Source: Akkermansia muciniphila (lineage in GTDB: Bacteria > Verrucomicrobiota > Verrucomicrobiia > Limisphaerales > UBA9464). From it: DNA of 64,000 nt. Position numbers and translations under genes: made by a program. Shown here in pieces: positions 1-64,000 of the stretch; position 1 is the stretch's first letter, and every line of letters begins with the position of its first letter. The notes under the pieces are model-generated. The model had not been told where the DNA came from and searched no databases. It saw only the letters and a program-made list of their open reading frames with translations. The stretch covers positions 1-64,000 of the forward strand of contig CAMDGV010000008.1 in the NCBI GenBank assembly GCA_945898055.1, read 5' to 3'.

Positions 1-444
1 GCATTTCAACCCTCGCTTCTGGCTCTCCATCTCTCATCGCGGTCGTAACCTCTCACCTTGTCTTCACGTTCGATCCTTCAGTCGCAAGACGACCTACTAT
101 GATCTCGGCTGACTTCTCCAGCGTCATCGTCACCGCCTTGCGGCGGCGCTAGCTTTATCGCAACGCCGGAGATCTCCCCGGGTAATGCGCACTTTCTTCC
201 ACACTTATGACCGTCGGATCTACGTCCGTGAGTTCCGGACAAGTTTCGGACTTTGAAGATTTTGGCCTTCTCATCCCTCACGTTCGCCTCGTATCCGCTT
301 CCTGTTCGTCGGTCCAGTGTTTTGCCTCCGGCTTCCTTCAGATCCCACCTCGCGATGGACACCCTTGCCGTGCAGCTAACAGTTCCCCTTGCCGGGCCTG
401 TACGGGACTTCAACCCATTAGAAAACGCGCCCTGCCAGGCGCAC
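1..444 (-). mobile_element. Group II intron, 5' portion (probably bacterial class C), cut by the window edge
   Basis: Read on the minus strand from 444 downward, the sequence begins GTGCGCC, matching the GUGYG 5' end of group II introns. It then shows blocks I recognise from domain I of bacterial group II introns, such as a GGGGAACTGTTAGCTG block, AAGGGTGTCC, GATCTGAAGGAAGCCGGAGG and GACGAACAGGAAGCGGATAC. The insertion point lies nine bases (TTTTCCTTG) after the stem of the HU terminator at 454-475 and in the same direction. This is the known target preference of class C introns. Only about 444 nt are inside the window, roughly domains I to III. The reverse-transcriptase/maturase ORF, catalytic domain V and the 3' end would lie to the left. 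Minus-strand ATGs at 37 and 30 might start that ORF, but too little is visible. Open frames here (e.g. 78-413 minus) are intron RNA, not proteins. Confidence 0.8.
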
Positions 445-448
445 CAAG

Positions 449-475
449 GAAAACGGCGCCCTAAAAAGGGCGCCG
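449..475 (-). terminator. Rho-independent terminator of the HU gene, used as intron target
   Basis: A perfect 9-bp stem (CGGCGCCCT / AGGGCGCCG, 454-475) with an AAAA loop (read on +) is followed on the minus strand by TTTTCC. It lies 22 bp beyond the stop codon of the HU gene. The group II intron begins a few bases further on. Confidence 0.85.
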
Positions 476-496
476 CAAGAGAAACGGACGCAGAAA

Positions 497-790
497 TTAA
501 GCCTTAATCCCAAGGATTGCATCCTTGGCGACCTTAGATATGCGGAACTTTACTACCTTCTTCTTCGGAATCTTAATCTCAGCACCTGTTGCCGGATTAC
601 GGCCGATGCGAGCCTTCCGTTCCACCAAAACCAGTTTACCGACACCCGGGAAGGTGAAGGTATTCTTTGCGTTCTTGTAGGATAACTCGGCAAGCATCTC
701 TAGAACGGCAACAGCCTGCTTCTTGGTGATTGCGGTCTGTTCCGCCAACGCGGCGGCTATTTGGGACTTGGTTAGAGCTTTAGAGGCCAT
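497..790 (-). CDS. HU/IHF-family DNA-binding protein
   Basis: This 97-residue basic protein is a histone-like HU family member, which binds and bends DNA as a dimer in the nucleoid. Residues 1-45 form the helical dimerisation part ([19 protein letters not shown]). Residues 46-85 form the beta-arm region, with the family signature around [15 protein letters not shown] at about 64-78. The length matches ordinary HU (90-100 residues). The gene is monocistronic: a strong hairpin terminator follows directly, and about 460 bp of gene-free DNA precedes it. HU and IHF subunits cannot be told apart safely from sequence alone, so no symbol is given. Confidence 0.93.
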
Positions 791-1253
791 TGGGTTTTGT
801 CTATTGTTTACTGCTTAAACTCATTGTCACACGGACTTCAAATATGGTTTTAGCCCCGCAAGCAATTGGGCCGCAAGAAAAAAGCCAATGAAATCAACCT
901 TCACTCACTTTGTTCTCATTCATTTATGGAGTCTGAGCCTCCCATTCTTGACTTGCCTAGACCACCACAGACACTAGTGCTCCGTGTCCTTTCTCTGCCA
1001 GCAATTCTGCCACTGCTCAAACTCGCTCAGAATGACTTGGCTCAGGCGGTTGATGAACAAAACACCGCTCAGGTTTCTCCTTTCAAGGCTTTGGCTTTTG
1101 GTCCCTCCGTGCGTTGCACTCGCAACCAAAAGACCAATAGTTGCTTTATTCGAGGTCTTAAAGTCAGTGGGATAGTCACCTTTAACCGAACTAATTTCTG
1201 CAGAATTAACCGCCATTTAAGGGAAATAACAAAGCAGTCCGATTCCATTTTCA
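791..1253. other. Gene-free interval between divergent HU and amidase genes
   Basis: These 463 bp separate two divergently transcribed genes and should hold both promoters. Several short overlapping frames exist on both strands (e.g. 866-1324 plus, 974-1216 minus), but none resembles a protein and they contradict one another. I see no clear hairpin, repeat or conserved RNA here. Confidence 0.5.
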
Positions 1254-2156
1254 ATGACCCTAAAAAAACATCCACCCAATCGCGTCGTCACGCTCGGCCT
1301 GCTCCAGCATGCCTGTGCAGCTGACCCAGCGAAAAATCTAGAAACCTGCCTCAAAGCCGTCGAAGAGGCCGCCAAACACGGCGCTCAAATTATTTGCACC
1401 CAAGAACTGTTCCGCTCCGTCTACTTTTGCCAAAGCGAAGATCATACTCACTTTCAACTCGCGGAAAGAATCCCCAGTCCCACCGTCGAGGCATTTCAAA
1501 AACTAGCCCTAAAATTAGGGGTAGTCATTATTGCCTCGCTCTTCGAAAAGCGGGCGGAGGGGCTTTACCATAATACCGCCGCTATTATTGACGCGGATGG
1601 GGCTCTCCTTGGTATTTACCGGAAAATGCACATCCCCGATGATCCTCTCTTTTATGAGAAATTTTACTTCACCCCCGGAGACACCGGATTCCGGGCTTGG
1701 AGCACCCGCTTTGGTCGGATCGGCGTTCTTATCTGCTGGGATCAATGGTACCCAGAGGGGGCGCGTCTCACGGCCATGGATGGCGCAGAAATTCTTTTCT
1801 ATCCCACTGCCATCGGTTGGCACCCATCTGAAAAAAAAGAATACGGAACTAATCAACATGGAGCTTGGGAAATCAGCCAACGGGCCCACGCTGTCGCCAA
1901 TGGTTGCTTCGTCGCTGCGGTCAACCGCATTGGTCTCGAACAACCCATCGGAGGAGACGGTATCGAGTTTTGGGGACAAAGCTTCGTCGCAGGTACGAGC
2001 GGCCAAATCCTTGCGAAAGCCTCCGTCGATCAACCCGAGAATCTCTTAGTTAGCGTCGATCTGGCCAAGGTTGATGTCACCCGCACTCACTGGCCGTTTC
2101 TCCGAGACCGTCGAATTGATGCCTATGGCGACCTGACCCGTCGATTTCGGGACTAA
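1254..2156 (+). CDS. aguB: N-carbamoylputrescine amidase (carbon-nitrogen hydrolase)
   Basis: A 300-residue nitrilase-superfamily enzyme that would hydrolyse N-carbamoylputrescine to putrescine, CO2 and ammonia in the cytosol. The catalytic triad is visible: Glu51 in CTQELF, Lys124 in YRKMHIPDD, and Cys161 in ICWDQWYPEG. The IPDDPLFYEKFYFTPGD and WYPEGAR stretches are typical of the AguB/NLP1 subgroup rather than of general nitrilases. Length is normal for the group. The preceding enzyme of the pathway, agmatine deiminase, is encoded far away at 58512-59567. The gene lies 16 bp upstream of an SDR gene, so it may be cotranscribed with the SDR-ROK pair, though no functional link is evident. Confidence 0.9.
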   Translation: MTLKKHPPNRVVTLGLLQHACAADPAKNLETCLKAVEEAAKHGAQIICTQELFRSVYFCQSEDHTHFQLAERIPSPTVEAFQKLALKLGVVIIASLFEKRAEGLYHNTAAIIDADGALLGIYRKMHIPDDPLFYEKFYFTPGDTGFRAWSTRFGRIGVLICWDQWYPEGARLTAMDGAEILFYPTAIGWHPSEKKEYGTNQHGAWEISQRAHAVANGCFVAAVNRIGLEQPIGGDGIEFWGQSFVAGTSGQILAKASVDQPENLLVSVDLAKVDVTRTHWPFLRDRRIDAYGDLTRRFRD

Positions 2157-2172
2157 TATTTATCACCCTAGT

Positions 2173-2976
2173 ATGGCCAACCGACTTGAAGGTAAATCTG
2201 TGGTTATTATTGGAGGCACCGGTGGCATCGGTGCTTCAGCCGTTCGGGCCTGCATCAGAGAGGGCGCCTGCGTTGTGGCTGTCGGTCGAGATTCGAAATC
2301 TGCCGATGCGCTCTGCGCAGAATTGGGTCCGAAACTCAGAATTATTATCGCCGATGCCACTGCGCCCCAGACGGCTCCTGAGGCCATTGGTCTCTGTCAA
2401 AAGACCTTCGGCCGCGTCCACGGTTTGTATCACGTCGCCGGGGGAAGCGGTCGACGCTTCGGTGACGGTCCACTTCACGAATTAACTGACGAGGGTTGGA
2501 GCCAAACTCTGAACCTGAATCTCACCTCAGTCTTCCTCTCTAATCGCGCGATTATTCGATATTATCTCGACCTCGGTATCGATGGGGCAGTTTTAAACTG
2601 CGGTTCGATCCTCGGCTCATCTCCGTCTCCTCACTTCTTTGCTACGCACGCTTATGCCACGGCTAAGTCTGCACTGATTGGCCTCACCACGGCTGCGGCT
2701 GCCCACTATGCTCGGTATAATATCCGTTTCAATCTTCTCGCCCCGGGTTTGATCGCCACCCCGATGTCACAACGCGCTCAGGACAACAAAGCCATTCAGT
2801 CTTTCATCCGCTCCAAACAACCTCTGGACGGTGGCCGTATCGGACTCCCAACCGACCTCGACACGGCTGTCCTCTGGCTCCTCAGCGATGAGAGCCGGTT
2901 TGTGACTGGACAGGTTATCGCCATCGACGGTGGGTGGAGTGTTTCCGAGGGCCAAATCTCTAACTCATCCCAATGA
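2173..2976 (+). CDS. SDR-family oxidoreductase
   Basis: A 267-residue classical short-chain dehydrogenase/reductase. The NAD(P)-binding motif GGTGGIG is at residues 14-20, the catalytic Ser at about 145 (NCGSILG), and the YxxxK pair at Tyr161/Lys165 (HAYATAKSALIG). The C-terminal part contains the usual LAPGLIATPM and GQVIAIDGGWS segments. The substrate cannot be told from sequence. The stop codon overlaps the start of the following ROK kinase gene by 4 nt (ATGA), so the two are translationally coupled. This suggests a joint role in processing a sugar or polyol, which is inference only. Confidence 0.88.
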   Translation: MANRLEGKSVVIIGGTGGIGASAVRACIREGACVVAVGRDSKSADALCAELGPKLRIIIADATAPQTAPEAIGLCQKTFGRVHGLYHVAGGSGRRFGDGPLHELTDEGWSQTLNLNLTSVFLSNRAIIRYYLDLGIDGAVLNCGSILGSSPSPHFFATHAYATAKSALIGLTTAAAAHYARYNIRFNLLAPGLIATPMSQRAQDNKAIQSFIRSKQPLDGGRIGLPTDLDTAVLWLLSDESRFVTGQVIAIDGGWSVSEGQISNSSQ

Positions 2977-3914
2977 TCACTCCCGCTTTGTTCGGCTCTC
3001 TTTCAGCGCAACCGCACTACCTAGGCATCGACCTTGGTGGATCAAGTATTAAAGCCGCTGCAATCGCACAGGAAGGCACCCTTATCGCTTCTTGCACGGT
3101 GCCTTTTATCGACCAAAACAAAGAATGGGCTGATCGGGTATTTGACCTTGTTCAAACTTTTCAACGGCATCTCGGGGAACCTCAAGGAATCGGTCTTTGT
3201 GCTCCGGGCCTCGCTGCAACCGATGAACGTTCCATCTCCGTAATGCCCGGACGACTCCACGGACTGGAACGATTTGATTGGACCTCGCATTTGAAGGCAA
3301 AATCCTTAGTCCCAGTCCTGAATGACGCGCATGCCGCGCTACTGGGGGAAGCGTGGGTTGGAGCAGCAGTTGGCCTGCAGAATGTCTTCATGCTCACCCT
3401 CGGGACGGGCGTTGGTGGAGCCTCGATCGTGGATGGTCGCCTCCTGAAAGGGCATATTGGGCGAGCAGGTCACCTTGGACATATATCGATCAATTTTAAG
3501 GGTCCCCTCGACGACACAGGCACCCCAGGATCCATTGAATCTGAGATTGGCAACAAGACAGTGACGGAGCGAAGCGGCGGCCGTTTCACCACAACCCTCG
3601 CCCTTGTTGAAGCCAGCAAAAGCGGAGATCTGGACGCATCTCTGCTCTGGGCTAGATCTATTCAGGCCCTAGGCGCGAGTCTCGTCTCACTCATTAACGT
3701 TCTTGACCCAGAGGCAATTCTAATTGGAGGCGGTATCACTGAAGCGGGAGACTCTCTCTTTGCCCCGCTCACTGAGGAACTAAACCGAATGGAATGGCGC
3801 CCCAATGGCCACCGAGTTCGAGTTTTGAGAGCGCAACTCGGGGGCATGGCAGGAGCCTACGGTTCCGCTTGGAACTCCATCCGTTTAGGGGACAGCCCGA
3901 GTTCGCCGCCTTAA
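2973..3914 (+). CDS. ROK-family sugar kinase / transcriptional-regulator-type protein
   Basis: A 313-residue protein of the ROK (repressor, ORF, kinase) family within the actin-like ATPase fold. The phosphate-1 motif is LGIDLGGSSIK (Asp20), the catalytic-base motif is LNDAHAALLGE (Asp118), and the GTGVGGA phosphate-2 loop is at about 144-150. There is no N-terminal helix-turn-helix, so it should be a kinase rather than a repressor. The usual zinc-binding CxCGxxGC motif after GHLGH (about 166-170) is absent and replaced by a DDTGTPGSIES segment. Glucokinase-like activity is plausible, but the missing zinc site makes the substrate uncertain. It is coupled to the SDR gene upstream. Confidence 0.85.
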   Translation: MITPALFGSLSAQPHYLGIDLGGSSIKAAAIAQEGTLIASCTVPFIDQNKEWADRVFDLVQTFQRHLGEPQGIGLCAPGLAATDERSISVMPGRLHGLERFDWTSHLKAKSLVPVLNDAHAALLGEAWVGAAVGLQNVFMLTLGTGVGGASIVDGRLLKGHIGRAGHLGHISINFKGPLDDTGTPGSIESEIGNKTVTERSGGRFTTTLALVEASKSGDLDASLLWARSIQALGASLVSLINVLDPEAILIGGGITEAGDSLFAPLTEELNRMEWRPNGHRVRVLRAQLGGMAGAYGSAWNSIRLGDSPSSPP

Positions 3915-4000
3915 GCAAACGAAGCGAGTAGGCACAAATTCCATCCGTTCTAGGGAGCCAACCAGAAATCTATTTGCGCCTAAAAGGCCTCAAATCGACA

Positions 4001-4027
4001 TAAAAAAGCCCTGAAATCGCTTTCAGG
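4001..4027 (-). terminator. Rho-independent terminator of rpmB
   Basis: The stem CCTGAAA/TTTCAGG (4010-4027) with loop TCGC is followed on the minus strand by GGCTTTTTTA. It lies about 58 bp downstream of the rpmB stop. Confidence 0.8.
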
Positions 4028-4084
4028 ACTGTGCGGGCGACAGGTAAATGACCGGCCAAACTCAAAATTGGAACTCTGGCAGCC

Positions 4085-4348
4085 TTAGGCCGTCACAGCT
4101 TTCTTCCAAGTGCGCTTCGGCGCTTTGGTGACCATGCCGGCCTTGAGGGCTTTGACGGAAACTCGGATAAACTTCACCTCGCCGCTAGGCAAGAGAGCTT
4201 TCACCCGTTGCAAGTTCGGGATGAACCGGCGTTTAGTGATCGCGGTGACGTGCATACCGATGCCGCCTTTTTTCTTCGCCTTACCGGATCGCCAGATGTG
4301 ATTTCCCTTCACAGGACGGCGACCCGTCAGCGGACAAATACGTGCCAT
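4085..4348 (-). CDS. rpmB: 50S ribosomal protein L28
   Basis: An 87-residue basic ribosomal protein L28. It begins MARICPLTGRRP and continues with the typical GNHIWRSGKAKKK and TKRRFIPNLQRVK segments. The frame is open upstream to 4420, but those 24 residues have no L28 similarity, so the ATG at 4348 is chosen. It has one cysteine (CPLTG) rather than the CxxC pair of zinc-binding L28 forms. The gene is single, with its own terminator, and is divergent from pta. Confidence 0.95.
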   Translation of the reverse strand: MARICPLTGRRPVKGNHIWRSGKAKKKGGIGMHVTAITKRRFIPNLQRVKALLPSGEVKFIRVSVKALKAGMVTKAPKRTWKKAVTA

Positions 4349-4504
4349 AAATCGAAAATTCTCAGTTAAGAAGCGGACGAAATACCAGTCTGGCGCTCGA
4401 TCAGGCAAGCATCTTTTCACAGTTTATCGTTTTTTTTGGAAAACACCTCATTTATTCGCTTCCGCGGTCTTGTTCAAGAACGCGAACTACTCCAACCTTG
4501 CTGC

Positions 4505-5560
4505 ATGCGCTTCATTGGCGGTGTCATCGAAAAACTCCAGCGGCATCCCAAACGGATCGTTTTCCCTGAGGGTTGCGAACCGCGAGTCATCCAAGCAGCT
4601 CGACAATTCTTCGCGCTCCGCCTCGGTGTTCCTATCTTACTAGGCGACCGTGCAGCCATTAAGGAAGCCGCCGCCGGTTTAAATGTTTCTTTGGAGGGTA
4701 TTCGGCTCATCAACCCTGCCGAAAGTCCCGACCTCGATAGTTTCGTTAAACGCTTCCTGATGTTGCGCCGAGGCAAGGGAATTGAAGACCCCGAGGCGCG
4801 CGATGCGATGACCAAGTTTAATTATTTTGGAGCGATGATGGTTGCTATGAAACAAGCAGACGGCCTGATTTCTGGCACCAATGAAATTTCCGGGAGTGTG
4901 CTCCGCCCGCTTTTCCAAATCATCAAAGTCGCACCTAATACCACCACCGCCTCCTCTTGCATGGTGATGGAAGTCGAAGACTCGCGATTTGGCGATCGAG
5001 GGGTTCTTTTTATGGGAGACTGCGGGGTAATTCCAGATCCCACGGTCGATCAATTAGCGGATATTGCCGTGTCCACCGCGCGCCTCGCTCGGCAACTCTC
5101 CGGAATTCGACCGCGGGTTGCCCTTTTGAGTTACTCGACGCGGGGCAGCGCGACTCAACCTGGACTTATGAAAGTCAAAGCCGCTACGAGCCTCGCCCAA
5201 CAAAAAGCTCAAAAGCAAGGTTTAGATGCGGACTTTGACGGCGAGCTCCAAGTTGATGCCGCCCTAATTCCCGAAATCGCTTCACGCAAAGTGCCCGACA
5301 GCAAAGTGGCTGGAAACGCCAATGTGCTGATCTTCCCAGATCTCAATTCGGGTAACATCGCGAGCAAACTGATCCAGCACGTGGCCCGAGCCAATGCCTA
5401 TGGTCAAATTCTGCTCGGCCTCGATCGCCCCGCCGCCGACGTTTCTCGTGGCAGTAGTGCCCACGATATCCTCGGCGTCGCCGCCATCGTCGGCCTGCAA
5501 AGTATCGAATATCAAAAACTATACCCCGGCGCGGGTGAAACCCTTCCGGGAGACCTCTGA
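4505..5560 (+). CDS. pta: Phosphate acetyltransferase, catalytic domain only
   Basis: This 351-residue enzyme would interconvert acetyl-CoA and acetyl phosphate. It corresponds to the C-terminal catalytic domain (PTA_PTB fold) of long Pta enzymes. It starts near RIVFPEGCEPRV and carries DGLISGTNEISGSVLRP, FMGDCGVIPDPTVDQLADIA, LLSYSTRGSA and the closing segment around NVLIFPDLNSGNIASKL. The frame is open from 4436, but the family match begins after the ATG at 4505, which I prefer. The next gene encodes the BioD-like/DRTGG part normally fused to its N-terminus in E. coli-type Pta. No acetate kinase gene lies in this window. Phosphate butyryltransferase is a less likely alternative. Confidence 0.88.
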   Translation: MRFIGGVIEKLQRHPKRIVFPEGCEPRVIQAARQFFALRLGVPILLGDRAAIKEAAAGLNVSLEGIRLINPAESPDLDSFVKRFLMLRRGKGIEDPEARDAMTKFNYFGAMMVAMKQADGLISGTNEISGSVLRPLFQIIKVAPNTTTASSCMVMEVEDSRFGDRGVLFMGDCGVIPDPTVDQLADIAVSTARLARQLSGIRPRVALLSYSTRGSATQPGLMKVKAATSLAQQKAQKQGLDADFDGELQVDAALIPEIASRKVPDSKVAGNANVLIFPDLNSGNIASKLIQHVARANAYGQILLGLDRPAADVSRGSSAHDILGVAAIVGLQSIEYQKLYPGAGETLPGDL

Positions 5561-5608
5561 CCCACCTCGCGAAGATTCTTCGCACCGCGAACCCCTGAAC
5601 CGAAACCG

Positions 5609-6706
5609 ATGCTCCAGAACGCTCTGACACCCCGGGTTTTCATTGCCGCAACCCGCCAAAATGATGGCAAAACCACCACCTCGCTGGGCCTCTTAGCCGC
5701 CCTCCAGCGCCGTTATGGTCGAGTAGGCTATATCAAACCGGTCGGACAACGGTTTGTAGAAATTGACGAACAAAAAATCGACGAGGATGCCGTTATCATG
5801 GATCGGGTTTTTCGACTGAATTGCCCTCTGGTTTACATGTCTCCCATTGCCGTTGATCCAGACTTCACCCGCAAATACCTTCAATCCGCTAATTTAGAGG
5901 TCCTCGTCAAACGCATTCATAAAGCCTTTGATCGGGTGGCTTGGGAGAAGGATTTTGTTCTCTGCGAAGGTTCCGGGCACGCTGGCGTCGGCAGTGTTTT
6001 TGATCTTTCAAATGCCACTGTCGCAAAACTTCTCAATGCCAAAGTGGTCATTGTAACCCGGGGCGGTATCGGTCAACCCATCGACGAAACGGTCTTAAAC
6101 CACGCCCTCTTCAAACAAGAGGGCTGTAAAGTTATCGGGGTAATTATTAACAAGGTCTTACCCGAAAAACTCGACTATATCACCGAATTCGCTCAACGCG
6201 GACTCAAACGTAAGGGACTCGAACTTCTCGGTGTTATCCCTTATCAACCTATTCTCTCTCGGCCGACCCTCGGTGCAATCGCTGAGGAACTTCGCGCGGA
6301 GATCATCACTGGCAAACCTCCATTGACTCAAACGGTCAGTCGCGTTGTCGTCGGTGCGATGGGGGCCGACCGGGCCCGTGATTTACTTAAACCGGGGGTT
6401 CTTCTTATCGTTCCCGCTGATCGTGGGGAAATCATCGCTGCCGCCAGCGATTGGATGAAATCCTCCCTCGAACCCATTGCTGGGATCGTCCTTTCGGATG
6501 CGATCAAGCCGAGCACCGCTATCCTTAAACAATTACGCCACTGCCCCTGCCCCGTGCTCTTAGCCTCCCAAGACAGCTATCAAGCGGCCTCCGAGGTCCA
6601 CGATTTGATCATTAAAACCCGCCCGGATGATCTCCAAAAAATCTCCCTCATCCAGGAGGTAATCGCCCGCCACGTTAATCTCGATCGCATCCTTAACTCC
6701 CTCTGA
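5609..6706 (+). CDS. BioD-like P-loop / DRTGG domain protein (Pta N-terminal-type)
   Basis: This 365-residue protein resembles the N-terminal, non-catalytic half of long phosphotransacetylases. Residues 9-200 form a dethiobiotin-synthetase-like P-loop domain with an altered Walker A (ATRQNDGKTTTS, about 14-25), followed by LCEGSGHAGVGSVFDLSNA. Residues about 215-325 form a DRTGG-like domain, with PADRGEIIAAASDW standing for the usual GDR...I element. It lies 48 bp behind the catalytic pta gene, so the two parts of a normally single polypeptide are split and in reverse order. In E. coli this part transmits allosteric effects of NADH and pyruvate. A similar role in trans is an inference. Confidence 0.82.
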   Translation: MLQNALTPRVFIAATRQNDGKTTTSLGLLAALQRRYGRVGYIKPVGQRFVEIDEQKIDEDAVIMDRVFRLNCPLVYMSPIAVDPDFTRKYLQSANLEVLVKRIHKAFDRVAWEKDFVLCEGSGHAGVGSVFDLSNATVAKLLNAKVVIVTRGGIGQPIDETVLNHALFKQEGCKVIGVIINKVLPEKLDYITEFAQRGLKRKGLELLGVIPYQPILSRPTLGAIAEELRAEIITGKPPLTQTVSRVVVGAMGADRARDLLKPGVLLIVPADRGEIIAAASDWMKSSLEPIAGIVLSDAIKPSTAILKQLRHCPCPVLLASQDSYQAASEVHDLIIKTRPDDLQKISLIQEVIARHVNLDRILNSL

Positions 6707-6809
6707 ACTCGTCCTCCCTCCACCTCGCGCTCGAGACGAATCACTCAATTCAACCGCTTGCACTGAGAAAGCCTCGGCCTTACTTTAATTTCTGCCTCTG
6801 TTACACGGA

Positions 6810-8165
6810 ATGAAAAAGCGACTCATCTACCCCTTCTACGTCGCCGCCTTGCTCGCTTACTCCCTGCTCGGTGCCCACTTATTCAATTTGAGTGCGGCGA
6901 GCGAACGCGACGATCCGTACGAACAACTCGAACTCTTCACTCGAGTTCTCGAACGAGTACGGAAAGACTATGTTGATGGTGAAAAACTGACCTACAAGGA
7001 CCTGATTCAAGGGGCAATGAAAGGGATGCTATCCACGCTAGATCCGCACAGTGAATTCATGGATATCCCCAAGTTTGCGGAACTCAAAGAGGATACTGAG
7101 GGAACCTATGGCGGGGTCGGTCTTCAAGTCCATGTGCGCGACGGTCAACTCACGGTAATTGCCCCGATGGAAGACACTCCGGCCTTCGAAGCAGGAATAC
7201 TTCCGGGCGACCAACTCGTTAAATTAGACGGCCGTCCCACCGAACGAATCGGGATGAACGACGCAGTAAAACTTCTTCGTGGTGAAGCTGGCAGCAAAGT
7301 TTCAGTTTCAATCCTGCGTCCCTCGATGTCTGAACCTCGGGACATCACCCTGATTCGGCAAGAGATCCGACTTTTCTCTGTTAAAGATATTAACAATCGC
7401 CGCGAATTTCCAGTTGGCCCCGATCACTTAGGCTATATTCGATTGACTCAGTTTAGCGAAAAAACCGCCGATGAACTGGAGGAGGCTCTCCGGCGAATGG
7501 AATCTAAAGGAATCGAAGGCCTTGTGCTCGATCTTCGCGGTAACCCTGGCGGGCTCCTCGATCAGGCTGTCGCCGTGTCTGAAAAATTTCTAGCGAAAGG
7601 GAAACCAATTGTCTCTACCGAAGGCCGCAATCGCGCCTCTGATATCCAACGACGAGCTTCTGGTCGTGGGCGGATCCGAACCTTCCCTCTCGCATTACTC
7701 ATAAATGGCGGCAGCGCCAGCGCCTCGGAAATCGTGGCAGGTTGCCTCCAAGACCTTCAACGCGCGGCGGTGGTCGGCGAACAATCTTTCGGCAAGGGCT
7801 CCGTCCAAAATATCCTCCCGCTCAACGACGGTTCTGCCCTGCGCCTCACCACCGCCAAATACTATACCCCGTCTCACAAGGTAATTCACGAACAGGGCAT
7901 CACTCCAAATATCGTGGTGCCGCTTTCGGAAGAGGACGAAACGGCCATCCAACTCCGCCGGATTCCGGGGGGGAAATCGAATCTCGATGATGCCCTCCGA
8001 ACCTTCCCAATCCCTCAACAAAGTCGACTTAAGGAACGGGTTTTAGCCGATGCAGACCCTCAACTAGAACGGGCAATGGATCTTTTGAAAGCACTTCGCT
8101 TGACGAGTCGGCATTCGGAGAAAAACCGCTCGAACACCAATCGTCCTGCTCGGTCATCTAACTGA
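6810..8165 (+). CDS. ctpA: S41-family C-terminal processing protease
   Basis: A 451-residue periplasmic serine protease of the CtpA/Prc family. An N-terminal signal anchor spans residues 5-30 (LIYPFYVAALLAYSLLGAHLF). A helical region is followed by a PDZ domain at about 90-175 (YGGVGLQV, AFEAGILPGDQLVKLDG). The S41 catalytic core carries the NGGSASASEIVAG serine motif (about 299-310) and Lys329 in FGKGSVQN. It cleaves C-terminal tails of exported or misfolded proteins. The C-terminus from about 430 is a Ser/Arg/Asn-rich tail without known motif. It sits 104 bp behind the DRTGG gene and 43 bp before tsaD on the same strand. Confidence 0.92.
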   Translation: MKKRLIYPFYVAALLAYSLLGAHLFNLSAASERDDPYEQLELFTRVLERVRKDYVDGEKLTYKDLIQGAMKGMLSTLDPHSEFMDIPKFAELKEDTEGTYGGVGLQVHVRDGQLTVIAPMEDTPAFEAGILPGDQLVKLDGRPTERIGMNDAVKLLRGEAGSKVSVSILRPSMSEPRDITLIRQEIRLFSVKDINNRREFPVGPDHLGYIRLTQFSEKTADELEEALRRMESKGIEGLVLDLRGNPGGLLDQAVAVSEKFLAKGKPIVSTEGRNRASDIQRRASGRGRIRTFPLALLINGGSASASEIVAGCLQDLQRAAVVGEQSFGKGSVQNILPLNDGSALRLTTAKYYTPSHKVIHEQGITPNIVVPLSEEDETAIQLRRIPGGKSNLDDALRTFPIPQQSRLKERVLADADPQLERAMDLLKALRLTSRHSEKNRSNTNRPARSSN

Positions 8166-8208
8166 CCCCCAATTCTGCGTCCCTCTTCTCTGCTGAGGGT
8201 TCCCTGAA

Positions 8209-9264
8209 ATGCTTCTCGCTATCGAGTCTTCCTGCGACGAAACCGCAACTGCGGTGGTCCACAACGGAACCGTTCTTTCCAGTGTGGTGGCTTCTCAAGT
8301 CGGTTTACATGCCGAATACGGTGGCGTCGTCCCAGAATTAGCCACCCGCGAACATCTACGCAATCTCTTACCTGTCATTCGTCAGGCCCTCGACCAAGCT
8401 GGAATCCGCATCAACGATCTCCAAGCCATCGCCGCAACCCGTGGTCCTGGACTTCCAGCAGCCTTGCGGGCCGGTTGGACCTCCGCTCAAGCTCTCTCCT
8501 ACGCGCTCCGCCTTCCTATCGTCGGTGTCCACCATCACGAAGCACATCTTTATTCCCCTTGGATTCAAGGAACCCCGCCGAGATTTGAGCCCGAACGCCT
8601 CGTTCCTCATGTGTCCCTCATTGTTTCAGGTGGGCATACCCTACTCGTCCATGTTCGAGCTCTTCTTGACCATGTCATCCTCGGAGGGACTCGCGATGAT
8701 GCCGCCGGCGAATGTTTCGATAAAACAGCCAAACTCCTCGGACTTCCCTACCCCGGAGGCCCCGTCCTCGACCGCTTAGCCGAAGAAGGTCGACCTGATC
8801 GCTTCCACTTTCCACGCCCCTTACTTCATGAACCAAATCACGACTTTAGCTTCAGTGGACTGAAAACAAGCGTCCGAGTCTTTCTCCAAAAAAATCCCAC
8901 TCTCCCCGATGACCCCATCGGATTGCGCGACATCTGTGCTGCGATCCGCGCCGCGATTATAGAAACGCTCGCCGGCAAACTTCTCGCAGCTACCCGCTCT
9001 CTTCGACTTTCCTGCATCACCGCCAGTGGAGGGGTCACCTGCAATCGTGGGCTCCGCCGACTCCTTGCAGAAGTCGCCTCCAAACAGGGCTTAGCTTTAC
9101 AACTTTCAGCCCCCGCATTCTGCACGGATAATGCGGCGATGATCGGCGTGCTCGGAGAACAACGGCTGAATCACGATGGCGCCACTCCATTCGATGCCGA
9201 AGCCGAGCCTGGATGGGAACTCGACAGTATCGGCTCCCGCCCAACTCCCCCGAAACCAACCTGA
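8209..9264 (+). CDS. tsaD: tRNA N6-adenosine threonylcarbamoyltransferase
   Basis: This 351-residue TsaD/Kae1 enzyme transfers the threonylcarbamoyl group to A37 of ANN-decoding tRNAs, working with TsaB and TsaE. It starts MLLAIESSCDETATAVV. The metal-binding histidines are in VGVHHHEAHLY, followed by the ATP-binding segments VSGGHTLLV and DDAAGECFDKTAKLLGLPYPGG, then ASGGVTCNRGLR. Length and motif order are normal. The stop is 34 bp before the start of a glycosyltransferase gene on the same strand. Confidence 0.95.
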   Translation: MLLAIESSCDETATAVVHNGTVLSSVVASQVGLHAEYGGVVPELATREHLRNLLPVIRQALDQAGIRINDLQAIAATRGPGLPAALRAGWTSAQALSYALRLPIVGVHHHEAHLYSPWIQGTPPRFEPERLVPHVSLIVSGGHTLLVHVRALLDHVILGGTRDDAAGECFDKTAKLLGLPYPGGPVLDRLAEEGRPDRFHFPRPLLHEPNHDFSFSGLKTSVRVFLQKNPTLPDDPIGLRDICAAIRAAIIETLAGKLLAATRSLRLSCITASGGVTCNRGLRRLLAEVASKQGLALQLSAPAFCTDNAAMIGVLGEQRLNHDGATPFDAEAEPGWELDSIGSRPTPPKPT

Positions 9265-9298
9265 CCCCTGCCACGTCAATCCTGGGAACGGCGTCACT

Positions 9299-10027
9299 AT
9301 GCATCTCTCTATCGTCATTCCAGCCTTCAATGAGGCGAAGCTTCTACCCTCCACTCTGGCTGCAATTCAGCAGGCCCGAGGGGCGCTGAAAGTCGCCACT
9401 TGGTCTTCAGAAATCATCGTCTGCGATAATAATTCGACCGATAATACTCGGGCTATCGCTCTCGATCATGGCGCCGATCGCGTCGTTTTCGAACCTATCA
9501 ATCAAATCAGTCGTGCCCGCAATACCGGCGCCCAAGCCGCTGCGGGTCGATGGATTCTCTTCATCGATGCTGATTCCCAACCGTCATTTAAACTCTTTGA
9601 AGCCATGCTGAAGGCGATTCAGTCGGGTCGGGTCATCGCTGGAGGATCCACTGTCACCCTTGATTCCGCAGAGTGGCGTGCCCAAATCGGTGGCTTAATT
9701 TGGAATACCATCAGCCGCCTCGGACGACTCATGGCCGGTTCTTTTATATTTATCGAAGCCGCGGCCTTCCGAGAAATAGGCGGGTTCAGCGAACGTTTCT
9801 ATGCCGCCGAGGAACTCGATCTGACTCACCGTTTACGCCCATTAGCGCGCCAACAGCAACGGCAAATTGTCATCCTTACCTCAGCGCCACTCCTCACTTC
9901 GGCTCGAAAACTTCACCTCTACACCCCGAATGAAATCCGACGCCTGATTCTTCGTTCGGTCTTTCGTTCCAAAACGACTCTTACGAGCAAGGAGGCCTGC
10001 CATCTCTGGTACGACGGACGACGTTGA
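9299..10027 (+). CDS. Family 2 glycosyltransferase
   Basis: A 242-residue GT-A-fold transferase. The start at 9299 gives MHLSIVIPAFNEAKLLPSTL, the canonical N-terminal strand. The frame is open further upstream, but that part overlaps tsaD and is not GT-like. DNNSTDNT (about 45-52) and the DxD-type motif FIDADSQP (about 88-95) bind the nucleotide sugar. FIFIEAAAFREIGGFSERFYAAEELDLTHRL is typical of the acceptor side and is broken here only by ordinary variation. There are no transmembrane segments. The acceptor and sugar are unknown. It probably shares a transcript with tsaD. Confidence 0.88.
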   Translation: MHLSIVIPAFNEAKLLPSTLAAIQQARGALKVATWSSEIIVCDNNSTDNTRAIALDHGADRVVFEPINQISRARNTGAQAAAGRWILFIDADSQPSFKLFEAMLKAIQSGRVIAGGSTVTLDSAEWRAQIGGLIWNTISRLGRLMAGSFIFIEAAAFREIGGFSERFYAAEELDLTHRLRPLARQQQRQIVILTSAPLLTSARKLHLYTPNEIRRLILRSVFRSKTTLTSKEACHLWYDGRR

Positions 10028-10125
10028 AGACGCTTGGGTCCATGTCGCCAATGTAAAGAGGATCGCTTCGAATCAAAGTTGCACCTGTAAATTAAAATAG
10101 ATCGCACCGATTCTACAATTGCGAA

Positions 10126-10146
10126 GGGTGAGACCTCCACTCACCC
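10126..10146 (+). terminator. Possible hairpin terminator after the glycosyltransferase gene
   Basis: The stem GGGTGAG/CTCACCC with a 7-nt loop lies 100 bp past the glycosyltransferase stop. It is followed by TCCCTACTTT, a poor U-tract, so its role as a terminator is uncertain. Confidence 0.35.
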
Positions 10147-10280
10147 TCCCTACTTTAGACTGTTGATTCAGCTCAAAAATTACCGCAGCTCCAAACCAAG
10201 TTCCCGCCATCAGTAACGACGTCCTCGACTTTGCAAATCTCAAGCGCCGAGCCCTTCTCTTAAGCACGCGCCCTCTGGTC

Positions 10281-12119
10281 GTGTACTCGATTGCCGATCT
10301 TGTGATCACCCAACTAAGACCTCTGGCCCACCACAAAGGTCTTCAGTTAAACAATAGCGTCCCTCGCGATCAACCCCTCGTCATCGCCGACGAAGGGCGC
10401 CTTCAACAGATCCTTGGAACCTTGATCGGTAACGCTCTGAAGTTCACCCAAAAGGGCTCTATCGAGGTCGGTTCGCGGGTGCTAAAGGGTCACTTCAAAG
10501 GTAGCGATGCTCTTGAAATCTTCGTCATTGATACGGGTGCTGGTATTTCAGCCGACCAGCTTGTTTTGATCAGTGAACCCTTCGAACAAAATAAGGCCTG
10601 TGACGAACGCGACTATGGAGAGACAGGGCTGAGCCTCGCTGTTACCCGCAAACTCGTCGAACTCCACGGGGGAACTCTCGGCATTGAATCCACGATTGGA
10701 TTCGGTTCCCGCTTTGCTTTCACCTTGGCACTGGCGCAGAACGACAGCAGCCTACCCTCCCTACCCTCCCTACCTTCCCTACCCTCGGCCCCCGTTGCTG
10801 CGGTTTCTCGTTTTGAACTGGCGCCGAACTCTTCCGCTGTTCGCACCTCTGAGATAGTCCTCGCGTCAGTGCCTAGGGCCGGTCACCACACCATCTTGGT
10901 GGTCGACGACGAACCTATCAATCTTCAGTTATTGTACAGCCAACTACGCGTCGAAGGATTCAGCGTCGTTAAAGCTCACGGCGGCGAAGAAGCACTGAAT
11001 CTCTTAGCCGAAGGACTTCTGCCCGATGCCATCATTTTGGATGTGATAATGCCAAAAATCAACGGCTACGAAGTCACTCAACAGATCCGGTCCTTGTACA
11101 CGTCGCGCATTCCCATCATCCTGTTGACGGCTAAAGCGAGGGAAGAAGACTTAGTCGAGGGCTTGGCTAAGGGTGCCAATGACTATTTAACTAAACCCTT
11201 CAAAAAGAGCGAACTAATAGCCCGCCTTCGGACCCATCTGACGCTGTCCAAATTCGACGCCGCCGCGCGTCGCTTTGTTCCCTTCACCTTCCTCGAACTC
11301 CTCGGCAAAAAGAGCCTGATCGACGTTGCCCTCGGAGAAAGTGTTCGAAAGGAGATGAGCGTTTTATTCGCAGATATTCGTTCCTTCACTGCCCTCTCCG
11401 AAAAACTGGGCCCACAAAGGACCTTCACCACGATCAATCGCTACCTTTCTCTCATTCAACCGGCCGTCCACGCGCACCAGGGGTTTATCAATCAAATCTA
11501 CGGTGATGGTATCATGGCCTTATTTGTCGGCAACCCGGGTGACGCCGTCGCCGCATCAGTGGCGATGCACGAGGCCTTGTCCGTCTTCAACGAGGGGCAA
11601 ATGAGAACGGATAATCCCCCCTTTAAAATTGGCATCGGTATCAACACCGGTCCGGTGATGCTCGGGACTCTCGGTGATACCGAACGTATGTGTTGCGGAG
11701 TAATCGCTGACACCGTCAACATCGCATCTCGGATCGAAGGCATGACAAAAATGTATGGGTCTGCGGTCTTGATCGGCGAAACCACCCAGCAGCGCCTTTC
11801 ACTTCAGGATCAATCGACTTTGCGTGAAGTGGATCGAGTGATCCTCAAAGGGAAAGTTGAACCGACTTCCATCTATGAAGTTATCGATGCCGACTCGAGT
11901 CCTCTACGAGCAGCGAAACTCGAAACGCTCGCTGTGTTCGCCACCGGTCTTGAATTGTATCGGACTGCGCACTTTAGGGACGCTGCTCAGCACTTTGCCG
12001 CATGTATTCAGGCGGACCACAGTGACAAAGCCGCGACGATTTATTTCGAGAGATGCACCGATTACGCGGAATCGATTCCTCCTAATTTCGACGGCATTAA
12101 CCGTCTCGACGACAAATAG
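10281..12119 (+). CDS. HATPase - receiver - adenylate/guanylate cyclase protein, N-terminally truncated
   Basis: This 612-residue signalling protein carries a histidine-kinase ATPase domain (about 1-150, N-box GNALKFTQKG and a GLSLAVTRKLVELHGG G-box). A repeat-coded LPS linker follows (about 158-169), then a canonical receiver domain (about 205-320; VVDDEP, ILDVIMP, LLTAKA, LTKPF). The C-terminal class III cyclase domain (about 355-530) has metal-binding Asp residues in VLFADIRSF and YGDGIMALF. The GTG at 10281 is only the first convenient start. In-frame codons upstream from 10167 encode ISNDVLDFANLK, the second helix of a HisKA domain, but a stop at 10164 precedes any H-box. The kinase therefore lacks its phospho-accepting histidine. 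The cyclase part looks intact. Confidence 0.82.
   Translation: MYSIADLVITQLRPLAHHKGLQLNNSVPRDQPLVIADEGRLQQILGTLIGNALKFTQKGSIEVGSRVLKGHFKGSDALEIFVIDTGAGISADQLVLISEPFEQNKACDERDYGETGLSLAVTRKLVELHGGTLGIESTIGFGSRFAFTLALAQNDSSLPSLPSLPSLPSAPVAAVSRFELAPNSSAVRTSEIVLASVPRAGHHTILVVDDEPINLQLLYSQLRVEGFSVVKAHGGEEALNLLAEGLLPDAIILDVIMPKINGYEVTQQIRSLYTSRIPIILLTAKAREEDLVEGLAKGANDYLTKPFKKSELIARLRTHLTLSKFDAAARRFVPFTFLELLGKKSLIDVALGESVRKEMSVLFADIRSFTALSEKLGPQRTFTTINRYLSLIQPAVHAHQGFINQIYGDGIMALFVGNPGDAVAASVAMHEALSVFNEGQMRTDNPPFKIGIGINTGPVMLGTLGDTERMCCGVIADTVNIASRIEGMTKMYGSAVLIGETTQQRLSLQDQSTLREVDRVILKGKVEPTSIYEVIDADSSPLRAAKLETLAVFATGLELYRTAHFRDAAQHFAACIQADHSDKAATIYFERCTDYAESIPPNFDGINRLDDK
10752..10787 (+). repeat. 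Four 9-bp tandem repeats coding Leu-Pro-Ser
   Basis: The unit CTACCCTCC occurs four times (third copy CTACCTTCC, last ending in G). It encodes a Leu-Pro-Ser repeat in the linker between the ATPase and receiver domains. Changes in copy number would stay in frame and alter only linker length. Confidence 0.9.
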
Positions 12120-12166
12120 AGGTGATTCACTTTGGTAATTCGGCCAAGGCAAACATCCCCATTTAT

Positions 12167-14512
12167 CTAGCCTTTTTGCTGGATTCCTAGCAGTCGTTTT
12201 GCTTCCAAGAGAAGAAAATGGAAATCGGTGAAGGGTTCAAACCCAATGTCCTGCCAACGCAGTTTTCCCGCTCCATCGACAAGGAAAACTCCATGCAATG
12301 CGGTGCCCTCGAAATCATCGTGAGCATGCCAAGTCTTGAATGCCTTCAACGCTGGATCAGCCGCCAATCCAAAGGGAACACCGCCCTCTTTATCGGCCTT
12401 TTTTATGGTTTTAACCAATCCCGCAACACTATCTGAACTCACCGCTAAAACTTCGATCCCAACCTGCTTAAAGTCGGGGACACGCGGTGTCAATAATTGC
12501 AATTGCTCAGCGCAGTGAACACAACCCGCCCCTAAATAAAACACCAACAGAAGCGGTCGCCCTCGATAATCCGATAATCGAATCGGTTTCCCGTCCGCAC
12601 CGGTTACCTCGAGCGGGGGTGCTGGTTGCGGATTCCAACGAAACGAACCCAACGATTCCAATTCCGGTCGCACCCCCGAATCCACCGGATACCGCCGAGC
12701 AACTCTCCAATCGTTAGTATAACCGGCTGCCTTTGCCACCGGCGCCAACCGACGAAAAATAGGCAACGATGTCTCCATCCAAGCACTGAGTCCGCGCAAA
12801 AGTGCAAAGGACTTGATCGCCTCATTGGTCTGACCACTCTTCCACAAAAGTTCGGTCTGGACCGCCAGTGGATGCACTTGGTTGGTCCCGCCGTCGACCG
12901 CTTCCTTTGCCAATTTGAGTGCTCGCTGAGTCTCACCCAACTGAAACCACCAAGCGGCTAATCGCTCCTTCGATATACCCTTTAGTGCCTCTAATCGATT
13001 CGTCATTTCGCGCGACGTGCTCGTTCGTAAATCGGCAACAAACTTGAGTTCGTCACCATAGTTTTCTAAATTTTCTAAGGGCTCACTGGTTCGCTTTAAT
13101 GCCTCTGCCATGGCTTGTTCGATCTCCCCTCGCCCTTTCTTTGCCGCCTTGGCCGCGGCCTCCGCAACATCCACATGGCCCCGACGTTCATCACGCAAAA
13201 GTTTCATCGAAGCCTCCATTACCACCCTTTGGGTTGCCGCAGCCTCCATCTCGCCAAGCCCCAAGTGCGCTAACCCAACTAACCTCGCCCGACGCCCCTG
13301 CTCCTCGGCAAATGCCGTCGGCTCCAAAGACGGAGTTCTCTCTAATCGGAGGGTTTCATCCCACATTTCCCAGCGAAGCAATGTCTCCATCAACCGACGA
13401 CGCCCCTGCATCGCTGTTCCTCTCTTTTCATACGGGAGTCCGTTCGTCTGCTTGTCCAGCGTGTTAAAACTCGGGTGGCGCGGCATCTCAATCATGTTTA
13501 CGGACAAATCCAAAGCCTTCCCAATCTGTCCGATATAGTTATAGGTCTGCACCAACCACTCACTGTTATGGGCATAATTGTGAATCTGATCCGGAATCAG
13601 TCGGTCGGTCATTAGTTGGGTATTGTCAACCCGCACCGAAGCCTCCTGTTGCCACGCCATATCCGGATACCGTTTCAACTTATTAAAGGTGTGCCCTGGC
13701 ATATGCCACAAATGCGCTATCCCCGGCGAACTTTGCCCTGACTTTGAAGCCGACGGTATCGCTCGAACCGCTGACTCATCCTTTTCTCCGTCCCATAAAT
13801 GGATCCGATAATGGTGCGACGGATGCATCGGTTGCAGAGCAAAAATCTCTTTTAAAAGGGATTCAAAAGTTTGAGCACTGCCAATAGGCCACCCTTTATA
13901 ACCGCTATCCCAAACGTGAAACGCCAAAAACGCTTTGGCCTCTACATCATCGGGAAACTCAAAAATCAGGGTCTCCAAAGCGCGGGTGTAATCCCTCCGA
14001 CGCTCCTTTTCATCGCGCTTGGGATCCTTGTAAAAATCATTCAAAGCTCCGATCCAAAGCTGTTCGCGATGGGTCACTTGAGCTTTCCGAAGGTCGGCCT
14101 CACGAATAAAATCGGTGGCACGTTTGGAGTTGCCAACGTTCGCCATAGCCATTCCCCAATAGGCCATCGCGCAGTTCGTGTCGTGAAAGGACGATTCCCG
14201 AAAGGATCGTTCGGATTCCAAATACCAAAAACCATGTAATTGTCCCACGCCCTGAAGGAAGAATTGACGCGTCAGTTCGTTGGTGGTGGTAATTCCAAAC
14301 CAAATTTGTGGAATGCCAGACATCAGCCGAGCGCGCTGACGCGGCCCTTCGTTAAAAGCCTGCCCATGCATCGAATGCCCAGGATCAACCGCTTTTGCAT
14401 CATCGGGCTTACCCGAAGGAGAAGGCGGCGTCTGCCCCCAAAGCGGGAGAAAAAGCGGCACGAGTAGAAACCCCATCAACATCGACATCCACCAACGATA
14501 CAACATAGCCAA
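12167..14512 (-). CDS. Exported TPR protein with C-terminal redoxin domain
   Basis: A 781-residue secreted protein. The N-terminus has a hydrophobic signal segment (about 5-27, WWMSMLMGFLLVPLFLPLWG) broken only by variation. A long helical, TPR-like body (about 65-620) contains His-rich segments such as PSHHYRIHLWDG and AHLWHMPGH. The C-terminal AhpC/TSA-type redoxin domain (about 645-775) carries a CxxC motif in GAGCVHCAEQ. The closest architecture I know is the TPR-redoxin proteins of Planctomycetes, Verrucomicrobia and Acidobacteria, whose role is not established. The first helix-pair region also resembles proteins that bind via His-rich sites. It is convergent with the cyclase gene. Confidence 0.75.
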   Translation of the reverse strand: MAMLYRWWMSMLMGFLLVPLFLPLWGQTPPSPSGKPDDAKAVDPGHSMHGQAFNEGPRQRARLMSGIPQIWFGITTTNELTRQFFLQGVGQLHGFWYLESERSFRESSFHDTNCAMAYWGMAMANVGNSKRATDFIREADLRKAQVTHREQLWIGALNDFYKDPKRDEKERRRDYTRALETLIFEFPDDVEAKAFLAFHVWDSGYKGWPIGSAQTFESLLKEIFALQPMHPSHHYRIHLWDGEKDESAVRAIPSASKSGQSSPGIAHLWHMPGHTFNKLKRYPDMAWQQEASVRVDNTQLMTDRLIPDQIHNYAHNSEWLVQTYNYIGQIGKALDLSVNMIEMPRHPSFNTLDKQTNGLPYEKRGTAMQGRRRLMETLLRWEMWDETLRLERTPSLEPTAFAEEQGRRARLVGLAHLGLGEMEAAATQRVVMEASMKLLRDERRGHVDVAEAAAKAAKKGRGEIEQAMAEALKRTSEPLENLENYGDELKFVADLRTSTSREMTNRLEALKGISKERLAAWWFQLGETQRALKLAKEAVDGGTNQVHPLAVQTELLWKSGQTNEAIKSFALLRGLSAWMETSLPIFRRLAPVAKAAGYTNDWRVARRYPVDSGVRPELESLGSFRWNPQPAPPLEVTGADGKPIRLSDYRGRPLLLVFYLGAGCVHCAEQLQLLTPRVPDFKQVGIEVLAVSSDSVAGLVKTIKKADKEGGVPFGLAADPALKAFKTWHAHDDFEGTALHGVFLVDGAGKLRWQDIGFEPFTDFHFLLLEAKRLLGIQQKG

Positions 14513-14667
14513 AACTTATCGTCGAACAGCACAAGGCCAAGCCTCATCTTAGATCAATTACACCTCCGCGATCTAAGCCGCTGCCTCTCAGCCTCTCCTA
14601 ATCGTTATTTCTCAACGGAAAATGTGTTGTCTCACCTCGAAATCCGCTTCCATTCGCACTGTCGATC

Positions 14668-15630
14668 ATGGCTCTGCCTTATCCCAAAACCCGCAATTTG
14701 CAGACCCGCTGGATTCTCGATCAACGGCAGGGTATTCCACACACCTCCGATCTTTCTTCGCTGCGACCATCCCATTGGCTCCGTGAATCTGAACCCGATG
14801 TTTCAGGGGCGATATTATCGATTTTAACCGTCTTCCTGACCAACCGAGAATGCCCTTGGCACTGCCTGATGTGCGATCTCTGGCGTCACACTCTGCAAAA
14901 ACCTGTCCCGCCCGGCGCTATCCCCGCCCAAATCGATTTTGCCCTGGACGCCGACCGCAAGCTTCCTTCCGCTGCCGCCGACTGGATCAAACTCTACAAC
15001 GCCGGATCCTTCTTTGATCCAGGCGCCATCCCGACCCAAGACTGGCCGGCTATCGCCGACCGCTGTAGGCCGTTTAGTCGAGTGGTGGTAGAGTGCCACC
15101 CTCGATTAGTCCATCGACGAATCCTCCCGTTTCGCGACTTACTCGGCGCCAGTACTCATCTAGAAATCGCTCTCGGCCTAGAAACCGTGCATCCTCAGGT
15201 GCTCGAGCGACTCAATAAAGGAATCACTTTGGATGGCTTCAGACAGGCCGCCGGTTTTATTCGGGATCAAGGGATGGATCTTCGAGTCTTTATTCTGGTA
15301 AAGCCACCTTTCCTTGATGAAACAGACGCACTCGACTGGGCCAATCAATCGACCGAGTTCGCCTTTCGTTGTGGCGCGAATACGGTCTCCCTCATTCCAA
15401 CTCGCTCTGGCAATGGAGCCCTTGAGACGCTTCAAGCCATTGGTCAATTTTCACCCCCTCAGCCCGAAACCTTGGAAGCTGCCCTCCGATATGGACTCTC
15501 TTTGAAACAAGGTCGGGTCTTTGCCGACACTTGGGATTTAGATCAACTGGGTCAGGGAACCCAAGAACTCGAGAAAATCCGCGACCGCCTTCATCAAATG
15601 AACCTAACTCAGACCATTGTGGCATCCTAG
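14668..15630 (+). CDS. Radical SAM protein related to archaeosine synthase subunit RaSEA
   Basis: A 320-residue radical SAM enzyme. The [4Fe-4S] cysteine motif is CPWHCLMC (about 69-76; Cx3Cx2C). Segments downstream follow the order seen in the TIGR01210/RaSEA family as I remember it: KLYNAGSFFDP, VVVECHPRLV, IALGLETVHPQVLERLNKG, VFILVKPPFLDE and ANTVSLIPTRSGNG. In archaea RaSEA forms archaeosine in tRNA together with ArcS. Bacteria lack archaeosine, so the substrate here is open. A nucleobase-modifying role is an inference. The start at 14668 gives a leader of about 60 residues before the first motif. The gene stands alone. Confidence 0.72.
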   Translation: MALPYPKTRNLQTRWILDQRQGIPHTSDLSSLRPSHWLRESEPDVSGAILSILTVFLTNRECPWHCLMCDLWRHTLQKPVPPGAIPAQIDFALDADRKLPSAAADWIKLYNAGSFFDPGAIPTQDWPAIADRCRPFSRVVVECHPRLVHRRILPFRDLLGASTHLEIALGLETVHPQVLERLNKGITLDGFRQAAGFIRDQGMDLRVFILVKPPFLDETDALDWANQSTEFAFRCGANTVSLIPTRSGNGALETLQAIGQFSPPQPETLEAALRYGLSLKQGRVFADTWDLDQLGQGTQELEKIRDRLHQMNLTQTIVAS

Positions 15631-15701
15631 GTTGACGGCAGACTCAAGCCGAACTCGGCACTCAAAAGAAGAGACACGCGGACTTAGCGCACCCCGACTT
15701 A

Positions 15702-16715
15702 TCACCATTCCAAGACCGTAGCCCCCCAAGTCAGGCCTGCGCCAAACACCACCAACAACACTAAATCACCACGTTGAATGCGCCCGGATCGGACAGCTTC
15801 ATCGAGTGCAATTCCCACACTCGCAGCACTGGTATTTCCGTAACGATCTACATTCACAAAGACCTGACCAGACGTCGCCCCTAGACGTTCTCCAACCGCA
15901 GTCAAAATACGCTGATTGGCTTGATGAGGAATGATGCAGCGAATCTGCTCAATACGAATCCCACACCGCGAGAGCGCCTCGTTTGCCGCGGAAACCATCG
16001 CCGTCACTGCGTTGCGAAAAGTTTCCTTTCCATCCATACGCAAGAAATGAAGCCGACGCGCGACCGACTCTGCGGTGGAAGGACAGGCACTTCCACCTGC
16101 GGGAAGTTCGAGCAAGCTTGCCTTGGTCCCATCTGAACCCAAACAGGTGGTGAGCAGTCCCCGAGAAGCCGGCCGATGCTGGAGAACGGCCGCACCGGCT
16201 CCATCACCGAACAAAACGCAGGTATTTCGATCAGCCCAATCGATGACCGAACTCATTTTTTCCGCACCAATGACCAAAGCTGTCTGAAAAGAATGGGACT
16301 GAATGAATTGTGCAGCAATTTCCAGTGCATAAACAAATCCGCTACAAGCGGCCTCGATATCAAAAGCGACAGCGCGATTCGCCCCTAATTTTTGTTGAAC
16401 AAGGCACGCCGTGCTAGGGAAAAGCATATCGGGTGTGATGGTGGCCACGATAATAAGATCAAGCGCTTCAGCGCTAATCCCTGCCGATTCCATCGCCCGC
16501 CCCGCCGCACTCACTGCCATATCTGAGGTCGCCTCGCCGTCGGCCGCAATCCGTCGCTCACGAATTCCTGTGCGACTAGTGATCCAGTCATCGGTCGTCT
16601 CTACTAAACGTTCAAGGTCCGCATTGGTAAGCACCCGCGCTGGGACGTAGGAACCAGCTCCAATAATAGAAACCGTTCGAAGCGGGGGACGTTGATCAAG
16701 CGGATGAGTTAGCAT
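15702..16715 (-). CDS. fabH: 3-oxoacyl-[acyl-carrier-protein] synthase III
   Basis: A 337-residue FabH that condenses acetyl-CoA with malonyl-ACP to start fatty acid synthesis. The Cys-His-Asn triad is visible as Cys124 (EAACSGFVYA), His in IIPHQANQRI (about 263), and Asn in DRYGNTSAAS (about 293). The N-terminal TDDWITSRTGIRERR is characteristic. It is the last gene of the yceD-rpmF-plsX-fabH operon and begins 15 bp after plsX. Confidence 0.95.
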   Translation of the reverse strand: MLTHPLDQRPPLRTVSIIGAGSYVPARVLTNADLERLVETTDDWITSRTGIRERRIAADGEATSDMAVSAAGRAMESAGISAEALDLIIVATITPDMLFPSTACLVQQKLGANRAVAFDIEAACSGFVYALEIAAQFIQSHSFQTALVIGAEKMSSVIDWADRNTCVLFGDGAGAAVLQHRPASRGLLTTCLGSDGTKASLLELPAGGSACPSTAESVARRLHFLRMDGKETFRNAVTAMVSAANEALSRCGIRIEQIRCIIPHQANQRILTAVGERLGATSGQVFVNVDRYGNTSAASVGIALDEAVRSGRIQRGDLVLLVVFGAGLTWGATVLEW

Positions 16716-16730
16716 GGGAGTCAGGTCATT

Positions 16731-17798
16731 TTAAATTGATAAACCCGATCGCGACTCGATCGCGGGGGAAACAAGAGAGGAAGACGCCGAACCAGCGGCG
16801 ACGGAGCCCAAGGCAATATTTCGGATCAAAGTTTCATTAAGATCCAGTCCCAAAAAGCGAACGGCCTGATTCATAGCATGCATCACATTGGTTCTCTTAG
16901 CACCGCCATGAATTTTAATGATGCAACCGTTCACGCCCAACAGAGGAGCCCCTCCATAAGCCTCCGGATTCATTCGAGCACGAATCCGGTCTAAACCGCT
17001 CCGAGCAATCAGTGCGCCGGCCATTCGCAGGGGATTCGCGGTCAATTCTTCTTTCAACATGAAGCCAACCGCTTTCCCTAAACTTTCCGCCGATTTCAAC
17101 ACAATATTCCCCACAAAACCGTCGCAAACACACACATCGACCCCGTCCATGAAGAGATCATATCCTTCGCAATATCCCGTTGAATTCAACCCAGAAAGAC
17201 GGATTAAAGCGAGCGCGGACCGCGTCAGATCATTGCCTTTGGATTCCTCGGAACCATTACTCAACACTCCAACTCTCGGGGTCTTAATGCCGAGCATCGC
17301 TTGAGAATAAGCAGAGCCCATAATGGCAAACTGAAGGAGATTTACCGGTGAACAATCAGGATTAGCGCCACCATCGACCAAAATCCAAGCACCTGAACGG
17401 GAGGGCATCACGCAAGCGATCGTTGGCCGATCAATCCCCTTTAGAGTCCGTAAACGAATCGTCGCAGCGGCGACTATTCCCCCCGTATTGCCCGAAGAAA
17501 TAACGGCATCAGCGAGGCCATCGCGAACTAATTCAACTGCACGAAAAATCGAACAGTCTTTTTTACGACGAAGTCCATGGACCGGTTTATCGTCCATGGT
17601 AAGAACTTCGGATGCCTGACGCAGTTGAAGTCTGGGATCAAAACAACCGATTTCGGAAAGGATACGACGAACCTCCACCTCAGGACCGACCAGATGGAGT
17701 TCGCGAATCGTGGGGTCCGCTGCTAAGCCGAGCTTAACACCTTGAAGAATTTCCTCAGGGCCGTGGTCGCCGCCCATGACGTCCACTGCCAAGCGCAT
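16731..17798 (-). CDS. plsX: Phosphate acyltransferase PlsX
   Basis: A 355-residue cytosolic enzyme that makes acyl-phosphate from acyl-ACP for phospholipid synthesis. It starts MRLAVDVMGGDHGPEEIL. Other family segments are ISSGNTGGIVAAATI, VLVDGGANPDC-like ILVDGGANPDCSP, and VCVCDGFVGNIVLKS. The gene follows rpmF after a strong hairpin (17808-17837) whose 3' arm covers the AGGAG upstream of the start codon, and it precedes fabH by 15 bp. Confidence 0.95.
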   Translation of the reverse strand: MRLAVDVMGGDHGPEEILQGVKLGLAADPTIRELHLVGPEVEVRRILSEIGCFDPRLQLRQASEVLTMDDKPVHGLRRKKDCSIFRAVELVRDGLADAVISSGNTGGIVAAATIRLRTLKGIDRPTIACVMPSRSGAWILVDGGANPDCSPVNLLQFAIMGSAYSQAMLGIKTPRVGVLSNGSEESKGNDLTRSALALIRLSGLNSTGYCEGYDLFMDGVDVCVCDGFVGNIVLKSAESLGKAVGFMLKEELTANPLRMAGALIARSGLDRIRARMNPEAYGGAPLLGVNGCIIKIHGGAKRTNVMHAMNQAVRFLGLDLNETLIRNIALGSVAAGSASSSLVSPAIESRSGLSI

Positions 17799-17807
17799 AA
17801 AATAAAT

Positions 17808-17837
17808 GCGCCGCTCCTAGGTGATCGGGAGCGGCGC
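17808..17837 (-). promoter_or_regulatory. Strong hairpin between rpmF and plsX (attenuator or RBS-masking)
   Basis: A perfect 10-bp GC-rich stem (GCGCCGCTCC / GGAGCGGCGC) with a 9-nt loop ends nine bases before the plsX ATG. On the minus strand it is followed by ATTTATTTTATG, a weak U-rich run that includes the start codon. The only AGGAG near plsX lies in its 3' arm. It could partly terminate transcription after rpmF or hide the plsX ribosome-binding site. Confidence 0.6.
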
Positions 17838-17845
17838 GAAAGGGA

Positions 17846-18034
17846 TTAGGCGGCAGCGCTGACGTTAATCACTTGTCGGCCTTTGTAATAACCGCACTCA
17901 CCACAGACGCGGTGCGGCAAAGCCGGTGACGCGCACTGTGGACAAGAGTTCAGTTGCGGCAGCTTAAGAACGCTGTTGTATGCACGGCGCATCCGTTGAC
18001 GGCTGCGCGACGGTTTGCGTTTCGGAACGCCCAT
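17846..18034 (-). CDS. rpmF: 50S ribosomal protein L32
   Basis: A 62-residue L32 starting MGVPKRKPSRSRQRMRRA. It carries a zinc-ribbon of the CxxC...CxxC type (CPQC at about 32-35 and CGEC at about 45-48). Length is normal. The gene sits between yceD (12 bp upstream) and plsX, the arrangement found in many bacteria. Confidence 0.95.
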   Translation of the reverse strand: MGVPKRKPSRSRQRMRRAYNSVLKLPQLNSCPQCASPALPHRVCGECGYYKGRQVINVSAAA

Positions 18035-18045
18035 AATCGATTCGG

Positions 18046-18522
18046 TTACAGTTTCAGATTGTTGAGGGCGCTCCAGACACTAGTCGTGGATGACTCCCCC
18101 ACATGAACGTCGTTGGACTCGGCTTTCGGCTTTAACCCTCGACACTCACGGCTGCACAACGGACTCGTTGGCAGAGCGATTAGAATGTCCTCTCGAATGA
18201 CAGGGGTCAAGTCTACAAAATCACCTTCGACAACTATCGCATCTTCTCCCGTCAACGGAACCAACGCGGAAAACTCCGGAACCTCTAAAAGAAGAAGGAA
18301 CGTTTTCAAGCACCGAGCACAGTCACACTCCAACCGAGTCGACAATCGACCGACGACCAGTAGGCCGTCTGCCTGCTTGTCAACGGTCAATTCATACTCC
18401 ACCGGATGCACCAAGCGAATCAGTTCGTCTTGAAAATCGGGGGCTAATTCTAAGCCAGGAATATCCGCGTCTAAACAGACAGATTCGGTTTCCAGCAACC
18501 GCATATTCACCTTCAGCGACAT
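18046..18522 (-). CDS. YceD/DUF177 family protein
   Basis: A 158-residue protein of the DUF177 (YceD) family, nearly always encoded directly upstream of rpmF. In plants and E. coli relatives it is linked to 23S rRNA processing. The family motif of cysteines is present: ECDCARCLKTF (CxCxRC, about residues 82-87), followed by EDILIALPTSPLCSRECRGL at the end. The frame is open to a TTG at 18570, but the ATG at 18522 (MSLKVNMRLLE) fits the family start better. It is the first gene of the lipid/ribosome operon. Confidence 0.85.
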   Translation of the reverse strand: MSLKVNMRLLETESVCLDADIPGLELAPDFQDELIRLVHPVEYELTVDKQADGLLVVGRLSTRLECDCARCLKTFLLLLEVPEFSALVPLTGEDAIVVEGDFVDLTPVIREDILIALPTSPLCSRECRGLKPKAESNDVHVGESSTTSVWSALNNLKL

Positions 18523-18593
18523 TCCCGAAGGATTAGGTTCGGGTCCACTCGATGCAACGGCTGTTTCCAAAAAAGACTACGTCTTACCATCGG

Positions 18594-18636
18594 CTAAAAA
18601 GAAAAAGCGGACGATCCCCATCAAGGAATCGTCCGC
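18594..18636 (-). terminator. Rho-independent terminator of the MFS gene
   Basis: The stem GCGGACGATCC / GG(A)ATCGTCCGC spans 18607-18636 and is followed on the minus strand by CTTTTTCTTTTTAG. It lies about 18 bp after the transporter stop and insulates the yceD-rpmF operon. Confidence 0.85.
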
Positions 18637-18654
18637 TGACACTACCGATTAGAA

Positions 18655-20232
18655 TTAAGCCTTAGAGGACTCAGCGATCGTCACGGGTTTATAACCGCCG
18701 ATCGCCTTGAAATAAAAGAACAGCAACAGATAAATCGCCGCCATAGTGGCCGGAATAAAAGAGTCGGCTTTCAAGGTCTGACGATCTCCCTCAATGCTCG
18801 CATTTACCACGAGTGTCTGTTCAGGCGTCCTAGGCGCGGCTTTTTGTGCATCGGACAACTTAGTACCATCCAAAGCTGAAGCCGGTTTAAGGAAGAGAAA
18901 GGTGGTGGGATTGTTTGTCGATTTGTAGGTCGCGTAAAGGGCTGGATTCGTCTTTTGCAAGGCTTCCCCTGCAAACCGATCTTTAGCGTATCCAAGGCCT
19001 GCAGATCCTAGCAGACCGGCCGACATCATTCCGCAACCACCCATGATCGAAATGGCAATCGCACCCGTGCGAGGGAATCGATCGCTGACCACGGCCAACA
19101 TCGTCGGCCAGAAAAAAGTCTTACCAAAAGCATACACCGAAAGGGCAAAGATCGCACCCATGAATGAAGTAATACCGCTCACCAAGTTCAGACCAACAAA
19201 GGCGAGAACGGAACAGATAACCAACAAGAGAATTGGGGATATTTTCAGTGTTCTCTCAATAAAATGGGCTGAAAAACGCAAGGCAAACATAAACATTGAA
19301 GTGAAGACGAAGAGGATTTTCCCTTCCTTTGCAGACAAGATATTGCCAGTAATGTTTTGGATCCAACCGTCGGTACCGAGTTCAACGGCACCCACCAGAA
19401 CGTGGGCGATCAACAGCACGAACAGTAGCCAAGCACCAATGGAAAAACCAGTAATTACAGCGACCACTGCTAGGATGGCTCCGCCCATCGCATAGGACAC
19501 CATCGGCGACAACTGCAGCGCCCCTTGGAAGAACAGAACCAACAAATAACAGGCCACTGCAGCACCCAAAATGCCGACATCTTTCATCATCTCGCCAATG
19601 CTCAACCCTTTAGCCGAAGCTTCAGATTTCGGAAAGGTCTGCCCCATAAACAGCACTCCGTAAAGCACAGTGGGGACCAAGAACAAAGCCAACTGCAGCT
19701 TCCAACTCATGGCCGAGGGGCCTTCACCGAGAAACCAACCCACCAAACCGCCCAACACCAAGCCGGCCGGCCAACTGGCGTGTAAAATATTCAAATAATG
19801 AGTGCGGTTCTTGGGGAAAAGTGTTGCCACCAGCGGATTGGCTACTGCCTCTAAAGTCCCATTCGCCAAGGCAAAGATAAAGGTACCCCAATAAAGGTAG
19901 TTATAGGCCATCTCCTGCGTCTGCCCCTTGGACGCCGCAAAGGTCACAAAAGCGGAGAGTACATGGAATAAGAAGGCTGCGACGATCAGTTTTCCGTAGC
20001 CAATCTTATCGACAACGACACCGCCGATGATGATACCAAAGCAAAATCCGGTGAACCCTGCCCCACCGATGGCGCCTAACTGCCCGCCGGTGAATCCAAA
20101 ATCAGCCGCCCAATTAGCGAGAATACCGCCTCGAATGCCAAAGCCAATTCCGGCCGCCAAAATAGCCATGAATCCAGCAAATAAAAGCCGTTTTGCGTTT
20201 GGGGCAATGCCCTGTGTATGTCCGTTGCTCAT
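18655..20232 (-). CDS. MFS transporter (FHS sugar symporter-like)
   Basis: A 525-residue inner-membrane protein with about 12 hydrophobic helices, belonging to the major facilitator superfamily. Segments such as [23 protein letters not shown] and [19 protein letters not shown] recall the fucose/glucose-galactose:H+ symporter (FHS) branch, so a sugar is the likely substrate. That assignment is moderate. A soluble insertion of about 70 residues lies before the last helix (about 430-495), longer than in standard FHS proteins. The gene is monocistronic with its own terminator. Its promoter should lie in 20233-20363. Confidence 0.82.
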
Positions 20233-20363
20233 ATAAGTTAGTTATGCCAGTAATTGTGACGTGTGCGAAGCCCTATTAAAACGACTCAAACCGTTGCTTG
20301 TCCATTGCTTGATTTGGGTTTATCACAATTTTCACCGTCCAAGTTTTCGGGAATTACCCTCAC

Positions 20364-21392
20364 TTAAACTCGTATCCGAGACTTTACCGCACGGTTAACT
20401 TGAGTCATTGAGCGAAAAAGCGAGGGCAATTCCTCCAATGCTACCTCTCCATTCACAAAATCTTCGGAGCGAATTACCCCGGTCTCAATTAACTCCAAGG
20501 CTCGACGAATCGTTCGTGGGGTGTGATGAAAACTGCCCAATAAGGTTAGGTTCGAATAGTGGATCAACCCGGTGTCCAAGGTCACTGAGGTCCCAGCAGG
20601 GCAGCCTCCAAAAAAATTGATCCGCCCCCCCTTTCGCACAATCCGTGTCGCCGCTTCCCACGTTGATGGTTTACCAATCGCCTCAAAAACAACATCCACC
20701 GCGTCTGACCAACCTCGTTCCCGAATGGCCGACTCTAAATCGTCACGCCCCTCCATCTCTAAAACCGCAGAAGCCCCTAATCGCTGAGAGAGCGCCAACC
20801 TCGCCTCGCCTCGCCCTGCTACCAGGACCTCACACCCAGCATCACGGGCCAAAGCCACAGCGAATAAACCGATAGGCCCCGCACCAAGGACGAGCAGCCT
20901 TTCCCCAGCCCGCAGTTGAAGATCCCCGATTCCTTGCACAACGCAGGCTAAGGGTTCGGTTAAAGCCGCGGACTCAAACCCTGTCGTGTCGCGAAGCCGA
21001 ATTAAGTTTTCTGCAACGAGCCGAGCGGGAATCACAATCGATCCCGCATACGCCCCATTGAGGAAAAGCAGGTCGTCACAAAGATTTTCTTGGCCGCGTC
21101 GACACCCAGCGCATCGACGACAAGGCGCTGAGTTAGCAGCCACCACCCGTTCACCGACCTTCCATCCATGGGTCTCGAAATGAACCTCGGAAACCGTTCC
21201 AGCGAATTCGTGCCCAAAGACGCAGGGAGGAGTCAGCATCCGAGCATGGTACCCTCTTCGGTACACCTTGAGATCCGTCCCACAGGTGAGTGCCGCACCA
21301 ATCGCGACACGAACTTCCCCCGCCAACAAAGGACGCTCTTCCACCTCTTCGATTCGGACATCTTCGCGTCCATACAATACCGCCGCTTTCAT
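20364..21392 (-). CDS. Zinc-dependent alcohol/sorbitol dehydrogenase-like protein
   Basis: A 342-residue medium-chain dehydrogenase. The start at 21392 gives MKAAVLYGREDVRIEEVEERP, the normal MDR beginning. The open frame to 21452 adds 20 unrelated residues. Catalytic zinc ligands are Cys in TCGTDLKVYRRG and His/Glu in FGHEFAG. The structural zinc lobe has four cysteines in CRRCAGCRRGQENLC. The Rossmann motif GAGPIGLFAVALA follows. NAD(P)-dependent oxidation of a polyol or secondary alcohol is likely, but the substrate is unknown. The neighbouring sugar-type transporter on the same strand makes a sugar/polyol plausible. Confidence 0.88.
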   Translation of the reverse strand: MKAAVLYGREDVRIEEVEERPLLAGEVRVAIGAALTCGTDLKVYRRGYHARMLTPPCVFGHEFAGTVSEVHFETHGWKVGERVVAANSAPCRRCAGCRRGQENLCDDLLFLNGAYAGSIVIPARLVAENLIRLRDTTGFESAALTEPLACVVQGIGDLQLRAGERLLVLGAGPIGLFAVALARDAGCEVLVAGRGEARLALSQRLGASAVLEMEGRDDLESAIRERGWSDAVDVVFEAIGKPSTWEAATRIVRKGGRINFFGGCPAGTSVTLDTGLIHYSNLTLLGSFHHTPRTIRRALELIETGVIRSEDFVNGEVALEELPSLFRSMTQVNRAVKSRIRV

Positions 21393-21561
21393 TGAGATCA
21401 GTGAAGCAGGACCGTCGTCAAAACGAAAGGATGAGCCGAAATTTGGATCCAAGAAGGGTTAGCTCACCCGTTTCGACCTGTCACCTTCGACCGCAGTAGG
21501 GTTCGTTCTCTAACGCCTTTTAGTCTCTCGACTAAAAGCGGATGTCCTCAAGGATATCCGC

Positions 21562-21587
21562 AAAAAAGCCCGTCGGTGAGGACGGGC
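21562..21587 (-). terminator. Rho-independent terminator of tRNA-Ala
   Basis: The stem GCCCGTC/GACGGGC (21568-21587, 6-nt loop) is followed on the minus strand by TTTTTTG. It lies 22 bp after the tRNA 3' end. A second hairpin (10-bp stem, GCGGATGTCC / GGATATCCGC) follows at 21538-21561. Confidence 0.85.
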
Positions 21588-21609
21588 CTGTTAAGGCGCT
21601 TCAGGCGAG

Positions 21610-21685
21610 TGGTGGAGCCGAGGAGATTCGAACTCCTGACCCCCACAATGCCATTGTGGTGCTCTACCAACTGAGCTACGACCCC
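21610..21685 (-). tRNA. tRNA-Ala (anticodon GGC)
   Basis: A 76-nt tRNA with genome-encoded CCA. The acceptor stem is GGGGTCG/CGGCTCC, the D arm GCTC...GAGC, and the anticodon arm CCACA-ATGGCAT-TGTGG with anticodon GGC (complement of 21650-21652). The T arm is AGGAG-TTCGAAT-CTCCT. It reads GCC and GCU alanine codons. All stems pair, with G-U wobbles in the acceptor. Confidence 0.97.
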
Positions 21686-21820
21686 ACTGGCCCGAAAGCG
21701 GGGCGCACTTTAAGAATCAAAACGAAAGAGTCAAAGGGCTTTTATTAAAAAGTTTTCGAAAGAGACTTTCATCAACCCGTTTCCGTTGTGCAATTTAAGG
21801 CGAGGTTCTAGCATAAAACT

Positions 21821-24800
21821 ATGAACAACGAGGGCTCAGCAACCGGTGAAATCATACCTAATAGCAGCTTTGATGATCTCTCCAACCTCGCCGCGCAGGT
21901 TAGTCTCACTCCAGCAGCATTCCTCGTTCTCGGACTCCCTGAGTCCCCAAGAATCCACGGGGACACCGGCTGCAACCGCACGGAAATGGGCGAAATTATT
22001 CCCCTGCTTTACTCGCTGGTCAGCGCTCCGAAGGACTGGAACGAAATCCGAGATCTCAACCGCCTTCCCAAGGGCTGGGGCTGGATGGCTTGCCTTCGCA
22101 TTCGAGGTCCAAATGGACTCCGCATCGGCCTCCTTGTGATTATGGATCACTCGGCACGCCGCCTCAATCCAACTCAACGCGCTGGACTCCAAACGGTCGC
22201 ACATGCGGTCACTCTTCATCTCGAACTGAGAGAGAAGGAATCGCGTCTCGCCGAGACAACTGAACTGAGTCGACTCACTAAAGTTCGCCTGCGCGACAAC
22301 GAAGCCTACTTCCAATCACTCGTCGAATCCCTTCCCCAAAACATTTTCTGCAAAGATCTCAGTGGACGATTCACCTTTGTGAACCTCGCCTTTTGCCGAA
22401 CTCTAAAGCGGGAAAGTACCCAGCTAATAGGTCTCACAGATTTCGATCTCTTTCCGGAAGATCTGGCCCGCAAATACGTCGATGACGACCGGCGAGTTAT
22501 GGCGACTGGTTCCGTCATCGAAGAAACTGAATACAACGTCACTCCTGACGGGGGACGTCACTGGTTTCATGTCATTAAGACACCGATTTTAGACGCCCAA
22601 AATAAACCCATCGGGATCCAAGGTAGTTTTTGGGAAGTCACGCAGGAGAAGTTCGTCGAGGAACAACTCGCTCATGAACGGGATTTGCTCCACGCCCTGT
22701 TAGAGAACGCTCCAGACGCTATTTATTTTAAAGATAAAGACTCGAAAATTACCCGTGCTAGTCGTGCTCTCGCCCGCCGCGTCGGACTCACCGATCCCGC
22801 ACAACTCATTGGAAAAACCGATCATGATTTTTTTAAACCTGAACACGCTGACCCAGCACGTGCGGACGAAGTGGAGATCCTCCGCACCGGTCAACCCATC
22901 CTCGGCCGACTCGAACGTGAGGAACGAAAAGATGGGGTCCGCACTTGGAGCCTCACCAACAAGCTGGCCCTCCGCAATTCAAGTGGTGAAATCATCGGCA
23001 CCTGTGGCCTCTCCCGCGACATTACCGAATTGAAGAAAGCGCAAGAGCAATTGGAAACAACGGAGGCCAACTACCGAGGATTAGTCCAGAACGCGGTCGA
23101 CGGCATCTTTCAAACCAGTCCCGACGGTCGCTACATCAATGCCAATCTCGCCCTAGCCCGAATGTACGGATTCGACAGCGTCGATGAACTTACCGCGAGT
23201 CGGACGGACATCGAACAACAGTTGTATGTCGATCCTCAGCAAAGAGAAAAATTTCAGGAACGTCTTGTCCGCAATGACAAAATTGAACAGTTTGAAAGTG
23301 AGGTCTATCGGAAAGACGGACGGCAAATCTGGATCAGTGAAAATGCTCGGGCGGTCCGTGATAGTGCAGGCCACTTGCGTTTTTACGAAGGCACCGTCGA
23401 AGACATCACCAAACGTAAGCAGGCAGAGAAATCGCTCCATGACGCCAATCTGGCCCTCTCGGCGGCGCGGGATGAAGCCCTCGAATCCGCCCGTGCGAAA
23501 TCTCAATTTCTAGCCAATACCTCCCACGAAATTCGTACGCCAATGAATGGAATTATTGGCTTCGCACGCCTGTTGCTGGACACCCCTCTTAACCCCGATC
23601 AACGGGACTATTCGACCACCGTCCTCCAGAGCGCTCAAACCCTGCTAAAAGTACTCAACGACATTCTCGACTTCTCCAAAATTGAAAGCGGAAAGCTTTC
23701 CTTTGAAGTTATTGAGTTTGACCTTCAAACCTTAGTCGAAGACACCGTTGAATTACTCGTGGACAAAGCCCACAGCAAGGGAGTGGAAGTCGCCACCTTC
23801 ATCGATCATTCTCTTCCCTATTCTCTTCAAGGTGATCCGGGCCGAATCCGCCAAGTCCTTACAAATTTGATCGGCAATGCCATCAAGTTTACTGAGAACG
23901 GCGAAGTTGTTATCACAGTCAAGGTCCTTTCCATTACCCACAATCGCGCTCAGATCGATTGTCGTATTCAGGACACAGGGATTGGCATCCCACCACACGC
24001 TCTTGCCCGTATCTTCAATGAATTTACGCAAGCTGATGGATCAACCACCCGCCGATTCGGTGGGACTGGCCTTGGCCTTACTATTTCTCGAGGCCTCGCG
24101 CGCCGTATGGGTGGCGATATCATAGTGGAAAGTATCGAAGGCAAGGGATCCCTTTTTACTCTCACCTCAACCTTTGAAATTGCCGCGAGCCCACCCCGTC
24201 CCACTCCGTCCCTCGCCCTACGCTCAAAGGAACTCCGCATCCTTATCGCCGATGGGCACCTGAATACCTGTCGCGCCTTTCAACATCAACTTCATGCCCT
24301 CCAGCTCTCGGCTGTCGCCGTCAATTCCGCAGCATCAGCACTCGAGACCCTCCGCGAAGCCGCTCGACTCGATCGTCCATTTGACGCCGCTTTCATTGCC
24401 CTGCACTTACCCGGAATGGATGCCCTCACCTTCACCCATCAAGTCCATGCAGAAGAGGCTCTCGCAAGGATTCAAATCATCCTAGTTGCCCCCGTCTCAC
24501 AACGGCCCGATCCAGGGTTACTGCGCACCGTCGGGATCGCCGGGCATCTCATTAAACCCTTCAAACAATCGCGACTTCACGAGACGCTCCGAGCCCTCGC
24601 GGCAAGCGAAAATCTGCTCGGCACCACTGCGGTCACCGAAAGCTCTCTCCCAAGAATGGATCCCCAAGGGCGAGTCCTAAATATTCTCTTAGCCGAGGAT
24701 AATCTCGTGAACCAAAAATTAGCACTGATTCAACTCCAACGCCTCGGTCATTCTGTAACAGTCACCAACAATGGACTCCAGACCCTAGATATCCTCCTCC

Positions 24801-25486
24801 AAAGATCCTTTGATGCGGTGCTGCTTGACTGCCAAATGCCTGAACTGGATGGGTACGAAACTGCTCGTCAGATCCGCCGACTTGAAGCCGATCGCGCCTT
24901 TGGGAATCGGTCTCCGGCTTTCATTATCGCCCTGACCGCCAACGCCATGCCCGGTGACCGAGAACGATGCTTAGCGGCTGGGATGGATGAGTTCCTGACC
25001 AAACCCTTAGAACCCGAGAAACTGCCTGCGGTTTTAAACCGAAATCTAGACGGCCACCGAAACGAATTACTTCCGCTCAACTCACAGATGGCCCTCGCTG
25101 AACCATCCGCCTCGCCTCTTTTGCGACTCGACCCAACCCTGATTGAGTCCCTTCGTGAGCTGCGATTTCCAGGTGAACCCGATCCATTAGAAGAGGTCCT
25201 TGACCTTTTTTTTAGGGACACGCAAGTCCAACTGCAAAAGGCCCAAGAAGCGGCCGCCAAAAGGGATAGCCAAGGTCTAAAAATGACCGCGCACACTCTT
25301 AAGGGTAGCGCCAAAAATATCGGAGCACATGAACTGGATCGCGCGACGAGTCTACTTGAGACGGCGGTGGATGCAGCTGATTGGGAATCTGTGAATCACC
25401 TCCTCCCCGCGGTGGAAGCTGAACTCAAAGCCTTACTCGAACTTCTCGAACAGGAACGAACTCGATGCCCCCTTTTTCAAGGGTGA
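21821..25486 (+). CDS. Hybrid sensor histidine kinase with PAS repeats, two receiver domains and Hpt
   Basis: A 1221-residue BarA-like phosphorelay protein. The N-terminus (about 1-150) resembles a GAF sensor domain. Three PAS/PAC units follow (about 165-285, 288-408 and 415-535). The HisKA domain has phospho-acceptor His569 in NTSHEIRTPMNG. The HATPase domain is at about 680-795 (GNAIKFTENGE, RFGGTGLGL). The first receiver (about 805-925) has Ala860 where the phospho-Asp should be (FIALHLPGM), so it is a pseudo-receiver. The second (about 952-1075) is canonical, with Asp1003 in LLDCQMPELDG. The C-terminal Hpt domain has His1158 in TAHTLKGSAKN. No transmembrane helix is apparent, so it is probably cytosolic. 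No partner response regulator is adjacent. Confidence 0.92.
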   Translation: MNNEGSATGEIIPNSSFDDLSNLAAQVSLTPAAFLVLGLPESPRIHGDTGCNRTEMGEIIPLLYSLVSAPKDWNEIRDLNRLPKGWGWMACLRIRGPNGLRIGLLVIMDHSARRLNPTQRAGLQTVAHAVTLHLELREKESRLAETTELSRLTKVRLRDNEAYFQSLVESLPQNIFCKDLSGRFTFVNLAFCRTLKRESTQLIGLTDFDLFPEDLARKYVDDDRRVMATGSVIEETEYNVTPDGGRHWFHVIKTPILDAQNKPIGIQGSFWEVTQEKFVEEQLAHERDLLHALLENAPDAIYFKDKDSKITRASRALARRVGLTDPAQLIGKTDHDFFKPEHADPARADEVEILRTGQPILGRLEREERKDGVRTWSLTNKLALRNSSGEIIGTCGLSRDITELKKAQEQLETTEANYRGLVQNAVDGIFQTSPDGRYINANLALARMYGFDSVDELTASRTDIEQQLYVDPQQREKFQERLVRNDKIEQFESEVYRKDGRQIWISENARAVRDSAGHLRFYEGTVEDITKRKQAEKSLHDANLALSAARDEALESARAKSQFLANTSHEIRTPMNGIIGFARLLLDTPLNPDQRDYSTTVLQSAQTLLKVLNDILDFSKIESGKLSFEVIEFDLQTLVEDTVELLVDKAHSKGVEVATFIDHSLPYSLQGDPGRIRQVLTNLIGNAIKFTENGEVVITVKVLSITHNRAQIDCRIQDTGIGIPPHALARIFNEFTQADGSTTRRFGGTGLGLTISRGLARRMGGDIIVESIEGKGSLFTLTSTFEIAASPPRPTPSLALRSKELRILIADGHLNTCRAFQHQLHALQLSAVAVNSAASALETLREAARLDRPFDAAFIALHLPGMDALTFTHQVHAEEALARIQIILVAPVSQRPDPGLLRTVGIAGHLIKPFKQSRLHETLRALAASENLLGTTAVTESSLPRMDPQGRVLNILLAEDNLVNQKLALIQLQRLGHSVTVTNNGLQTLDILLQRSFDAVLLDCQMPELDGYETARQIRRLEADRAFGNRSPAFIIALTANAMPGDRERCLAAGMDEFLTKPLEPEKLPAVLNRNLDGHRNELLPLNSQMALAEPSASPLLRLDPTLIESLRELRFPGEPDPLEEVLDLFFRDTQVQLQKAQEAAAKRDSQGLKMTAHTLKGSAKNIGAHELDRATSLLETAVDAADWESVNHLLPAVEAELKALLELLEQERTRCPLFQG

Positions 25487-25521
25487 GCATTTCTTAGCCC
25501 GTTCGATCTCAATTTCCTGTG

Positions 25522-26697
25522 CTAACCTGCAAAATGTCGAACCCGCAGCTCATTTAGGGACTCGGTCACGATAGCAATATCCATTTCATGCACTTCCATG
25601 CCTTGGCCGATTTTACTCAGCAAGGTAATGGTCAAACGCCCTCCTAAATGTTCTCTAAATTCCTCCAAACCGTTGATCACACAAAGTGATCCACGGCTGT
25701 CGACAAAAAGCAGTTCTTCAGCAAAAAGTTCAAAGCGCAAAACTTCCAAAAGTACGAGGATCCGTTCTGCATCGACCGCACTGAGATAACCACGTCGGCG
25801 TGCATAAATAACATCGAGGGCCAGACCGATGGCTACCGCCTCTCCGTGCCGTAATCGATACTCAGAAATCTGTTCTAATTTGTGTGCCGCCCAATGGCCA
25901 AAATCAAGAGGGCGCGCGCTCCCCATTTCAAAGGGATCTCCTCCCGTTGCAATGTGGGTCAAATGCAACTCTGCACTCCGCCGAATTAACTCTTTCATCG
26001 GCGCTTGATCAAATCGAGCCAATGCCACCGCATCGCGCTCGATCTGATCAAAGAAGTCTGCGTCCCGAATACAGGCCACCTTAATCGCCTCCACATAGCC
26101 GGCGCGCTTGTCTCGATCAGGAAGGCTGGACAGCAAATCGAAATCATTGATCACCGCAAAGGGCGGGGCAAAAGTCCCGATAAAATTCTTCTTTCCGAAA
26201 GCATTGATTCCGTTTTTAACCCCTACCCCCGAATCGTCTTGGGCTAGGGTGGTCGTAGGAATCCGAATATGACGTACCCCTCGGTGAGCGGTGGCAGCCG
26301 CAAAGCCCACCATGTCCAGTAGTGCGCCGCCCCCGACGGCAATCACGTAATTATGTCGATCGATATGATGCCGATCAATCAAGGCATGAACCTCCGTAAT
26401 CCAATGAGAGGAGTTCTTAATACTCTCGCCTCCCAACAGACGCACAGGGGAGCAGACCAGATGCGCCCGCCCTTGCATTGCCGCAAAGCAGGCTTCCATT
26501 TCAGCCGATAAACTCGGGCGAGCCTCGGCCAATGCGTCATCCAAAATCAGCAAGACCTTGGCTTCACCCGCACCAAATTCTACTTTTCCGGAAGCAAATA
26601 CTTCTGCAAGGACAGTGTTGCCGACCGCAAACAAGCTCTCTGTAAAGTGGACTTGATGACGGAAGCTGACCGTGATTGTTTTTTCGACGACAGGCAT
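25522..26697 (-). CDS. EboD-like 3-dehydroquinate synthase family sugar-phosphate cyclase
   Basis: A 391-residue member of the dehydroquinate-synthase superfamily, closest to EboD of ebo clusters as I recall that family. Diagnostic segments are VSFRHQVHFTESLF at the N-terminus, VGGGALLDMVGFAAATAHRG, DDSGVGVKNGINAFGKKN, LDFGHWAAHKLE and RHGEAVAIGLAL. The metal ligands correspond to Glu in YVEAIKVACI and His in DFGHW and RHGEA. The start at 26697 (MPVVEKTITV) matches family members. The open frame to 26778 adds 27 unrelated residues. It would cyclise a sugar phosphate with NAD+, but the product of EboD is not established. Other ebo genes (EboA, B, C, E, F) are not in this window. It is divergent from a GT4 gene. 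Confidence 0.82.
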   Translation of the reverse strand: MPVVEKTITVSFRHQVHFTESLFAVGNTVLAEVFASGKVEFGAGEAKVLLILDDALAEARPSLSAEMEACFAAMQGRAHLVCSPVRLLGGESIKNSSHWITEVHALIDRHHIDRHNYVIAVGGGALLDMVGFAAATAHRGVRHIRIPTTTLAQDDSGVGVKNGINAFGKKNFIGTFAPPFAVINDFDLLSSLPDRDKRAGYVEAIKVACIRDADFFDQIERDAVALARFDQAPMKELIRRSAELHLTHIATGGDPFEMGSARPLDFGHWAAHKLEQISEYRLRHGEAVAIGLALDVIYARRRGYLSAVDAERILVLLEVLRFELFAEELLFVDSRGSLCVINGLEEFREHLGGRLTITLLSKIGQGMEVHEMDIAIVTESLNELRVRHFAG

Positions 26698-26761
26698 GTG
26701 AAATGGCAATCCTGCGAAAAGAGCGGCTCGCAGCGAAGAAGATTTAGATGAAATCTCAGGA

Positions 26762-27976
26762 TTGCTCAAAGCCGCCAAATTCCGCTTTCATTCCTCTGTG
26801 TCGAGTCCTGTGGTGGTTGTTTCCCCCTTATTTCCGCCCGCACGCGGCGGATTGGCCGACCATACCCACCGCCTCGCACGCTCTCTGGCCCAACACCGCC
26901 CGGTTCGAGTCCTGACGACGCGCGGAGCTTCTCCTGAACCCGACCTTGAAGTTTTCGATCCGATAACAAACTGGCATCGTCTCTCTGAACTAGAAACAGC
27001 CCTAGATGACTGCCCGGCCGAAAGCCCTATCCTCTGGCAGTATGTGCCTCATATGTACGGCCGCGGCGGGATCAATATCGCGTTGCTGCGACAACTCCGC
27101 CGATTGCAACGGCGTGGTCGTCATCAAATCCTCATCGCCCATGAAATTAAAGCGCCTCTCCACTGGAAACCGTCGCGACTGATCTACGCGCTTTGGCATC
27201 GCTTCGCATGGCAAAGCATCCGCCAGTCCATCCCGATCATCGGTATTTCCACCGAAGCTTGGCTCCAAAGTTGGCCATCAGATTGGGACCACACCAAGAA
27301 CGACTTCTTCGTCCTACCCTCCCCATCCAATGTTTCGCTGGTCCAAACCCGACCGGATCATCGCCGTGTTTGGCGTGAAAAACTCGGACTGAAATCCAAT
27401 GCGCCCGTCCTCGGCTACTTCGGCACCTGGGGTGCCTCCAAACAACCAGAATGGATTTTTGCCGCTTGGCGACACGCTCGCGCTACGGGCATTCCTGCGG
27501 TTTTAGTGCTCCTCGGCGGCGATCCTCCTCAAAATATTTCCGAAGATGATCGTCCCTTTTTTCGTTCCTTGGGCTACATCCCCGAAGTCGAGGTGAGCCT
27601 CGCTTTGCAAGCATTTGACCTATTACTATTACCCTTCGAAGACGGCGTCTCCGAACGTCGCACTTCTTTTACTGCCGGACTTTCTCACGGTACTCCGATC
27701 CTGACCACGGTTGGGCACGGTACCGGCACAACCTTACGCTCCGCCCGATTTATTGCCAGTATACCCGTCAATTCACCGAGTGCCTTTCCCATCGAAGCCG
27801 TCCGACTCCTCGGCGATCCAAATCGGCTCTCTAAACTCGCCTCGGATTCAATCCAAGCGTATCATCAGTCTTTCTCTTGGGAGATCGTTACAAAACGACT
27901 TTTAAAGAGACTCCGCTCTCGCCCGCCAAACCCCGGGATGGAAGAAATGGAGACATCTGGGCACCAAGATCGCTAG
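26762..27976 (+). CDS. Group 1 (GT4-like) glycosyltransferase
   Basis: A glycosyltransferase of about 404 residues with a GT-B fold. The N-terminal domain begins VVVVSPLFPPARGGLADHTHRL, a typical donor-side glycine-rich loop. The C-terminal domain starts near LGYFGTWGASKQPEWIF, carries VLVLLGGDPP and ends with the acidic/Glu motif region LLPFEDGVSERRTSF. The start is uncertain: a TTG at 26762 or a GTG at 26798 would both keep the fold. The gene is divergent from the EboD-like gene, with only about 65 bp between. It is followed 20 bp later by an RND exporter gene, so it may act in assembly of an exported glycoconjugate (inference). Confidence 0.82.
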   Translation: MLKAAKFRFHSSVSSPVVVVSPLFPPARGGLADHTHRLARSLAQHRPVRVLTTRGASPEPDLEVFDPITNWHRLSELETALDDCPAESPILWQYVPHMYGRGGINIALLRQLRRLQRRGRHQILIAHEIKAPLHWKPSRLIYALWHRFAWQSIRQSIPIIGISTEAWLQSWPSDWDHTKNDFFVLPSPSNVSLVQTRPDHRRVWREKLGLKSNAPVLGYFGTWGASKQPEWIFAAWRHARATGIPAVLVLLGGDPPQNISEDDRPFFRSLGYIPEVEVSLALQAFDLLLLPFEDGVSERRTSFTAGLSHGTPILTTVGHGTGTTLRSARFIASIPVNSPSAFPIEAVRLLGDPNRLSKLASDSIQAYHQSFSWEIVTKRLLKRLRSRPPNPGMEEMETSGHQDR

Positions 27977-27996
27977 ACTCATCACCGCACTGTCTC

Positions 27997-30882
27997 ATGC
28001 CGGATCCGAACCCCTCCCTAGCAGTCCGCGCGTTAACCCGCTTGGCGTCCCTGCTTCACGCTCAACCTAGGCTCTTCATCTGGCCACAGGTCCTTCTGGC
28101 TGCTGCCTGTGTTTGGCTCACCGTGTTCCGTCTGGAATTTGATACTGACCGCAACTCATTGGTCGGTTCAGATAAAGAATACCACCGCAATTTTCTTAAG
28201 TTTAAAGCTGAATTTCCTGCGCAAGACGATCTTGTCGCGATAGTGGAAAGTGACGAGTTGGAAAAAAATCGCCAATTCGTCGAACGTCTCGGAGTACGAC
28301 TCGAAGCCGAGTCGACCCTGAAATCTTCAACGAACCTCTTCACCGATGTTTTCTACAAAGGCGATCTCACTCTAATGGGCCCAAAGGCTCTTCTGTTTGT
28401 TCCAGAAAACGATCTCCGAGAACTTCTCCGTACCCTGCGTGAATCCCGCCCTTTCATCGAACGATTCTCTTCCGCCACCAACCTTGCCACGCTCTTGCAT
28501 CAGGTCAGCATCAGCATCCGTTCTGCCGAGCGGACCACTAACGCCAACAATACAGCAATGGTTCAATCGCTTCCGGCCTTGGAACGTATCGTTCGTCGGG
28601 CCAAGGAAAGTATGGATCGCCCCGGCACTCCGCCCTCGCCCGGCATTGATGCCCTCTTCGGTGCCGGCCCTGAAGCGGAACGAGAAAAATATATTACCTT
28701 CGATCACGGCCATCTCTATCTGGTCAATGCCAAAGCCCGCGCAGTTCACAAAACGGACTTCCCGCATCTTCGCACATCGTTCCTCCGACGACTGACCGGA
28801 ACGGAACGTCCAATGACTCCAGCAGAAATCCAATTTGAAACCGGAGTTTTTCAAAGCGCTCTGAACGAAGCTGCCGTTACTCGCTTTCGTGAATTGGTGA
28901 ACGAAACCTCGGCCGAAGTCCCGGGCGTTAACGTAGGCCTCACCGGCGAGTCTGTCCTCGAAATCGATGAAATGATTCAGTCGACTCAAGATTCTACTCT
29001 CGCATCGATCCTTTCATTGGCTATCTGCTCCCTCCTTTTTGTCGCCGGTTACCAACAGATCGGACGCCCTCTCAAAGCGGTCGGTTCCTTGCTGATCGGC
29101 CTTTGTTATACCATGGGTTACACCACTCTCACCGTCGGTCATCTCAATATTCTCACCATCACTTTCGTCCCGATGCTCATCGGCTTGGCAATCGATTTTG
29201 GGATTCATCTCATCAGTCGGTTCGAAGAGGAACTTCACGGTGGAGCCACAGAATTTGAGGCTCTCAGCCGAGCGGTGGTTAATACCGGCCAAGGTATTTT
29301 TACCGGTTGCTTCACGACGGCTGGCGCTTTCTTTGCCATGTGGCTGACCGATTTCCGAGGGATTCAAGAAATGGGCATCATCACCGGCGGGGCTCTTGTC
29401 ATCTGCCTCCTTCCTATGATGACCCTGCTGCCCGCACTCCTACTGACTAAAGAAAACGCGGGCGCACAGAGGGAAAAAGCCCCGGCGGTTCGGCCCCCTG
29501 CTCCTCAAACTCCAACCCCAACCGATTTCCGCTCTCGATTAGAACGACTCTGGCTCGATTGCCCTTGGACCGTCCTTGGCGTCACTTTAACTCTGACTGT
29601 CCTCTGTGCCGTACAGATTCCACGGATCAGTTTTGATTACAATCTGCTCAATATGCAGAGCGCGAGTATGTCCTCGGTTGTCTTTGAAAAAAAACTGATT
29701 GATGCCACTCGAGTTCCTGCCGGTGGCAAGGAACAAACCAAGTCGATCCTCTTCGGCGCGGTCATGGTTGATACCCTCGAGGAAGCGATTGCCCTTATCC
29801 CAAAACTGCGCGCGCTCCCTTCGGTTGCTGGCACCGATTCCATGGTTCAATTCCTCAATCAGGACGCTTCGATCAAGGCCCCCATTCTTCGCGAAATAGC
29901 CCAGGAAACCAAAGGCCTCCACTTTGCTCCACCAGCCGTGGGCCCAACTGATCGGAATGAACTCAGTCAACGACTCTGGTCTCTTGCCGGATTACTGGGA
30001 CTCTCCGCCGACGAAGTATTACGCTCGAATCCCCAGGAAAAAGAACTGCACGCCCACCTCGTTTCTCTGCGCGCTGCTATCTCTGAACTCCGGACAACTC
30101 TCTTCCGTGGCGATCCCACTCTGACTTCTCGTCGTCTCAGCATTTTTCAAACAGCCCTCTTTTCAGATATCCGAGAGACCTTCACTCTTCTGCAAAACCA
30201 GACGGCGGACACAGGCCTGCAGGTCGAAGATCTTCCTGTTCCGCTCAGAAATCGCTTCATCGGCATTACGGGTAAACACCTCATCCAAGTTTACCCCAAA
30301 GAGGACATCTGGGAACGCAGCGCTCAGGAACATTTCGTCAAAGAATTGAGCTCGATTGTTCCCACTGCCACCGGCACTCCCTCTCAACTTTATTATTATA
30401 CAGAGATCCTTAAAGTTTCCTATATCGAAGCTGCCGCTTGGGCTCTCACAGCCATTATACTTCTTATCTTTCTTCACTTTAGATCTCTCCTTCAAGTCTT
30501 TCTCGCTCTTCTGCCTGTCGCCATCGGCTCTATCTGGATGACTGGCTTCATGGGCTGGTTCGGCATTCCTTTTAACCCTGCCAACATTATGACCCTCCCT
30601 CTTGTCATCGGAATAGGAGTCACTAATGGCATCCATATTCTTAACCGCTATGCCGAAGAGAAATCTCCCGCTCTCTTAGGTAAGAGCACTGGTAAAGCGG
30701 TGCTCATATCCGGTCTAACTACCATCGCCGGATTCGGAAGTTTGATCATCGCCGATCATCGCGGAATCCAAAGTCTCGGGTATGTGATGTCCGTGGGAAC
30801 GGCGACTTGTATGATCGCTGCACTGACCGTTCTCCCTGCCCTTATCACCCTAAAAAATCGGCGCTCACCTCACGGTCCTTAA
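27997..30882 (+). CDS. RND/MMPL-family exporter (HpnN-like)
   Basis: A 961-residue inner-membrane transporter. The first helix (about 30-48) is followed by a large periplasmic loop. The first membrane block of five or six helices (about 340-490) includes LIGLAIDFGIHLISRFEEE. A second helix near 530, a second periplasmic loop, and a second membrane block (about 815-955) with LPLVIGIGVTNGIHILNRYAEE follow. The duplicated layout and the two GxxxDFGIH/NGIH motifs are those of MMPL/HpnN proteins, which export lipids such as hopanoids. The frame is open from 27877, but the ATG at 27997 is the natural start. No hopanoid genes are visible nearby. Confidence 0.85.
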   Translation: MPDPNPSLAVRALTRLASLLHAQPRLFIWPQVLLAAACVWLTVFRLEFDTDRNSLVGSDKEYHRNFLKFKAEFPAQDDLVAIVESDELEKNRQFVERLGVRLEAESTLKSSTNLFTDVFYKGDLTLMGPKALLFVPENDLRELLRTLRESRPFIERFSSATNLATLLHQVSISIRSAERTTNANNTAMVQSLPALERIVRRAKESMDRPGTPPSPGIDALFGAGPEAEREKYITFDHGHLYLVNAKARAVHKTDFPHLRTSFLRRLTGTERPMTPAEIQFETGVFQSALNEAAVTRFRELVNETSAEVPGVNVGLTGESVLEIDEMIQSTQDSTLASILSLAICSLLFVAGYQQIGRPLKAVGSLLIGLCYTMGYTTLTVGHLNILTITFVPMLIGLAIDFGIHLISRFEEELHGGATEFEALSRAVVNTGQGIFTGCFTTAGAFFAMWLTDFRGIQEMGIITGGALVICLLPMMTLLPALLLTKENAGAQREKAPAVRPPAPQTPTPTDFRSRLERLWLDCPWTVLGVTLTLTVLCAVQIPRISFDYNLLNMQSASMSSVVFEKKLIDATRVPAGGKEQTKSILFGAVMVDTLEEAIALIPKLRALPSVAGTDSMVQFLNQDASIKAPILREIAQETKGLHFAPPAVGPTDRNELSQRLWSLAGLLGLSADEVLRSNPQEKELHAHLVSLRAAISELRTTLFRGDPTLTSRRLSIFQTALFSDIRETFTLLQNQTADTGLQVEDLPVPLRNRFIGITGKHLIQVYPKEDIWERSAQEHFVKELSSIVPTATGTPSQLYYYTEILKVSYIEAAAWALTAIILLIFLHFRSLLQVFLALLPVAIGSIWMTGFMGWFGIPFNPANIMTLPLVIGIGVTNGIHILNRYAEEKSPALLGKSTGKAVLISGLTTIAGFGSLIIADHRGIQSLGYVMSVGTATCMIAALTVLPALITLKNRRSPHGP

Positions 30883-30982
30883 TCCCAAAACGACTTCGGG
30901 TCGTTCCGGAACTGTTGGAAACACTACGCCGAGCCGGACTCCCGGTACCCCACAACGTCGTGGGCGAAGTGAGATGGCTTGG

Positions 30983-31081
30983 AGAAGCCTCTCCTAGAAT
31001 CTTAACTCCGTTCTTCTGCCACTGATAACGGAGGTTCTGGCCCGAAGCCGCGCCCGAAAAGCGAGTGTTACAACGGCAGTT
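30983..31081 (-). pseudogene. Possible fragment of an Ig-like repeat protein
   Basis: The minus strand encodes ASGQNLRYQWQKNGVKILGEAS within a short open frame. This resembles the YQWxKNGxxIxGA core of bacterial Ig-like repeats in large surface proteins, common in Verrucomicrobia. The frame around it (30845-31102) has no further recognisable repeat, so it is at most a relic. Chance resemblance is possible. Confidence 0.35.
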
Positions 31082-31554
31082 CTCCCAGCCTTCCCAACCC
31101 AATTTACAGCGGCCACAACTCTAAGCGGAACTTCTCTGCGTCTCCTGCCTGCCTCGACAAATATCCAACCAACCCAAGATGAGTAGGATATTTTCTAGGT
31201 GGTTGATCATGATACCGTAGATTCGGACCAAGACGAACGACCAAATTTGACCAATTCCCCTGGGCTAGATCCCAAGCTAGCCTTCATTGAAATCCTTCAG
31301 AGGGACTCAGGTCTAGCTTTCAGGATAAACGAACGACCTCGGCAATGCTGAACCGTGGAGAGGGCATTTACCCTCAGCGGAGACTGGATCAAATTCACTC
31401 TAAAGTAACCTTGAACGCGGCAGGGCCTTTGAATTGCCGTCGGAAACCGCCCGTGAAGGCCCAGTCTTCTTTCGAGCAAGGACGCCCTGACCCAATCCCA
31501 CTTGAGTTCATTACCTCCACTTGACTCAGTTATTCGTGGCTAATCGAGGGAAAT

Positions 31555-31592
31555 AGAGGCGGGAATCCGAACCAATTCGGGTTTGATCCTCT
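31555..31592 (+). terminator. Terminator-like nested hairpin upstream of the GreA-like gene
   Basis: An inner stem ATCCGAA/TTCGGGT (31565-31582, CCAA loop) sits within an outer AGAGG/CCTCT pairing and is followed by GCGTTTTTG. It lies 120 bp before the GreA-like start, so it may end upstream transcription or serve as a leader attenuator. Confidence 0.4.
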
Positions 31593-31713
31593 GCGTTTTT
31601 GATATCTTCCACGACCAACAAAAGCAACTCCCTCAAATTTCGTGTTGGTCTGATGCGATCCGTCACCCCATAGTAGCCAACCACTCGGTTGTTAGAGCCT
31701 ACTTAGTTCTGCC

Positions 31714-33528
31714 ATGAGAGACGAATTCGAGAAACTGGTCGCCGCCGGAAAGATTCAGCCAAACCATATCAACCCACTCATAACTCTGACTGAAGCAGGG
31801 TTTTGCCAGCACAAGAGTTGGGGCTTCGGGCGAATTATCTCAGTGGATGTCACTTTAGGTCGACTAAACATCGACTTCACCTCCAAAGCAGGCCACTCGA
31901 TGGATTTGGTCTTTGCCGCAGATTCGCTTAAACCAATCGAAAAGGATCACATCGTTGCCCGCAAGGCGCTTGATCCCGAAGGGTTGCGGAAGGAGGCCGC
32001 TCTGCATCACTTGGAAATAGTCAAACTAGCCCTCCGCAGTTACGGCGGTCGAGCCACCTCCGATCAACTCCACGCCGTCCTTGCAGATGTCGTCAGTAGC
32101 GATTGGAAGAAATGGTGGGAAGTCGCTCGCTCTGAAATGAAGCGCAACGGTCGATTTACCGTGCCGCTCAAAAAAACAGAGCTGATTATCTTTCAAGATG
32201 TCGAAATGGACATTGGCGAGCGCTTAGCCGTGGAGTTTCGAGCTGCTAAAGGCCTTAAGGCTCGGGTGGCTGTCGCTTCAGAAATTCTTAAGAGTGTCCC
32301 AGATATTACGAAGAAAGGGGTTTTAGCCGACATCATTGTCTTACTGAACTCCGATATCATTTCCCATGCACCCACCATGGCTTCCTTGGCTTTCGAAGGT
32401 GTTTTTATCCGCGATGACCTCCGCATCGCCGCCGGTTTCGAACCGTCGCCTAATGAAATCAGCGCCGCTAATATTCTGACGGCACAACACCGATTGGTCG
32501 CCTTCTTCAGCGATCTACCCGCAGCCAAACACCGCCGGACATTAGAGGTTCTGCGGGACTCAATCCCAGAATGGGGAGCCCGTTTGATCCTAATTCTCAA
32601 CAACGTAGGGGTTAAATTGGCGGGCGAAATTGCCCGATTACTTCAACTCGAGGGTCAAGGACAATTACTTAAAACTGAACTGACTCGCCTGATTAGTCAG
32701 CACGGTGCTAGCAGCGAACTCCTCCTCTGGTTAGGTAAGGAACGTGGCGATCACTTCGCTGATATTCTCGGACCTGAGGTCTTCCGCGCCATGCTAACCG
32801 CCATGGAAAGGGATGCCTTTAACGAGAAGAAAACCAACCGGCTCCATGACTTTATCCTCGACGATGCAACACTCGTTCTAGAACTCATCGAGTCTGCGGA
32901 TATTGAGGTTATTCGAGATCTTACTCGTAGCCTCCAACTCTCCCCAAGCTTCGACGATATGGACAAACGTTCGCTGTTTGCCCGAATTGTTAAGGCCTAT
33001 CCGGCGATCCAAGAAATGATCACCGGTGAAAGTAAAAAGGATGATCACACTTTCCTCGTCAGTTGGGTCAGTCTAGAGCGGCGTCAGGTGGAATATCAGG
33101 ACCTCGTCGAAAAAAGAGTTCCGGCGAACATCAAGGATATCGCACTGGCGCGCAGTTACGGCGATCTTCGTGAAAATCACGAATACAAGTCGGCTAAAGA
33201 AATGCAGCGAGTTCTCCAACGCCGCAAAGCGGAGCTCGAACGGGAGCTCGGCCGGGCTCGTGGTACGGATTTTGCCAGTGTTCGTACCGATATCGTCGGT
33301 CCAGGCACGACAATCAAAATCACCGACCTTGAGACAGGCGGGGAAGAAATTTACGACATCGTGGGCGCTTGGGACGGTGATCCCGACAAGAATCGGGTCA
33401 GCTATTTGACCCCATTCGCCAAGTCATTCGTTGGGCATCCTGCTGGCGCCGAAGTTTCTTTTACTACCGAAGGAGCGACCCGTCGTTTCTCTATTAACTC
33501 TATCCAACCCTATCAAGCAGCAGCCTGA
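31714..33528 (+). CDS. Long GreA/GreB-family fusion protein
   Basis: A 604-residue protein whose C-terminal 160 residues are a GreA-type transcription cleavage factor. The coiled-coil tip appears as ALARSYGDLRENHEYKSAKE (about 479-498), followed by the FKBP-like GreA C-terminal domain with GPGTTIKITDLETGGEE. The N-terminus (about 1-75) has a CarD/Tudor-like barrel (CQHKSWGFGRIISVD). The middle (about 80-450) is helical and matches nothing I know. Normal GreA is about 158 residues. Enlarged GreA proteins are known in Chlamydiae, so this may be a PVC trait. It could bind RNA polymerase in its secondary channel, with the tip acidic residues needed for cleavage. Confidence 0.8.
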   Translation: MRDEFEKLVAAGKIQPNHINPLITLTEAGFCQHKSWGFGRIISVDVTLGRLNIDFTSKAGHSMDLVFAADSLKPIEKDHIVARKALDPEGLRKEAALHHLEIVKLALRSYGGRATSDQLHAVLADVVSSDWKKWWEVARSEMKRNGRFTVPLKKTELIIFQDVEMDIGERLAVEFRAAKGLKARVAVASEILKSVPDITKKGVLADIIVLLNSDIISHAPTMASLAFEGVFIRDDLRIAAGFEPSPNEISAANILTAQHRLVAFFSDLPAAKHRRTLEVLRDSIPEWGARLILILNNVGVKLAGEIARLLQLEGQGQLLKTELTRLISQHGASSELLLWLGKERGDHFADILGPEVFRAMLTAMERDAFNEKKTNRLHDFILDDATLVLELIESADIEVIRDLTRSLQLSPSFDDMDKRSLFARIVKAYPAIQEMITGESKKDDHTFLVSWVSLERRQVEYQDLVEKRVPANIKDIALARSYGDLRENHEYKSAKEMQRVLQRRKAELERELGRARGTDFASVRTDIVGPGTTIKITDLETGGEEIYDIVGAWDGDPDKNRVSYLTPFAKSFVGHPAGAEVSFTTEGATRRFSINSIQPYQAAA

Positions 33529-33726
33529 GCTCACCTCTTCCTTCTGGAATTGATCAGTTTTAGCGAAGACAGCGTTGATCGCGCTGACTTTACTAACTTG
33601 CGGCCTTGGTAGCCGCTGAGCAGGCTTCCTCCGGCCTAGGATGCATTGGCACCACGGTCAGGGAGAATTAGCCTAGAATGCCAAGTTCAGCGGGTTTAAT
33701 TCAGGCTGCCTCAGATAGCTCTTGCC

Positions 33727-34026
33727 ATGCTATGTCTGTGTAAAAAGGTTGTCTTCCACAAAGCTCTTCTCCTCGGATACGTCTTCGTCGAGCGCCCCCG
33801 GTCTCAGCGTCTTTTAATTCGACCAAGTCGCCACACCGGTAATCTCCTCAGCATTTCTGATCAGGAGGAATTTATCTCCAAACTCGCTCTTGACGCTCCG
33901 GCGGATCTTGAAATGTCACCCAAGATAATTTCAGACCTTCAGATTTGGACCTATTCTGACCCCTTGTGCGGCAGGAACGAATGGGTGGAACGACGTCATA
34001 AGATGACCGAACTTCATCTTCAATGA
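33727..34026 (+). pseudogene. Likely truncated NusG/RfaH-like antiterminator
   Basis: This 99-residue frame contains LLLGYVFVERP, like the PLFPGYVFV segment of NusG-like proteins, and later YSDPLCGRNEWVERRHKMTEL, like their C-terminal KOW motif (GPLxGxxGxVxR). The N-terminal WY...K...E part is missing, since the frame is closed at 33697 and I find no such sequence upstream. It looks like a 5'-truncated gene. The stop overlaps the reading frame of rsmB by 4 nt. Confidence 0.42.
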
Positions 34027-34130
34027 GACTTCGTCCGGCGCGCCGTAGTCGTGTCGCTCTCAGCAGAAGATTTAGAACTCGACTGACAGTGTCATTGCCA
34101 GCAGTGGGTCTCCACTGGTTCGATACACGC

Positions 34131-35510
34131 GTGCTAGATTTTAATGCCCGTCGGGTCGCCTATGACGCGCTGCTCCGTGCTGAATCCCCAGGGGACTTCC
34201 TCGAACATCGCCTCGATGCGGATCCCAATTATCAAGGTCTCCAACCCGAGGACCGCCGTCTTACCCGTGAATTAGCCTCTGGAGTCCTTCGCAATTGCGG
34301 AAGTCTCGACTGGTTAATCTCGCGTAAAACGGAGGGTCGCACCCAGAAACCAAAGATTCAGGCGCTTCTTCGACTCGGTGCTTACCAATTGTTTTTTCTC
34401 GACCGCATTCCGGATCACGCTGCGGTTAATGAAACGGTGGCACTGGCTCGCTCGGTGGGACTGACCACTCAAGCCGGATTTATAAATGCAATTCTGCGCG
34501 GACTCATCCGCGAACGTGAGGTTCTACGGGCAGATTTGGAACGTCTCAAAGTTTCCGATCCAGCCATCGGTTGGTCGCATCCGGCGTGGCTCATCGAACG
34601 TTGGACCGCCCATCTAACCACCGACGAATTGCAGGCATTACTGCGTTGGAATAACGCCGCTCCACGCACTTTTGCTCGAGTTAATCGGTTAAAAATTCAA
34701 CCCCCTCAACTCCTTGAACTTTGGTCGACCGAAGGCATTGAGGCTCTCCCTTGCGACTTTCCTTGGGTCGCAAAGGGAACCGTCTTTGAACTCAAATCAC
34801 ACCCGCCCATTGAGTCTATTCCTTCCTTCAAATCGGGTGGATTCTATATTCAAGATCCAAGCACCCTGATGGCTGTCGACTTACTCGAGGTTAAACCCGG
34901 AGATCGTGTTCTAGATTTCTGTGCTGCTCCTGGCGGAAAGACCTCTCTTATTGCCGAACACCTGAACGGTAACGGCAACCTCGTTGCCGCAGACTCGAAT
35001 CCGGATCGTCTCAACCTACTCATCGAAAACACAACCCGTCTAGGTTTTACTAAGTGCCGTGTGACGACCTCCGAAGAGGCAGGTAGCGACTTCGATCGAG
35101 TGCTGGTCGATGCTCCTTGCTCCAATACAGGGGTGCTACGGCGCCGAATCGAATTACGTTGGCGAATTCGTCCAACCGAACTCACCCGTTTAGCAAGTCT
35201 CCAATCAAGCATCCTCGATAATGCTGCCCAACGTGTCCGGCACGGTGGAGCCCTCGTCTACAGTACCTGCAGCCTTGAACCAGAAGAAAACCGAGAAGTG
35301 GCACACGCCTTCACTGAACGTCATCCCGATTTTAAACTCACCAAAATAACCGAGCTACATCCAGTCCGAGACGGTGTCGACGGAGCCTTTGCTGCCCGTT
35401 TCGAACGTCTCGAAGAGTCGCAAATCGGGGAGCTAGCTCTTAAGGAGGCCTTTAGGTTTCCGAGGAATGATCCGCATCTGCCTCCGCGCGCTGTTCTTCG
35501 TCTCGGCTAG
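34131..35510 (+). CDS. rsmB: 16S rRNA (cytosine-967-C5)-methyltransferase
   Basis: A 459-residue RsmB. The N-terminal NusB-like RNA-binding domain (about 1-140 from NARRVAYDALLRAE) is followed by a NSUN methyltransferase domain. The SAM motif is VLDFCAAPGGKTSLIAE. The catalytic cysteines are in DAPCSNTGVLRRR and YSTCSLEPEENRE. The frame is open from an ATG at 34023, but the first 36 residues are Arg-rich and not RsmB-like, so the GTG at 34131 is proposed. The choice is uncertain. The 3' end overlaps the convergent membrane-protein gene by 59 bp. Confidence 0.9.
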   Translation: MLDFNARRVAYDALLRAESPGDFLEHRLDADPNYQGLQPEDRRLTRELASGVLRNCGSLDWLISRKTEGRTQKPKIQALLRLGAYQLFFLDRIPDHAAVNETVALARSVGLTTQAGFINAILRGLIREREVLRADLERLKVSDPAIGWSHPAWLIERWTAHLTTDELQALLRWNNAAPRTFARVNRLKIQPPQLLELWSTEGIEALPCDFPWVAKGTVFELKSHPPIESIPSFKSGGFYIQDPSTLMAVDLLEVKPGDRVLDFCAAPGGKTSLIAEHLNGNGNLVAADSNPDRLNLLIENTTRLGFTKCRVTTSEEAGSDFDRVLVDAPCSNTGVLRRRIELRWRIRPTELTRLASLQSSILDNAAQRVRHGGALVYSTCSLEPEENREVAHAFTERHPDFKLTKITELHPVRDGVDGAFAARFERLEESQIGELALKEAFRFPRNDPHLPPRAVLRLG

Positions 35511-35916
35511 AGGCTTCTACCCATTGGATCGTCTTAAAAATGATCCACCCAAAGCCCGATAGTACCACCAAGGCACTGGAGAGTCCCCAAATAACCTCCA
35601 AACGTTTTGCTTCACTCACCAGTCGCAACGGAAAGAGAAAACAACCAAAGGCGATGAGCAGAAGTGTGCCTCCGGACAGTTTCAATAGTTTGTTTTTTCC
35701 AACGGAGGCCCCGGCATCGAACTGGAATATTACCCTCCAAAACAGCACCGCCAATACCGCTCCAACCGCAAAAAGGATGGGAACACTCCAATGAAACTCA
35801 AACTTGAGTCCCTCACGATCGCGCCCGACAACCCCTAATGACCCAAGCATTCCCCCCAAGGCCAAGGCCGAGGAAACGACAACGACCCGTCGCAAAAATG
35901 GAGCTTTGGAGTGCAT
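35452..35916 (-). CDS. Small membrane protein of unknown function
   Basis: This 154-residue protein has four hydrophobic segments at about 9-30, 43-62, 77-97 and 107-130, followed by an acidic Glu/Asp-rich tail (SSRDEEQRAEADADHSSET). I do not recognise a family. Its last 59 bp overlap the end of rsmB on the opposite strand. It starts 12 bp after the purM stop region on the same strand, so it is probably transcribed with purM. Confidence 0.65.
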   Translation of the reverse strand: MHSKAPFLRRVVVVSSALALGGMLGSLGVVGRDREGLKFEFHWSVPILFAVGAVLAVLFWRVIFQFDAGASVGKNKLLKLSGGTLLLIAFGCFLFPLRLVSEAKRLEVIWGLSSALVVLSGFGWIIFKTIQWVEASSRDEEQRAEADADHSSET

Positions 35917-35928
35917 AGCTAAATCCCT

Positions 35929-37026
35929 TCACTCTACACGACAAAGGCCCTGACCTGGAACGATCCCTCCTATAACCCAAGCCCCATGGCCTGCGGCCCG
36001 GATGAAACGCAAAACAGCATCAGCACCCTCCTCCGGGACGACTGCGGTCATACCGATTCCCATATTAAAGACTTGGTACAACTCAGCTTCATCTACGCCC
36101 CCTTTATCACGAAGAAGACGAAACAGCGGCGGTAATTCCCATGCATCTTTACGAATCAGAGCGTCGCACTTTGGTGGAAGGATACGGGGCAAGTTATCCA
36201 CAAAGCCACCCCCAGTAATGTGAGCCAAAGCTTTTAGGCCCAACGGTTTTCCTGCCGGATTAAACTTCTTAATTAACTTCTGAACAAGAGGCCCATAGGA
36301 AACATGAACTGCCAAAAGTGCATCCCCCAATGTCCCCCCCAATTCAGCAACGCGACTCTTCGGCTTTAACCCCAGCGTCTCGAATAAAATCTTACGAGCT
36401 AAGGAGTAACCGTTGGTGTGCAATCCGCTGGAAGCAATCCCGAGGACCACGTCGCCGCGTTTCACGGTCTTTTGACCGACTAACATGCGCGATTTGTCGA
36501 CGACGCCCACGATCGTGCCGCTCACATCGTATTCGCCTTTCTGATAAAACCCAGGCATCTGAGCGGTCTCGCCACCAATCAATGCGCAACCGTTGGCGGC
36601 ACAACCTCGGGCAAAGCCACGGATAATATCGGTGAACACATGCGGTTCCAAGGTTCCAGTACCGAGATAATCGAGGAAGAAAAGAGGCTCAGCACCTAAA
36701 ACAGCGATGTCGTTGACGCAATGGTTCACCAAGTCCTCGCCAATGGTATCGTGTCGGTCCATCGCAAAGGCGATCTTTAACTTGGTGCCCACGCCATCGA
36801 CCGAACTTACCAGTACCGGTTGGCGGTGCTTGCGGATATTGAGGGCGAATAATCCGCCGAATCCACCCACCTTACCCAACACCTCCGGTCGATGGGTCGA
36901 TGCCAGCAATTGTGGCAGGGTGTTCTTGACGCGGTTTCCTAAATCAATGTCAACGCCTGCCGCGGCGTAGGCTTTCTGCTTCTTCACGTGGCGATAGTCT
37001 AAACACGGAGCCCCAACGGTGAACAT
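35929..37026 (-). CDS. purM: Phosphoribosylformylglycinamidine cyclo-ligase (AIR synthetase)
   Basis: A 365-residue PurM, fifth step of purine synthesis (FGAM plus ATP to AIR). Typical segments are YAAAGVDIDLGNRVK, SSVDGVGTKLKIA, VNDIAVLGAEPLFFLDY, LIGGETAQMPGFY, GLHTNGYSLARKI and HITGGGFVDNLPR. Length is slightly above the usual 345 because of an N-terminal extension of about 15 residues. The gene is followed by the small membrane-protein gene. About 290 bp upstream are gene-free and hold its promoter. Confidence 0.96.
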   Translation of the reverse strand: MFTVGAPCLDYRHVKKQKAYAAAGVDIDLGNRVKNTLPQLLASTHRPEVLGKVGGFGGLFALNIRKHRQPVLVSSVDGVGTKLKIAFAMDRHDTIGEDLVNHCVNDIAVLGAEPLFFLDYLGTGTLEPHVFTDIIRGFARGCAANGCALIGGETAQMPGFYQKGEYDVSGTIVGVVDKSRMLVGQKTVKRGDVVLGIASSGLHTNGYSLARKILFETLGLKPKSRVAELGGTLGDALLAVHVSYGPLVQKLIKKFNPAGKPLGLKALAHITGGGFVDNLPRILPPKCDALIRKDAWELPPLFRLLRDKGGVDEAELYQVFNMGIGMTAVVPEEGADAVLRFIRAAGHGAWVIGGIVPGQGLCRVE

Positions 37027-37314
37027 AATTTATCGAAGTTACCTGCAGTAATGCCCCCGACCGACTTGGATCAAAACCGAAGGGGCAGAAGTCAAACGCG
37101 AAAACGGTCGAGTTTTTTTTAACCTACTGATTACCTTCGATAACGATCGACCTAAGGCAATCCTCCTCCAGTTCGACATTCTCACGAAAAGGTACCCAAG
37201 TTTCCCTCTTCCCCCACCGCCTTGGGTCTTCTGCAACCGTTGAACTCGACACCCTGACAACCGAGGGTAGTCGCCTGGCTAACCCCCGATTGAACTGGGT
37301 TCATTTCCGAAGTT

Positions 37315-38676
37315 TTATTCGTAACGAAGCGCCTGAATAGGTTCCAAACGGGCCGCTTTAAAAGCTGGTATCAGACCCGCGACAATTCCCACACCGCCAC
37401 TGAAAACCACGGCAAGAGCTTGCGCCCACCAAGTAATGACCGGCGTATTTCCAGTCGGCGAAATGTAGGACAATAAATCGACAAGAAACTGGGAAGCGAC
37501 CAATCCAGCCAAAGCTCCCAGCAGAGCCAGTACAACGCTCTCAACGATGATTTGAATAAAAATATCAAGACCAGTCGCGCCGATCGCTTTGCAGGTTCCA
37601 ATCTCCCGAATGCGCTCATTGATGCTCGCCAACATAATGTTCATAATCCCAATCCCGCCCACTAGAAGGCTAATCCCGGCAATGATTCCGCCACTCAACC
37701 TCGCATTTTTAATCTGGCGATTAATGCTCTCAATTTGGTTTTCCTGAGTCTGAAAAGAAAAGTCCTCAATGCCGCGGTGAGTCACCAATAAAATGTTCCG
37801 TGCCTGTTGGAGAGCTTTCTCCATTTGATCCATCGATCTCACCTTGAGATCAATGTCGGTCAGTCTGGGATCTGGAATTCCATCGGCATCGCCGGCAATC
37901 CGAAAGCGGACCCACGAGGTATTAAGTGGAATGTAAATGGTGTGGTTCTTGCGCCAGAAGGCCCACCCCCCTTTTCGCCCCCATCCCTTTGAGCGCTTCG
38001 GACCGTTTGGGTTGGCTGCTTTAATCTCAACCAATTTCTTCAAGGCCCTCTCCTTGGCGTCTCGTTCACTCGAATAGTGTTGGAACATCCCCACAATGGT
38101 GAAGGGTTGACCATTTAATTGGATGGTCTCGCCGACGGGAATAATCTCCCGACCTGTCTCGTCTGGATCTTCAAACAGTGCATCACGAATTCCAGTCCCG
38201 ATCACACACACCGGATTCGCTTTTTCTTCATCTAAAGAATTAAAAAAACGCCCATGCTCAACCGTGTGAAGGTTCATCGCCAAAACCTCCGGCCAGGCCC
38301 CAACGACTTCCTCTGGGTCCACCCGTTTATCTCCCTTGGCGGCGATCACATCAGGAACTCCCATTTCCGGAGAGACCACACTCAAGAGCGGTGCCCCATT
38401 CTTCAGCGCCAAAACGTCCACCAAAGTACGTCCTGGAGCCTGATCAGCGAGATGATCTTGGTAGCTCGGAATAGCCTGAGCTTGCAGTAAAACTTTGTCT
38501 GCTCCACCCATGGCGATCATCGATTCACGTAGACCATTTTCCATGCCTTGGATGATGGCACTCATGCCCACCAAGGAGGCGACTCCCAAGACGACCCCGA
38601 ACAAGGTGAGAATGGAGCGGAACTTATGGGCCCAAACTTCCTTCAAACCGATGAGGATAACATTGAACAAATTCAT
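37315..38676 (-). CDS. MacB-like ABC transporter permease (second copy)
   Basis: This 453-residue permease of the MacB/FtsX family has the N-terminal helix (about 17-38, KFRSILTLFGVVLGVASLVGMSA), a large MacB-type periplasmic domain (about 45-320) and three C-terminal helices. Typical segments are GGIGIMNIMLASINERIREIG and the final PAFKAARLEPIQALRYE. It lacks the ATPase domain fused in MacB. Its ATG overlaps the stop of the preceding permease gene. The two permeases are clearly paralogous and probably pair in one complex with the ATPase and membrane-fusion protein of the operon. Confidence 0.88.
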   Translation of the reverse strand: MNLFNVILIGLKEVWAHKFRSILTLFGVVLGVASLVGMSAIIQGMENGLRESMIAMGGADKVLLQAQAIPSYQDHLADQAPGRTLVDVLALKNGAPLLSVVSPEMGVPDVIAAKGDKRVDPEEVVGAWPEVLAMNLHTVEHGRFFNSLDEEKANPVCVIGTGIRDALFEDPDETGREIIPVGETIQLNGQPFTIVGMFQHYSSERDAKERALKKLVEIKAANPNGPKRSKGWGRKGGWAFWRKNHTIYIPLNTSWVRFRIAGDADGIPDPRLTDIDLKVRSMDQMEKALQQARNILLVTHRGIEDFSFQTQENQIESINRQIKNARLSGGIIAGISLLVGGIGIMNIMLASINERIREIGTCKAIGATGLDIFIQIIVESVVLALLGALAGLVASQFLVDLLSYISPTGNTPVITWWAQALAVVFSGGVGIVAGLIPAFKAARLEPIQALRYE

Positions 38677-40130
38677 CAGTCGTAACGAAGCGCTTGGATA
38701 ACATTCATCCGAGCGGCTTTAAATGCGGGGAAAAGTCCCGCTAAGACGCCCACTCCTGCCGCAAAAGCAAAAGCAACGCCCATCGCTGTCCAGGTAATCA
38801 CTGGATCATTTCCAGTGGGAGCGACCCAAGCAATCGCCTTTACCACGAAGCGAGAAGCCAGTAACCCGACCAATCCGCCAACCAAGGCAATCACCGTGCT
38901 TTCAACCAAGATCTGAGTAAAAATATCTAGGTCCCCTGCTCCCACAGCCTTCCGAATTCCGATCTCCCGAATCCGCTCAGAAATGCTCGCCAACATAATG
39001 TTCATAATCCCAATGCCTCCTACAAAAAGACTGATACCGGCGATCAAACTGCCGCTGAGCCGCGCGTTTCTTACAAATCTATCAATGTCTTCCCCCCAAT
39101 CCTCTAAGGTACGAAAAGAGAAATCTTCAATGCCTCGATGGTTCACTAACATGATATTTCGTATCTTGACTAGGGATTGATTGAGTCGATCAAAATCGTG
39201 TAGCTTGATTTCAATAGTACTCAACCGAGGTTCAGCAGGCGCATTGCTTCGACTGGATTGAAACCGTTGCCACATGGTGTTCAGGGGCATATAGACCGTG
39301 TTGTTTTTAATCCAAAAGGCATAACTCCCGCCGCCTCGACCTCGACCTCGCTGAGGTCCTGTGGTTTCTTTTTTGCCTGATGCCAACACCGCTGCTTTTG
39401 CGGCCGCGGCCGCCAAACGGGCCTTACGATCTTGCTCCCCTTCATACAATTGGAACATCCCAATAATAGTGAAGGGCTGTCCGTTAATGGTCATCGTCTT
39501 CCCAATCGGGATGACCTCGGTGCCGGTCTCCTCTGGGCGCCCAAATAATTCGTCACGAATTCCCGTCCCAATGACACACACGGCACGGGCTTCATCCGCA
39601 TCAATGTCGTTAAAAATACGACCATGCTGAACAACGTGTTCGGACACGGCGGCCTGCTTCGGATAAACTCCGAGCGTCATATAGGTGCGGAATAATTTAC
39701 CGTTCGCGGCCAAGGTCGGATTGTCTTCTAGGCGCATCTCCGGCGCAACGATTTCGGCATCTGGCACCCCAGCCTCAATGGCCGTGGCATCGGAAAGGGT
39801 CATTCCTCGGGCGAAATCTCGCAAATGACGCTGTTGTACGGGCACCGATTGAGCTTCTAACCGAACCTTCCGTAACCCTCCAGACGCGAGGAGAGCTTCC
39901 TTTTGACCGATCTCCATGCCCTTGACCATCGCACTCATCGCAATCAACGAAGAGACCCCGAGGACGATCCCCAACATCGTTAAAGCCGAACGAAATTTAT
40001 GAGCCCAAATTTCTTTCAAACCAACGGCGACGGCATTGATCAGATTCGTTCCACCCACCGGTAAATCGGTTAAATCCAACTCACTCAATAAAGATTCCAC
40101 CGCAGATGTCTGAGGACTCTCCGTCTTCAT
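38676..40130 (-). CDS. MacB-like ABC transporter permease (first copy)
   Basis: This 484-residue permease parallels the following gene: HKFRSALTMLGIVLGVSSLIAMSA near the N-terminus, GQPFTIIGMFQLYEGEQD in the periplasmic domain, and GGIGIMNIMLASISERIREIG before the last helices. It has an N-terminal cytosolic extension of about 35 residues not present in the paralogue. Its ATG overlaps the ATPase stop by 4 nt. An export role for peptides, lipids or small molecules is inferred from the MacAB-like operon. Confidence 0.88.
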   Translation of the reverse strand: MKTESPQTSAVESLLSELDLTDLPVGGTNLINAVAVGLKEIWAHKFRSALTMLGIVLGVSSLIAMSAMVKGMEIGQKEALLASGGLRKVRLEAQSVPVQQRHLRDFARGMTLSDATAIEAGVPDAEIVAPEMRLEDNPTLAANGKLFRTYMTLGVYPKQAAVSEHVVQHGRIFNDIDADEARAVCVIGTGIRDELFGRPEETGTEVIPIGKTMTINGQPFTIIGMFQLYEGEQDRKARLAAAAAKAAVLASGKKETTGPQRGRGRGGGSYAFWIKNNTVYMPLNTMWQRFQSSRSNAPAEPRLSTIEIKLHDFDRLNQSLVKIRNIMLVNHRGIEDFSFRTLEDWGEDIDRFVRNARLSGSLIAGISLFVGGIGIMNIMLASISERIREIGIRKAVGAGDLDIFTQILVESTVIALVGGLVGLLASRFVVKAIAWVAPTGNDPVITWTAMGVAFAFAAGVGVLAGLFPAFKAARMNVIQALRYD

Positions 40131-40858
40131 GTCGCAGAGGGAACCTGCTCGGGGTTAGGTCGATGCAAACCAGCGAGGCGTGCATCGACATGGTCGACAA
40201 TTTTGCCGTTGCGAATCTCGATCCGACGTGGAGTTACCGCAGCAATCTCCGGATTATGAGTGACGAGGATCACCGTACGTCCCTCAGCGGCCAGTCGGCG
40301 AAAAAGCGCAAGGATGAGTTCGCCCGTATGTGTATCTAGATTGCCCGTCGGTTCATCTGCTAAAATAATTCTGGGGTTATTAACCAAGGCACGCGCAATG
40401 GCCACCCGCTGCTGCTGCCCCCCAGAAAGCTGACTCGGTCGATTCTTTAATCGATTACCCAAATCCACCATTTCCAAGGCTTTGAGCGCACGCTCCCGAC
40501 GAACGCGACTGCCTAATCCAGCATAAATCATCGGGAGTTCAACATTCTGCACCACATTCAACTTGGGCAAAAGATTGAAGGATTGAAAAACAAACCCAAT
40601 CGATCGATTACGAATACGCGCCAACTCTCGAGAAGACGCCTTGCCAATTTCCATCCCTTCCAAGGACACACTCCCTCGGGTTGGCGAATCCAGAAAACCG
40701 AGGATATGCATCAGGGTGGTTTTACCACTGCCAGAGGGTCCAATAATCGAAACAAATTCTCCCTCATTTAATTCGAGAGAAATATCATCCAACGCACGAA
40801 TCTCCTCGCCGCCCAGTTGGTATAACTTCGAAACACCACGTAATTCCAAGAGAGCCAT
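40127..40858 (-). CDS. ABC transporter ATPase (MacB/LolD type)
   Basis: A 243-residue nucleotide-binding subunit. Walker A is [14 protein letters not shown], the signature motif is [15 protein letters not shown], Walker B is [12 protein letters not shown] and the H-loop is [11 protein letters not shown]. The [27 protein letters not shown] stretch is typical of the MacB/LolD group. It lies 16 bp after the membrane-fusion gene and overlaps the first permease gene, so all four genes form one operon. Confidence 0.93.
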
Positions 40859-40874
40859 GATCAGGTAGGTTGGC

Positions 40875-42065
40875 TCAATGAACGACGGTCGCGCCAGAGA
40901 CTCCTTTAGCTGTCCCTAGTTTGCCTCCTAGTTTAACCCCATTCGTGGGAGTTCCCTCTTTTCTAGTCGCTGCCAGCACATCTTTAGAATGGTCCTCCAG
41001 AGAGATTTGATCGCCTGCAGCCAACCCTTTGGTCACCTCTGCAAAAAAGTAATCACTGACGCCGATCTGAATCGGTTGACGTTCCCACATTTCTTGTTTT
41101 TTCAACCAAACGTACCGTTCAATCTCCCGTGTTTCTTGGTTTGTCTCAGTGAAAATACCCGCCAAAGGTGCGGCTACCACATTCTCGACACTGGCTACCG
41201 GAATCGAAATATTAGCGGTCATACCCGGCCTGACTTTCTTATCCACGTCTTTCAGAATGATGCGGGCGCCAAAGCCTCGAATATTGTTCTTCAAAGTGGA
41301 CTGTGGCGCCACTCTTTCCACCTTGCCGGTGATCTTAAACCCTTGGATCGCTTCGATCATCACATCCACTTGCTGACCTATTTGCAACCGGGTGACATCG
41401 GCTTGGTTCACGTGCGCACTAATAATCAGGTCGTTCAAATTGGCGATTGTCAGAATCTCCGTACCCGAATTGAACCCCCCAGAACCCGACACCGCTTGCC
41501 CTACCGAAATGGGACGCGTCAAAACCGTGGCATCGAAGGGCGCTGCAACCACCGTCTTCAGCAGTCGGTCTGAAATTAAATCAAAGGATTTTTGCCGTAA
41601 GGCCAATTCGTTCTTCGCCAGATCCAGTTTGGTTTTGACGTCCTCAAAGAGTTCCTGAGCGATTAACTTGTTCTGAAAGAGTTCCTCCGAACGTTTAAAA
41701 TCGCGTTCAGCTTGGGTGAGTTGCAGACGGGATCGCTCGACGGTTTTTTCTTCCTGCTGCCGCTGAGTTTGAAGCTCACGATCATCCAATTTAAAGAGCA
41801 TTTGACCCAATTTGACCGAATCGCCCACATCAACTGGTAATTCTTCAATTTTCCCATTCACCTCAGGCCGCACACTCACCTGCTCCGCCGGCCCAATATC
41901 ACCGGCTGCATTTACCGCAAAACGAATGTTTCGGGTTTCAATAATCGCCGTATCCCCTTTCCTCACCGCCATCGTCGACCCTGCATCGAGTGACTTCTGC
42001 TTCCAGTAATAGAGCCCTCCCAATAAAATTCCTCCCAACAGTAAAAGTGTAGTCAATAATTTCAT
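40875..42065 (-). CDS. Periplasmic membrane-fusion (HlyD/MacA-like) subunit
   Basis: A 396-residue adaptor. An N-terminal signal anchor (about 4-22, LTTLLLLGGILLGGLYYW) is followed by a lipoyl-like half-motif (VRPEVNGKIEELPVDVGDSVKLGQ). A long helical hairpin (about 95-155, KTVERSRLQLTQAERDFKRSEELF) leads to the second half (VVAAPFDATVLTRPISVGQAV) and beta-barrel domains. It would link the inner-membrane permeases to an outer-membrane channel. No TolC-type gene is found in the window. It is the first gene of the operon. Confidence 0.9.
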   Translation of the reverse strand: MKLLTTLLLLGGILLGGLYYWKQKSLDAGSTMAVRKGDTAIIETRNIRFAVNAAGDIGPAEQVSVRPEVNGKIEELPVDVGDSVKLGQMLFKLDDRELQTQRQQEEKTVERSRLQLTQAERDFKRSEELFQNKLIAQELFEDVKTKLDLAKNELALRQKSFDLISDRLLKTVVAAPFDATVLTRPISVGQAVSGSGGFNSGTEILTIANLNDLIISAHVNQADVTRLQIGQQVDVMIEAIQGFKITGKVERVAPQSTLKNNIRGFGARIILKDVDKKVRPGMTANISIPVASVENVVAAPLAGIFTETNQETREIERYVWLKKQEMWERQPIQIGVSDYFFAEVTKGLAAGDQISLEDHSKDVLAATRKEGTPTNGVKLGGKLGTAKGVSGATVVH

Positions 42066-42171
42066 TCAAACTCCAAAACGTGACATAAATAGTACGAACA
42101 CGTACGATTTAAACCTACAAGACAGCCCTAACCTGATTAGACCCGCCAATAATAAGTTCGCCTCGACGATC

Positions 42172-43458
42172 ATGACCTCATCTCAATTCATTCTTTCTTT
42201 GTGTCTCGGGCTCCTCGTCCTGCGTTGGTTGGCCGCTACCGCTCTGTCGAACCTCAATAAACGACATGTTCAAGCCCATGCAGACCGTATTCCTCGAGAG
42301 TTCGAGGGAATCATGGATCCCCCAACCTATGCGCGTTCGGTCGAATACACCTTGGCCAAAGCGCGCTTCGGTAGTCTCGAGGATAGTGTCTCAACGGCGA
42401 TCCTCATCGCAGTACTCTGTCTCGGATTCTTACCTTGGAGCCAGTCGATCTGGACTCAGTCCTTTGGCTCGGGCGCTTGGGCGGGGGCGGGTTGGCTTGG
42501 CGCGGTTACCCTGATCCTTTCCCTCCCTGATCTCCCCTTCTCGTGGTGGTCCCAATTCCGATTGGAAGATCGGTTTGGCTTCAATCAAGGTACCCCGCGA
42601 CTTTGGATTCTCGATCGTCTCAAAATGCTGACGCTCGCTCTTCTGATCGCCACGCCTTTATTGGCTCTAATTCTTCATCTCACCCGCCGAATTGGACCGC
42701 TCTGGTGGCTCTGGGCTTGGGCTCTTCTTATCGGTTTTCAACTTTTGATGATGATCGTCGCACCTATTTTTATCCTGCCGCTTTTTAATAAATTTTCTCC
42801 CCTTCCCGACGGTTCTTTACGCGCTCGCCTGATTCGCCTCGGGCAACGTACCGGTTTTACTGCAAAAACCATCCAAGTCGTCGACGGCAGTAAACGCTCC
42901 AGCCATTCTAATGCCTATTTTACGGGGTTCGGGCGCTTCCGCAAAATCGTGCTGTTTGACACCTTGATTTCTCAACTAACTGAATCCGAACTGGAAGCAG
43001 TCTTGGCCCACGAAATCGGACACTATAAACGGGGCCATCTCCCTCGGATGCTCGCCTGGAGTACCCTCAGTCTTCTGGCCTCTTTCGCTCTGATCGGTTG
43101 GCTTGCTGAGCGCCCGGAACTCCTCCTCGCCTTCGGCTTCCAAGCCAATGCTGGCTTTGCCCCAGTTCTACTCCTCTTCGGGCTCCTCAGTGGTGCCTTC
43201 ACTTTTTGGCTCTCGCCCTTAACTCATTTTTGGTCGCGTAAACACGAGTATGAAGCCGATGCCTACGCAGTTGCCGCTGTAGGCGGACCGTCCGCTCTGT
43301 CGGGTGCGTTACGAAAGTTGCACGAAAAGAACTTATCAAACCTGACTCCACATCCTTTATTCAGTGCCTTCCATTACTCGCATCCCACCTTGATGGAACG
43401 TGAACGCTCGATGAACCGAGGGTTCTCTGCATCAACCTCAACCTTGCCTCCTACCTGA
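42172..43458 (+). CDS. M48-family (Ste24/CAAX prenyl protease 1-like) metalloprotease
   Basis: A 428-residue membrane zinc protease. The zinc motif HEIGHYKRGH (about 281-290) and the third ligand region HEYEADAYAV (about 361-370) are intact. About seven hydrophobic helices surround them. The N-terminal part with HADRIPREFEGIMDPPTYARSVEYTLAKARF is typical of the CAAX protease 1 N-terminal domain. Bacterial homologues lack prenylated CAAX substrates and probably act in membrane-protein quality control. It is divergent from the MacAB-like operon. Confidence 0.9.
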   Translation: MTSSQFILSLCLGLLVLRWLAATALSNLNKRHVQAHADRIPREFEGIMDPPTYARSVEYTLAKARFGSLEDSVSTAILIAVLCLGFLPWSQSIWTQSFGSGAWAGAGWLGAVTLILSLPDLPFSWWSQFRLEDRFGFNQGTPRLWILDRLKMLTLALLIATPLLALILHLTRRIGPLWWLWAWALLIGFQLLMMIVAPIFILPLFNKFSPLPDGSLRARLIRLGQRTGFTAKTIQVVDGSKRSSHSNAYFTGFGRFRKIVLFDTLISQLTESELEAVLAHEIGHYKRGHLPRMLAWSTLSLLASFALIGWLAERPELLLAFGFQANAGFAPVLLLFGLLSGAFTFWLSPLTHFWSRKHEYEADAYAVAAVGGPSALSGALRKLHEKNLSNLTPHPLFSAFHYSHPTLMERERSMNRGFSASTSTLPPT

Positions 43459-43631
43459 TTCACTTAAGCATTTCGTAAAACAGATCGAACTGACAAAACC
43501 AGAGGAGATTAGCCAGCAAAACAAGAAATCTCAACGCACTGAAAACAAAGATCGCCCCTCTTTATTCGAGGATTAACCCACGATCTAGTGCGACGAAACC
43601 CAATCCACGCGACTTCCGGGCAACTCGGTGT

Positions 43632-44867
43632 CTAATGACTCAACTTTGCCTCTACTTTTTTCAGCGGGTCGCGGAAGAAAATGAGGAAGAAAACCAGGAC
43701 CAAGGCCGCACCTATACTCGGAATCATCCAGATTCCCTTCCAGTCGTAATTCAGTCCATTGACTGGCAAGTCGAGGTGATAAGCCTTCAGTACTTTGCCC
43801 GCTAAAAATGTCCCTGCAAAGGAACCCACACCCCATAAAATGAAAGCGATAAACCCTTGGGCGGCTCCTCGAATTCGCTCGTTCGCTTGCTCATCAACGT
43901 AAAGTTGTCCGGCAATAAATAAGAAGTCATAGCACACCCCATGCAGGAGGATTGCCGCGTAGATTAAGAGGTTTTGCTGATAAACCGCGGTCACACTTTG
44001 GGTGAGTAAAAAATAACGAATTGCCCAACAGAAAATTCCGATAAAAAGGGTTTTTTTGTAGCCTAATTTTCGGAGAAAAAGCGGTAAGAGAAACAGAAAA
44101 GCGACATCAGAGATCTGAGCTAGAGAGGTCTTTGCAGCCATCATATCCCATTTTAACTCAGTAAGATAAATCCCCAGCAAAACGAAATAAAAATACAGCG
44201 GGATACATATCAGAAACAGGCATAGAATGAAGATCGCGAACGAAGGCTTCCTTAACATCGCCAGTGCATCTAGTCCTAGAATTTCACTGAGACGAACTTG
44301 ATTGCCGGTTTTTCGGGGGGGAGTTTTCGGCAAACTTAGGGAAAAGAGTCCAAACAGAATCGAAACGCAACCTGCGAGATAGAACTGAATGGGGGATTGT
44401 TCGCCCTTTATCCAACTTAGAACGACTAACCCGGCAATCCATCCGATGGCTGCCAACATTTTGATCCGCGGAAAATCGGTCTTGGCGTGGGTCAAGTGAT
44501 GAAGTGAAAGGGAATTACCCAAAGCGAGGGTTGGTACAAAAAGAGCACAATAAAGAATGAGCATCGGATAGAAGCTGCCGAAGTCACGAAAGAGGGGAAG
44601 ACACAGTAAAACCGCACCTCCTAAAATGCCCAGAACGGCTAAGATCTTTTCCGATGAAAAATAACGATCAGCAATTAAGCCGACGAAAAAAGGTGAAATC
44701 ATCGCGCCGATAGCAAAGGCACCATAGGCCGCCCCAATTTGTGCGCCATCGAACTTAAGTGACGTGGCTAGGTAACTGCCGAGACTCACATACCATGCCC
44801 CCCAAATGAAGTACTGCAGGAACATAAAGACCATCAACTTGATCTTAATTGCGGATTGATCAGACAT
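43632..44867 (-). CDS. MFS transporter, nucleoside:H+ symporter (NHS) type
   Basis: A 411-residue membrane protein with about 12 helices. FLQYFIWGAWYVSLGSYL at the N-terminus, SLHHLTHAKTDFPRIKMLAAIGWIAG and HGVCYDFLFIAGQLYVDEQA are characteristic of the NupG/XapB-like family as found in Bacteroidetes and Verrucomicrobia. The substrate is probably a nucleoside, though some members of the group may move sugars. It is monocistronic, and its upstream side borders the accessory patch. Confidence 0.84.
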   Translation of the reverse strand: MSDQSAIKIKLMVFMFLQYFIWGAWYVSLGSYLATSLKFDGAQIGAAYGAFAIGAMISPFFVGLIADRYFSSEKILAVLGILGGAVLLCLPLFRDFGSFYPMLILYCALFVPTLALGNSLSLHHLTHAKTDFPRIKMLAAIGWIAGLVVLSWIKGEQSPIQFYLAGCVSILFGLFSLSLPKTPPRKTGNQVRLSEILGLDALAMLRKPSFAIFILCLFLICIPLYFYFVLLGIYLTELKWDMMAAKTSLAQISDVAFLFLLPLFLRKLGYKKTLFIGIFCWAIRYFLLTQSVTAVYQQNLLIYAAILLHGVCYDFLFIAGQLYVDEQANERIRGAAQGFIAFILWGVGSFAGTFLAGKVLKAYHLDLPVNGLNYDWKGIWMIPSIGAALVLVFFLIFFRDPLKKVEAKLSH

Positions 44868-45037
44868 ACGGGAAATGGGTTTGAGGGCTACAAATCAAAC
44901 GGGAACGTCCGAAGATTAACTCGAAACTTATTTAGATGACAGGATTAGATTTTGTCGATGGACCAGACTTTCGATCGTGATGCCTCATTCGAGAAGGAGA
45001 CCGTAGCGGATTTCAGAAAGCGGCGCGATGCCTCACG

Positions 45038-45892
45038 ATGGTGGACGCCGTAGCCCTTATACTTGTCTGCTCTGGCGTGCTGCCGCGCAAGTTCTCTTTC
45101 ACGCCTGAGGGTGCCCGGGTCCTAGCGCAGGAAGCGGCGCAAGTCGTAGGCGAGCAAGCGTCCGGAGCGCAGACCCAAGCACCCTCAGGAATTCTTCGAT
45201 CCGTCTACCTTTCCGGTGTCTTCGGCTTCGTGATGGTTGCCTCCTTCGTCATCGCTCTGCCCAGCGTTCCGGCGGGTGCCCAACAAGGCGCCAACATCTT
45301 CTTTTGGCTGATAGACACCATCGTCCCCAGATGAATTAAAATCCCCCTCGAGATCGGCATTGTTCTTTCCAATTATCTTTGTGGCCTTGCCTGCCTCACT
45401 TCCAACTCGCGGATAATTTTCGCCTTCGCCCGCGACGGCGGCCTCCCGAGACTCCTCCGCGGGGTCTCCTCACATCACAACGTACCTGTGGCCGCAATAT
45501 GGGTTGGGGCCGGTTCGATCGTTGCCTCCACGTTGTATGCGCCCGCCTGTGCCACTCTGACCGCTGCCAGCAGCATCCTTCTCTACATCTCCTATGACAT
45601 GCCTACGGCCGCGGGCATCCTTGCTCACGGCAAAAAAAGGAACAAAATGGGCCCATTCGATCTTGGGGGACGCAAATATAAAGCCATTGGCGTCATCACC
45701 ATTGTCGGCGTCCTCGCGCTGATCTACGCGGGGGTGCAACCGCCTAATCAGGCCGCACTTCCGGTCACGCTCGGAACCATCGTGTTGCTCTTCATCGCAG
45801 AGCACGCGGGGGTGAAGAAGAAGTTTCCTGCTCCGCCGTTAGCCCTCGCAGCCAAGGCGAGCTTTGCAAAGGAACCAAAAACCAAAAAATAA
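45038..45892 (+). pseudogene. Broken amino-acid permease (APC family)
   Basis: One reading frame carries permease sequence from about 45040 to 45892, interrupted by a TGA at 45335-45337. Before the stop are YLSGVFGFVMVASFVIALP and ANIFFWLIDTIVPR. After it, in the same frame, come VLSNYLCGLACLTSNSR, IIFAFARDGGLPRLLRG, a VPVAAIWVGAGSIVA helix and a C-terminal tail rich in Lys. This is the second half of an APC-type permease. The first five or six helices are missing at the 5' side. The gene is therefore both truncated and nonsense-mutated. Confidence 0.8.
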
Positions 45893-46036
45893 CGCACATT
45901 GGGGTCAGGCAACGATTTCTGACAACATCGCGGGGTTAAGCCGAACGGAACCCAAAAAGGCTTCCAATTCTTCAAAAAAGCAACTTCATATTAATAACTG
46001 GGACTTCCACAACGGAAACACCCAATCTATCACCCC

Positions 46037-46990
46037 GTGAGTTCCGCCCTCGAATTTTATCACCTCTTCCGCGACGCCATGGCCGGGCACGGCATCCGTT
46101 TTGCCCTAACCTCCGGCATGGCCTGTGTCCAATACGGACTTCAGCAAAACACCAAAGACACCGACTGGATCGTCGCCCCGGACAACCTGGACGAACTGGT
46201 CGCCATGCTTTGCAAGCTTGAACGCGGTCTCAACGGACGGAATTGGCGCATCAGCTACCGGAATCTCTTCGGCGCACCGTTGGATGCCAAGTTTCACCTC
46301 GGCGGCTGGACCACGCACCTTGCAATCTGGGATGGGGCCGAGTCTCCCGAGCATCACCTCGATTTTTTTGGCCGGCCGCCCAGAGTTCTCCCAGGCACCG
46401 GGCTGCCCTCCACGGGTTTCCTGGCCTCGCGGGACATCGTCGCCCGCATGAAGAAAACAGACCGCGCAAAGGACTGGCCCATCGTCAATGCCCTAGCCGT
46501 GCAGGATTGGTATGCTGGACGGCGCATGGGCAGCCTGCTCCATCTCACGGAAATCGGTCTCATGCGCGAAGCATGGGGAGCGCTGGAAGATTCCCAACGC
46601 CAGGTACTTTCCGCACAGCGTCCGTTACTCACTCTGCTGAATTTTCAGGAAGACATTCAACTCGAACGATCCCTCCTCCTTGAACGTTCCTTGTGGGAAA
46701 ATGTGAACCGCGAAAGGTATCTTATCTACCAAACCATTTGGAAATCCTTTTATCGCTCATGGCAGCGGGATGCCGTCGGCATCTGGCCATCCTCCGAACC
46801 ATTCGCATCCCAACACCAACGCCTGCTTGAGGCTGCAGCCACCCATGAATTAACGCCCCACCCGCTCTCGGAAAACTCCACGCGGGAAGACGTCTTCGAC
46901 CGGGGGAAGAAACGCACCCAGCAATTGCTCAACGCTTCAAAAGAGGAACTAAACAGCGTCCTCATGCCCATAGAATTAGTCCTGCCATGA
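46037..46990 (+). CDS. Nucleotidyltransferase-like protein
   Basis: A 317-residue protein starting at a GTG. Its N-terminal part has the hallmark of minimal nucleotidyltransferases: FALTSGMACVQYGLQQNTKDTDWIV (broken by ordinary variation), with a G-x-A...YG and a downstream DxD-like pair (Asp in KDTDW). The rest, including an acidic/aromatic helical C-terminal half with ERSLLLERSLWENVNRERY, is not familiar. Similar folds occur in type IV toxin-antitoxin proteins (AbiEii) and in uncharacterised DUF families. Its stop overlaps the start of a 67-residue gene by 4 nt. The pair sits between two degraded mobile or metabolic genes. Confidence 0.7.
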   Translation: MSSALEFYHLFRDAMAGHGIRFALTSGMACVQYGLQQNTKDTDWIVAPDNLDELVAMLCKLERGLNGRNWRISYRNLFGAPLDAKFHLGGWTTHLAIWDGAESPEHHLDFFGRPPRVLPGTGLPSTGFLASRDIVARMKKTDRAKDWPIVNALAVQDWYAGRRMGSLLHLTEIGLMREAWGALEDSQRQVLSAQRPLLTLLNFQEDIQLERSLLLERSLWENVNRERYLIYQTIWKSFYRSWQRDAVGIWPSSEPFASQHQRLLEAAATHELTPHPLSENSTREDVFDRGKKRTQQLLNASKEELNSVLMPIELVLP

Positions 46991-47190
46991 ACGAACCCAT
47001 CGACCCGAAATATCCCGATTCCTATTTCGAAATTTTAGCGCGTGATTTCGGTCAGGAAAAAGCCGACTGGGCTCGCCTGCCTTACGCGGAACGTATGAAG
47101 GAACTCACGTGGTATCACGCCCACTTCAACACTCCCGATGACCTCTCCCTCTGGCCTGCCGAACTCGACGGAGGCGTGGACCGTCCGTGA
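46987..47190 (+). CDS. Small protein coupled to the nucleotidyltransferase-like gene
   Basis: A 67-residue acidic protein (MNEPIDPKYPDSYFEILARD...) of unknown family. It has no HTH, membrane segment or signal peptide. It shares a 4-nt ATGA overlap with the preceding gene, a strong sign of cotranslation. It could be a partner or antitoxin-like protein, but that is a guess. Confidence 0.6.
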   Translation: MNEPIDPKYPDSYFEILARDFGQEKADWARLPYAERMKELTWYHAHFNTPDDLSLWPAELDGGVDRP

Positions 47191-47338
47191 TTTTCACTTC
47201 GTCACCTCCTAATTTCTCATTCATCCTTCTCACTTTGCAAATTCCATAAACCACGATTTTCACCTCTACCGCAGCGATGTCGCCACCCGCTGACGGCAGG
47301 TAGCGGACCGTGTGGAGGGTGCCCCTCGCTGCTCCCGT

Positions 47339-47360
47339 AAAGGGGTCAGTTATTGATATT
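47339..47360 (+). repeat. Left imperfect inverted repeat of the REP element
   Basis: These 22 bases pair as an inverted repeat with 47691-47712, with three mismatches. Confidence 0.65.
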
Positions 47361-47362
47361 AG

Positions 47363-47599
47363 CTACTCCCCGCCCAGCTTCCTCCGGCGATCCAAGAGAG
47401 GGTTCAGATAACCGCGCGTGCCCACCGCCAGACGCTCGGCGATCCACCCCAGCGTCATCGTCGTCTCCGCCCGCCAGCGCGCAGCCAAAACCACCTTCAC
47501 TGAATCCCCTTTGGGCCGAGATTTGAGATCAACTCCCTGCCGTCTCAACGAGGCGCTGGCGATCCGCAGCATCCCTGAAGATCCGTTCGCACCGATCAC
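47363..47599 (-). pseudogene. C-terminal fragment of a REP-associated (Y1) transposase
   Basis: The minus-strand frame encodes 78 residues with DLKSRPKGDSVKVVLAARW and TTMTLGWIAERLAVGTRGYL, the C-terminal helix-turn-helix part of TnpREP/RAYT proteins of this lineage. The catalytic HUH and tyrosine part is absent. The fragment fills the element bounded by the inverted repeats. Confidence 0.65.
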
Positions 47600-47690
47600 C
47601 GCGATTCATAACGTGATCAATCGCGCCAGCCTACTCGACTCTCAACTGGCGGGCTATGCCGGTAGAGTGGCTTTGGCCGCTTCACCTATC

Positions 47691-47712
47691 AATATTAAGA
47701 ACTGCCCCCTTT
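47691..47712 (-). repeat. Right imperfect inverted repeat of the REP element
   Basis: The reverse complement reads AAAGGGGGCAGTTCTTAATA and onward, matching the left end at 19 of 22 positions. Confidence 0.65.
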
Positions 47713-47716
47713 AACT

Positions 47717-48133
47717 GACGATAATTATGTTCTCCGTAGGGTCGCCGAGACCTTTTCTCTGCTTTATAACCCACAGGCTATCACTTATTGGAATCGTTTA
47801 GAACAAAAGGGTGCGTTTACCGACAAGGATCGACTCAATAGAGCCAGAATCGCACTTGCCACTGGGCAACTCGCGATCGCTGGAACCGATCTTCGAACCC
47901 TCTATGCCCAGACTCCCAAGGATACGAGCGTCCTCGGCCTGTCTGTGGATTTCTTCCGTCGGATCGGCAATCAACAAAAAAACCTGAAAGCGGCCGGTGA
48001 ATGACTCGCTGTAGACCCCGAGTCGACACTCTCCCAGTTGATCGCAGGTTCACTCCTCAGTGGCGACCCAAGTTCGTCTTCAAACCGACTTCGCAGACAA
48101 CAACTACTCTGCCCTTTAGCCACAACTTTAGGC
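47717..48133 (+). pseudogene. Fragment of a TPR-repeat protein with an in-frame stop
   Basis: One continuous frame reads like the end of a tetratricopeptide protein: VAETFSLLYNPQAITYWNRL, LNRARIALATGQLAIAGTDL, then a TGA at 48002-48004, then LAVDPESTLSQLIAGSLLSG and CPLATTL. The pattern of small and aromatic residues and the AVDPES motif after a helix pair are TPR-like. The N-terminal part is lost at the REP element. The frame runs without stop into the ATG of the HsdS-like remnant. Confidence 0.6.
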
Positions 48134-48676
48134 ATGAATGAGATCAAATTTTACCCTCCGCGTCAAAAAGAACAAATTCCTATCAGTAGTTCAGTTGAAC
48201 TCTACCAACTTGTTACGCTATCATCCTCCGAATTGAGTATGACTGGCGAACATCTCGTTTACGGTGTCAACCGCGTCATCGGCACTCACAACGAATACAA
48301 CCGCGAAGAGAGTGAAATCGCGGTCACTTGCCGCGGTGCGACTTGCGGGGAAGTCACGATAACCAAACCCAAATCATGGGTCACAGGGAACGCGAGGACG
48401 AAGAAGCTGAGGAAGGACTTCATCTTCCAATACTTCAAGAATCATGGGATGAAGGCGATTATCAGCAGCTCCGCGCAGCCCCAAATTACGGGGATCGGAT
48501 TTGCGCCCCTTTTGGTCTTTTTCCCACAACCCGCCGAACAACAACGCATCGGCACCTACCTCACTATCCTCGACGACCTTAGCACCGCACAAACCCAAAA
48601 GCTCGAAGCCCTCAAGCCCAACAAGACAGGGCTGATGCACCCGCTTTTCCCATCCCTGGAGGAGGTTGAGGCATGA
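48134..48676 (+). pseudogene. C-terminal half of a type I restriction specificity subunit (HsdS)
   Basis: This 180-residue frame matches one target-recognition domain and the distal conserved helix of HsdS. Recognisable segments are EHLVYGVNRVIGTHNEYNRE, ESEIAVTCRGATCGEVTIT, FFPQPAEQQRIGTYLTILDD and LEALKPNKTGLMHPLFP. A full HsdS has two such halves (about 400 residues), so this is a half subunit, probably nonfunctional without an intact HsdM and HsdR. The stop overlaps the start of the Zeta-like gene by 4 nt. Half-size HsdS proteins can dimerise in some systems, so function is not fully excluded. Confidence 0.7.
48173..48187 (+). repeat. 15-bp direct repeat, left copy
   Basis: CAAATTCCTATCAGT occurs here and again at 49781-49795, both times shortly after AAAAG. 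The copies bracket the HsdS-Zeta-HsdM remnants. Confidence 0.8.
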
Positions 48677-49191
48677 GCAAGAAGATCATCATCATCGCCG
48701 GGCCGAACGGCGCGGGTAAGACGACCTTTGCCCGTTCGTTCCTGCCGGAGGAGGCGCAGTGCCCGCGTTTCATCAATGCGGACCTGATCGCGGCAGGACT
48801 GGCCCCGTTTGCTCCTGAAACCGCTGCCCTAAAGGCCGGAAGGCTGATGCTGGAGGAGATCGCTGACTGCGTGGGCAAAGGAGAGAGCTTCGCCTTTGAG
48901 ACCACCCTGTCGGGACTGAGCTACCTGAGCCACATCAAGCGGTGGCGTGCACAGGGCTATCACGTCAGCCTGTTTTTCCTTTCCCTGCCGGATGCCGATG
49001 CGGCCGTTGCCCGCGTGGCGGAGCGGGTGCGGCAAGGCGGGCATGACACCCCGGAAAGGGTAATCCGGAGGCGGTTCGCCTCAGGACTGCGTAATTTCCA
49101 CGAGGCCTACCAAGCCGCCGTGGGTGCCTGGGCCAAATATGATAGTGTGGGCGAAAGTCCAATTCTGCTGGAATGGGGAGAGAACCAATGA
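48673..49191 (+). CDS. Zeta-toxin-like P-loop kinase
   Basis: A 172-residue P-loop protein. Walker A is IAGPNGAGKTTFARSFL (about 8-24), and FINADLIAAGLAPF (about 33-46) and ESFAFETTLSG (about 72-82) are the substrate-side motifs of the Zeta/PezT family. Zeta toxins phosphorylate UDP-N-acetylglucosamine. Many chromosomal relatives are uncharacterised. It lies between hsdS and hsdM remnants and overlaps both its neighbours by 4 nt, so it was once part of the restriction operon. The downstream 64-residue gene may encode its partner. Confidence 0.82.
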   Translation: MSKKIIIIAGPNGAGKTTFARSFLPEEAQCPRFINADLIAAGLAPFAPETAALKAGRLMLEEIADCVGKGESFAFETTLSGLSYLSHIKRWRAQGYHVSLFFLSLPDADAAVARVAERVRQGGHDTPERVIRRRFASGLRNFHEAYQAAVGAWAKYDSVGESPILLEWGENQ

Positions 49192-49382
49192 CCATGAAAA
49201 ACATCCAAGAAGCCAAAAATCCCGATCTGCGAGCGTCTGCTGCCGCCATGAACCGCGCCGCCAAGGCAGCTCGAAAGACCGCCATCCAGACCGGCACCAA
49301 TCTGATTGTCATGAAAGACGGCAAGCTCATCCGCATCCCCGCACAGGTGCTGCGTGAGGCTGCCCCAAGCGCCGACCGTTGA
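49188..49382 (+). CDS. Small basic protein coupled to the Zeta-like kinase
   Basis: A 64-residue Ala/Lys-rich protein beginning MTMKNIQEAKNPDLRAS. It ends with a short beta-like segment (TNLIVMKDGKLIRIPAQVL) that recalls small proteins found after Zeta-like genes in restriction loci. The ATG overlaps the toxin stop (ATGA). The ATG at 49194 is an alternative start. An antitoxin role is inferred only from position, since canonical Epsilon antitoxins are encoded upstream of Zeta. Confidence 0.6.
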   Translation: MTMKNIQEAKNPDLRASAAAMNRAAKAARKTAIQTGTNLIVMKDGKLIRIPAQVLREAAPSADR

Positions 49383-49392
49383 TTTTCTTTTC

Positions 49393-49780
49393 ATGACCGA
49401 GACCAACCAAAAACCACTGGGCAACACTCTCTGGGGCCTCGCCAATCAACTACGCGGGGCCATGGATGCGGACGATTTCCGGGACTACCTGCTGTCCTTC
49501 CTCTTTCTGCGCTACCTCTCGGACAACGACGAGACGGCGGCGAAGAAGGAACTCGGCAAAGATTATCCCGCACTGGCTGCTGAGGACCGCCGCGTGCCGC
49601 TGGCCCTGTGGCATGCCGAAAACGTGGACGACATCCCGGAGTTCGAGAAGCAGATGTGGCACAAGGTGCATTAAGCCATCTACCCGGGCACCTTTGGAGC
49701 AGCATCGCCAACTTCGCCCGCACCCAGAACGCGGAACTGCTGAAAACGCTGCAAGGCGGCTTTGAACTCCGCCTCAAAAG
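49393..49780 (+). pseudogene. 5' fragment of a type I restriction methyltransferase gene (hsdM)
   Basis: The first 93 codons read as HsdM (LGNTLWGLANQLRGAMDADD, FRDYLLSFLFLRYLSDND). A TAA at 49672 ends the frame after KQMWHKVH. The HsdM sequence continues in another frame (GHLWSSIANFARTQNAELLK and TLQGGFE) to about 49770 and then stops abruptly near the second copy of the 15-bp direct repeat. The SAM-binding and catalytic NPPF parts are gone. Confidence 0.85.
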
Positions 49781-49795
49781 CAAATTCCTATCAGT
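49781..49795 (+). repeat. 15-bp direct repeat, right copy
   Basis: This copy is identical to 48173-48187 and lies at the point where hsdM similarity ends. Confidence 0.8.
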
Positions 49796-49889
49796 CCTAC
49801 AGTGTCCTTTCCATTGAGGCACTGCGCGATTTACAAATGAAATATCTCTGACTTGTTATTTCAAATTAAACCGGTAAAATTCGCCCAGG

Positions 49890-50288
49890 ATGGAAACTCA
49901 AAAAAGCCCCCTCGAATTACTTGGGCTCAGGGTTACCGTGGATCGCCTTCTTTATCAGCGCTTAAACTTGGAGCAGTCTGACAAACCTCATTCTTTCATC
50001 TACTCCATTTCTATTCACAATGATTCCGATGTTTCAGTGACTCTGAAAGGCAGGAAATGGGTGGTCACTCACGAGGACAATTCGGTCTTAGTCGTCGAGG
50101 GAGACGGGGTGGTTGGCGAGACTCCTACCCTCGAACCGGGGACCAAGTTTAGTTACAATAGTCGGCATATTATTGGCACGGCCACCGCAACCGCCGAGGG
50201 TGCCTACTTGGGAATCGATAATCTGAACCGCCGAGTGATGGTTCGGATTCCTAAATTTAAAATGGAAGTGCCCAACCTGAAGGATTGA
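49890..50288 (+). CDS. apaG: ApaG/DUF525 family protein
   Basis: A 132-residue beta-sandwich protein of the ApaG family. Segments include SFIYSISIHNDSDVSVTLKGR, WVVTHEDNSVLVVEGDGVVG and PTLEPGTKFSYNSRHIIGTA. The GxGVVGexP motif is the family hallmark. The function of ApaG is not well defined. In enterobacteria it is linked to ApaH and diadenosine polyphosphates. Here it lies directly behind the degraded restriction locus. Confidence 0.9.
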   Translation: METQKSPLELLGLRVTVDRLLYQRLNLEQSDKPHSFIYSISIHNDSDVSVTLKGRKWVVTHEDNSVLVVEGDGVVGETPTLEPGTKFSYNSRHIIGTATATAEGAYLGIDNLNRRVMVRIPKFKMEVPNLKD

Positions 50289-50336
50289 GACTGGTACTCG
50301 AACTCCTCTCTAAAAATTAGCGGGATTTAAGTCGCG

Positions 50337-50564
50337 ATGGCTGGAAAGATCTCGTTAAGCACTCTCGCCGCAGTGATTCATCCCTACCCAACACGCGCCG
50401 AGGCATTCCGTAAACTAGAAGGCCAGTACAACCGAACTCGTTTGACCCCGCGGACTGGGTCTTTGCTAAAACCGCTTCTCGCCCTCAGACGCTCCTCAAA
50501 CAAGAGTGAACTTATCGCAGGACCTGACAAACCACCCTCGATAGGCTTGAATCAAAACCCATGA
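50337..50564 (+). pseudogene. C-terminal remnant of a FAD-dependent disulfide reductase
   Basis: This 75-residue frame opens directly after a stop and reads ISLSTLAAVIHPYPTRAEAF and KLEGQYNRTRLTP, the C-terminal dimerisation end of mercuric-reductase-like pyridine nucleotide-disulfide oxidoreductases (VIHPYPTxAEAxRK...YNRTRLTP). The FAD and NAD(P) domains are absent. The remnant still overlaps the following DsrE gene by 4 nt, so it marks an earlier operon. Confidence 0.75.
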
Positions 50565-50878
50565 GTATACGCGGTCGAAAACTAGGAATCCTCATTTCTG
50601 CTGGGCCAGCAACCCACTCCTTTCGCAACGGCGTCCGGTTTGCTGCTGCCGCCGTTGATGCCGGATGTGACGTCTTCCTTTATTGCCTCGATGACGCAGT
50701 GGCTGGGGTGCACGACCCCCATTTACAAGCCTTGAAACAAAGAGGACTCCGTTTCTACGCCTGCGCTTACGGAGCGCATCAGCGGCACCTTCCGGTCGAC
50801 TCTTCAGCGACCTTTGCGGGGCTCACCATCGTCAGTGATTTAGTCGCAAGCACAGAACGCTTTGTCAGCTTCAACTAA
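50561..50878 (+). CDS. DsrE/TusD-like sulfur-relay family protein
   Basis: A 105-residue alpha/beta protein of the DsrE family. It starts with a Rossmann-like KLGILISAGPATHSFRNGVRF, has the VDAGCDVFLYCLDDAV strand, and a Cys in LRFYACAYGAHQRH that could be the persulfide-carrying position. In Dsr/Tus systems such proteins relay sulfur to tRNA thiolation or sulfite reductase. No such acceptor is nearby. It is followed 2 bp later by a second DsrE-family gene. Confidence 0.78.
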   Translation: MSIRGRKLGILISAGPATHSFRNGVRFAAAAVDAGCDVFLYCLDDAVAGVHDPHLQALKQRGLRFYACAYGAHQRHLPVDSSATFAGLTIVSDLVASTERFVSFN

Positions 50879-50880
50879 AG

Positions 50881-51231
50881 ATGATTCCCACCCTACTTGT
50901 CATTGTTGAAAGTGATCCACGGACCACACCTCGAACGGCGGAAGCCATCAGAATGGCGGCCGGAATCGGGACCTGGAAAAAAGTCCGTGTTTCCCTCTAT
51001 CTTCGTGGTCCTGCCGTCCTCGCATTGTCGGAATATCCCGACGAACTGATTGATGAGGATAATTTCACCCGATACCTACCCATCCTGAGCGAGCTAGGGC
51101 GCCCGATTTATGTTCAGGCTGAAGCAGCGCTGCTTTCTGAACTCGGCGAACCCTCCGCTCCCTTTGAAGAAATTGAGGACAACACCCTTGCTCGAATGGC
51201 GGCTGATTCTACCTACGTCCTTCGCTTCTAA
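50881..51231 (+). CDS. DsrF/TusC-like sulfur-relay family protein
   Basis: A 116-residue protein with a DsrE/F-like fold: TLLVIVESDPRTTPRTAEAI, then RVSLYLRGPAVLALSEYPDE, and an acidic C-terminal part. It lacks a conserved Cys, as DsrF/TusC subunits often do. It probably forms a complex with the products of the genes on either side. Confidence 0.72.
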   Translation: MIPTLLVIVESDPRTTPRTAEAIRMAAGIGTWKKVRVSLYLRGPAVLALSEYPDELIDEDNFTRYLPILSELGRPIYVQAEAALLSELGEPSAPFEEIEDNTLARMAADSTYVLRF

Positions 51232-51233
51232 TT

Positions 51234-51413
51234 ATGCCTACTCTCCTCCACATCCTGAACGCCCCGAGCAATGACTTGGTTGAGTCAATTATCGCTGAAC
51301 AAAAAGGGTGCTCAACCAATCAAGTCACTGTCATCGACTTAACCGCCGATGACCCTGATTTTGCAGCGTTGGTTGAACTCGTTTTCCAGTCGGATTCAAT
51401 TCAGTGCTGGTGA
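51234..51413 (+). CDS. Short DsrH/TusB-like protein
   Basis: This 59-residue gene lies 2 bp after the DsrF-like gene. It starts MPTLLHILNAPSNDLVESII, runs through VTVIDLTADDPDFAALVELV and ends SDSIQCW, like the C-terminus of DsrH/TusB subunits (often a Cys or Trp end). It completes an E-F-H set. The short length (DsrH is about 90-100) is unusual, but the position and ends fit. Confidence 0.62.
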   Translation: MPTLLHILNAPSNDLVESIIAEQKGCSTNQVTVIDLTADDPDFAALVELVFQSDSIQCW

Positions 51414-51684
51414 GCCCACAACCCCACTCCCACTGAATTTTAAAGACACAGTTGAGGGAGCCAAACCTAGAGGGAGCCGAAGTGCCCCCCCCGATGGGAC
51501 ACTAATTTCCGACCAACCAGCGGAACTTGCCGACGATGACGGCGGGCAGTGCACCGGCTCTTATCCGATAGAAACGATTTTTTTAATGTTGGCCTTTTGG
51601 GTTTTGCCCCGAAGTTTCTGATGTCTCGTCATTCTTTGGAAGCAGTCCCGCTAGCCACTAGGGCATCGGCCAAAACGATCCTTT
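51414..51684. other. Intergenic stretch between the Dsr-like genes and uvrA
   Basis: I see no gene here in 271 bp. The small plus-strand frame 51349-51621 overlaps the DsrH-like gene and has no protein character. A TTTTTTT run occurs near 51580 without a clear preceding stem. Confidence 0.4.
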
Positions 51685-54600
51685 TCAATTCAGGGTTCGG
51701 CTGATAAGTCCCGCCAAAAACTGCCCCGTCTTACTGAGCTCAACTTCAGCAACATGTTCAGGTGGGCCCGCTGCAATCACCCGACCGCCCCGATCGCCGG
51801 CCTCTGGTCCCAGATCGATCAACCAATCCACACATTTTAGGACATCTAAATTATGCTCAATCACCAGCACCGAGTGCCCTTGGTTTACCAAACGATAGAA
51901 AACAGCGAGCAGAGTCTTTACATCCTCGAAATGAAGACCGGTGGTTGGTTCGTCAAAGAGAAATAAAGTAGGTCGAACTGACGGCAGACGAACTAAATCT
52001 TTTTTTGCTTTGGGCTGAGATCGCTGACCCAATAGGACCAGAGAATCAGCCGATGGCGACGAGGCTGGAGTCGATGCCAAGTGGCTGACCAACTTCAATC
52101 GCTGACTCTCCCCACCCGAGAGCGTATTGATGGCTTGCCCTAATCGGAGATAACCCAGACCGACCTCGCTCAACAGTGCCAACTTCTCCGCCGCTCGGGT
52201 CGCTGACTTGGATCCGCTAAACTCTCGCAAAAAGCAAACCGCCTCATCTACGGATAATTCCAGCACCTCAGATACCGACAAAGAGCGACCTCCCGGTGCG
52301 GTAACAGTGACCACGGAAATCGCCGCCCGAAACCGCCGACCTTGACACACCGGACACCGAATGAAGACGTCGCTCAAAAATTGCATTTCAATTTTTTCAA
52401 AACCGGCGCCGCGGCACTGCTCACATTGGCCTAAAACCGAATTGAAACTGAAATGGCCTGCTTTGAGGCCCTGTGCCTTAGCCTCTTCACTGGCAGCAAA
52501 GAAATCTCGGATATCATCAAAGGCCCCAATGTAGACTGCGGGATTTGAACGGGGCGTCCGTCCCAAGGCCGATTGATCCACTAAAACAACGGCTCCTAGA
52601 TGATGCACTCCTTCCAATTCCATCCCAGCCAACCCCTGCTCACTCGCCTCCGCCAATTCATCCTCCAATTCGTCATCACTGGAATCATCGGGTCGCACTG
52701 CACTTAAAGCCGTTTGCAGTAACGGCAATAAAGCTTCACGAATGAGTGTCGTCTTCCCTGAGCCACTCACTCCACTCATTCCCACAAAACGTCCCAGCGG
52801 TATCTCCACAGTGACATCACGCAGATTATTGATCGAAACATGTTGGATCCGCAGAAGGGCCACTGCGGGTTCCACAACCCGAAAAGTAGATTGCATCCGG
52901 TCCTCTAGAATTCCGATGGATCGTCTTTCCCCCACAGTTGACAACGCCACACGTCGTCGCTCAGGAATTGGAATTTGCCGACGGCCGGTGAGATAATCTG
53001 CCGTCAAAGATCCTTGGGCCGTACTCAACTCAGAAAGTGGGCCTTGAAAAACGATGAAACCGCCAGTTTCCCCATGACCCGGCCCGATGTCGATCAACTG
53101 GTCTGCTGCTCGCATCACTGCCGCTTCGTGCTCCACCACAACAACCGTGTTACCAAGATCTCGCAAACGCTCCAATAACCCCACCAAACGGGCTGTATCC
53201 CGAGGATGCAACCCAACGCTTGGTTCATCCAAAACATACAAAGTATTGACCAACCTCGTGCCAAGGCAGGTCGTTAGATTTACCCTTTCGGTTTCGCCAC
53301 CACTCAATGTCCGTGTCGCTCGATCCAAGGTCAGATATTCCAACCCCACCTCAACTAAATATCGGAGTCGTGTTATCACCTCTGATACCACGAGCGCCAC
53401 CCCCTGAGTTGTTCGAGGACCAAGGGTCGCCTCCCATCTCTCAAGATGCTGAAGCGCAGTTCGAACCGGCAACCTGTAGAACTGAGCTAGATCCAAACCC
53501 GTTTGATCTGAAGCACTTCGCCATCGGTAAAGAAGCGACTCGGCCTTAAATCGTTTCCCTTGGCAATCAGGACAAATCCGATAGCTGCGATACCGCGATA
53601 GCAACACCCGAACGTGCATCTTATACGACTTGCTCTCTAACCACCGGAAAAAACCTTTAACTCCGTACCACTTAACCGGCCACGATGCCTCTGGATTATT
53701 GGTATCATACCCGAGATCACCCTCCATCAACCATCGTTGATGCTCAGGATTTAGGTCTCTAAAAGGCACATCTACCGGCACCTTCTGCCGACGAGCCATC
53801 CGCACCATATCCGACTGACATTCAGCACTCTGACCCGTCTGCCAAGGTCGCACCACTCCCCCAGCCAAAGTCTTCGACCGATCTGGCAATGCCAAATCCG
53901 GATCAAGGGTAATAATCCGACCAAACCCCTTACAGGAGGAACAAGCTCCCAGCGGATGATTGAAAGAAAACAGGGAGGGCGATGCTTCCGGATAATCGAT
54001 ATCGCACGCGGCACAGTGCCGACCCGATGAAAAATCCCCTCCCTTTGATGCCCCTCCACCGAGCGAGGTCAGCACCCTCACCGCCAAACGCCCTTGGCCG
54101 AACTGATACGCCTGTTCACAGGCTTCCACAAATCGACCTCGTACACCTTCATTCAGGCGAATCCGGTCCGCCACTACCGTTAGAAAAAGGGGCACTTCGA
54201 TGCCAATTGTCAGTATAAAATCTTCCACTCGAACGACATTATCCCCAGCTAAAAGCCGATGAAATCCCTGTCGGATCAACAACCCAACCTGTTCAGCAAC
54301 GGACATCTTTGCAGATAAAACCAATTTGAACGTTACCAACAAATCCGTTCCATCAGACTGCGCCGAGCGCACTTGTTTCCAGACGTCTTCCGGTGGTTCA
54401 GGGCAGACTGGTTTTTGGCACTGCGCACAAAGGAGTTGAGCTAACTGCGGCCAGAGAACCTTCATATGGTCACAGAGTTCGGTCATCGTCCCGACAGTAC
54501 TCCGTGTGCTGCGGACAGAATTCTTCTGCTCGATCGCAATGGCCGGAGGAATGTTTTCAATCCGGTCGACGGCCGGTTTGTCCATCCGATCAAAGAATTG

Positions 54601-54831
54601 CCGAGCATACGGCGAAAATGTCTCGATATACCGCCGTTGCCCCTCCGCATAGAGAGTTTCAAAGGCCAAGGAACTTTTGCCCGAGCCGCTGAGGCCGGTG
54701 ACAACAATCAACTCGCCTAGGGGCAAATCGAGATCGAAGCCCTTCAGATTATTCTGCCGGACACCTTGAAGACGGATAAAGCCCGCAGACGACGCGGACC
54801 TACTAGATGGCTTGGATGCCGGCATGAGCAC
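51685..54831 (-). CDS. uvrA: Excinuclease ABC subunit A
   Basis: This 1048-residue UvrA is the damage-recognising ATPase of nucleotide excision repair. The first ATPase has Walker A VTGLSGSGKSSLAFETL and signature TRTLSGGETERVNL with Walker B VLDEPSVGLHPRD. The second has Walker [18 protein letters not shown] and signature LSGGESQRLKL with FLFDEPTTGLHFED. Two zinc modules are visible (CAACDIDYPE...CSSC and CEQCRGAGF...CPVC). A Ser/Asp/Glu-rich insertion follows the second Walker A (about 700-730). It is about 100 residues longer than E. coli UvrA, so it may be a UvrA variant class. The ATG at 54825 is an alternative start. No uvrB or uvrC is nearby. Confidence 0.92.
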   Translation of the reverse strand: MLMPASKPSSRSASSAGFIRLQGVRQNNLKGFDLDLPLGELIVVTGLSGSGKSSLAFETLYAEGQRRYIETFSPYARQFFDRMDKPAVDRIENIPPAIAIEQKNSVRSTRSTVGTMTELCDHMKVLWPQLAQLLCAQCQKPVCPEPPEDVWKQVRSAQSDGTDLLVTFKLVLSAKMSVAEQVGLLIRQGFHRLLAGDNVVRVEDFILTIGIEVPLFLTVVADRIRLNEGVRGRFVEACEQAYQFGQGRLAVRVLTSLGGGASKGGDFSSGRHCAACDIDYPEASPSLFSFNHPLGACSSCKGFGRIITLDPDLALPDRSKTLAGGVVRPWQTGQSAECQSDMVRMARRQKVPVDVPFRDLNPEHQRWLMEGDLGYDTNNPEASWPVKWYGVKGFFRWLESKSYKMHVRVLLSRYRSYRICPDCQGKRFKAESLLYRWRSASDQTGLDLAQFYRLPVRTALQHLERWEATLGPRTTQGVALVVSEVITRLRYLVEVGLEYLTLDRATRTLSGGETERVNLTTCLGTRLVNTLYVLDEPSVGLHPRDTARLVGLLERLRDLGNTVVVVEHEAAVMRAADQLIDIGPGHGETGGFIVFQGPLSELSTAQGSLTADYLTGRRQIPIPERRRVALSTVGERRSIGILEDRMQSTFRVVEPAVALLRIQHVSINNLRDVTVEIPLGRFVGMSGVSGSGKTTLIREALLPLLQTALSAVRPDDSSDDELEDELAEASEQGLAGMELEGVHHLGAVVLVDQSALGRTPRSNPAVYIGAFDDIRDFFAASEEAKAQGLKAGHFSFNSVLGQCEQCRGAGFEKIEMQFLSDVFIRCPVCQGRRFRAAISVVTVTAPGGRSLSVSEVLELSVDEAVCFLREFSGSKSATRAAEKLALLSEVGLGYLRLGQAINTLSGGESQRLKLVSHLASTPASSPSADSLVLLGQRSQPKAKKDLVRLPSVRPTLFLFDEPTTGLHFEDVKTLLAVFYRLVNQGHSVLVIEHNLDVLKCVDWLIDLGPEAGDRGGRVIAAGPPEHVAEVELSKTGQFLAGLISRTLN

Positions 54832-54963
54832 TCAAACTACAAGTCGATTTCTGGGAGTCAACTTAGCGAGATTCCCTCGTCTTGAAACGAGCCCTCGCAG
54901 GGTTGTTTCTTACTCGGTTTATCTCACTTGAGTTGCATCAATTCGGTTTTGCCCGATCGAAAA

Positions 54964-55380
54964 TCAGACTGGGATTTCGTCGGAGCGAAAGAACCGTTTC
55001 ACTTCGATTTCAGCGTTCTCCACGGAATCCGAGGCATGGGCAATATTTAGCATATTAGATTCACCTAGGTCTCCCCGCACCGTGCCCTTGGCTGCCTTGC
55101 GGCTATCCGTTGGACCTAGCAAATCGCGAACGACCATTACTGCATTCTCACCCGTTAAAATGAGCGCTAGCACCGGTTCTGACTTCATGAAATTCACGAT
55201 CTCTGGGAAAAACGGTTTGTCGGTCAAATGCGAATAATGCTCAGTCAAAAGGGCATCGGTCAGTCGAATCATCTTGGCGGCCTGTAACCGGAGGCCGGCA
55301 TTTTGAAAGCGTAATACAACCTCGCCAGCGAGATTTTTCCGCATACAGTCAGGCTTACAAAGAATTAGAGTACGTTCCAT
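54964..55380 (-). CDS. ndk: Nucleoside diphosphate kinase
   Basis: A 138-residue NDK that equilibrates nucleoside di- and triphosphates. It starts MERTLILCKPDCMRKNLAGE. The active-site His is in NIAHASDSVENAEIE (about 118), and RKAAKGTVRGDLGES is the conserved loop before it. Length is normal. It is monocistronic, between uvrA and the divergent mlaD-like gene. Confidence 0.96.
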   Translation of the reverse strand: MERTLILCKPDCMRKNLAGEVVLRFQNAGLRLQAAKMIRLTDALLTEHYSHLTDKPFFPEIVNFMKSEPVLALILTGENAVMVVRDLLGPTDSRKAAKGTVRGDLGESNMLNIAHASDSVENAEIEVKRFFRSDEIPV

Positions 55381-55542
55381 CGAGTGATAAAGAATACCCG
55401 AAAACAGCGAATTAGGTAAACCATCTGTTTTAAAGTTTTTGTCGAGCCCCGCATTTTAACTCTCGCCCCGCACTGCGATTGACCAGACTCATTTGACTTT
55501 CTAAGATCCAACACAGGAAGACGTCCCCTTCCCGCCCACTCC

Positions 55543-56520
55543 ATGAAGAACTCACTTGAAACTCGTCTCGGACTTTTCTTTGCCTTGGTCGTTGTCGCTG
55601 CCTTTATCCTCTTCGAATTCGTCGGGGCCCAACGCTATTTTACCAAGACTATTTCCATTCGCACTCGCTTCAAAACCGCTGGTGACATTAAAGCCGGTGA
55701 TCCGGTAAAACTAGCGGGCGTGGACATTGGAACGGTCCGCACGGTCCGGATAGCCGAGGGCAAGGTGGAGGTTCTTATGGATATCAATTCCATCGCCACG
55801 AAGGAGGTTCATACGGATAGCAAAGCTTCCATCAAATTTACCGGTCTGATGGGGCAAAACTTTATCGCCATTGACTTTGGTTCCTCAACCTCCCCAGTCA
55901 TTACCGCCAACTCGATGCTGGAACCACTCGAACAACCGGATCTCGCCGCTATAATGGCTAAGCTCGAGACGGCAGCAGAAGGAATACAAAACATGACCAA
56001 GAGCTTCACTGGCGAAGACTTTGGCAAACTTCTCGGACCTCTGACCGAACTAGTGAAAGACAACCAGCCTCGGATCGCCTCGATTCTCGGTAATCTTGAA
56101 AATTTAACCACCTCGCTTAATGAGGGTAAAGGGACATTGGGCCGCCTGTTGAAAGAGGACACGCTCTATTCCAACACCCTACTCGCTGTTACCAACCTGA
56201 TGAGCACGACCGATGATCTCAAACTAACCCTTGCCGATACACGCCGGGTCATCAACGGCCTTAACGAGGGGAAAGGTACGATGGGTCGGTTGCTGGCTGA
56301 TGAATCCTTGTTCCGTGAGGCCACCAATATGATGACCCACTTGCGGCAGATCAGCGAAAAGATGAATCGAGGGAATGGCACCGTTGGCCAACTCATCAAT
56401 GACGATGCCTTCCTGCGTAATCTGAAGTTGACCCTGCAAAAAGTGGAAAGAGCCACGGAAACACTGGAGGACGCCGGCCCCTTACAGGTGATCGGAACCG
56501 CCGCGGGCAGTATTTTCTAA
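55543..56520 (+). CDS. MCE/MlaD-family periplasmic lipid-transport protein
   Basis: A 325-residue protein with an N-terminal membrane anchor (about 9-28, LGLFFALVVVAAFILFEFVG) and an MCE domain (about 38-115; FKTAGDIKAGDPVKLAGVDIG). A helical C-terminal half carries three degenerate repeats of the form NEGKGTLGRLLKEDxLY, at about 193-208, 241-256 and 276-291. Such repeats occur in the helical tails of many bacterial MCE proteins and may form a barrel or tunnel wall. The MlaE permease and MlaF ATPase that normally accompany it are not in the window, so it is an orphan here. Confidence 0.85.
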   Translation: MKNSLETRLGLFFALVVVAAFILFEFVGAQRYFTKTISIRTRFKTAGDIKAGDPVKLAGVDIGTVRTVRIAEGKVEVLMDINSIATKEVHTDSKASIKFTGLMGQNFIAIDFGSSTSPVITANSMLEPLEQPDLAAIMAKLETAAEGIQNMTKSFTGEDFGKLLGPLTELVKDNQPRIASILGNLENLTTSLNEGKGTLGRLLKEDTLYSNTLLAVTNLMSTTDDLKLTLADTRRVINGLNEGKGTMGRLLADESLFREATNMMTHLRQISEKMNRGNGTVGQLINDDAFLRNLKLTLQKVERATETLEDAGPLQVIGTAAGSIF

Positions 56521-56574
56521 ACAAAATTCAGAGACTGACAGCGTTGAACGGCTCTCCAAAGACCACTGGCGCCC

Positions 56575-57180
56575 ATGAATGTGTTTCAACTACGTTCGGT
56601 CGAGGAACCAAGGTGCCTCTCTCTCGGCCACGGTTTAACGACACTTGGTCAAACGATCGGTAACACGTTTGTTCTCAACAACGCCTCCATCTCGGGACAT
56701 CATTGCGAGATTGAGATCGCCGATCAAGAAGTGAGAGTCCGCGATCTTCAGTCGACTAACGGAACATTTATTAATGACCTCCCGATTACTGAAGCGATCC
56801 TTAGCCCTGGGCAAATCCTGCAACTTGGGTCCTTACAATTCCAATTAGAATGTACCGAAGTAACCATCGCCGTTCCCTCCCTCTCCCAGCCGGTTAGAGA
56901 AGAAAAAGGCCCCCTCCTGCTGGCCAATGGTGCATTGGCTTGTTCAATTTTCCCTAACCTCCCAGCGACAGTCGCCTGCGACCACTGCAAAAAGCCTTAC
57001 CACCTCAGCGCTCTGCGAATCATCCGATTGGCTTCAGCGAAACGAAAAAAACCGCTGTTTTTTTGCCCCGCCTGCAACGGTCAGTGCCATGCCTTGTTCG
57101 AAATCGATGACCCTAGGGGATCCTTCCTCAGTGAGTTACCGAAGAAAATCGTCTCAGGAATTCGACACCTCTTTCGCTGA
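56575..57180 (+). CDS. FHA-domain protein with C-terminal zinc ribbon
   Basis: A 201-residue protein. Residues about 18-92 form a forkhead-associated domain (GNTFVLNNASISGHHCEIEI, then LQSTNGTFIND), which binds phosphothreonine peptides. After a linker, about 135-180 holds four cysteines in CDHC and CPAC that look like a zinc ribbon. It lies 54 bp behind the mlaD-like gene on the same strand. No Ser/Thr kinase is adjacent, so its partner is unknown. It converges with ispH, with only 2 bp between the stop codons. Confidence 0.82.
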   Translation: MNVFQLRSVEEPRCLSLGHGLTTLGQTIGNTFVLNNASISGHHCEIEIADQEVRVRDLQSTNGTFINDLPITEAILSPGQILQLGSLQFQLECTEVTIAVPSLSQPVREEKGPLLLANGALACSIFPNLPATVACDHCKKPYHLSALRIIRLASAKRKKPLFFCPACNGQCHALFEIDDPRGSFLSELPKKIVSGIRHLFR

Positions 57181-57182
57181 TC

Positions 57183-58445
57183 TCACTCCCCACTTCGTAA
57201 TACTTCCAAAATATTAATCCCCCGAAGTATAAACAGACGTCGGATCGTATCCTCAATCAGATTGTTGGGACAACTCGCACCGGCGGTTATCCCGACCGTT
57301 ATGGGCCCCTCGAGTCGATACCAGTCGGACGTCAGTTGCTCAATTGCATCGTGCTGATTCCAATGACGAATCGCCGCCGGTGATTCCATCATCGCCGCAT
57401 TCCGAATGAAATAAGTGGGTAACACTTTCTCCCCCATTTCAGCTAAATGAGAGGTGTTAGAGGAATTATACCCACCAACAACGATCAGCAAATCCATGGG
57501 GTCACGCAGCATCTTCTCCAAGGCATCTTGCCGGTCTTGTGTTGCTCCGCAAATCGTATCGAAAAAACGGAAATGCGCGACCACGTTTTCTATCCCATAC
57601 CGGGTCTCCATCGCGCGCCGAAATCGGCGTTGAACCTCCTCGGTTTCACCCCGCAACATGGTCGTCTGATTCGCTACACCCACGGTCAATAGGTGAAGGT
57701 CCGGATCGAACCCTGTGGAATAAGCCCCTTTGAATTTCTCGAGAAATTCTACCCGATCTCCTCCGCGCAAAATGTAGTCACAAACATAATCCGTCTCCTC
57801 CAAAGTAAACACCACCAGATAGTGCCCCGTCCCATACGCGGTCGCTTGAGACGTCGTGGCCTTGGTCTCTTCATGCCGCGCTTTACCATGAATAATACTG
57901 GTCACTGCCTCACGACTGTATTGTTGAACTCGCTTCCAGACACTCATGACATCGCCGCAGGTCGTGTCTACGGTCTGGCAACCGAAGGCTTCAATCCGTT
58001 TGCGGGTGAGCACCTCCGTCCCAAAAGCGGGAATGATCACCACATCCTCGGAAATTAAATGCAACCCCGCCAATTCTTCGTCGGTTGGCTTCGGTGAAAT
58101 ACTCACAATACCCAACCCACGGATCTGATCGTTGACTTCCGGATTATGAATAATCTCGCCCAATAAAAAAATGCGAGTTGGCGAGGGAAAGACAGTTCGC
58201 GCCGCATAGGCTAAATCAATCGCTCTCTCTACCCCGTAACAAAAACCAAACTCCTTGGCCAAACGAATGGTCAATCCTCCATGGGAAAACTGGCCGCCCG
58301 TAGCCCTTAATCGTTCCACTAACTCAGATCGAAAATGTTTAACGACCTGCGCCGCTACCGAAGCCATCACATCAGGACGACGCAGATTCAGTTTCTTCTT
58401 CGGTTGAGGCGACCCTCCCGCGGTCGCCGGCGCTTCAATAGACAT
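57183..58445 (-). CDS. ispH: 4-hydroxy-3-methylbut-2-enyl diphosphate reductase (long form)
   Basis: A 420-residue IspH that makes IPP and DMAPP, last step of the MEP pathway. The three cysteine regions for the 4Fe-4S cluster are GFCYGVERAIDLAY, DTTCGDVMSVWKRV and ASCPNNLIEDTI. Length and the N-terminal extension of about 65 residues match the long IspH of cyanobacteria and plant plastids rather than the 310-residue E. coli type. IPTY-like LPTYFIRNAAM and VVGGYNSSNTSHLAE are further family segments. Confidence 0.92.
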   Translation of the reverse strand: MSIEAPATAGGSPQPKKKLNLRRPDVMASVAAQVVKHFRSELVERLRATGGQFSHGGLTIRLAKEFGFCYGVERAIDLAYAARTVFPSPTRIFLLGEIIHNPEVNDQIRGLGIVSISPKPTDEELAGLHLISEDVVIIPAFGTEVLTRKRIEAFGCQTVDTTCGDVMSVWKRVQQYSREAVTSIIHGKARHEETKATTSQATAYGTGHYLVVFTLEETDYVCDYILRGGDRVEFLEKFKGAYSTGFDPDLHLLTVGVANQTTMLRGETEEVQRRFRRAMETRYGIENVVAHFRFFDTICGATQDRQDALEKMLRDPMDLLIVVGGYNSSNTSHLAEMGEKVLPTYFIRNAAMMESPAAIRHWNQHDAIEQLTSDWYRLEGPITVGITAGASCPNNLIEDTIRRLFILRGINILEVLRSGE

Positions 58446-58511
58446 GTCGCAGGAGAGGCTAACTACCCAATAGACTTCGTCGAGAATTCAGTGAAAGAAG
58501 AGCCAAGAACC

Positions 58512-59567
58512 TCAACCCATTGGTTCCTGTTGGGAGATGCAATGGAAGGATCCCAATCCCCAGATTAACTTTGTAGAATCAATGCCGACAACCCGATGCC
58601 GAGGAAATACCGATCGGAGAATTTCCAGGGCCAGCGCATCGTTGAAATGTCGATACGTCGGCATTATCACACGTTCGTTCGCTATGTAAAAATTAGCGTA
58701 ACTCGCCGGCAATCTCTGCCCCTCGCACTCCACGACCCCTGGCATCGGCAACTCCACAATCCTTAACGGACGCCCGTCTTGATCTGCCATGGTTTTCAAG
58801 CGGGCTAAATTGTCCTGCAATAGGCCAAAGTTCTCATCGCAAGGATCATCCTCAACCACGGTTACCACCGTTCGCGAATCCACAAATCGGGTGAGATCAT
58901 CAATATGACCATCGGTATCGTCGCCTACAATTCCGTCTCCCAACCAAAGTATATGGTTTATCCCAAGCGATTCTTTGAGCTGTGTCTCAATCTGATTGCG
59001 GGTCAAATGAGGGTTCCGATTCGGATTCAGCAGGCACGCCTCGGTGGTAATCAAGGTCCCGGCTCCATTCACCTCGATGGAACCGCCCTCCATAATGATT
59101 TCTGGAGAAAACAAAGGTAACGATCGCAATTTAGCCACCTGTTGCGGCACGGCATCGTCCAAATCGAAGGGTGGATATTTGCCTCCCCAAGCATTGTAAC
59201 CCCAATCGACCACGGCTCTCTCTCGATTACCTTCCCGATCTCTCACCAGAAAAGTCGGACCGTGATCACGACACCAAGGCTCGTACGCTGGGAAAAAATG
59301 GAACCGAACACGTTGCAAAGGAACCTGCCGCTCCCTCAATAACTCTCGAACCCAGTCAGCCATTGCAGCGTCCCAGACGTTAATATTGACCTCCTCCACT
59401 TCGACGAGTTGTCGGATAAACTCCGCGTAAACCGGAGGCACAGTCTCGTACTTGTCCGGAAAACTAATTCCCTCAGGCCTCGGCCAAGTCAACCAAGTCG
59501 ACGCATGGGGTTCCCATTCCGCCGGCATTCGGTAGCCAAGCTCCGCAGGGGTAGCCTTCTTTTTCAT
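58512..59567 (-). CDS. aguA: Agmatine deiminase
   Basis: A 351-residue agmatine deiminase (agmatine to N-carbamoylputrescine and ammonia), of the guanidino-group modifying family. The N-terminal EWEPHASTWLTWPRP, the GGSIEVNGAGTLITTEACLL region and GDDTDGHIDDLTRFV are typical. The nucleophilic Cys is near the C-terminus in GLGSFHCISQQEP. It feeds the N-carbamoylputrescine amidase encoded at the other end of the window. The pair would form the putrescine route from arginine via agmatine. Confidence 0.93.
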   Translation of the reverse strand: MKKKATPAELGYRMPAEWEPHASTWLTWPRPEGISFPDKYETVPPVYAEFIRQLVEVEEVNINVWDAAMADWVRELLRERQVPLQRVRFHFFPAYEPWCRDHGPTFLVRDREGNRERAVVDWGYNAWGGKYPPFDLDDAVPQQVAKLRSLPLFSPEIIMEGGSIEVNGAGTLITTEACLLNPNRNPHLTRNQIETQLKESLGINHILWLGDGIVGDDTDGHIDDLTRFVDSRTVVTVVEDDPCDENFGLLQDNLARLKTMADQDGRPLRIVELPMPGVVECEGQRLPASYANFYIANERVIMPTYRHFNDALALEILRSVFPRHRVVGIDSTKLIWGLGSFHCISQQEPMG

Positions 59568-59598
59568 CGAGAACTTAGGAAAGGGAATCGGAAAGTGC

Positions 59599-60216
59599 TC
59601 AAACTGAATCCCAATGTGACAACACCCATGGAACTGTCACGGCCGGATCACTATGAATCCAAGCCGTCCAACCCCGTTGCAACCCTGCTTCCACGTTCTC
59701 ACTTCGATCATCTAAATAGAGCAACTCCTCGCCTCGCAACCCTGTCAATGCTTCCAATGCTTCGTAAATCGGTGGGGCCGGTTTCATCGACCGAATTTCA
59801 TAAGAAAGAATCTCCCCAGTGAAGGTTCGGTAAAAGGGGAAATCCTTTCGCACAGAACGAATTGCAAGTCCGTTTGTATTCGAAAAAACAAAGGTGGGAA
59901 CCCCTCTCGCCACCAAGAGTTGGTGTAATCCTACCATCTCCGCAATCGGAGTGAAGATCGCCCCGAACCACTCAGCGAAGGTCTCCATGGATCCTGTAAA
60001 TCCTGTCAGTGCCACCACCGATTCATAGAACTCTTGATCGGTCATCAACCCAGACTCGTAGCGATGCAGTAAGGGAGACTGATTCACCACCTCCAAAAAA
60101 GCGGTGCTTTCCATTCGACTATAAGGCGCACAGCGACGGGCAAAAATGCCAAAATCGAAGTCGAGCAATACTTTGCCCAAATCAAAAATAACGGCTTTCG
60201 GAACAGTTTTTTTCAT
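59599..60216 (-). CDS. HAD-superfamily hydrolase (subfamily IA)
   Basis: A 205-residue HAD protein. Motif I is VIFDLGKVLLDFD (nucleophile Asp, though the second Asp of DxD is replaced by Gly as in other group members), motif II VFSNTNG, motif III at MKPAPPIYE and motif IV LLYLDDRSENVEAG. The alpha-helical cap is between motifs I and II. It would be a small-molecule phosphatase of unknown substrate. Its ATG overlaps the recR stop by 4 nt. Confidence 0.82.
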   Translation of the reverse strand: MKKTVPKAVIFDLGKVLLDFDFGIFARRCAPYSRMESTAFLEVVNQSPLLHRYESGLMTDQEFYESVVALTGFTGSMETFAEWFGAIFTPIAEMVGLHQLLVARGVPTFVFSNTNGLAIRSVRKDFPFYRTFTGEILSYEIRSMKPAPPIYEALEALTGLRGEELLYLDDRSENVEAGLQRGWTAWIHSDPAVTVPWVLSHWDSV

Positions 60217-60821
60217 TGAAATTCACGTCTCCCTTCCATCGCTCGACTGAGGGTTAACTCGTCGACAAAGTCCAACCCCGCGCCCGCCGGCAATCCTTGA
60301 GCTAAACGGGTGATGCGAACCCCTTTATTCCCGAGGCGTTTAAGTAAATAATGAGCGGTTGCGTCTCCCTCGACATCCCCAGAAAGTGCCAACACTACCT
60401 CTTGGAATCCTTCGGAAACTAATCGCTCCTCGAGTAAAGCAATGCGCAACTCCTCAGGCCCAATTCCATCTAAGGGACTTAATTTTCCCCCAAGGACATG
60501 GTAGCGGCCTTGAAAAGCCCCCGTTCGTTCAAAGGACAGGACATCCGTGGGGCGTTCAACCACGCAAACCACAGAACTATCGCGGCGCGATCCAGAACAC
60601 AAGAAACAGGGTTGCTGTTCGGTTAACCCGCCACACCGATCGCATAGAGCCACTCGCGCTCGGGCCAAAGTAACGGCCTCAGCAAGACTCTGAGCAACAC
60701 CCGCATCCGTCTGCACAAGATACAACGCCAAGCGCAATGCCGATCGCGGTCCAATACTGGGCAACCCCTTCAACGCAGTCACTAAGGCCTCCAAGGGTGG
60801 CGGTAATCTGGTCATCGCCAA
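60213..60821 (-). CDS. recR: Recombination protein RecR
   Basis: A 202-residue RecR, which acts with RecF and RecO in loading RecA at gaps. The HhH region LKGLPSIGPRSALRLALYL, the four-cysteine zinc finger CDRCGGLTEQQPCFLC and the Toprim domain (VCVVERPTDVLSFERTGAF, then LALSGDVEGDATAHYLLKRL) are in order. It lies in the widely conserved dnaX-ebfC-recR cluster, 17 bp after ebfC. Confidence 0.96.
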   Translation of the reverse strand: MAMTRLPPPLEALVTALKGLPSIGPRSALRLALYLVQTDAGVAQSLAEAVTLARARVALCDRCGGLTEQQPCFLCSGSRRDSSVVCVVERPTDVLSFERTGAFQGRYHVLGGKLSPLDGIGPEELRIALLEERLVSEGFQEVVLALSGDVEGDATAHYLLKRLGNKGVRITRLAQGLPAGAGLDFVDELTLSRAMEGRREFQ

Positions 60822-60838
60822 GATCGATGAGGCTGCGC

Positions 60839-61150
60839 CTAGAACATTCCAGGGATGGCAAATCCCTGAGTCACTGAGCCCATTTCTTTGCTGGAGAGCT
60901 CGCGAGCTTTACTAATGCCCTCATTGACCGCCTTCAGAATCAGTTCCTCGAGAAAAACCATGTCATCCTTACTCACCGCGTCTGGATTGATCTTGATCGC
61001 AGTGATCGATCCATCACCGGAAAAGGTAACGCAAACCGTCCCACCGCCGGCGCTGGTTTCGATGCTTTTTTGCGCGAGGGCAACCTGAACGGACTCCATC
61101 TGTTGCTGGATCCGTTGAGCTTGCCTCATGAGTTTTCCTACGCTGCTCAT
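60839..61150 (-). CDS. YbaB/EbfC nucleoid-associated protein
   Basis: A 103-residue DNA-binding protein of the EbfC/YbaB family. It starts MSSVGKLMRQAQRIQQQMES, has the beta-hairpin core TVCVTFSGDGSITAIKINPDA and a C-terminal helix. It forms dimers and binds DNA nonspecifically. Its position between dnaX and recR is a conserved arrangement. Confidence 0.93.
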   Translation of the reverse strand: MSSVGKLMRQAQRIQQQMESVQVALAQKSIETSAGGGTVCVTFSGDGSITAIKINPDAVSKDDMVFLEELILKAVNEGISKARELSSKEMGSVTQGFAIPGMF

Positions 61151-61246
61151 ATCAATTCAAAAACAACCGACACTTTGTTTCATCCTGACCTTCCTCAGAA
61201 ATATCTGAAAATTCGCACTTGGGCAATTCCTGCGACGAGAGAAATG

Positions 61247-63046
61247 TCAATTACCTCTCTGTCCCTCGGAGGGGCCTCGAACCTCAATGATCCGCCCTTT
61301 AAAGATATCTAAAGCCTGCTTCACCAAGGGATCGTCTTGAAACTCGTCCATACTGAGAACGATTGGAACAACAACCTTGGGTCTATTTTCCGGCAATCGA
61401 GGTTCCACGGACGCCGGTTTCTTTGCTTCCCGAACCGCTGGGGGCGCTATCACTAGAGGCGGACCTGAAACGGCTTCGGTTTGAATAAAACGAATCCCCA
61501 TCGACTCCCCGGTCACGGCCGCTAGTGCCGCCTTCAAACCTACTAGATTCCGAGGCGTATCAATGCACACGTCTGAGGGATGAGAGAGGGTCAAAACCCC
61601 TTTCACCAGAGAGGTCACTGAACACTGCGCCAAGGTCGTCCGCAGAAACCCTTCGGAGACCGGAAGTTCGGCCAGCAAAGCGGTCCAAATCCCAACTAAA
61701 TCCTTAAGATCCACCTTGGGCCGAACCGATAAAGTCTCAGGCACCACGACCGGAATCGGAGACGCCCGAATTTCTTCATGCACGGCCACGAAGGGAACCG
61801 CAGGCGCTGGAACCGGACTCGATGCGAGTGGAACCAAGGGAACAATCAGCGGGCGCGACGACCCAGCGACGGCCAGCGGTACTTCAACCACAGGAGACGG
61901 GCCCGCCTGATCCCGCAAAAGCCGCAATTGCTTCAAAACTGCGTCCAGAGACATTTCTGAACGAGCCTGAACGGCTTTCAATAGGGTCACTTCTAAAAAT
62001 ATGCGTTTCGAAGCCACCTCCCGGATTCGTCCTTCAGCTCCACTCAACACCTGCATAATTCGAGTCAAAGCATCGGTATCTACCTTGGAGGATTGTTCTC
62101 GAAGAGCAGACAATTCAGCTTCGCTTACCTCGATCAAGGTGGTGTCCCCACGCCCCACCAGAAACAACAAGAGGTTGCGAAAATGATTCAATAAATCTGA
62201 CAGCAAACGCCCGAGATCTTTGCCAGATTTAGCCAATAAATCGAGTTGCCCAAGCACACTTCGATTATCCCCGGAAAGGATCGCCCCAGCTAAATCCAGA
62301 AGCTGCGCGCGCGCTGCGAGACCAAACATCGAAAGTACATCGGTCTCAACAATCCGATTGCCACAAAAACTGATCAATTGATCCAAAGTGGACTCGGCAT
62401 CTCGCATCCCTCCATCGGCTCCCCGAGCAATGGCGTGTAGTGCGGCTTCGTCTGCAATCACCCCTTCCTGTTGCGCTATCCAAGCAAGATGCTTTACAAT
62501 CAATGCTGAGGGAATCCGCCGCAAATCGAAGCGCTGGCACCGACTCAAAATCGTTGGTAACACTTTCTCTGGATCGGTCGTCGCAAAAATAAATTTCACG
62601 TGAGCCGGAGGCTCTTCCAATGTCTTGAGCAACGCATTAAAGGCCGCAGTCGACAGCATATGAACCTCGTCAATAATGTAGACTTTGAAACGACCGGTCG
62701 CCGGCGCAAATCGAGCGGTATCGCGCAGATCACGGACCTGCTCTACACCATTGTTAGACGCTCCATCAATCTCAAGGACGTCCAATGATCGACCCTCCGT
62801 GATCTCCTTTACTCTCGGATCTGTCTCGGCAAACTCCGCTTTCGGTCCATCGGTGCAATTTAAGGCCTTGGCAAAAATGCGCGCCAAAGTGGTCTTACCG
62901 GTGCCACGCGGACCACAAAAAAGATAGCCATGCGCAATTCGCCCCGCCCGAATTGCATTGGCTAAGGTCAGGGTGACGTGTTCTTGCCCTACAACATCCT
63001 CGAACCGCTGCGGACGATATTTACGCGCAATGACCTGATAGCTCAC
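61247..63046 (-). CDS. dnaX: DNA polymerase III subunit gamma/tau
   Basis: A 599-residue clamp-loader ATPase. Walker A is CGPRGTGKTTLARIFAKAL, Walker B YIIDEVHMLS, and sensor 1 is FATTDPEKVLPTILSRCQRF. The zinc module that normally follows ALNC (Cx8CxxCxxC) is missing its last three cysteines, here replaced by CTDGPKAEFAETDPRVKEI. Residues after about 380 form a Pro/Ala/Val-rich tail typical of tau. No obvious slippery A-run for a gamma frameshift was seen. It is the first gene of the dnaX-ebfC-recR-HAD group on the minus strand. Confidence 0.94.
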   Translation of the reverse strand: MSYQVIARKYRPQRFEDVVGQEHVTLTLANAIRAGRIAHGYLFCGPRGTGKTTLARIFAKALNCTDGPKAEFAETDPRVKEITEGRSLDVLEIDGASNNGVEQVRDLRDTARFAPATGRFKVYIIDEVHMLSTAAFNALLKTLEEPPAHVKFIFATTDPEKVLPTILSRCQRFDLRRIPSALIVKHLAWIAQQEGVIADEAALHAIARGADGGMRDAESTLDQLISFCGNRIVETDVLSMFGLAARAQLLDLAGAILSGDNRSVLGQLDLLAKSGKDLGRLLSDLLNHFRNLLLFLVGRGDTTLIEVSEAELSALREQSSKVDTDALTRIMQVLSGAEGRIREVASKRIFLEVTLLKAVQARSEMSLDAVLKQLRLLRDQAGPSPVVEVPLAVAGSSRPLIVPLVPLASSPVPAPAVPFVAVHEEIRASPIPVVVPETLSVRPKVDLKDLVGIWTALLAELPVSEGFLRTTLAQCSVTSLVKGVLTLSHPSDVCIDTPRNLVGLKAALAAVTGESMGIRFIQTEAVSGPPLVIAPPAVREAKKPASVEPRLPENRPKVVVPIVLSMDEFQDDPLVKQALDIFKGRIIEVRGPSEGQRGN

Positions 63047-63104
63047 TGGATCCTCTCGTTTAACGGTAAAAATTTACTTTTAAAAATGTCTCAAACCGAC
63101 TCCT

Positions 63105-63911
63105 TTAACCGGCATAACGCCGAAGATACTTAATAGCGATATCAAGGTCATCAGGCCAAGGAGCCGTAATATCTAAGGGACCTGTCCCGTCTGGATGTGC
63201 CATCACAAGACGCCATGCGTGCAAAGCGAGCGAAGGAGTCAAAGGACGTTCCACGGCTCCAGGTTTTAATCGGTAAGCTCGTTTAAATGAGGACAGGTAC
63301 AAACGCTTACCCTCGCCGTAATCATCATCGCCAAAAAGCGGGTATCCTGTCGATTTAAGATGAACTCGAACCTGATGGTTCCGACTGGTTACCGAACGGC
63401 ATTCCACCAAGGAAACCCCGCGAAAGCGTTTCAAGACCGTAAACCGAGTGAGCGCCGGTTTCCCCTCACGAGACCATCTCATCAATTGAGGTTCACGAAT
63501 ATCCGGTGCTAAACGCAGGTCGACCTCAAAGGTATCCTCCTCAGGCACACCCTGGATCAAGCCCACCGATACTTTCTCTGGGTTAGGGGTCCCAAACTGG
63601 TTCGCCAAGTTAATAAGCGCCGCTTTATCCCGTGCCAACACGATCACCCCAGAAGTCTCGTAATCCAATCGATGCGCATTGGCTAGATAGGTCAAACCAC
63701 GCTGTACCGCCCAAGGAGCGCTCCGCTCAATCTCCTTGTGGAGAAGCCCCATGAGGTTTGGTTTCTCCAAATCATAGCGATTCGGAGAGGTCAATAATCC
63801 CGCAGGTTTAGATACCGCCAAAAGACGGCAATCCTCGTGCAGAATGGGCACCTCCCACTTTTCACCTGTCGCCGGCCAATTCAGACGAATGACCGCTTTA
63901 ACCGACTTCAT
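63105..63911 (-). CDS. RluA-family pseudouridine synthase
   Basis: A 268-residue enzyme that converts uridine to pseudouridine in rRNA or tRNA. The catalytic motif is NAHRLDYETSGVIVLAR (Asp in HRLD, about 99), preceded by LLAVSKPAGLLTSP and followed by RNHQVRVHLKSTGYPLFGDDDYG. There is no S4 domain, as in RluA/TruC-like members. The target nucleotide is not deducible. Its start overlaps the preceding gene by 4 nt. Confidence 0.9.
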   Translation of the reverse strand: MKSVKAVIRLNWPATGEKWEVPILHEDCRLLAVSKPAGLLTSPNRYDLEKPNLMGLLHKEIERSAPWAVQRGLTYLANAHRLDYETSGVIVLARDKAALINLANQFGTPNPEKVSVGLIQGVPEEDTFEVDLRLAPDIREPQLMRWSREGKPALTRFTVLKRFRGVSLVECRSVTSRNHQVRVHLKSTGYPLFGDDDYGEGKRLYLSSFKRAYRLKPGAVERPLTPSLALHAWRLVMAHPDGTGPLDITAPWPDDLDIAIKYLRRYAG

Positions 63912-64000
63912 TGCCGAGAATCCATCGGCATTCCTGGGGTCACCTCTTTCTCGGCCAACCCCGCATTTTTAAACTCAGCGGCAAACCATCCTTGGAAGGC
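63908..64000 (-). CDS. 3' end of a gene cut by the window edge
   Basis: On the minus strand an open frame of 30 codons enters from the right edge (AFQGWFAAEFKNAGL...) and ends with a TGA overlapping the pseudouridine synthase ATG by 4 nt. That coupling supports a real coding end. The fragment is too short to assign a family. Confidence 0.5.
   Translation of the reverse strand, partial: AFQGWFAAEFKNAGLAEKEVTPGMPMDSRQ

Follow-up and report, generated by a model that had tools for sequence, protein, structure and literature searches.

The minus strand at the start of the window (the whole 64-kb stretch of DNA analyzed here) almost certainly carries the start (5′ end) of a class C group II intron, a retroelement present in several copies. 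The intron lies in sense orientation directly behind the intrinsic terminator of an HU gene, and would have arrived there by the mechanism set out below.

The intron 5′ part and its insertion site

The 5′ part of the intron runs from position 444 to position 1 of the window, so that intron nt 1-444 are visible. Read on the minus strand, the sequence from 444 onward is GTGCGCCTGGCAGGGCGC, which confirms the GTGCGCC start that had been predicted there. The features of the site are as follows.

1..444, minus strand: intron 5′ part, 94% identical to the complete L047 intron and matched by Rfam models; cut off by the contig end
438..444, minus strand: intron 5′ end, GUGCGCC, read from the sequence; the lineage boundary is taken from the empty site of C105/C13 in G008
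188..359, minus strand: domain I core, RF02001 (group-II-D1D4-3), 143.3 bits, E=4.8e-31, model positions 1-170 of 170
73..152, minus strand: next part of the intron core, RF01998 (group-II-D1D4-1), 58.5 bits, E=3e-9, full model
1..37, minus strand: start of the RT/maturase frame (MRDGEPEARVEM...), in frame with the intact L047 RT (MRDGEPEARAEMPKVD...)
261..264, minus strand: EBS1 CAAA, intron nt 181-184, from a fixed alignment register across relatives and EBS1/IBS1 covariation
445..448, minus strand: IBS1 CTTG, the final four bases of the 5′ exon; three of four positions pair with EBS1
445..453, minus strand: T-rich tract of the HU terminator and gap between hairpin and intron, nine bases, TTTTCCTTG
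454..475, minus strand: intrinsic terminator hairpin of HU with a perfect 8-bp stem, the landmark of the insertion, from the sequence and a hairpin-plus-T-tract test
497..790, minus strand: gene for an HU-family DNA-binding protein, host of the terminator; 97-aa ORF, named by sequence resemblance

In an Rfam covariance-model scan of all 64 kb, RF02001 and RF01998 both exceeded their gathering scores on this copy and were the only intron matches across the window. The domain I-like blocks that the original prediction placed within 1-444 are confirmed by these two scores. The terminator hairpin, CGGCGCCC-TAAAAA-GGGCGCCG, lies 21 bases downstream of the HU stop codon, and the predicted spacing of nine bases between a perfect hairpin and the intron start matches the sequence exactly.

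The interval originally given for the element, 1-475, is correct as listed, but the intron extends beyond it, as base 1 of the window is also base 1 of contig C8 of its genome (G000; 136 contigs, 4.6 Mb). Because the contig starts at this base, the window copy lacks a readable RT, domain V and 3′ end, and these parts are documented on relatives instead. The RT frame begins with an ATG at 37-35 on the minus strand and is open from there to the contig edge, with its first 12 codons visible. The intron had been expected to be easy to miss because its frames resemble small ORFs; this is not the sole cause, since the RT frame sits at the very edge and its remainder is absent from the assembly.

Further copies in the same genome

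Three further 5′ ends of the lineage are present in G000, on contigs C105, C28 and C7, each behind a terminator and starting with GTGCGCC or GTGCCCC right after the hairpin. C105 and C28 themselves end within the intron, after 156 and 145 nt of it respectively; the two are identical over 145 nt, and their sole difference from the window copy is at intron nt 8. The presence of copies at several contig ends suggests that the intron is a repeat that the assembler failed to pass, and that the inability to tell near-identical copies apart is why contig C8 ends inside it. The pieces of G000 were linked by homology.

The copy on C7 (C7:6187-7130, equivalent to L002:1451-2394) is 944 nt long and has kept both ends. 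It is a decayed remnant, in which the RT is reduced to N-terminal and C-terminal pieces with stops present. One terminator stands upstream of it, and an oppositely oriented terminator-like hairpin stands downstream.

Both intron ends located by an empty site

In the sister species G008, contig L230 contains the upstream flank of C105 (to base 1499) and the downstream flank of C13 (from base 1501) without interruption. The upstream flank consists of an ammonium-transporter-like gene and its terminator. In G000 the same flanks are parted by GTGCGCC... and ...CTCCTACCCGAT, the exon sequences on either side of the insertion being TTTTCTTTT and TGCGATTT. The L230 junction is an empty site. It identifies C105 and C13 as opposite ends of a single intron and places each end to within one base; the boundaries are thus seen on a sister copy. 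The 3′ end on C13 is matched by RF00029 (42.8 bits) and is 92% identical to L047.

At the HU gene of G008, other sequence follows the terminator and the intron is absent, so the HU insertion in the window is also polymorphic. The empty HU site carries TTTG in place of IBS1, which, in its inferred register, would pair with CAAA at all four positions. A search of G000 with the G008 sequence behind the HU terminator as query did not recover the 3′ flank of the HU insertion.

Complete relatives and the reverse transcriptase

Relatives were sought among 145 related genomes. A complete copy (L047:965-2860, 1896 nt) is in G130, which belongs to another family of the same order; it is 94% identical to the window copy over all 444 nt, and the two differ by substitutions only. 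It starts GTGCGCCC, ends CCTACCCGAT, and is preceded by the hairpin TGCCGCAGG-CTTCA-CCTGCGGCA and then TTTCTCTTT. Its last 77 nt (L047:2784-2860) fold as domain V and domain VI (-49.9 kcal/mol, z -5.4), with a bulged A in domain VI seven nt from the 3′ end. A second complete intron, in G108 (L048, 1903 nt), shares 80% identity in its 5′-most 352 nt and is also located behind a terminator. L047, L048 and C13 share the 3′ end CCCGAT, so the AY ending is seen on relatives.

The L047 RT (P0003) is intact at 472 aa and matches TIGR04416 above the cut-off (415.7 bits); the RT and domains V/VI are therefore documented in a close relative. Its Pfam domains are RVT_1 and GIIM only, and no endonuclease (HNH) domain was found by Pfam in the 472 aa. 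The best PDB match is the GsI-IIC RT (6ar1; residues 49-458, E=8e-148), followed by 7uim, 5hhj and 5hhl, with 6me0 and LtrA (1.4e-33) behind; 5hhj and 5hhl are class C maturases. From this ranking, the RT is predicted to belong to class C. Class C introns have no EBS2-IBS2 contact and recognize the 3′ exon through EBS3-IBS3; they splice mainly by hydrolysis without their own protein, and by branching with it.

Terminators and EBS1/IBS1 pairing at the insertion sites

A public sample provided at least 80 loci with the core motif of the window-intron type, whose hosts, among the matches listed, include Bacillota, Bacteroidota, Lentisphaerae, Omnitrophus, Marinobacter and others. A GTGYGYC start was readable in 48 loci among the matches listed. 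With a hairpin defined by a stem score of 8 or more and an end 3-16 bases upstream of the intron, a hairpin preceded 46 of these 48 introns (96%), whereas among 625 control windows drawn from the same loci the figure was 5.8%; a hairpin with a T-rich tail was present in 87.5% of the 48, compared with 1% of controls. The window copy, C105, C28, C7, L047 and L048 all occupy post-terminator sites.

EBS1 was taken as four bases within the coordination loop and IBS1 as the last four exon bases. Among the matches listed, the two paired at 78 of 92 positions across 23 distinct sequence pairs, a somewhat favorable figure, given a register picked by eye and the omission of two loci (L114 and L160) that were misaligned in the EBS1 region; the margin is still large, as 10,000 shuffles gave a mean of 48.6 paired positions and a maximum of 64. 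EBS1 and IBS1 therefore co-vary between copies among the matches listed. The identity of the intron, its terminator sites and this covariation are direct observations, and the group II identity, the class C assignment and the post-terminator insertion of the original prediction all held, given the covariance models and the complete relative of 94% identity.

Other reverse transcriptases and introns in the genome

Domain V matches on contigs C5, C18, C22 and C90 were considered as 3′ ends of this intron and rejected, because their RT C-terminus and domains V/VI differ from those of L047, which C13 matches at 92%. They represent a second group II lineage in G000, seen as four 3′ ends at contig ends, each with an RT C-terminus, domain V and ...CCCTACCCCTAY:

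C5:1-412 (L009): second-lineage 3′ end
C18:1-412 (L012): second-lineage 3′ end
C90:1-143 (L010): second-lineage 3′ end
C22:59711-59893 (L011): second-lineage 3′ end

Many genomes of the window's genus carry almost identical 3′ ends; the 5′ end of this lineage was not found in G000.

Two other RTs were also rejected as that of the window intron. The one on C10 (L005, G000:C10:1-2910; RT frame 511-1596, IPIGSLISQMLGNFYL) adjoins a template-repeat-like stretch of the diversity-generating retroelement type at ~1592-1770, reading SGSNRVNRGGSWNNEARNCRSANRNRNEPGNRNNNLGFR. This locus resembles the part of such a retroelement that comprises its RT and template repeat, and a variable repeat was not found within the 2.9-kb piece. 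The one on C16 (L006, G000:C16:67205-67453) is an unrelated fragment with a weak RVT_1 score (27 bits, below the cut-off) and is unlike both intron lineages.

Alternative explanations

As the RT, domain V and 3′ end lie outside the contig, the window copy may itself be truncated, and a decayed, immobile fragment like the C7 remnant (944 nt with both ends, most of the RT lost, stops present) is the alternative of most weight. Nothing of the window copy is visible past intron nt 444, which counts in favor of such a fragment. Pairing at three of the four EBS1/IBS1 positions, rather than all four, and the failure to recover the 3′ flank of this insertion also count against the main reading. However, the intact G130 intron aligns to all 444 nt at 94% identity, every difference being a substitution; the RT frame stays open from its ATG up to the contig edge; and the break falls at the contig end, just where a repeat that assembly could not resolve would be expected to break. 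A decayed fragment is accordingly unlikely, and known biology would favor a window copy that continues intact past nt 444.

The remaining alternatives concern what the element is. That G000 also holds a second group II lineage (the 3′ ends on C5, C18, C22 and C90) gives some room for a class IIA or IIB intron whose place behind a terminator is a coincidence. This is highly improbable when all four G000 copies of the window lineage and 96% of the public relatives, among the matches listed, are at terminators, when the RT is closest to that of GsI-IIC and has no endonuclease domain, and when the element combines a GTGCGCC start with a 4-nt EBS1. The idea that the resemblance arose by chance, or that some other structured RNA or leader follows HU, might draw on a weak L2-leader match at 427-496 that overlaps the terminator, but that match is below the gathering score (E=0.32). 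The intron model score (E=4.8e-31) and the full-length homologues with RT and domain V already refute this reading, the probability of which is negligible.

Proposed mechanism and spread

The favored account of the class C intron is one of retromobility into terminators. The intron RNA and its RT/maturase would recognize the terminator stem-loop together with a short IBS1 (EBS1 CAAA against exon CTTG). The intron would then reverse-splice into the DNA of the terminator site and be copied by the RT, with priming from replication forks, which is proposed because an endonuclease domain is absent. Splicing, reverse splicing and replication-fork priming are assigned here from known biology. The position behind the terminator would leave the HU host gene hardly disturbed. 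According to a review (PMC4424553, citing Robart et al. 2007), class C (IIC) introns insert at intrinsic terminators, their proteins lack En, and they prime from replication forks. For a thermophilic IIC intron, recognition of the target through the terminator stem-loop plus IBS1 is described (PMC7161350).

Identity of the HU gene is only 75-78% for most comparisons of species within the genus of the window, whereas the intron is 94% identical across families. This comparison, made with one gene, points to horizontal movement of the intron. The window copy and L047 have 28 differences, two of which fall on both end positions of EBS1 (181 and 184): L047 has EBS1 AAAG and exon CTTT, compared with CAAA and CTTG in the window, with a matching difference between the two copies in the exon base opposite position 181. 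It is a tentative reading, plausible but short of probable, that a IIC lineage may have recently moved between bacterial families and re-aimed itself through EBS1.

Significance

The significance is mostly one of annotation: a mobile ribozyme that is invisible to ORF-based annotation terminates several contigs of G000. As the intron ends contigs and the assembly lacks its RT, counts of group II introns in draft genomes are likely too low. At public loci L119, L123, L155 and others, the contig ends 10 nt or less after the intron motif, so that class C introns seem to be a point of breakage in draft genomes from several phyla. With EBS1/IBS1 pairs readable in many copies, the way in which IIC introns choose among terminators can readily be tested.

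Comparison with known systems

A minimal IIC architecture, including an EBS1 at around intron nt 180, would be common to the O. iheyensis group IIC ribozyme and the intron here. The GsI-IIC intron of Geobacillus stearothermophilus, like P0003, combines an RT with a maturase domain and is without an endonuclease; in contrast, the complete relative here is ~1896 nt long and comes from another host order, and the window copy is cut off. Introns of the B.h.I1 type (Bacillus halodurans), as described in PMC4424553, likewise start after a terminator hairpin and T-tract, and share by that description a short EBS1 and a class C protein without En; they are set apart, again by description, by their host lineage and by the EBS1 sequence, CAAA in the window. 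All of the tested features fit class C, and nothing was found that departs from the class, whose habit of inserting behind terminators is well known.
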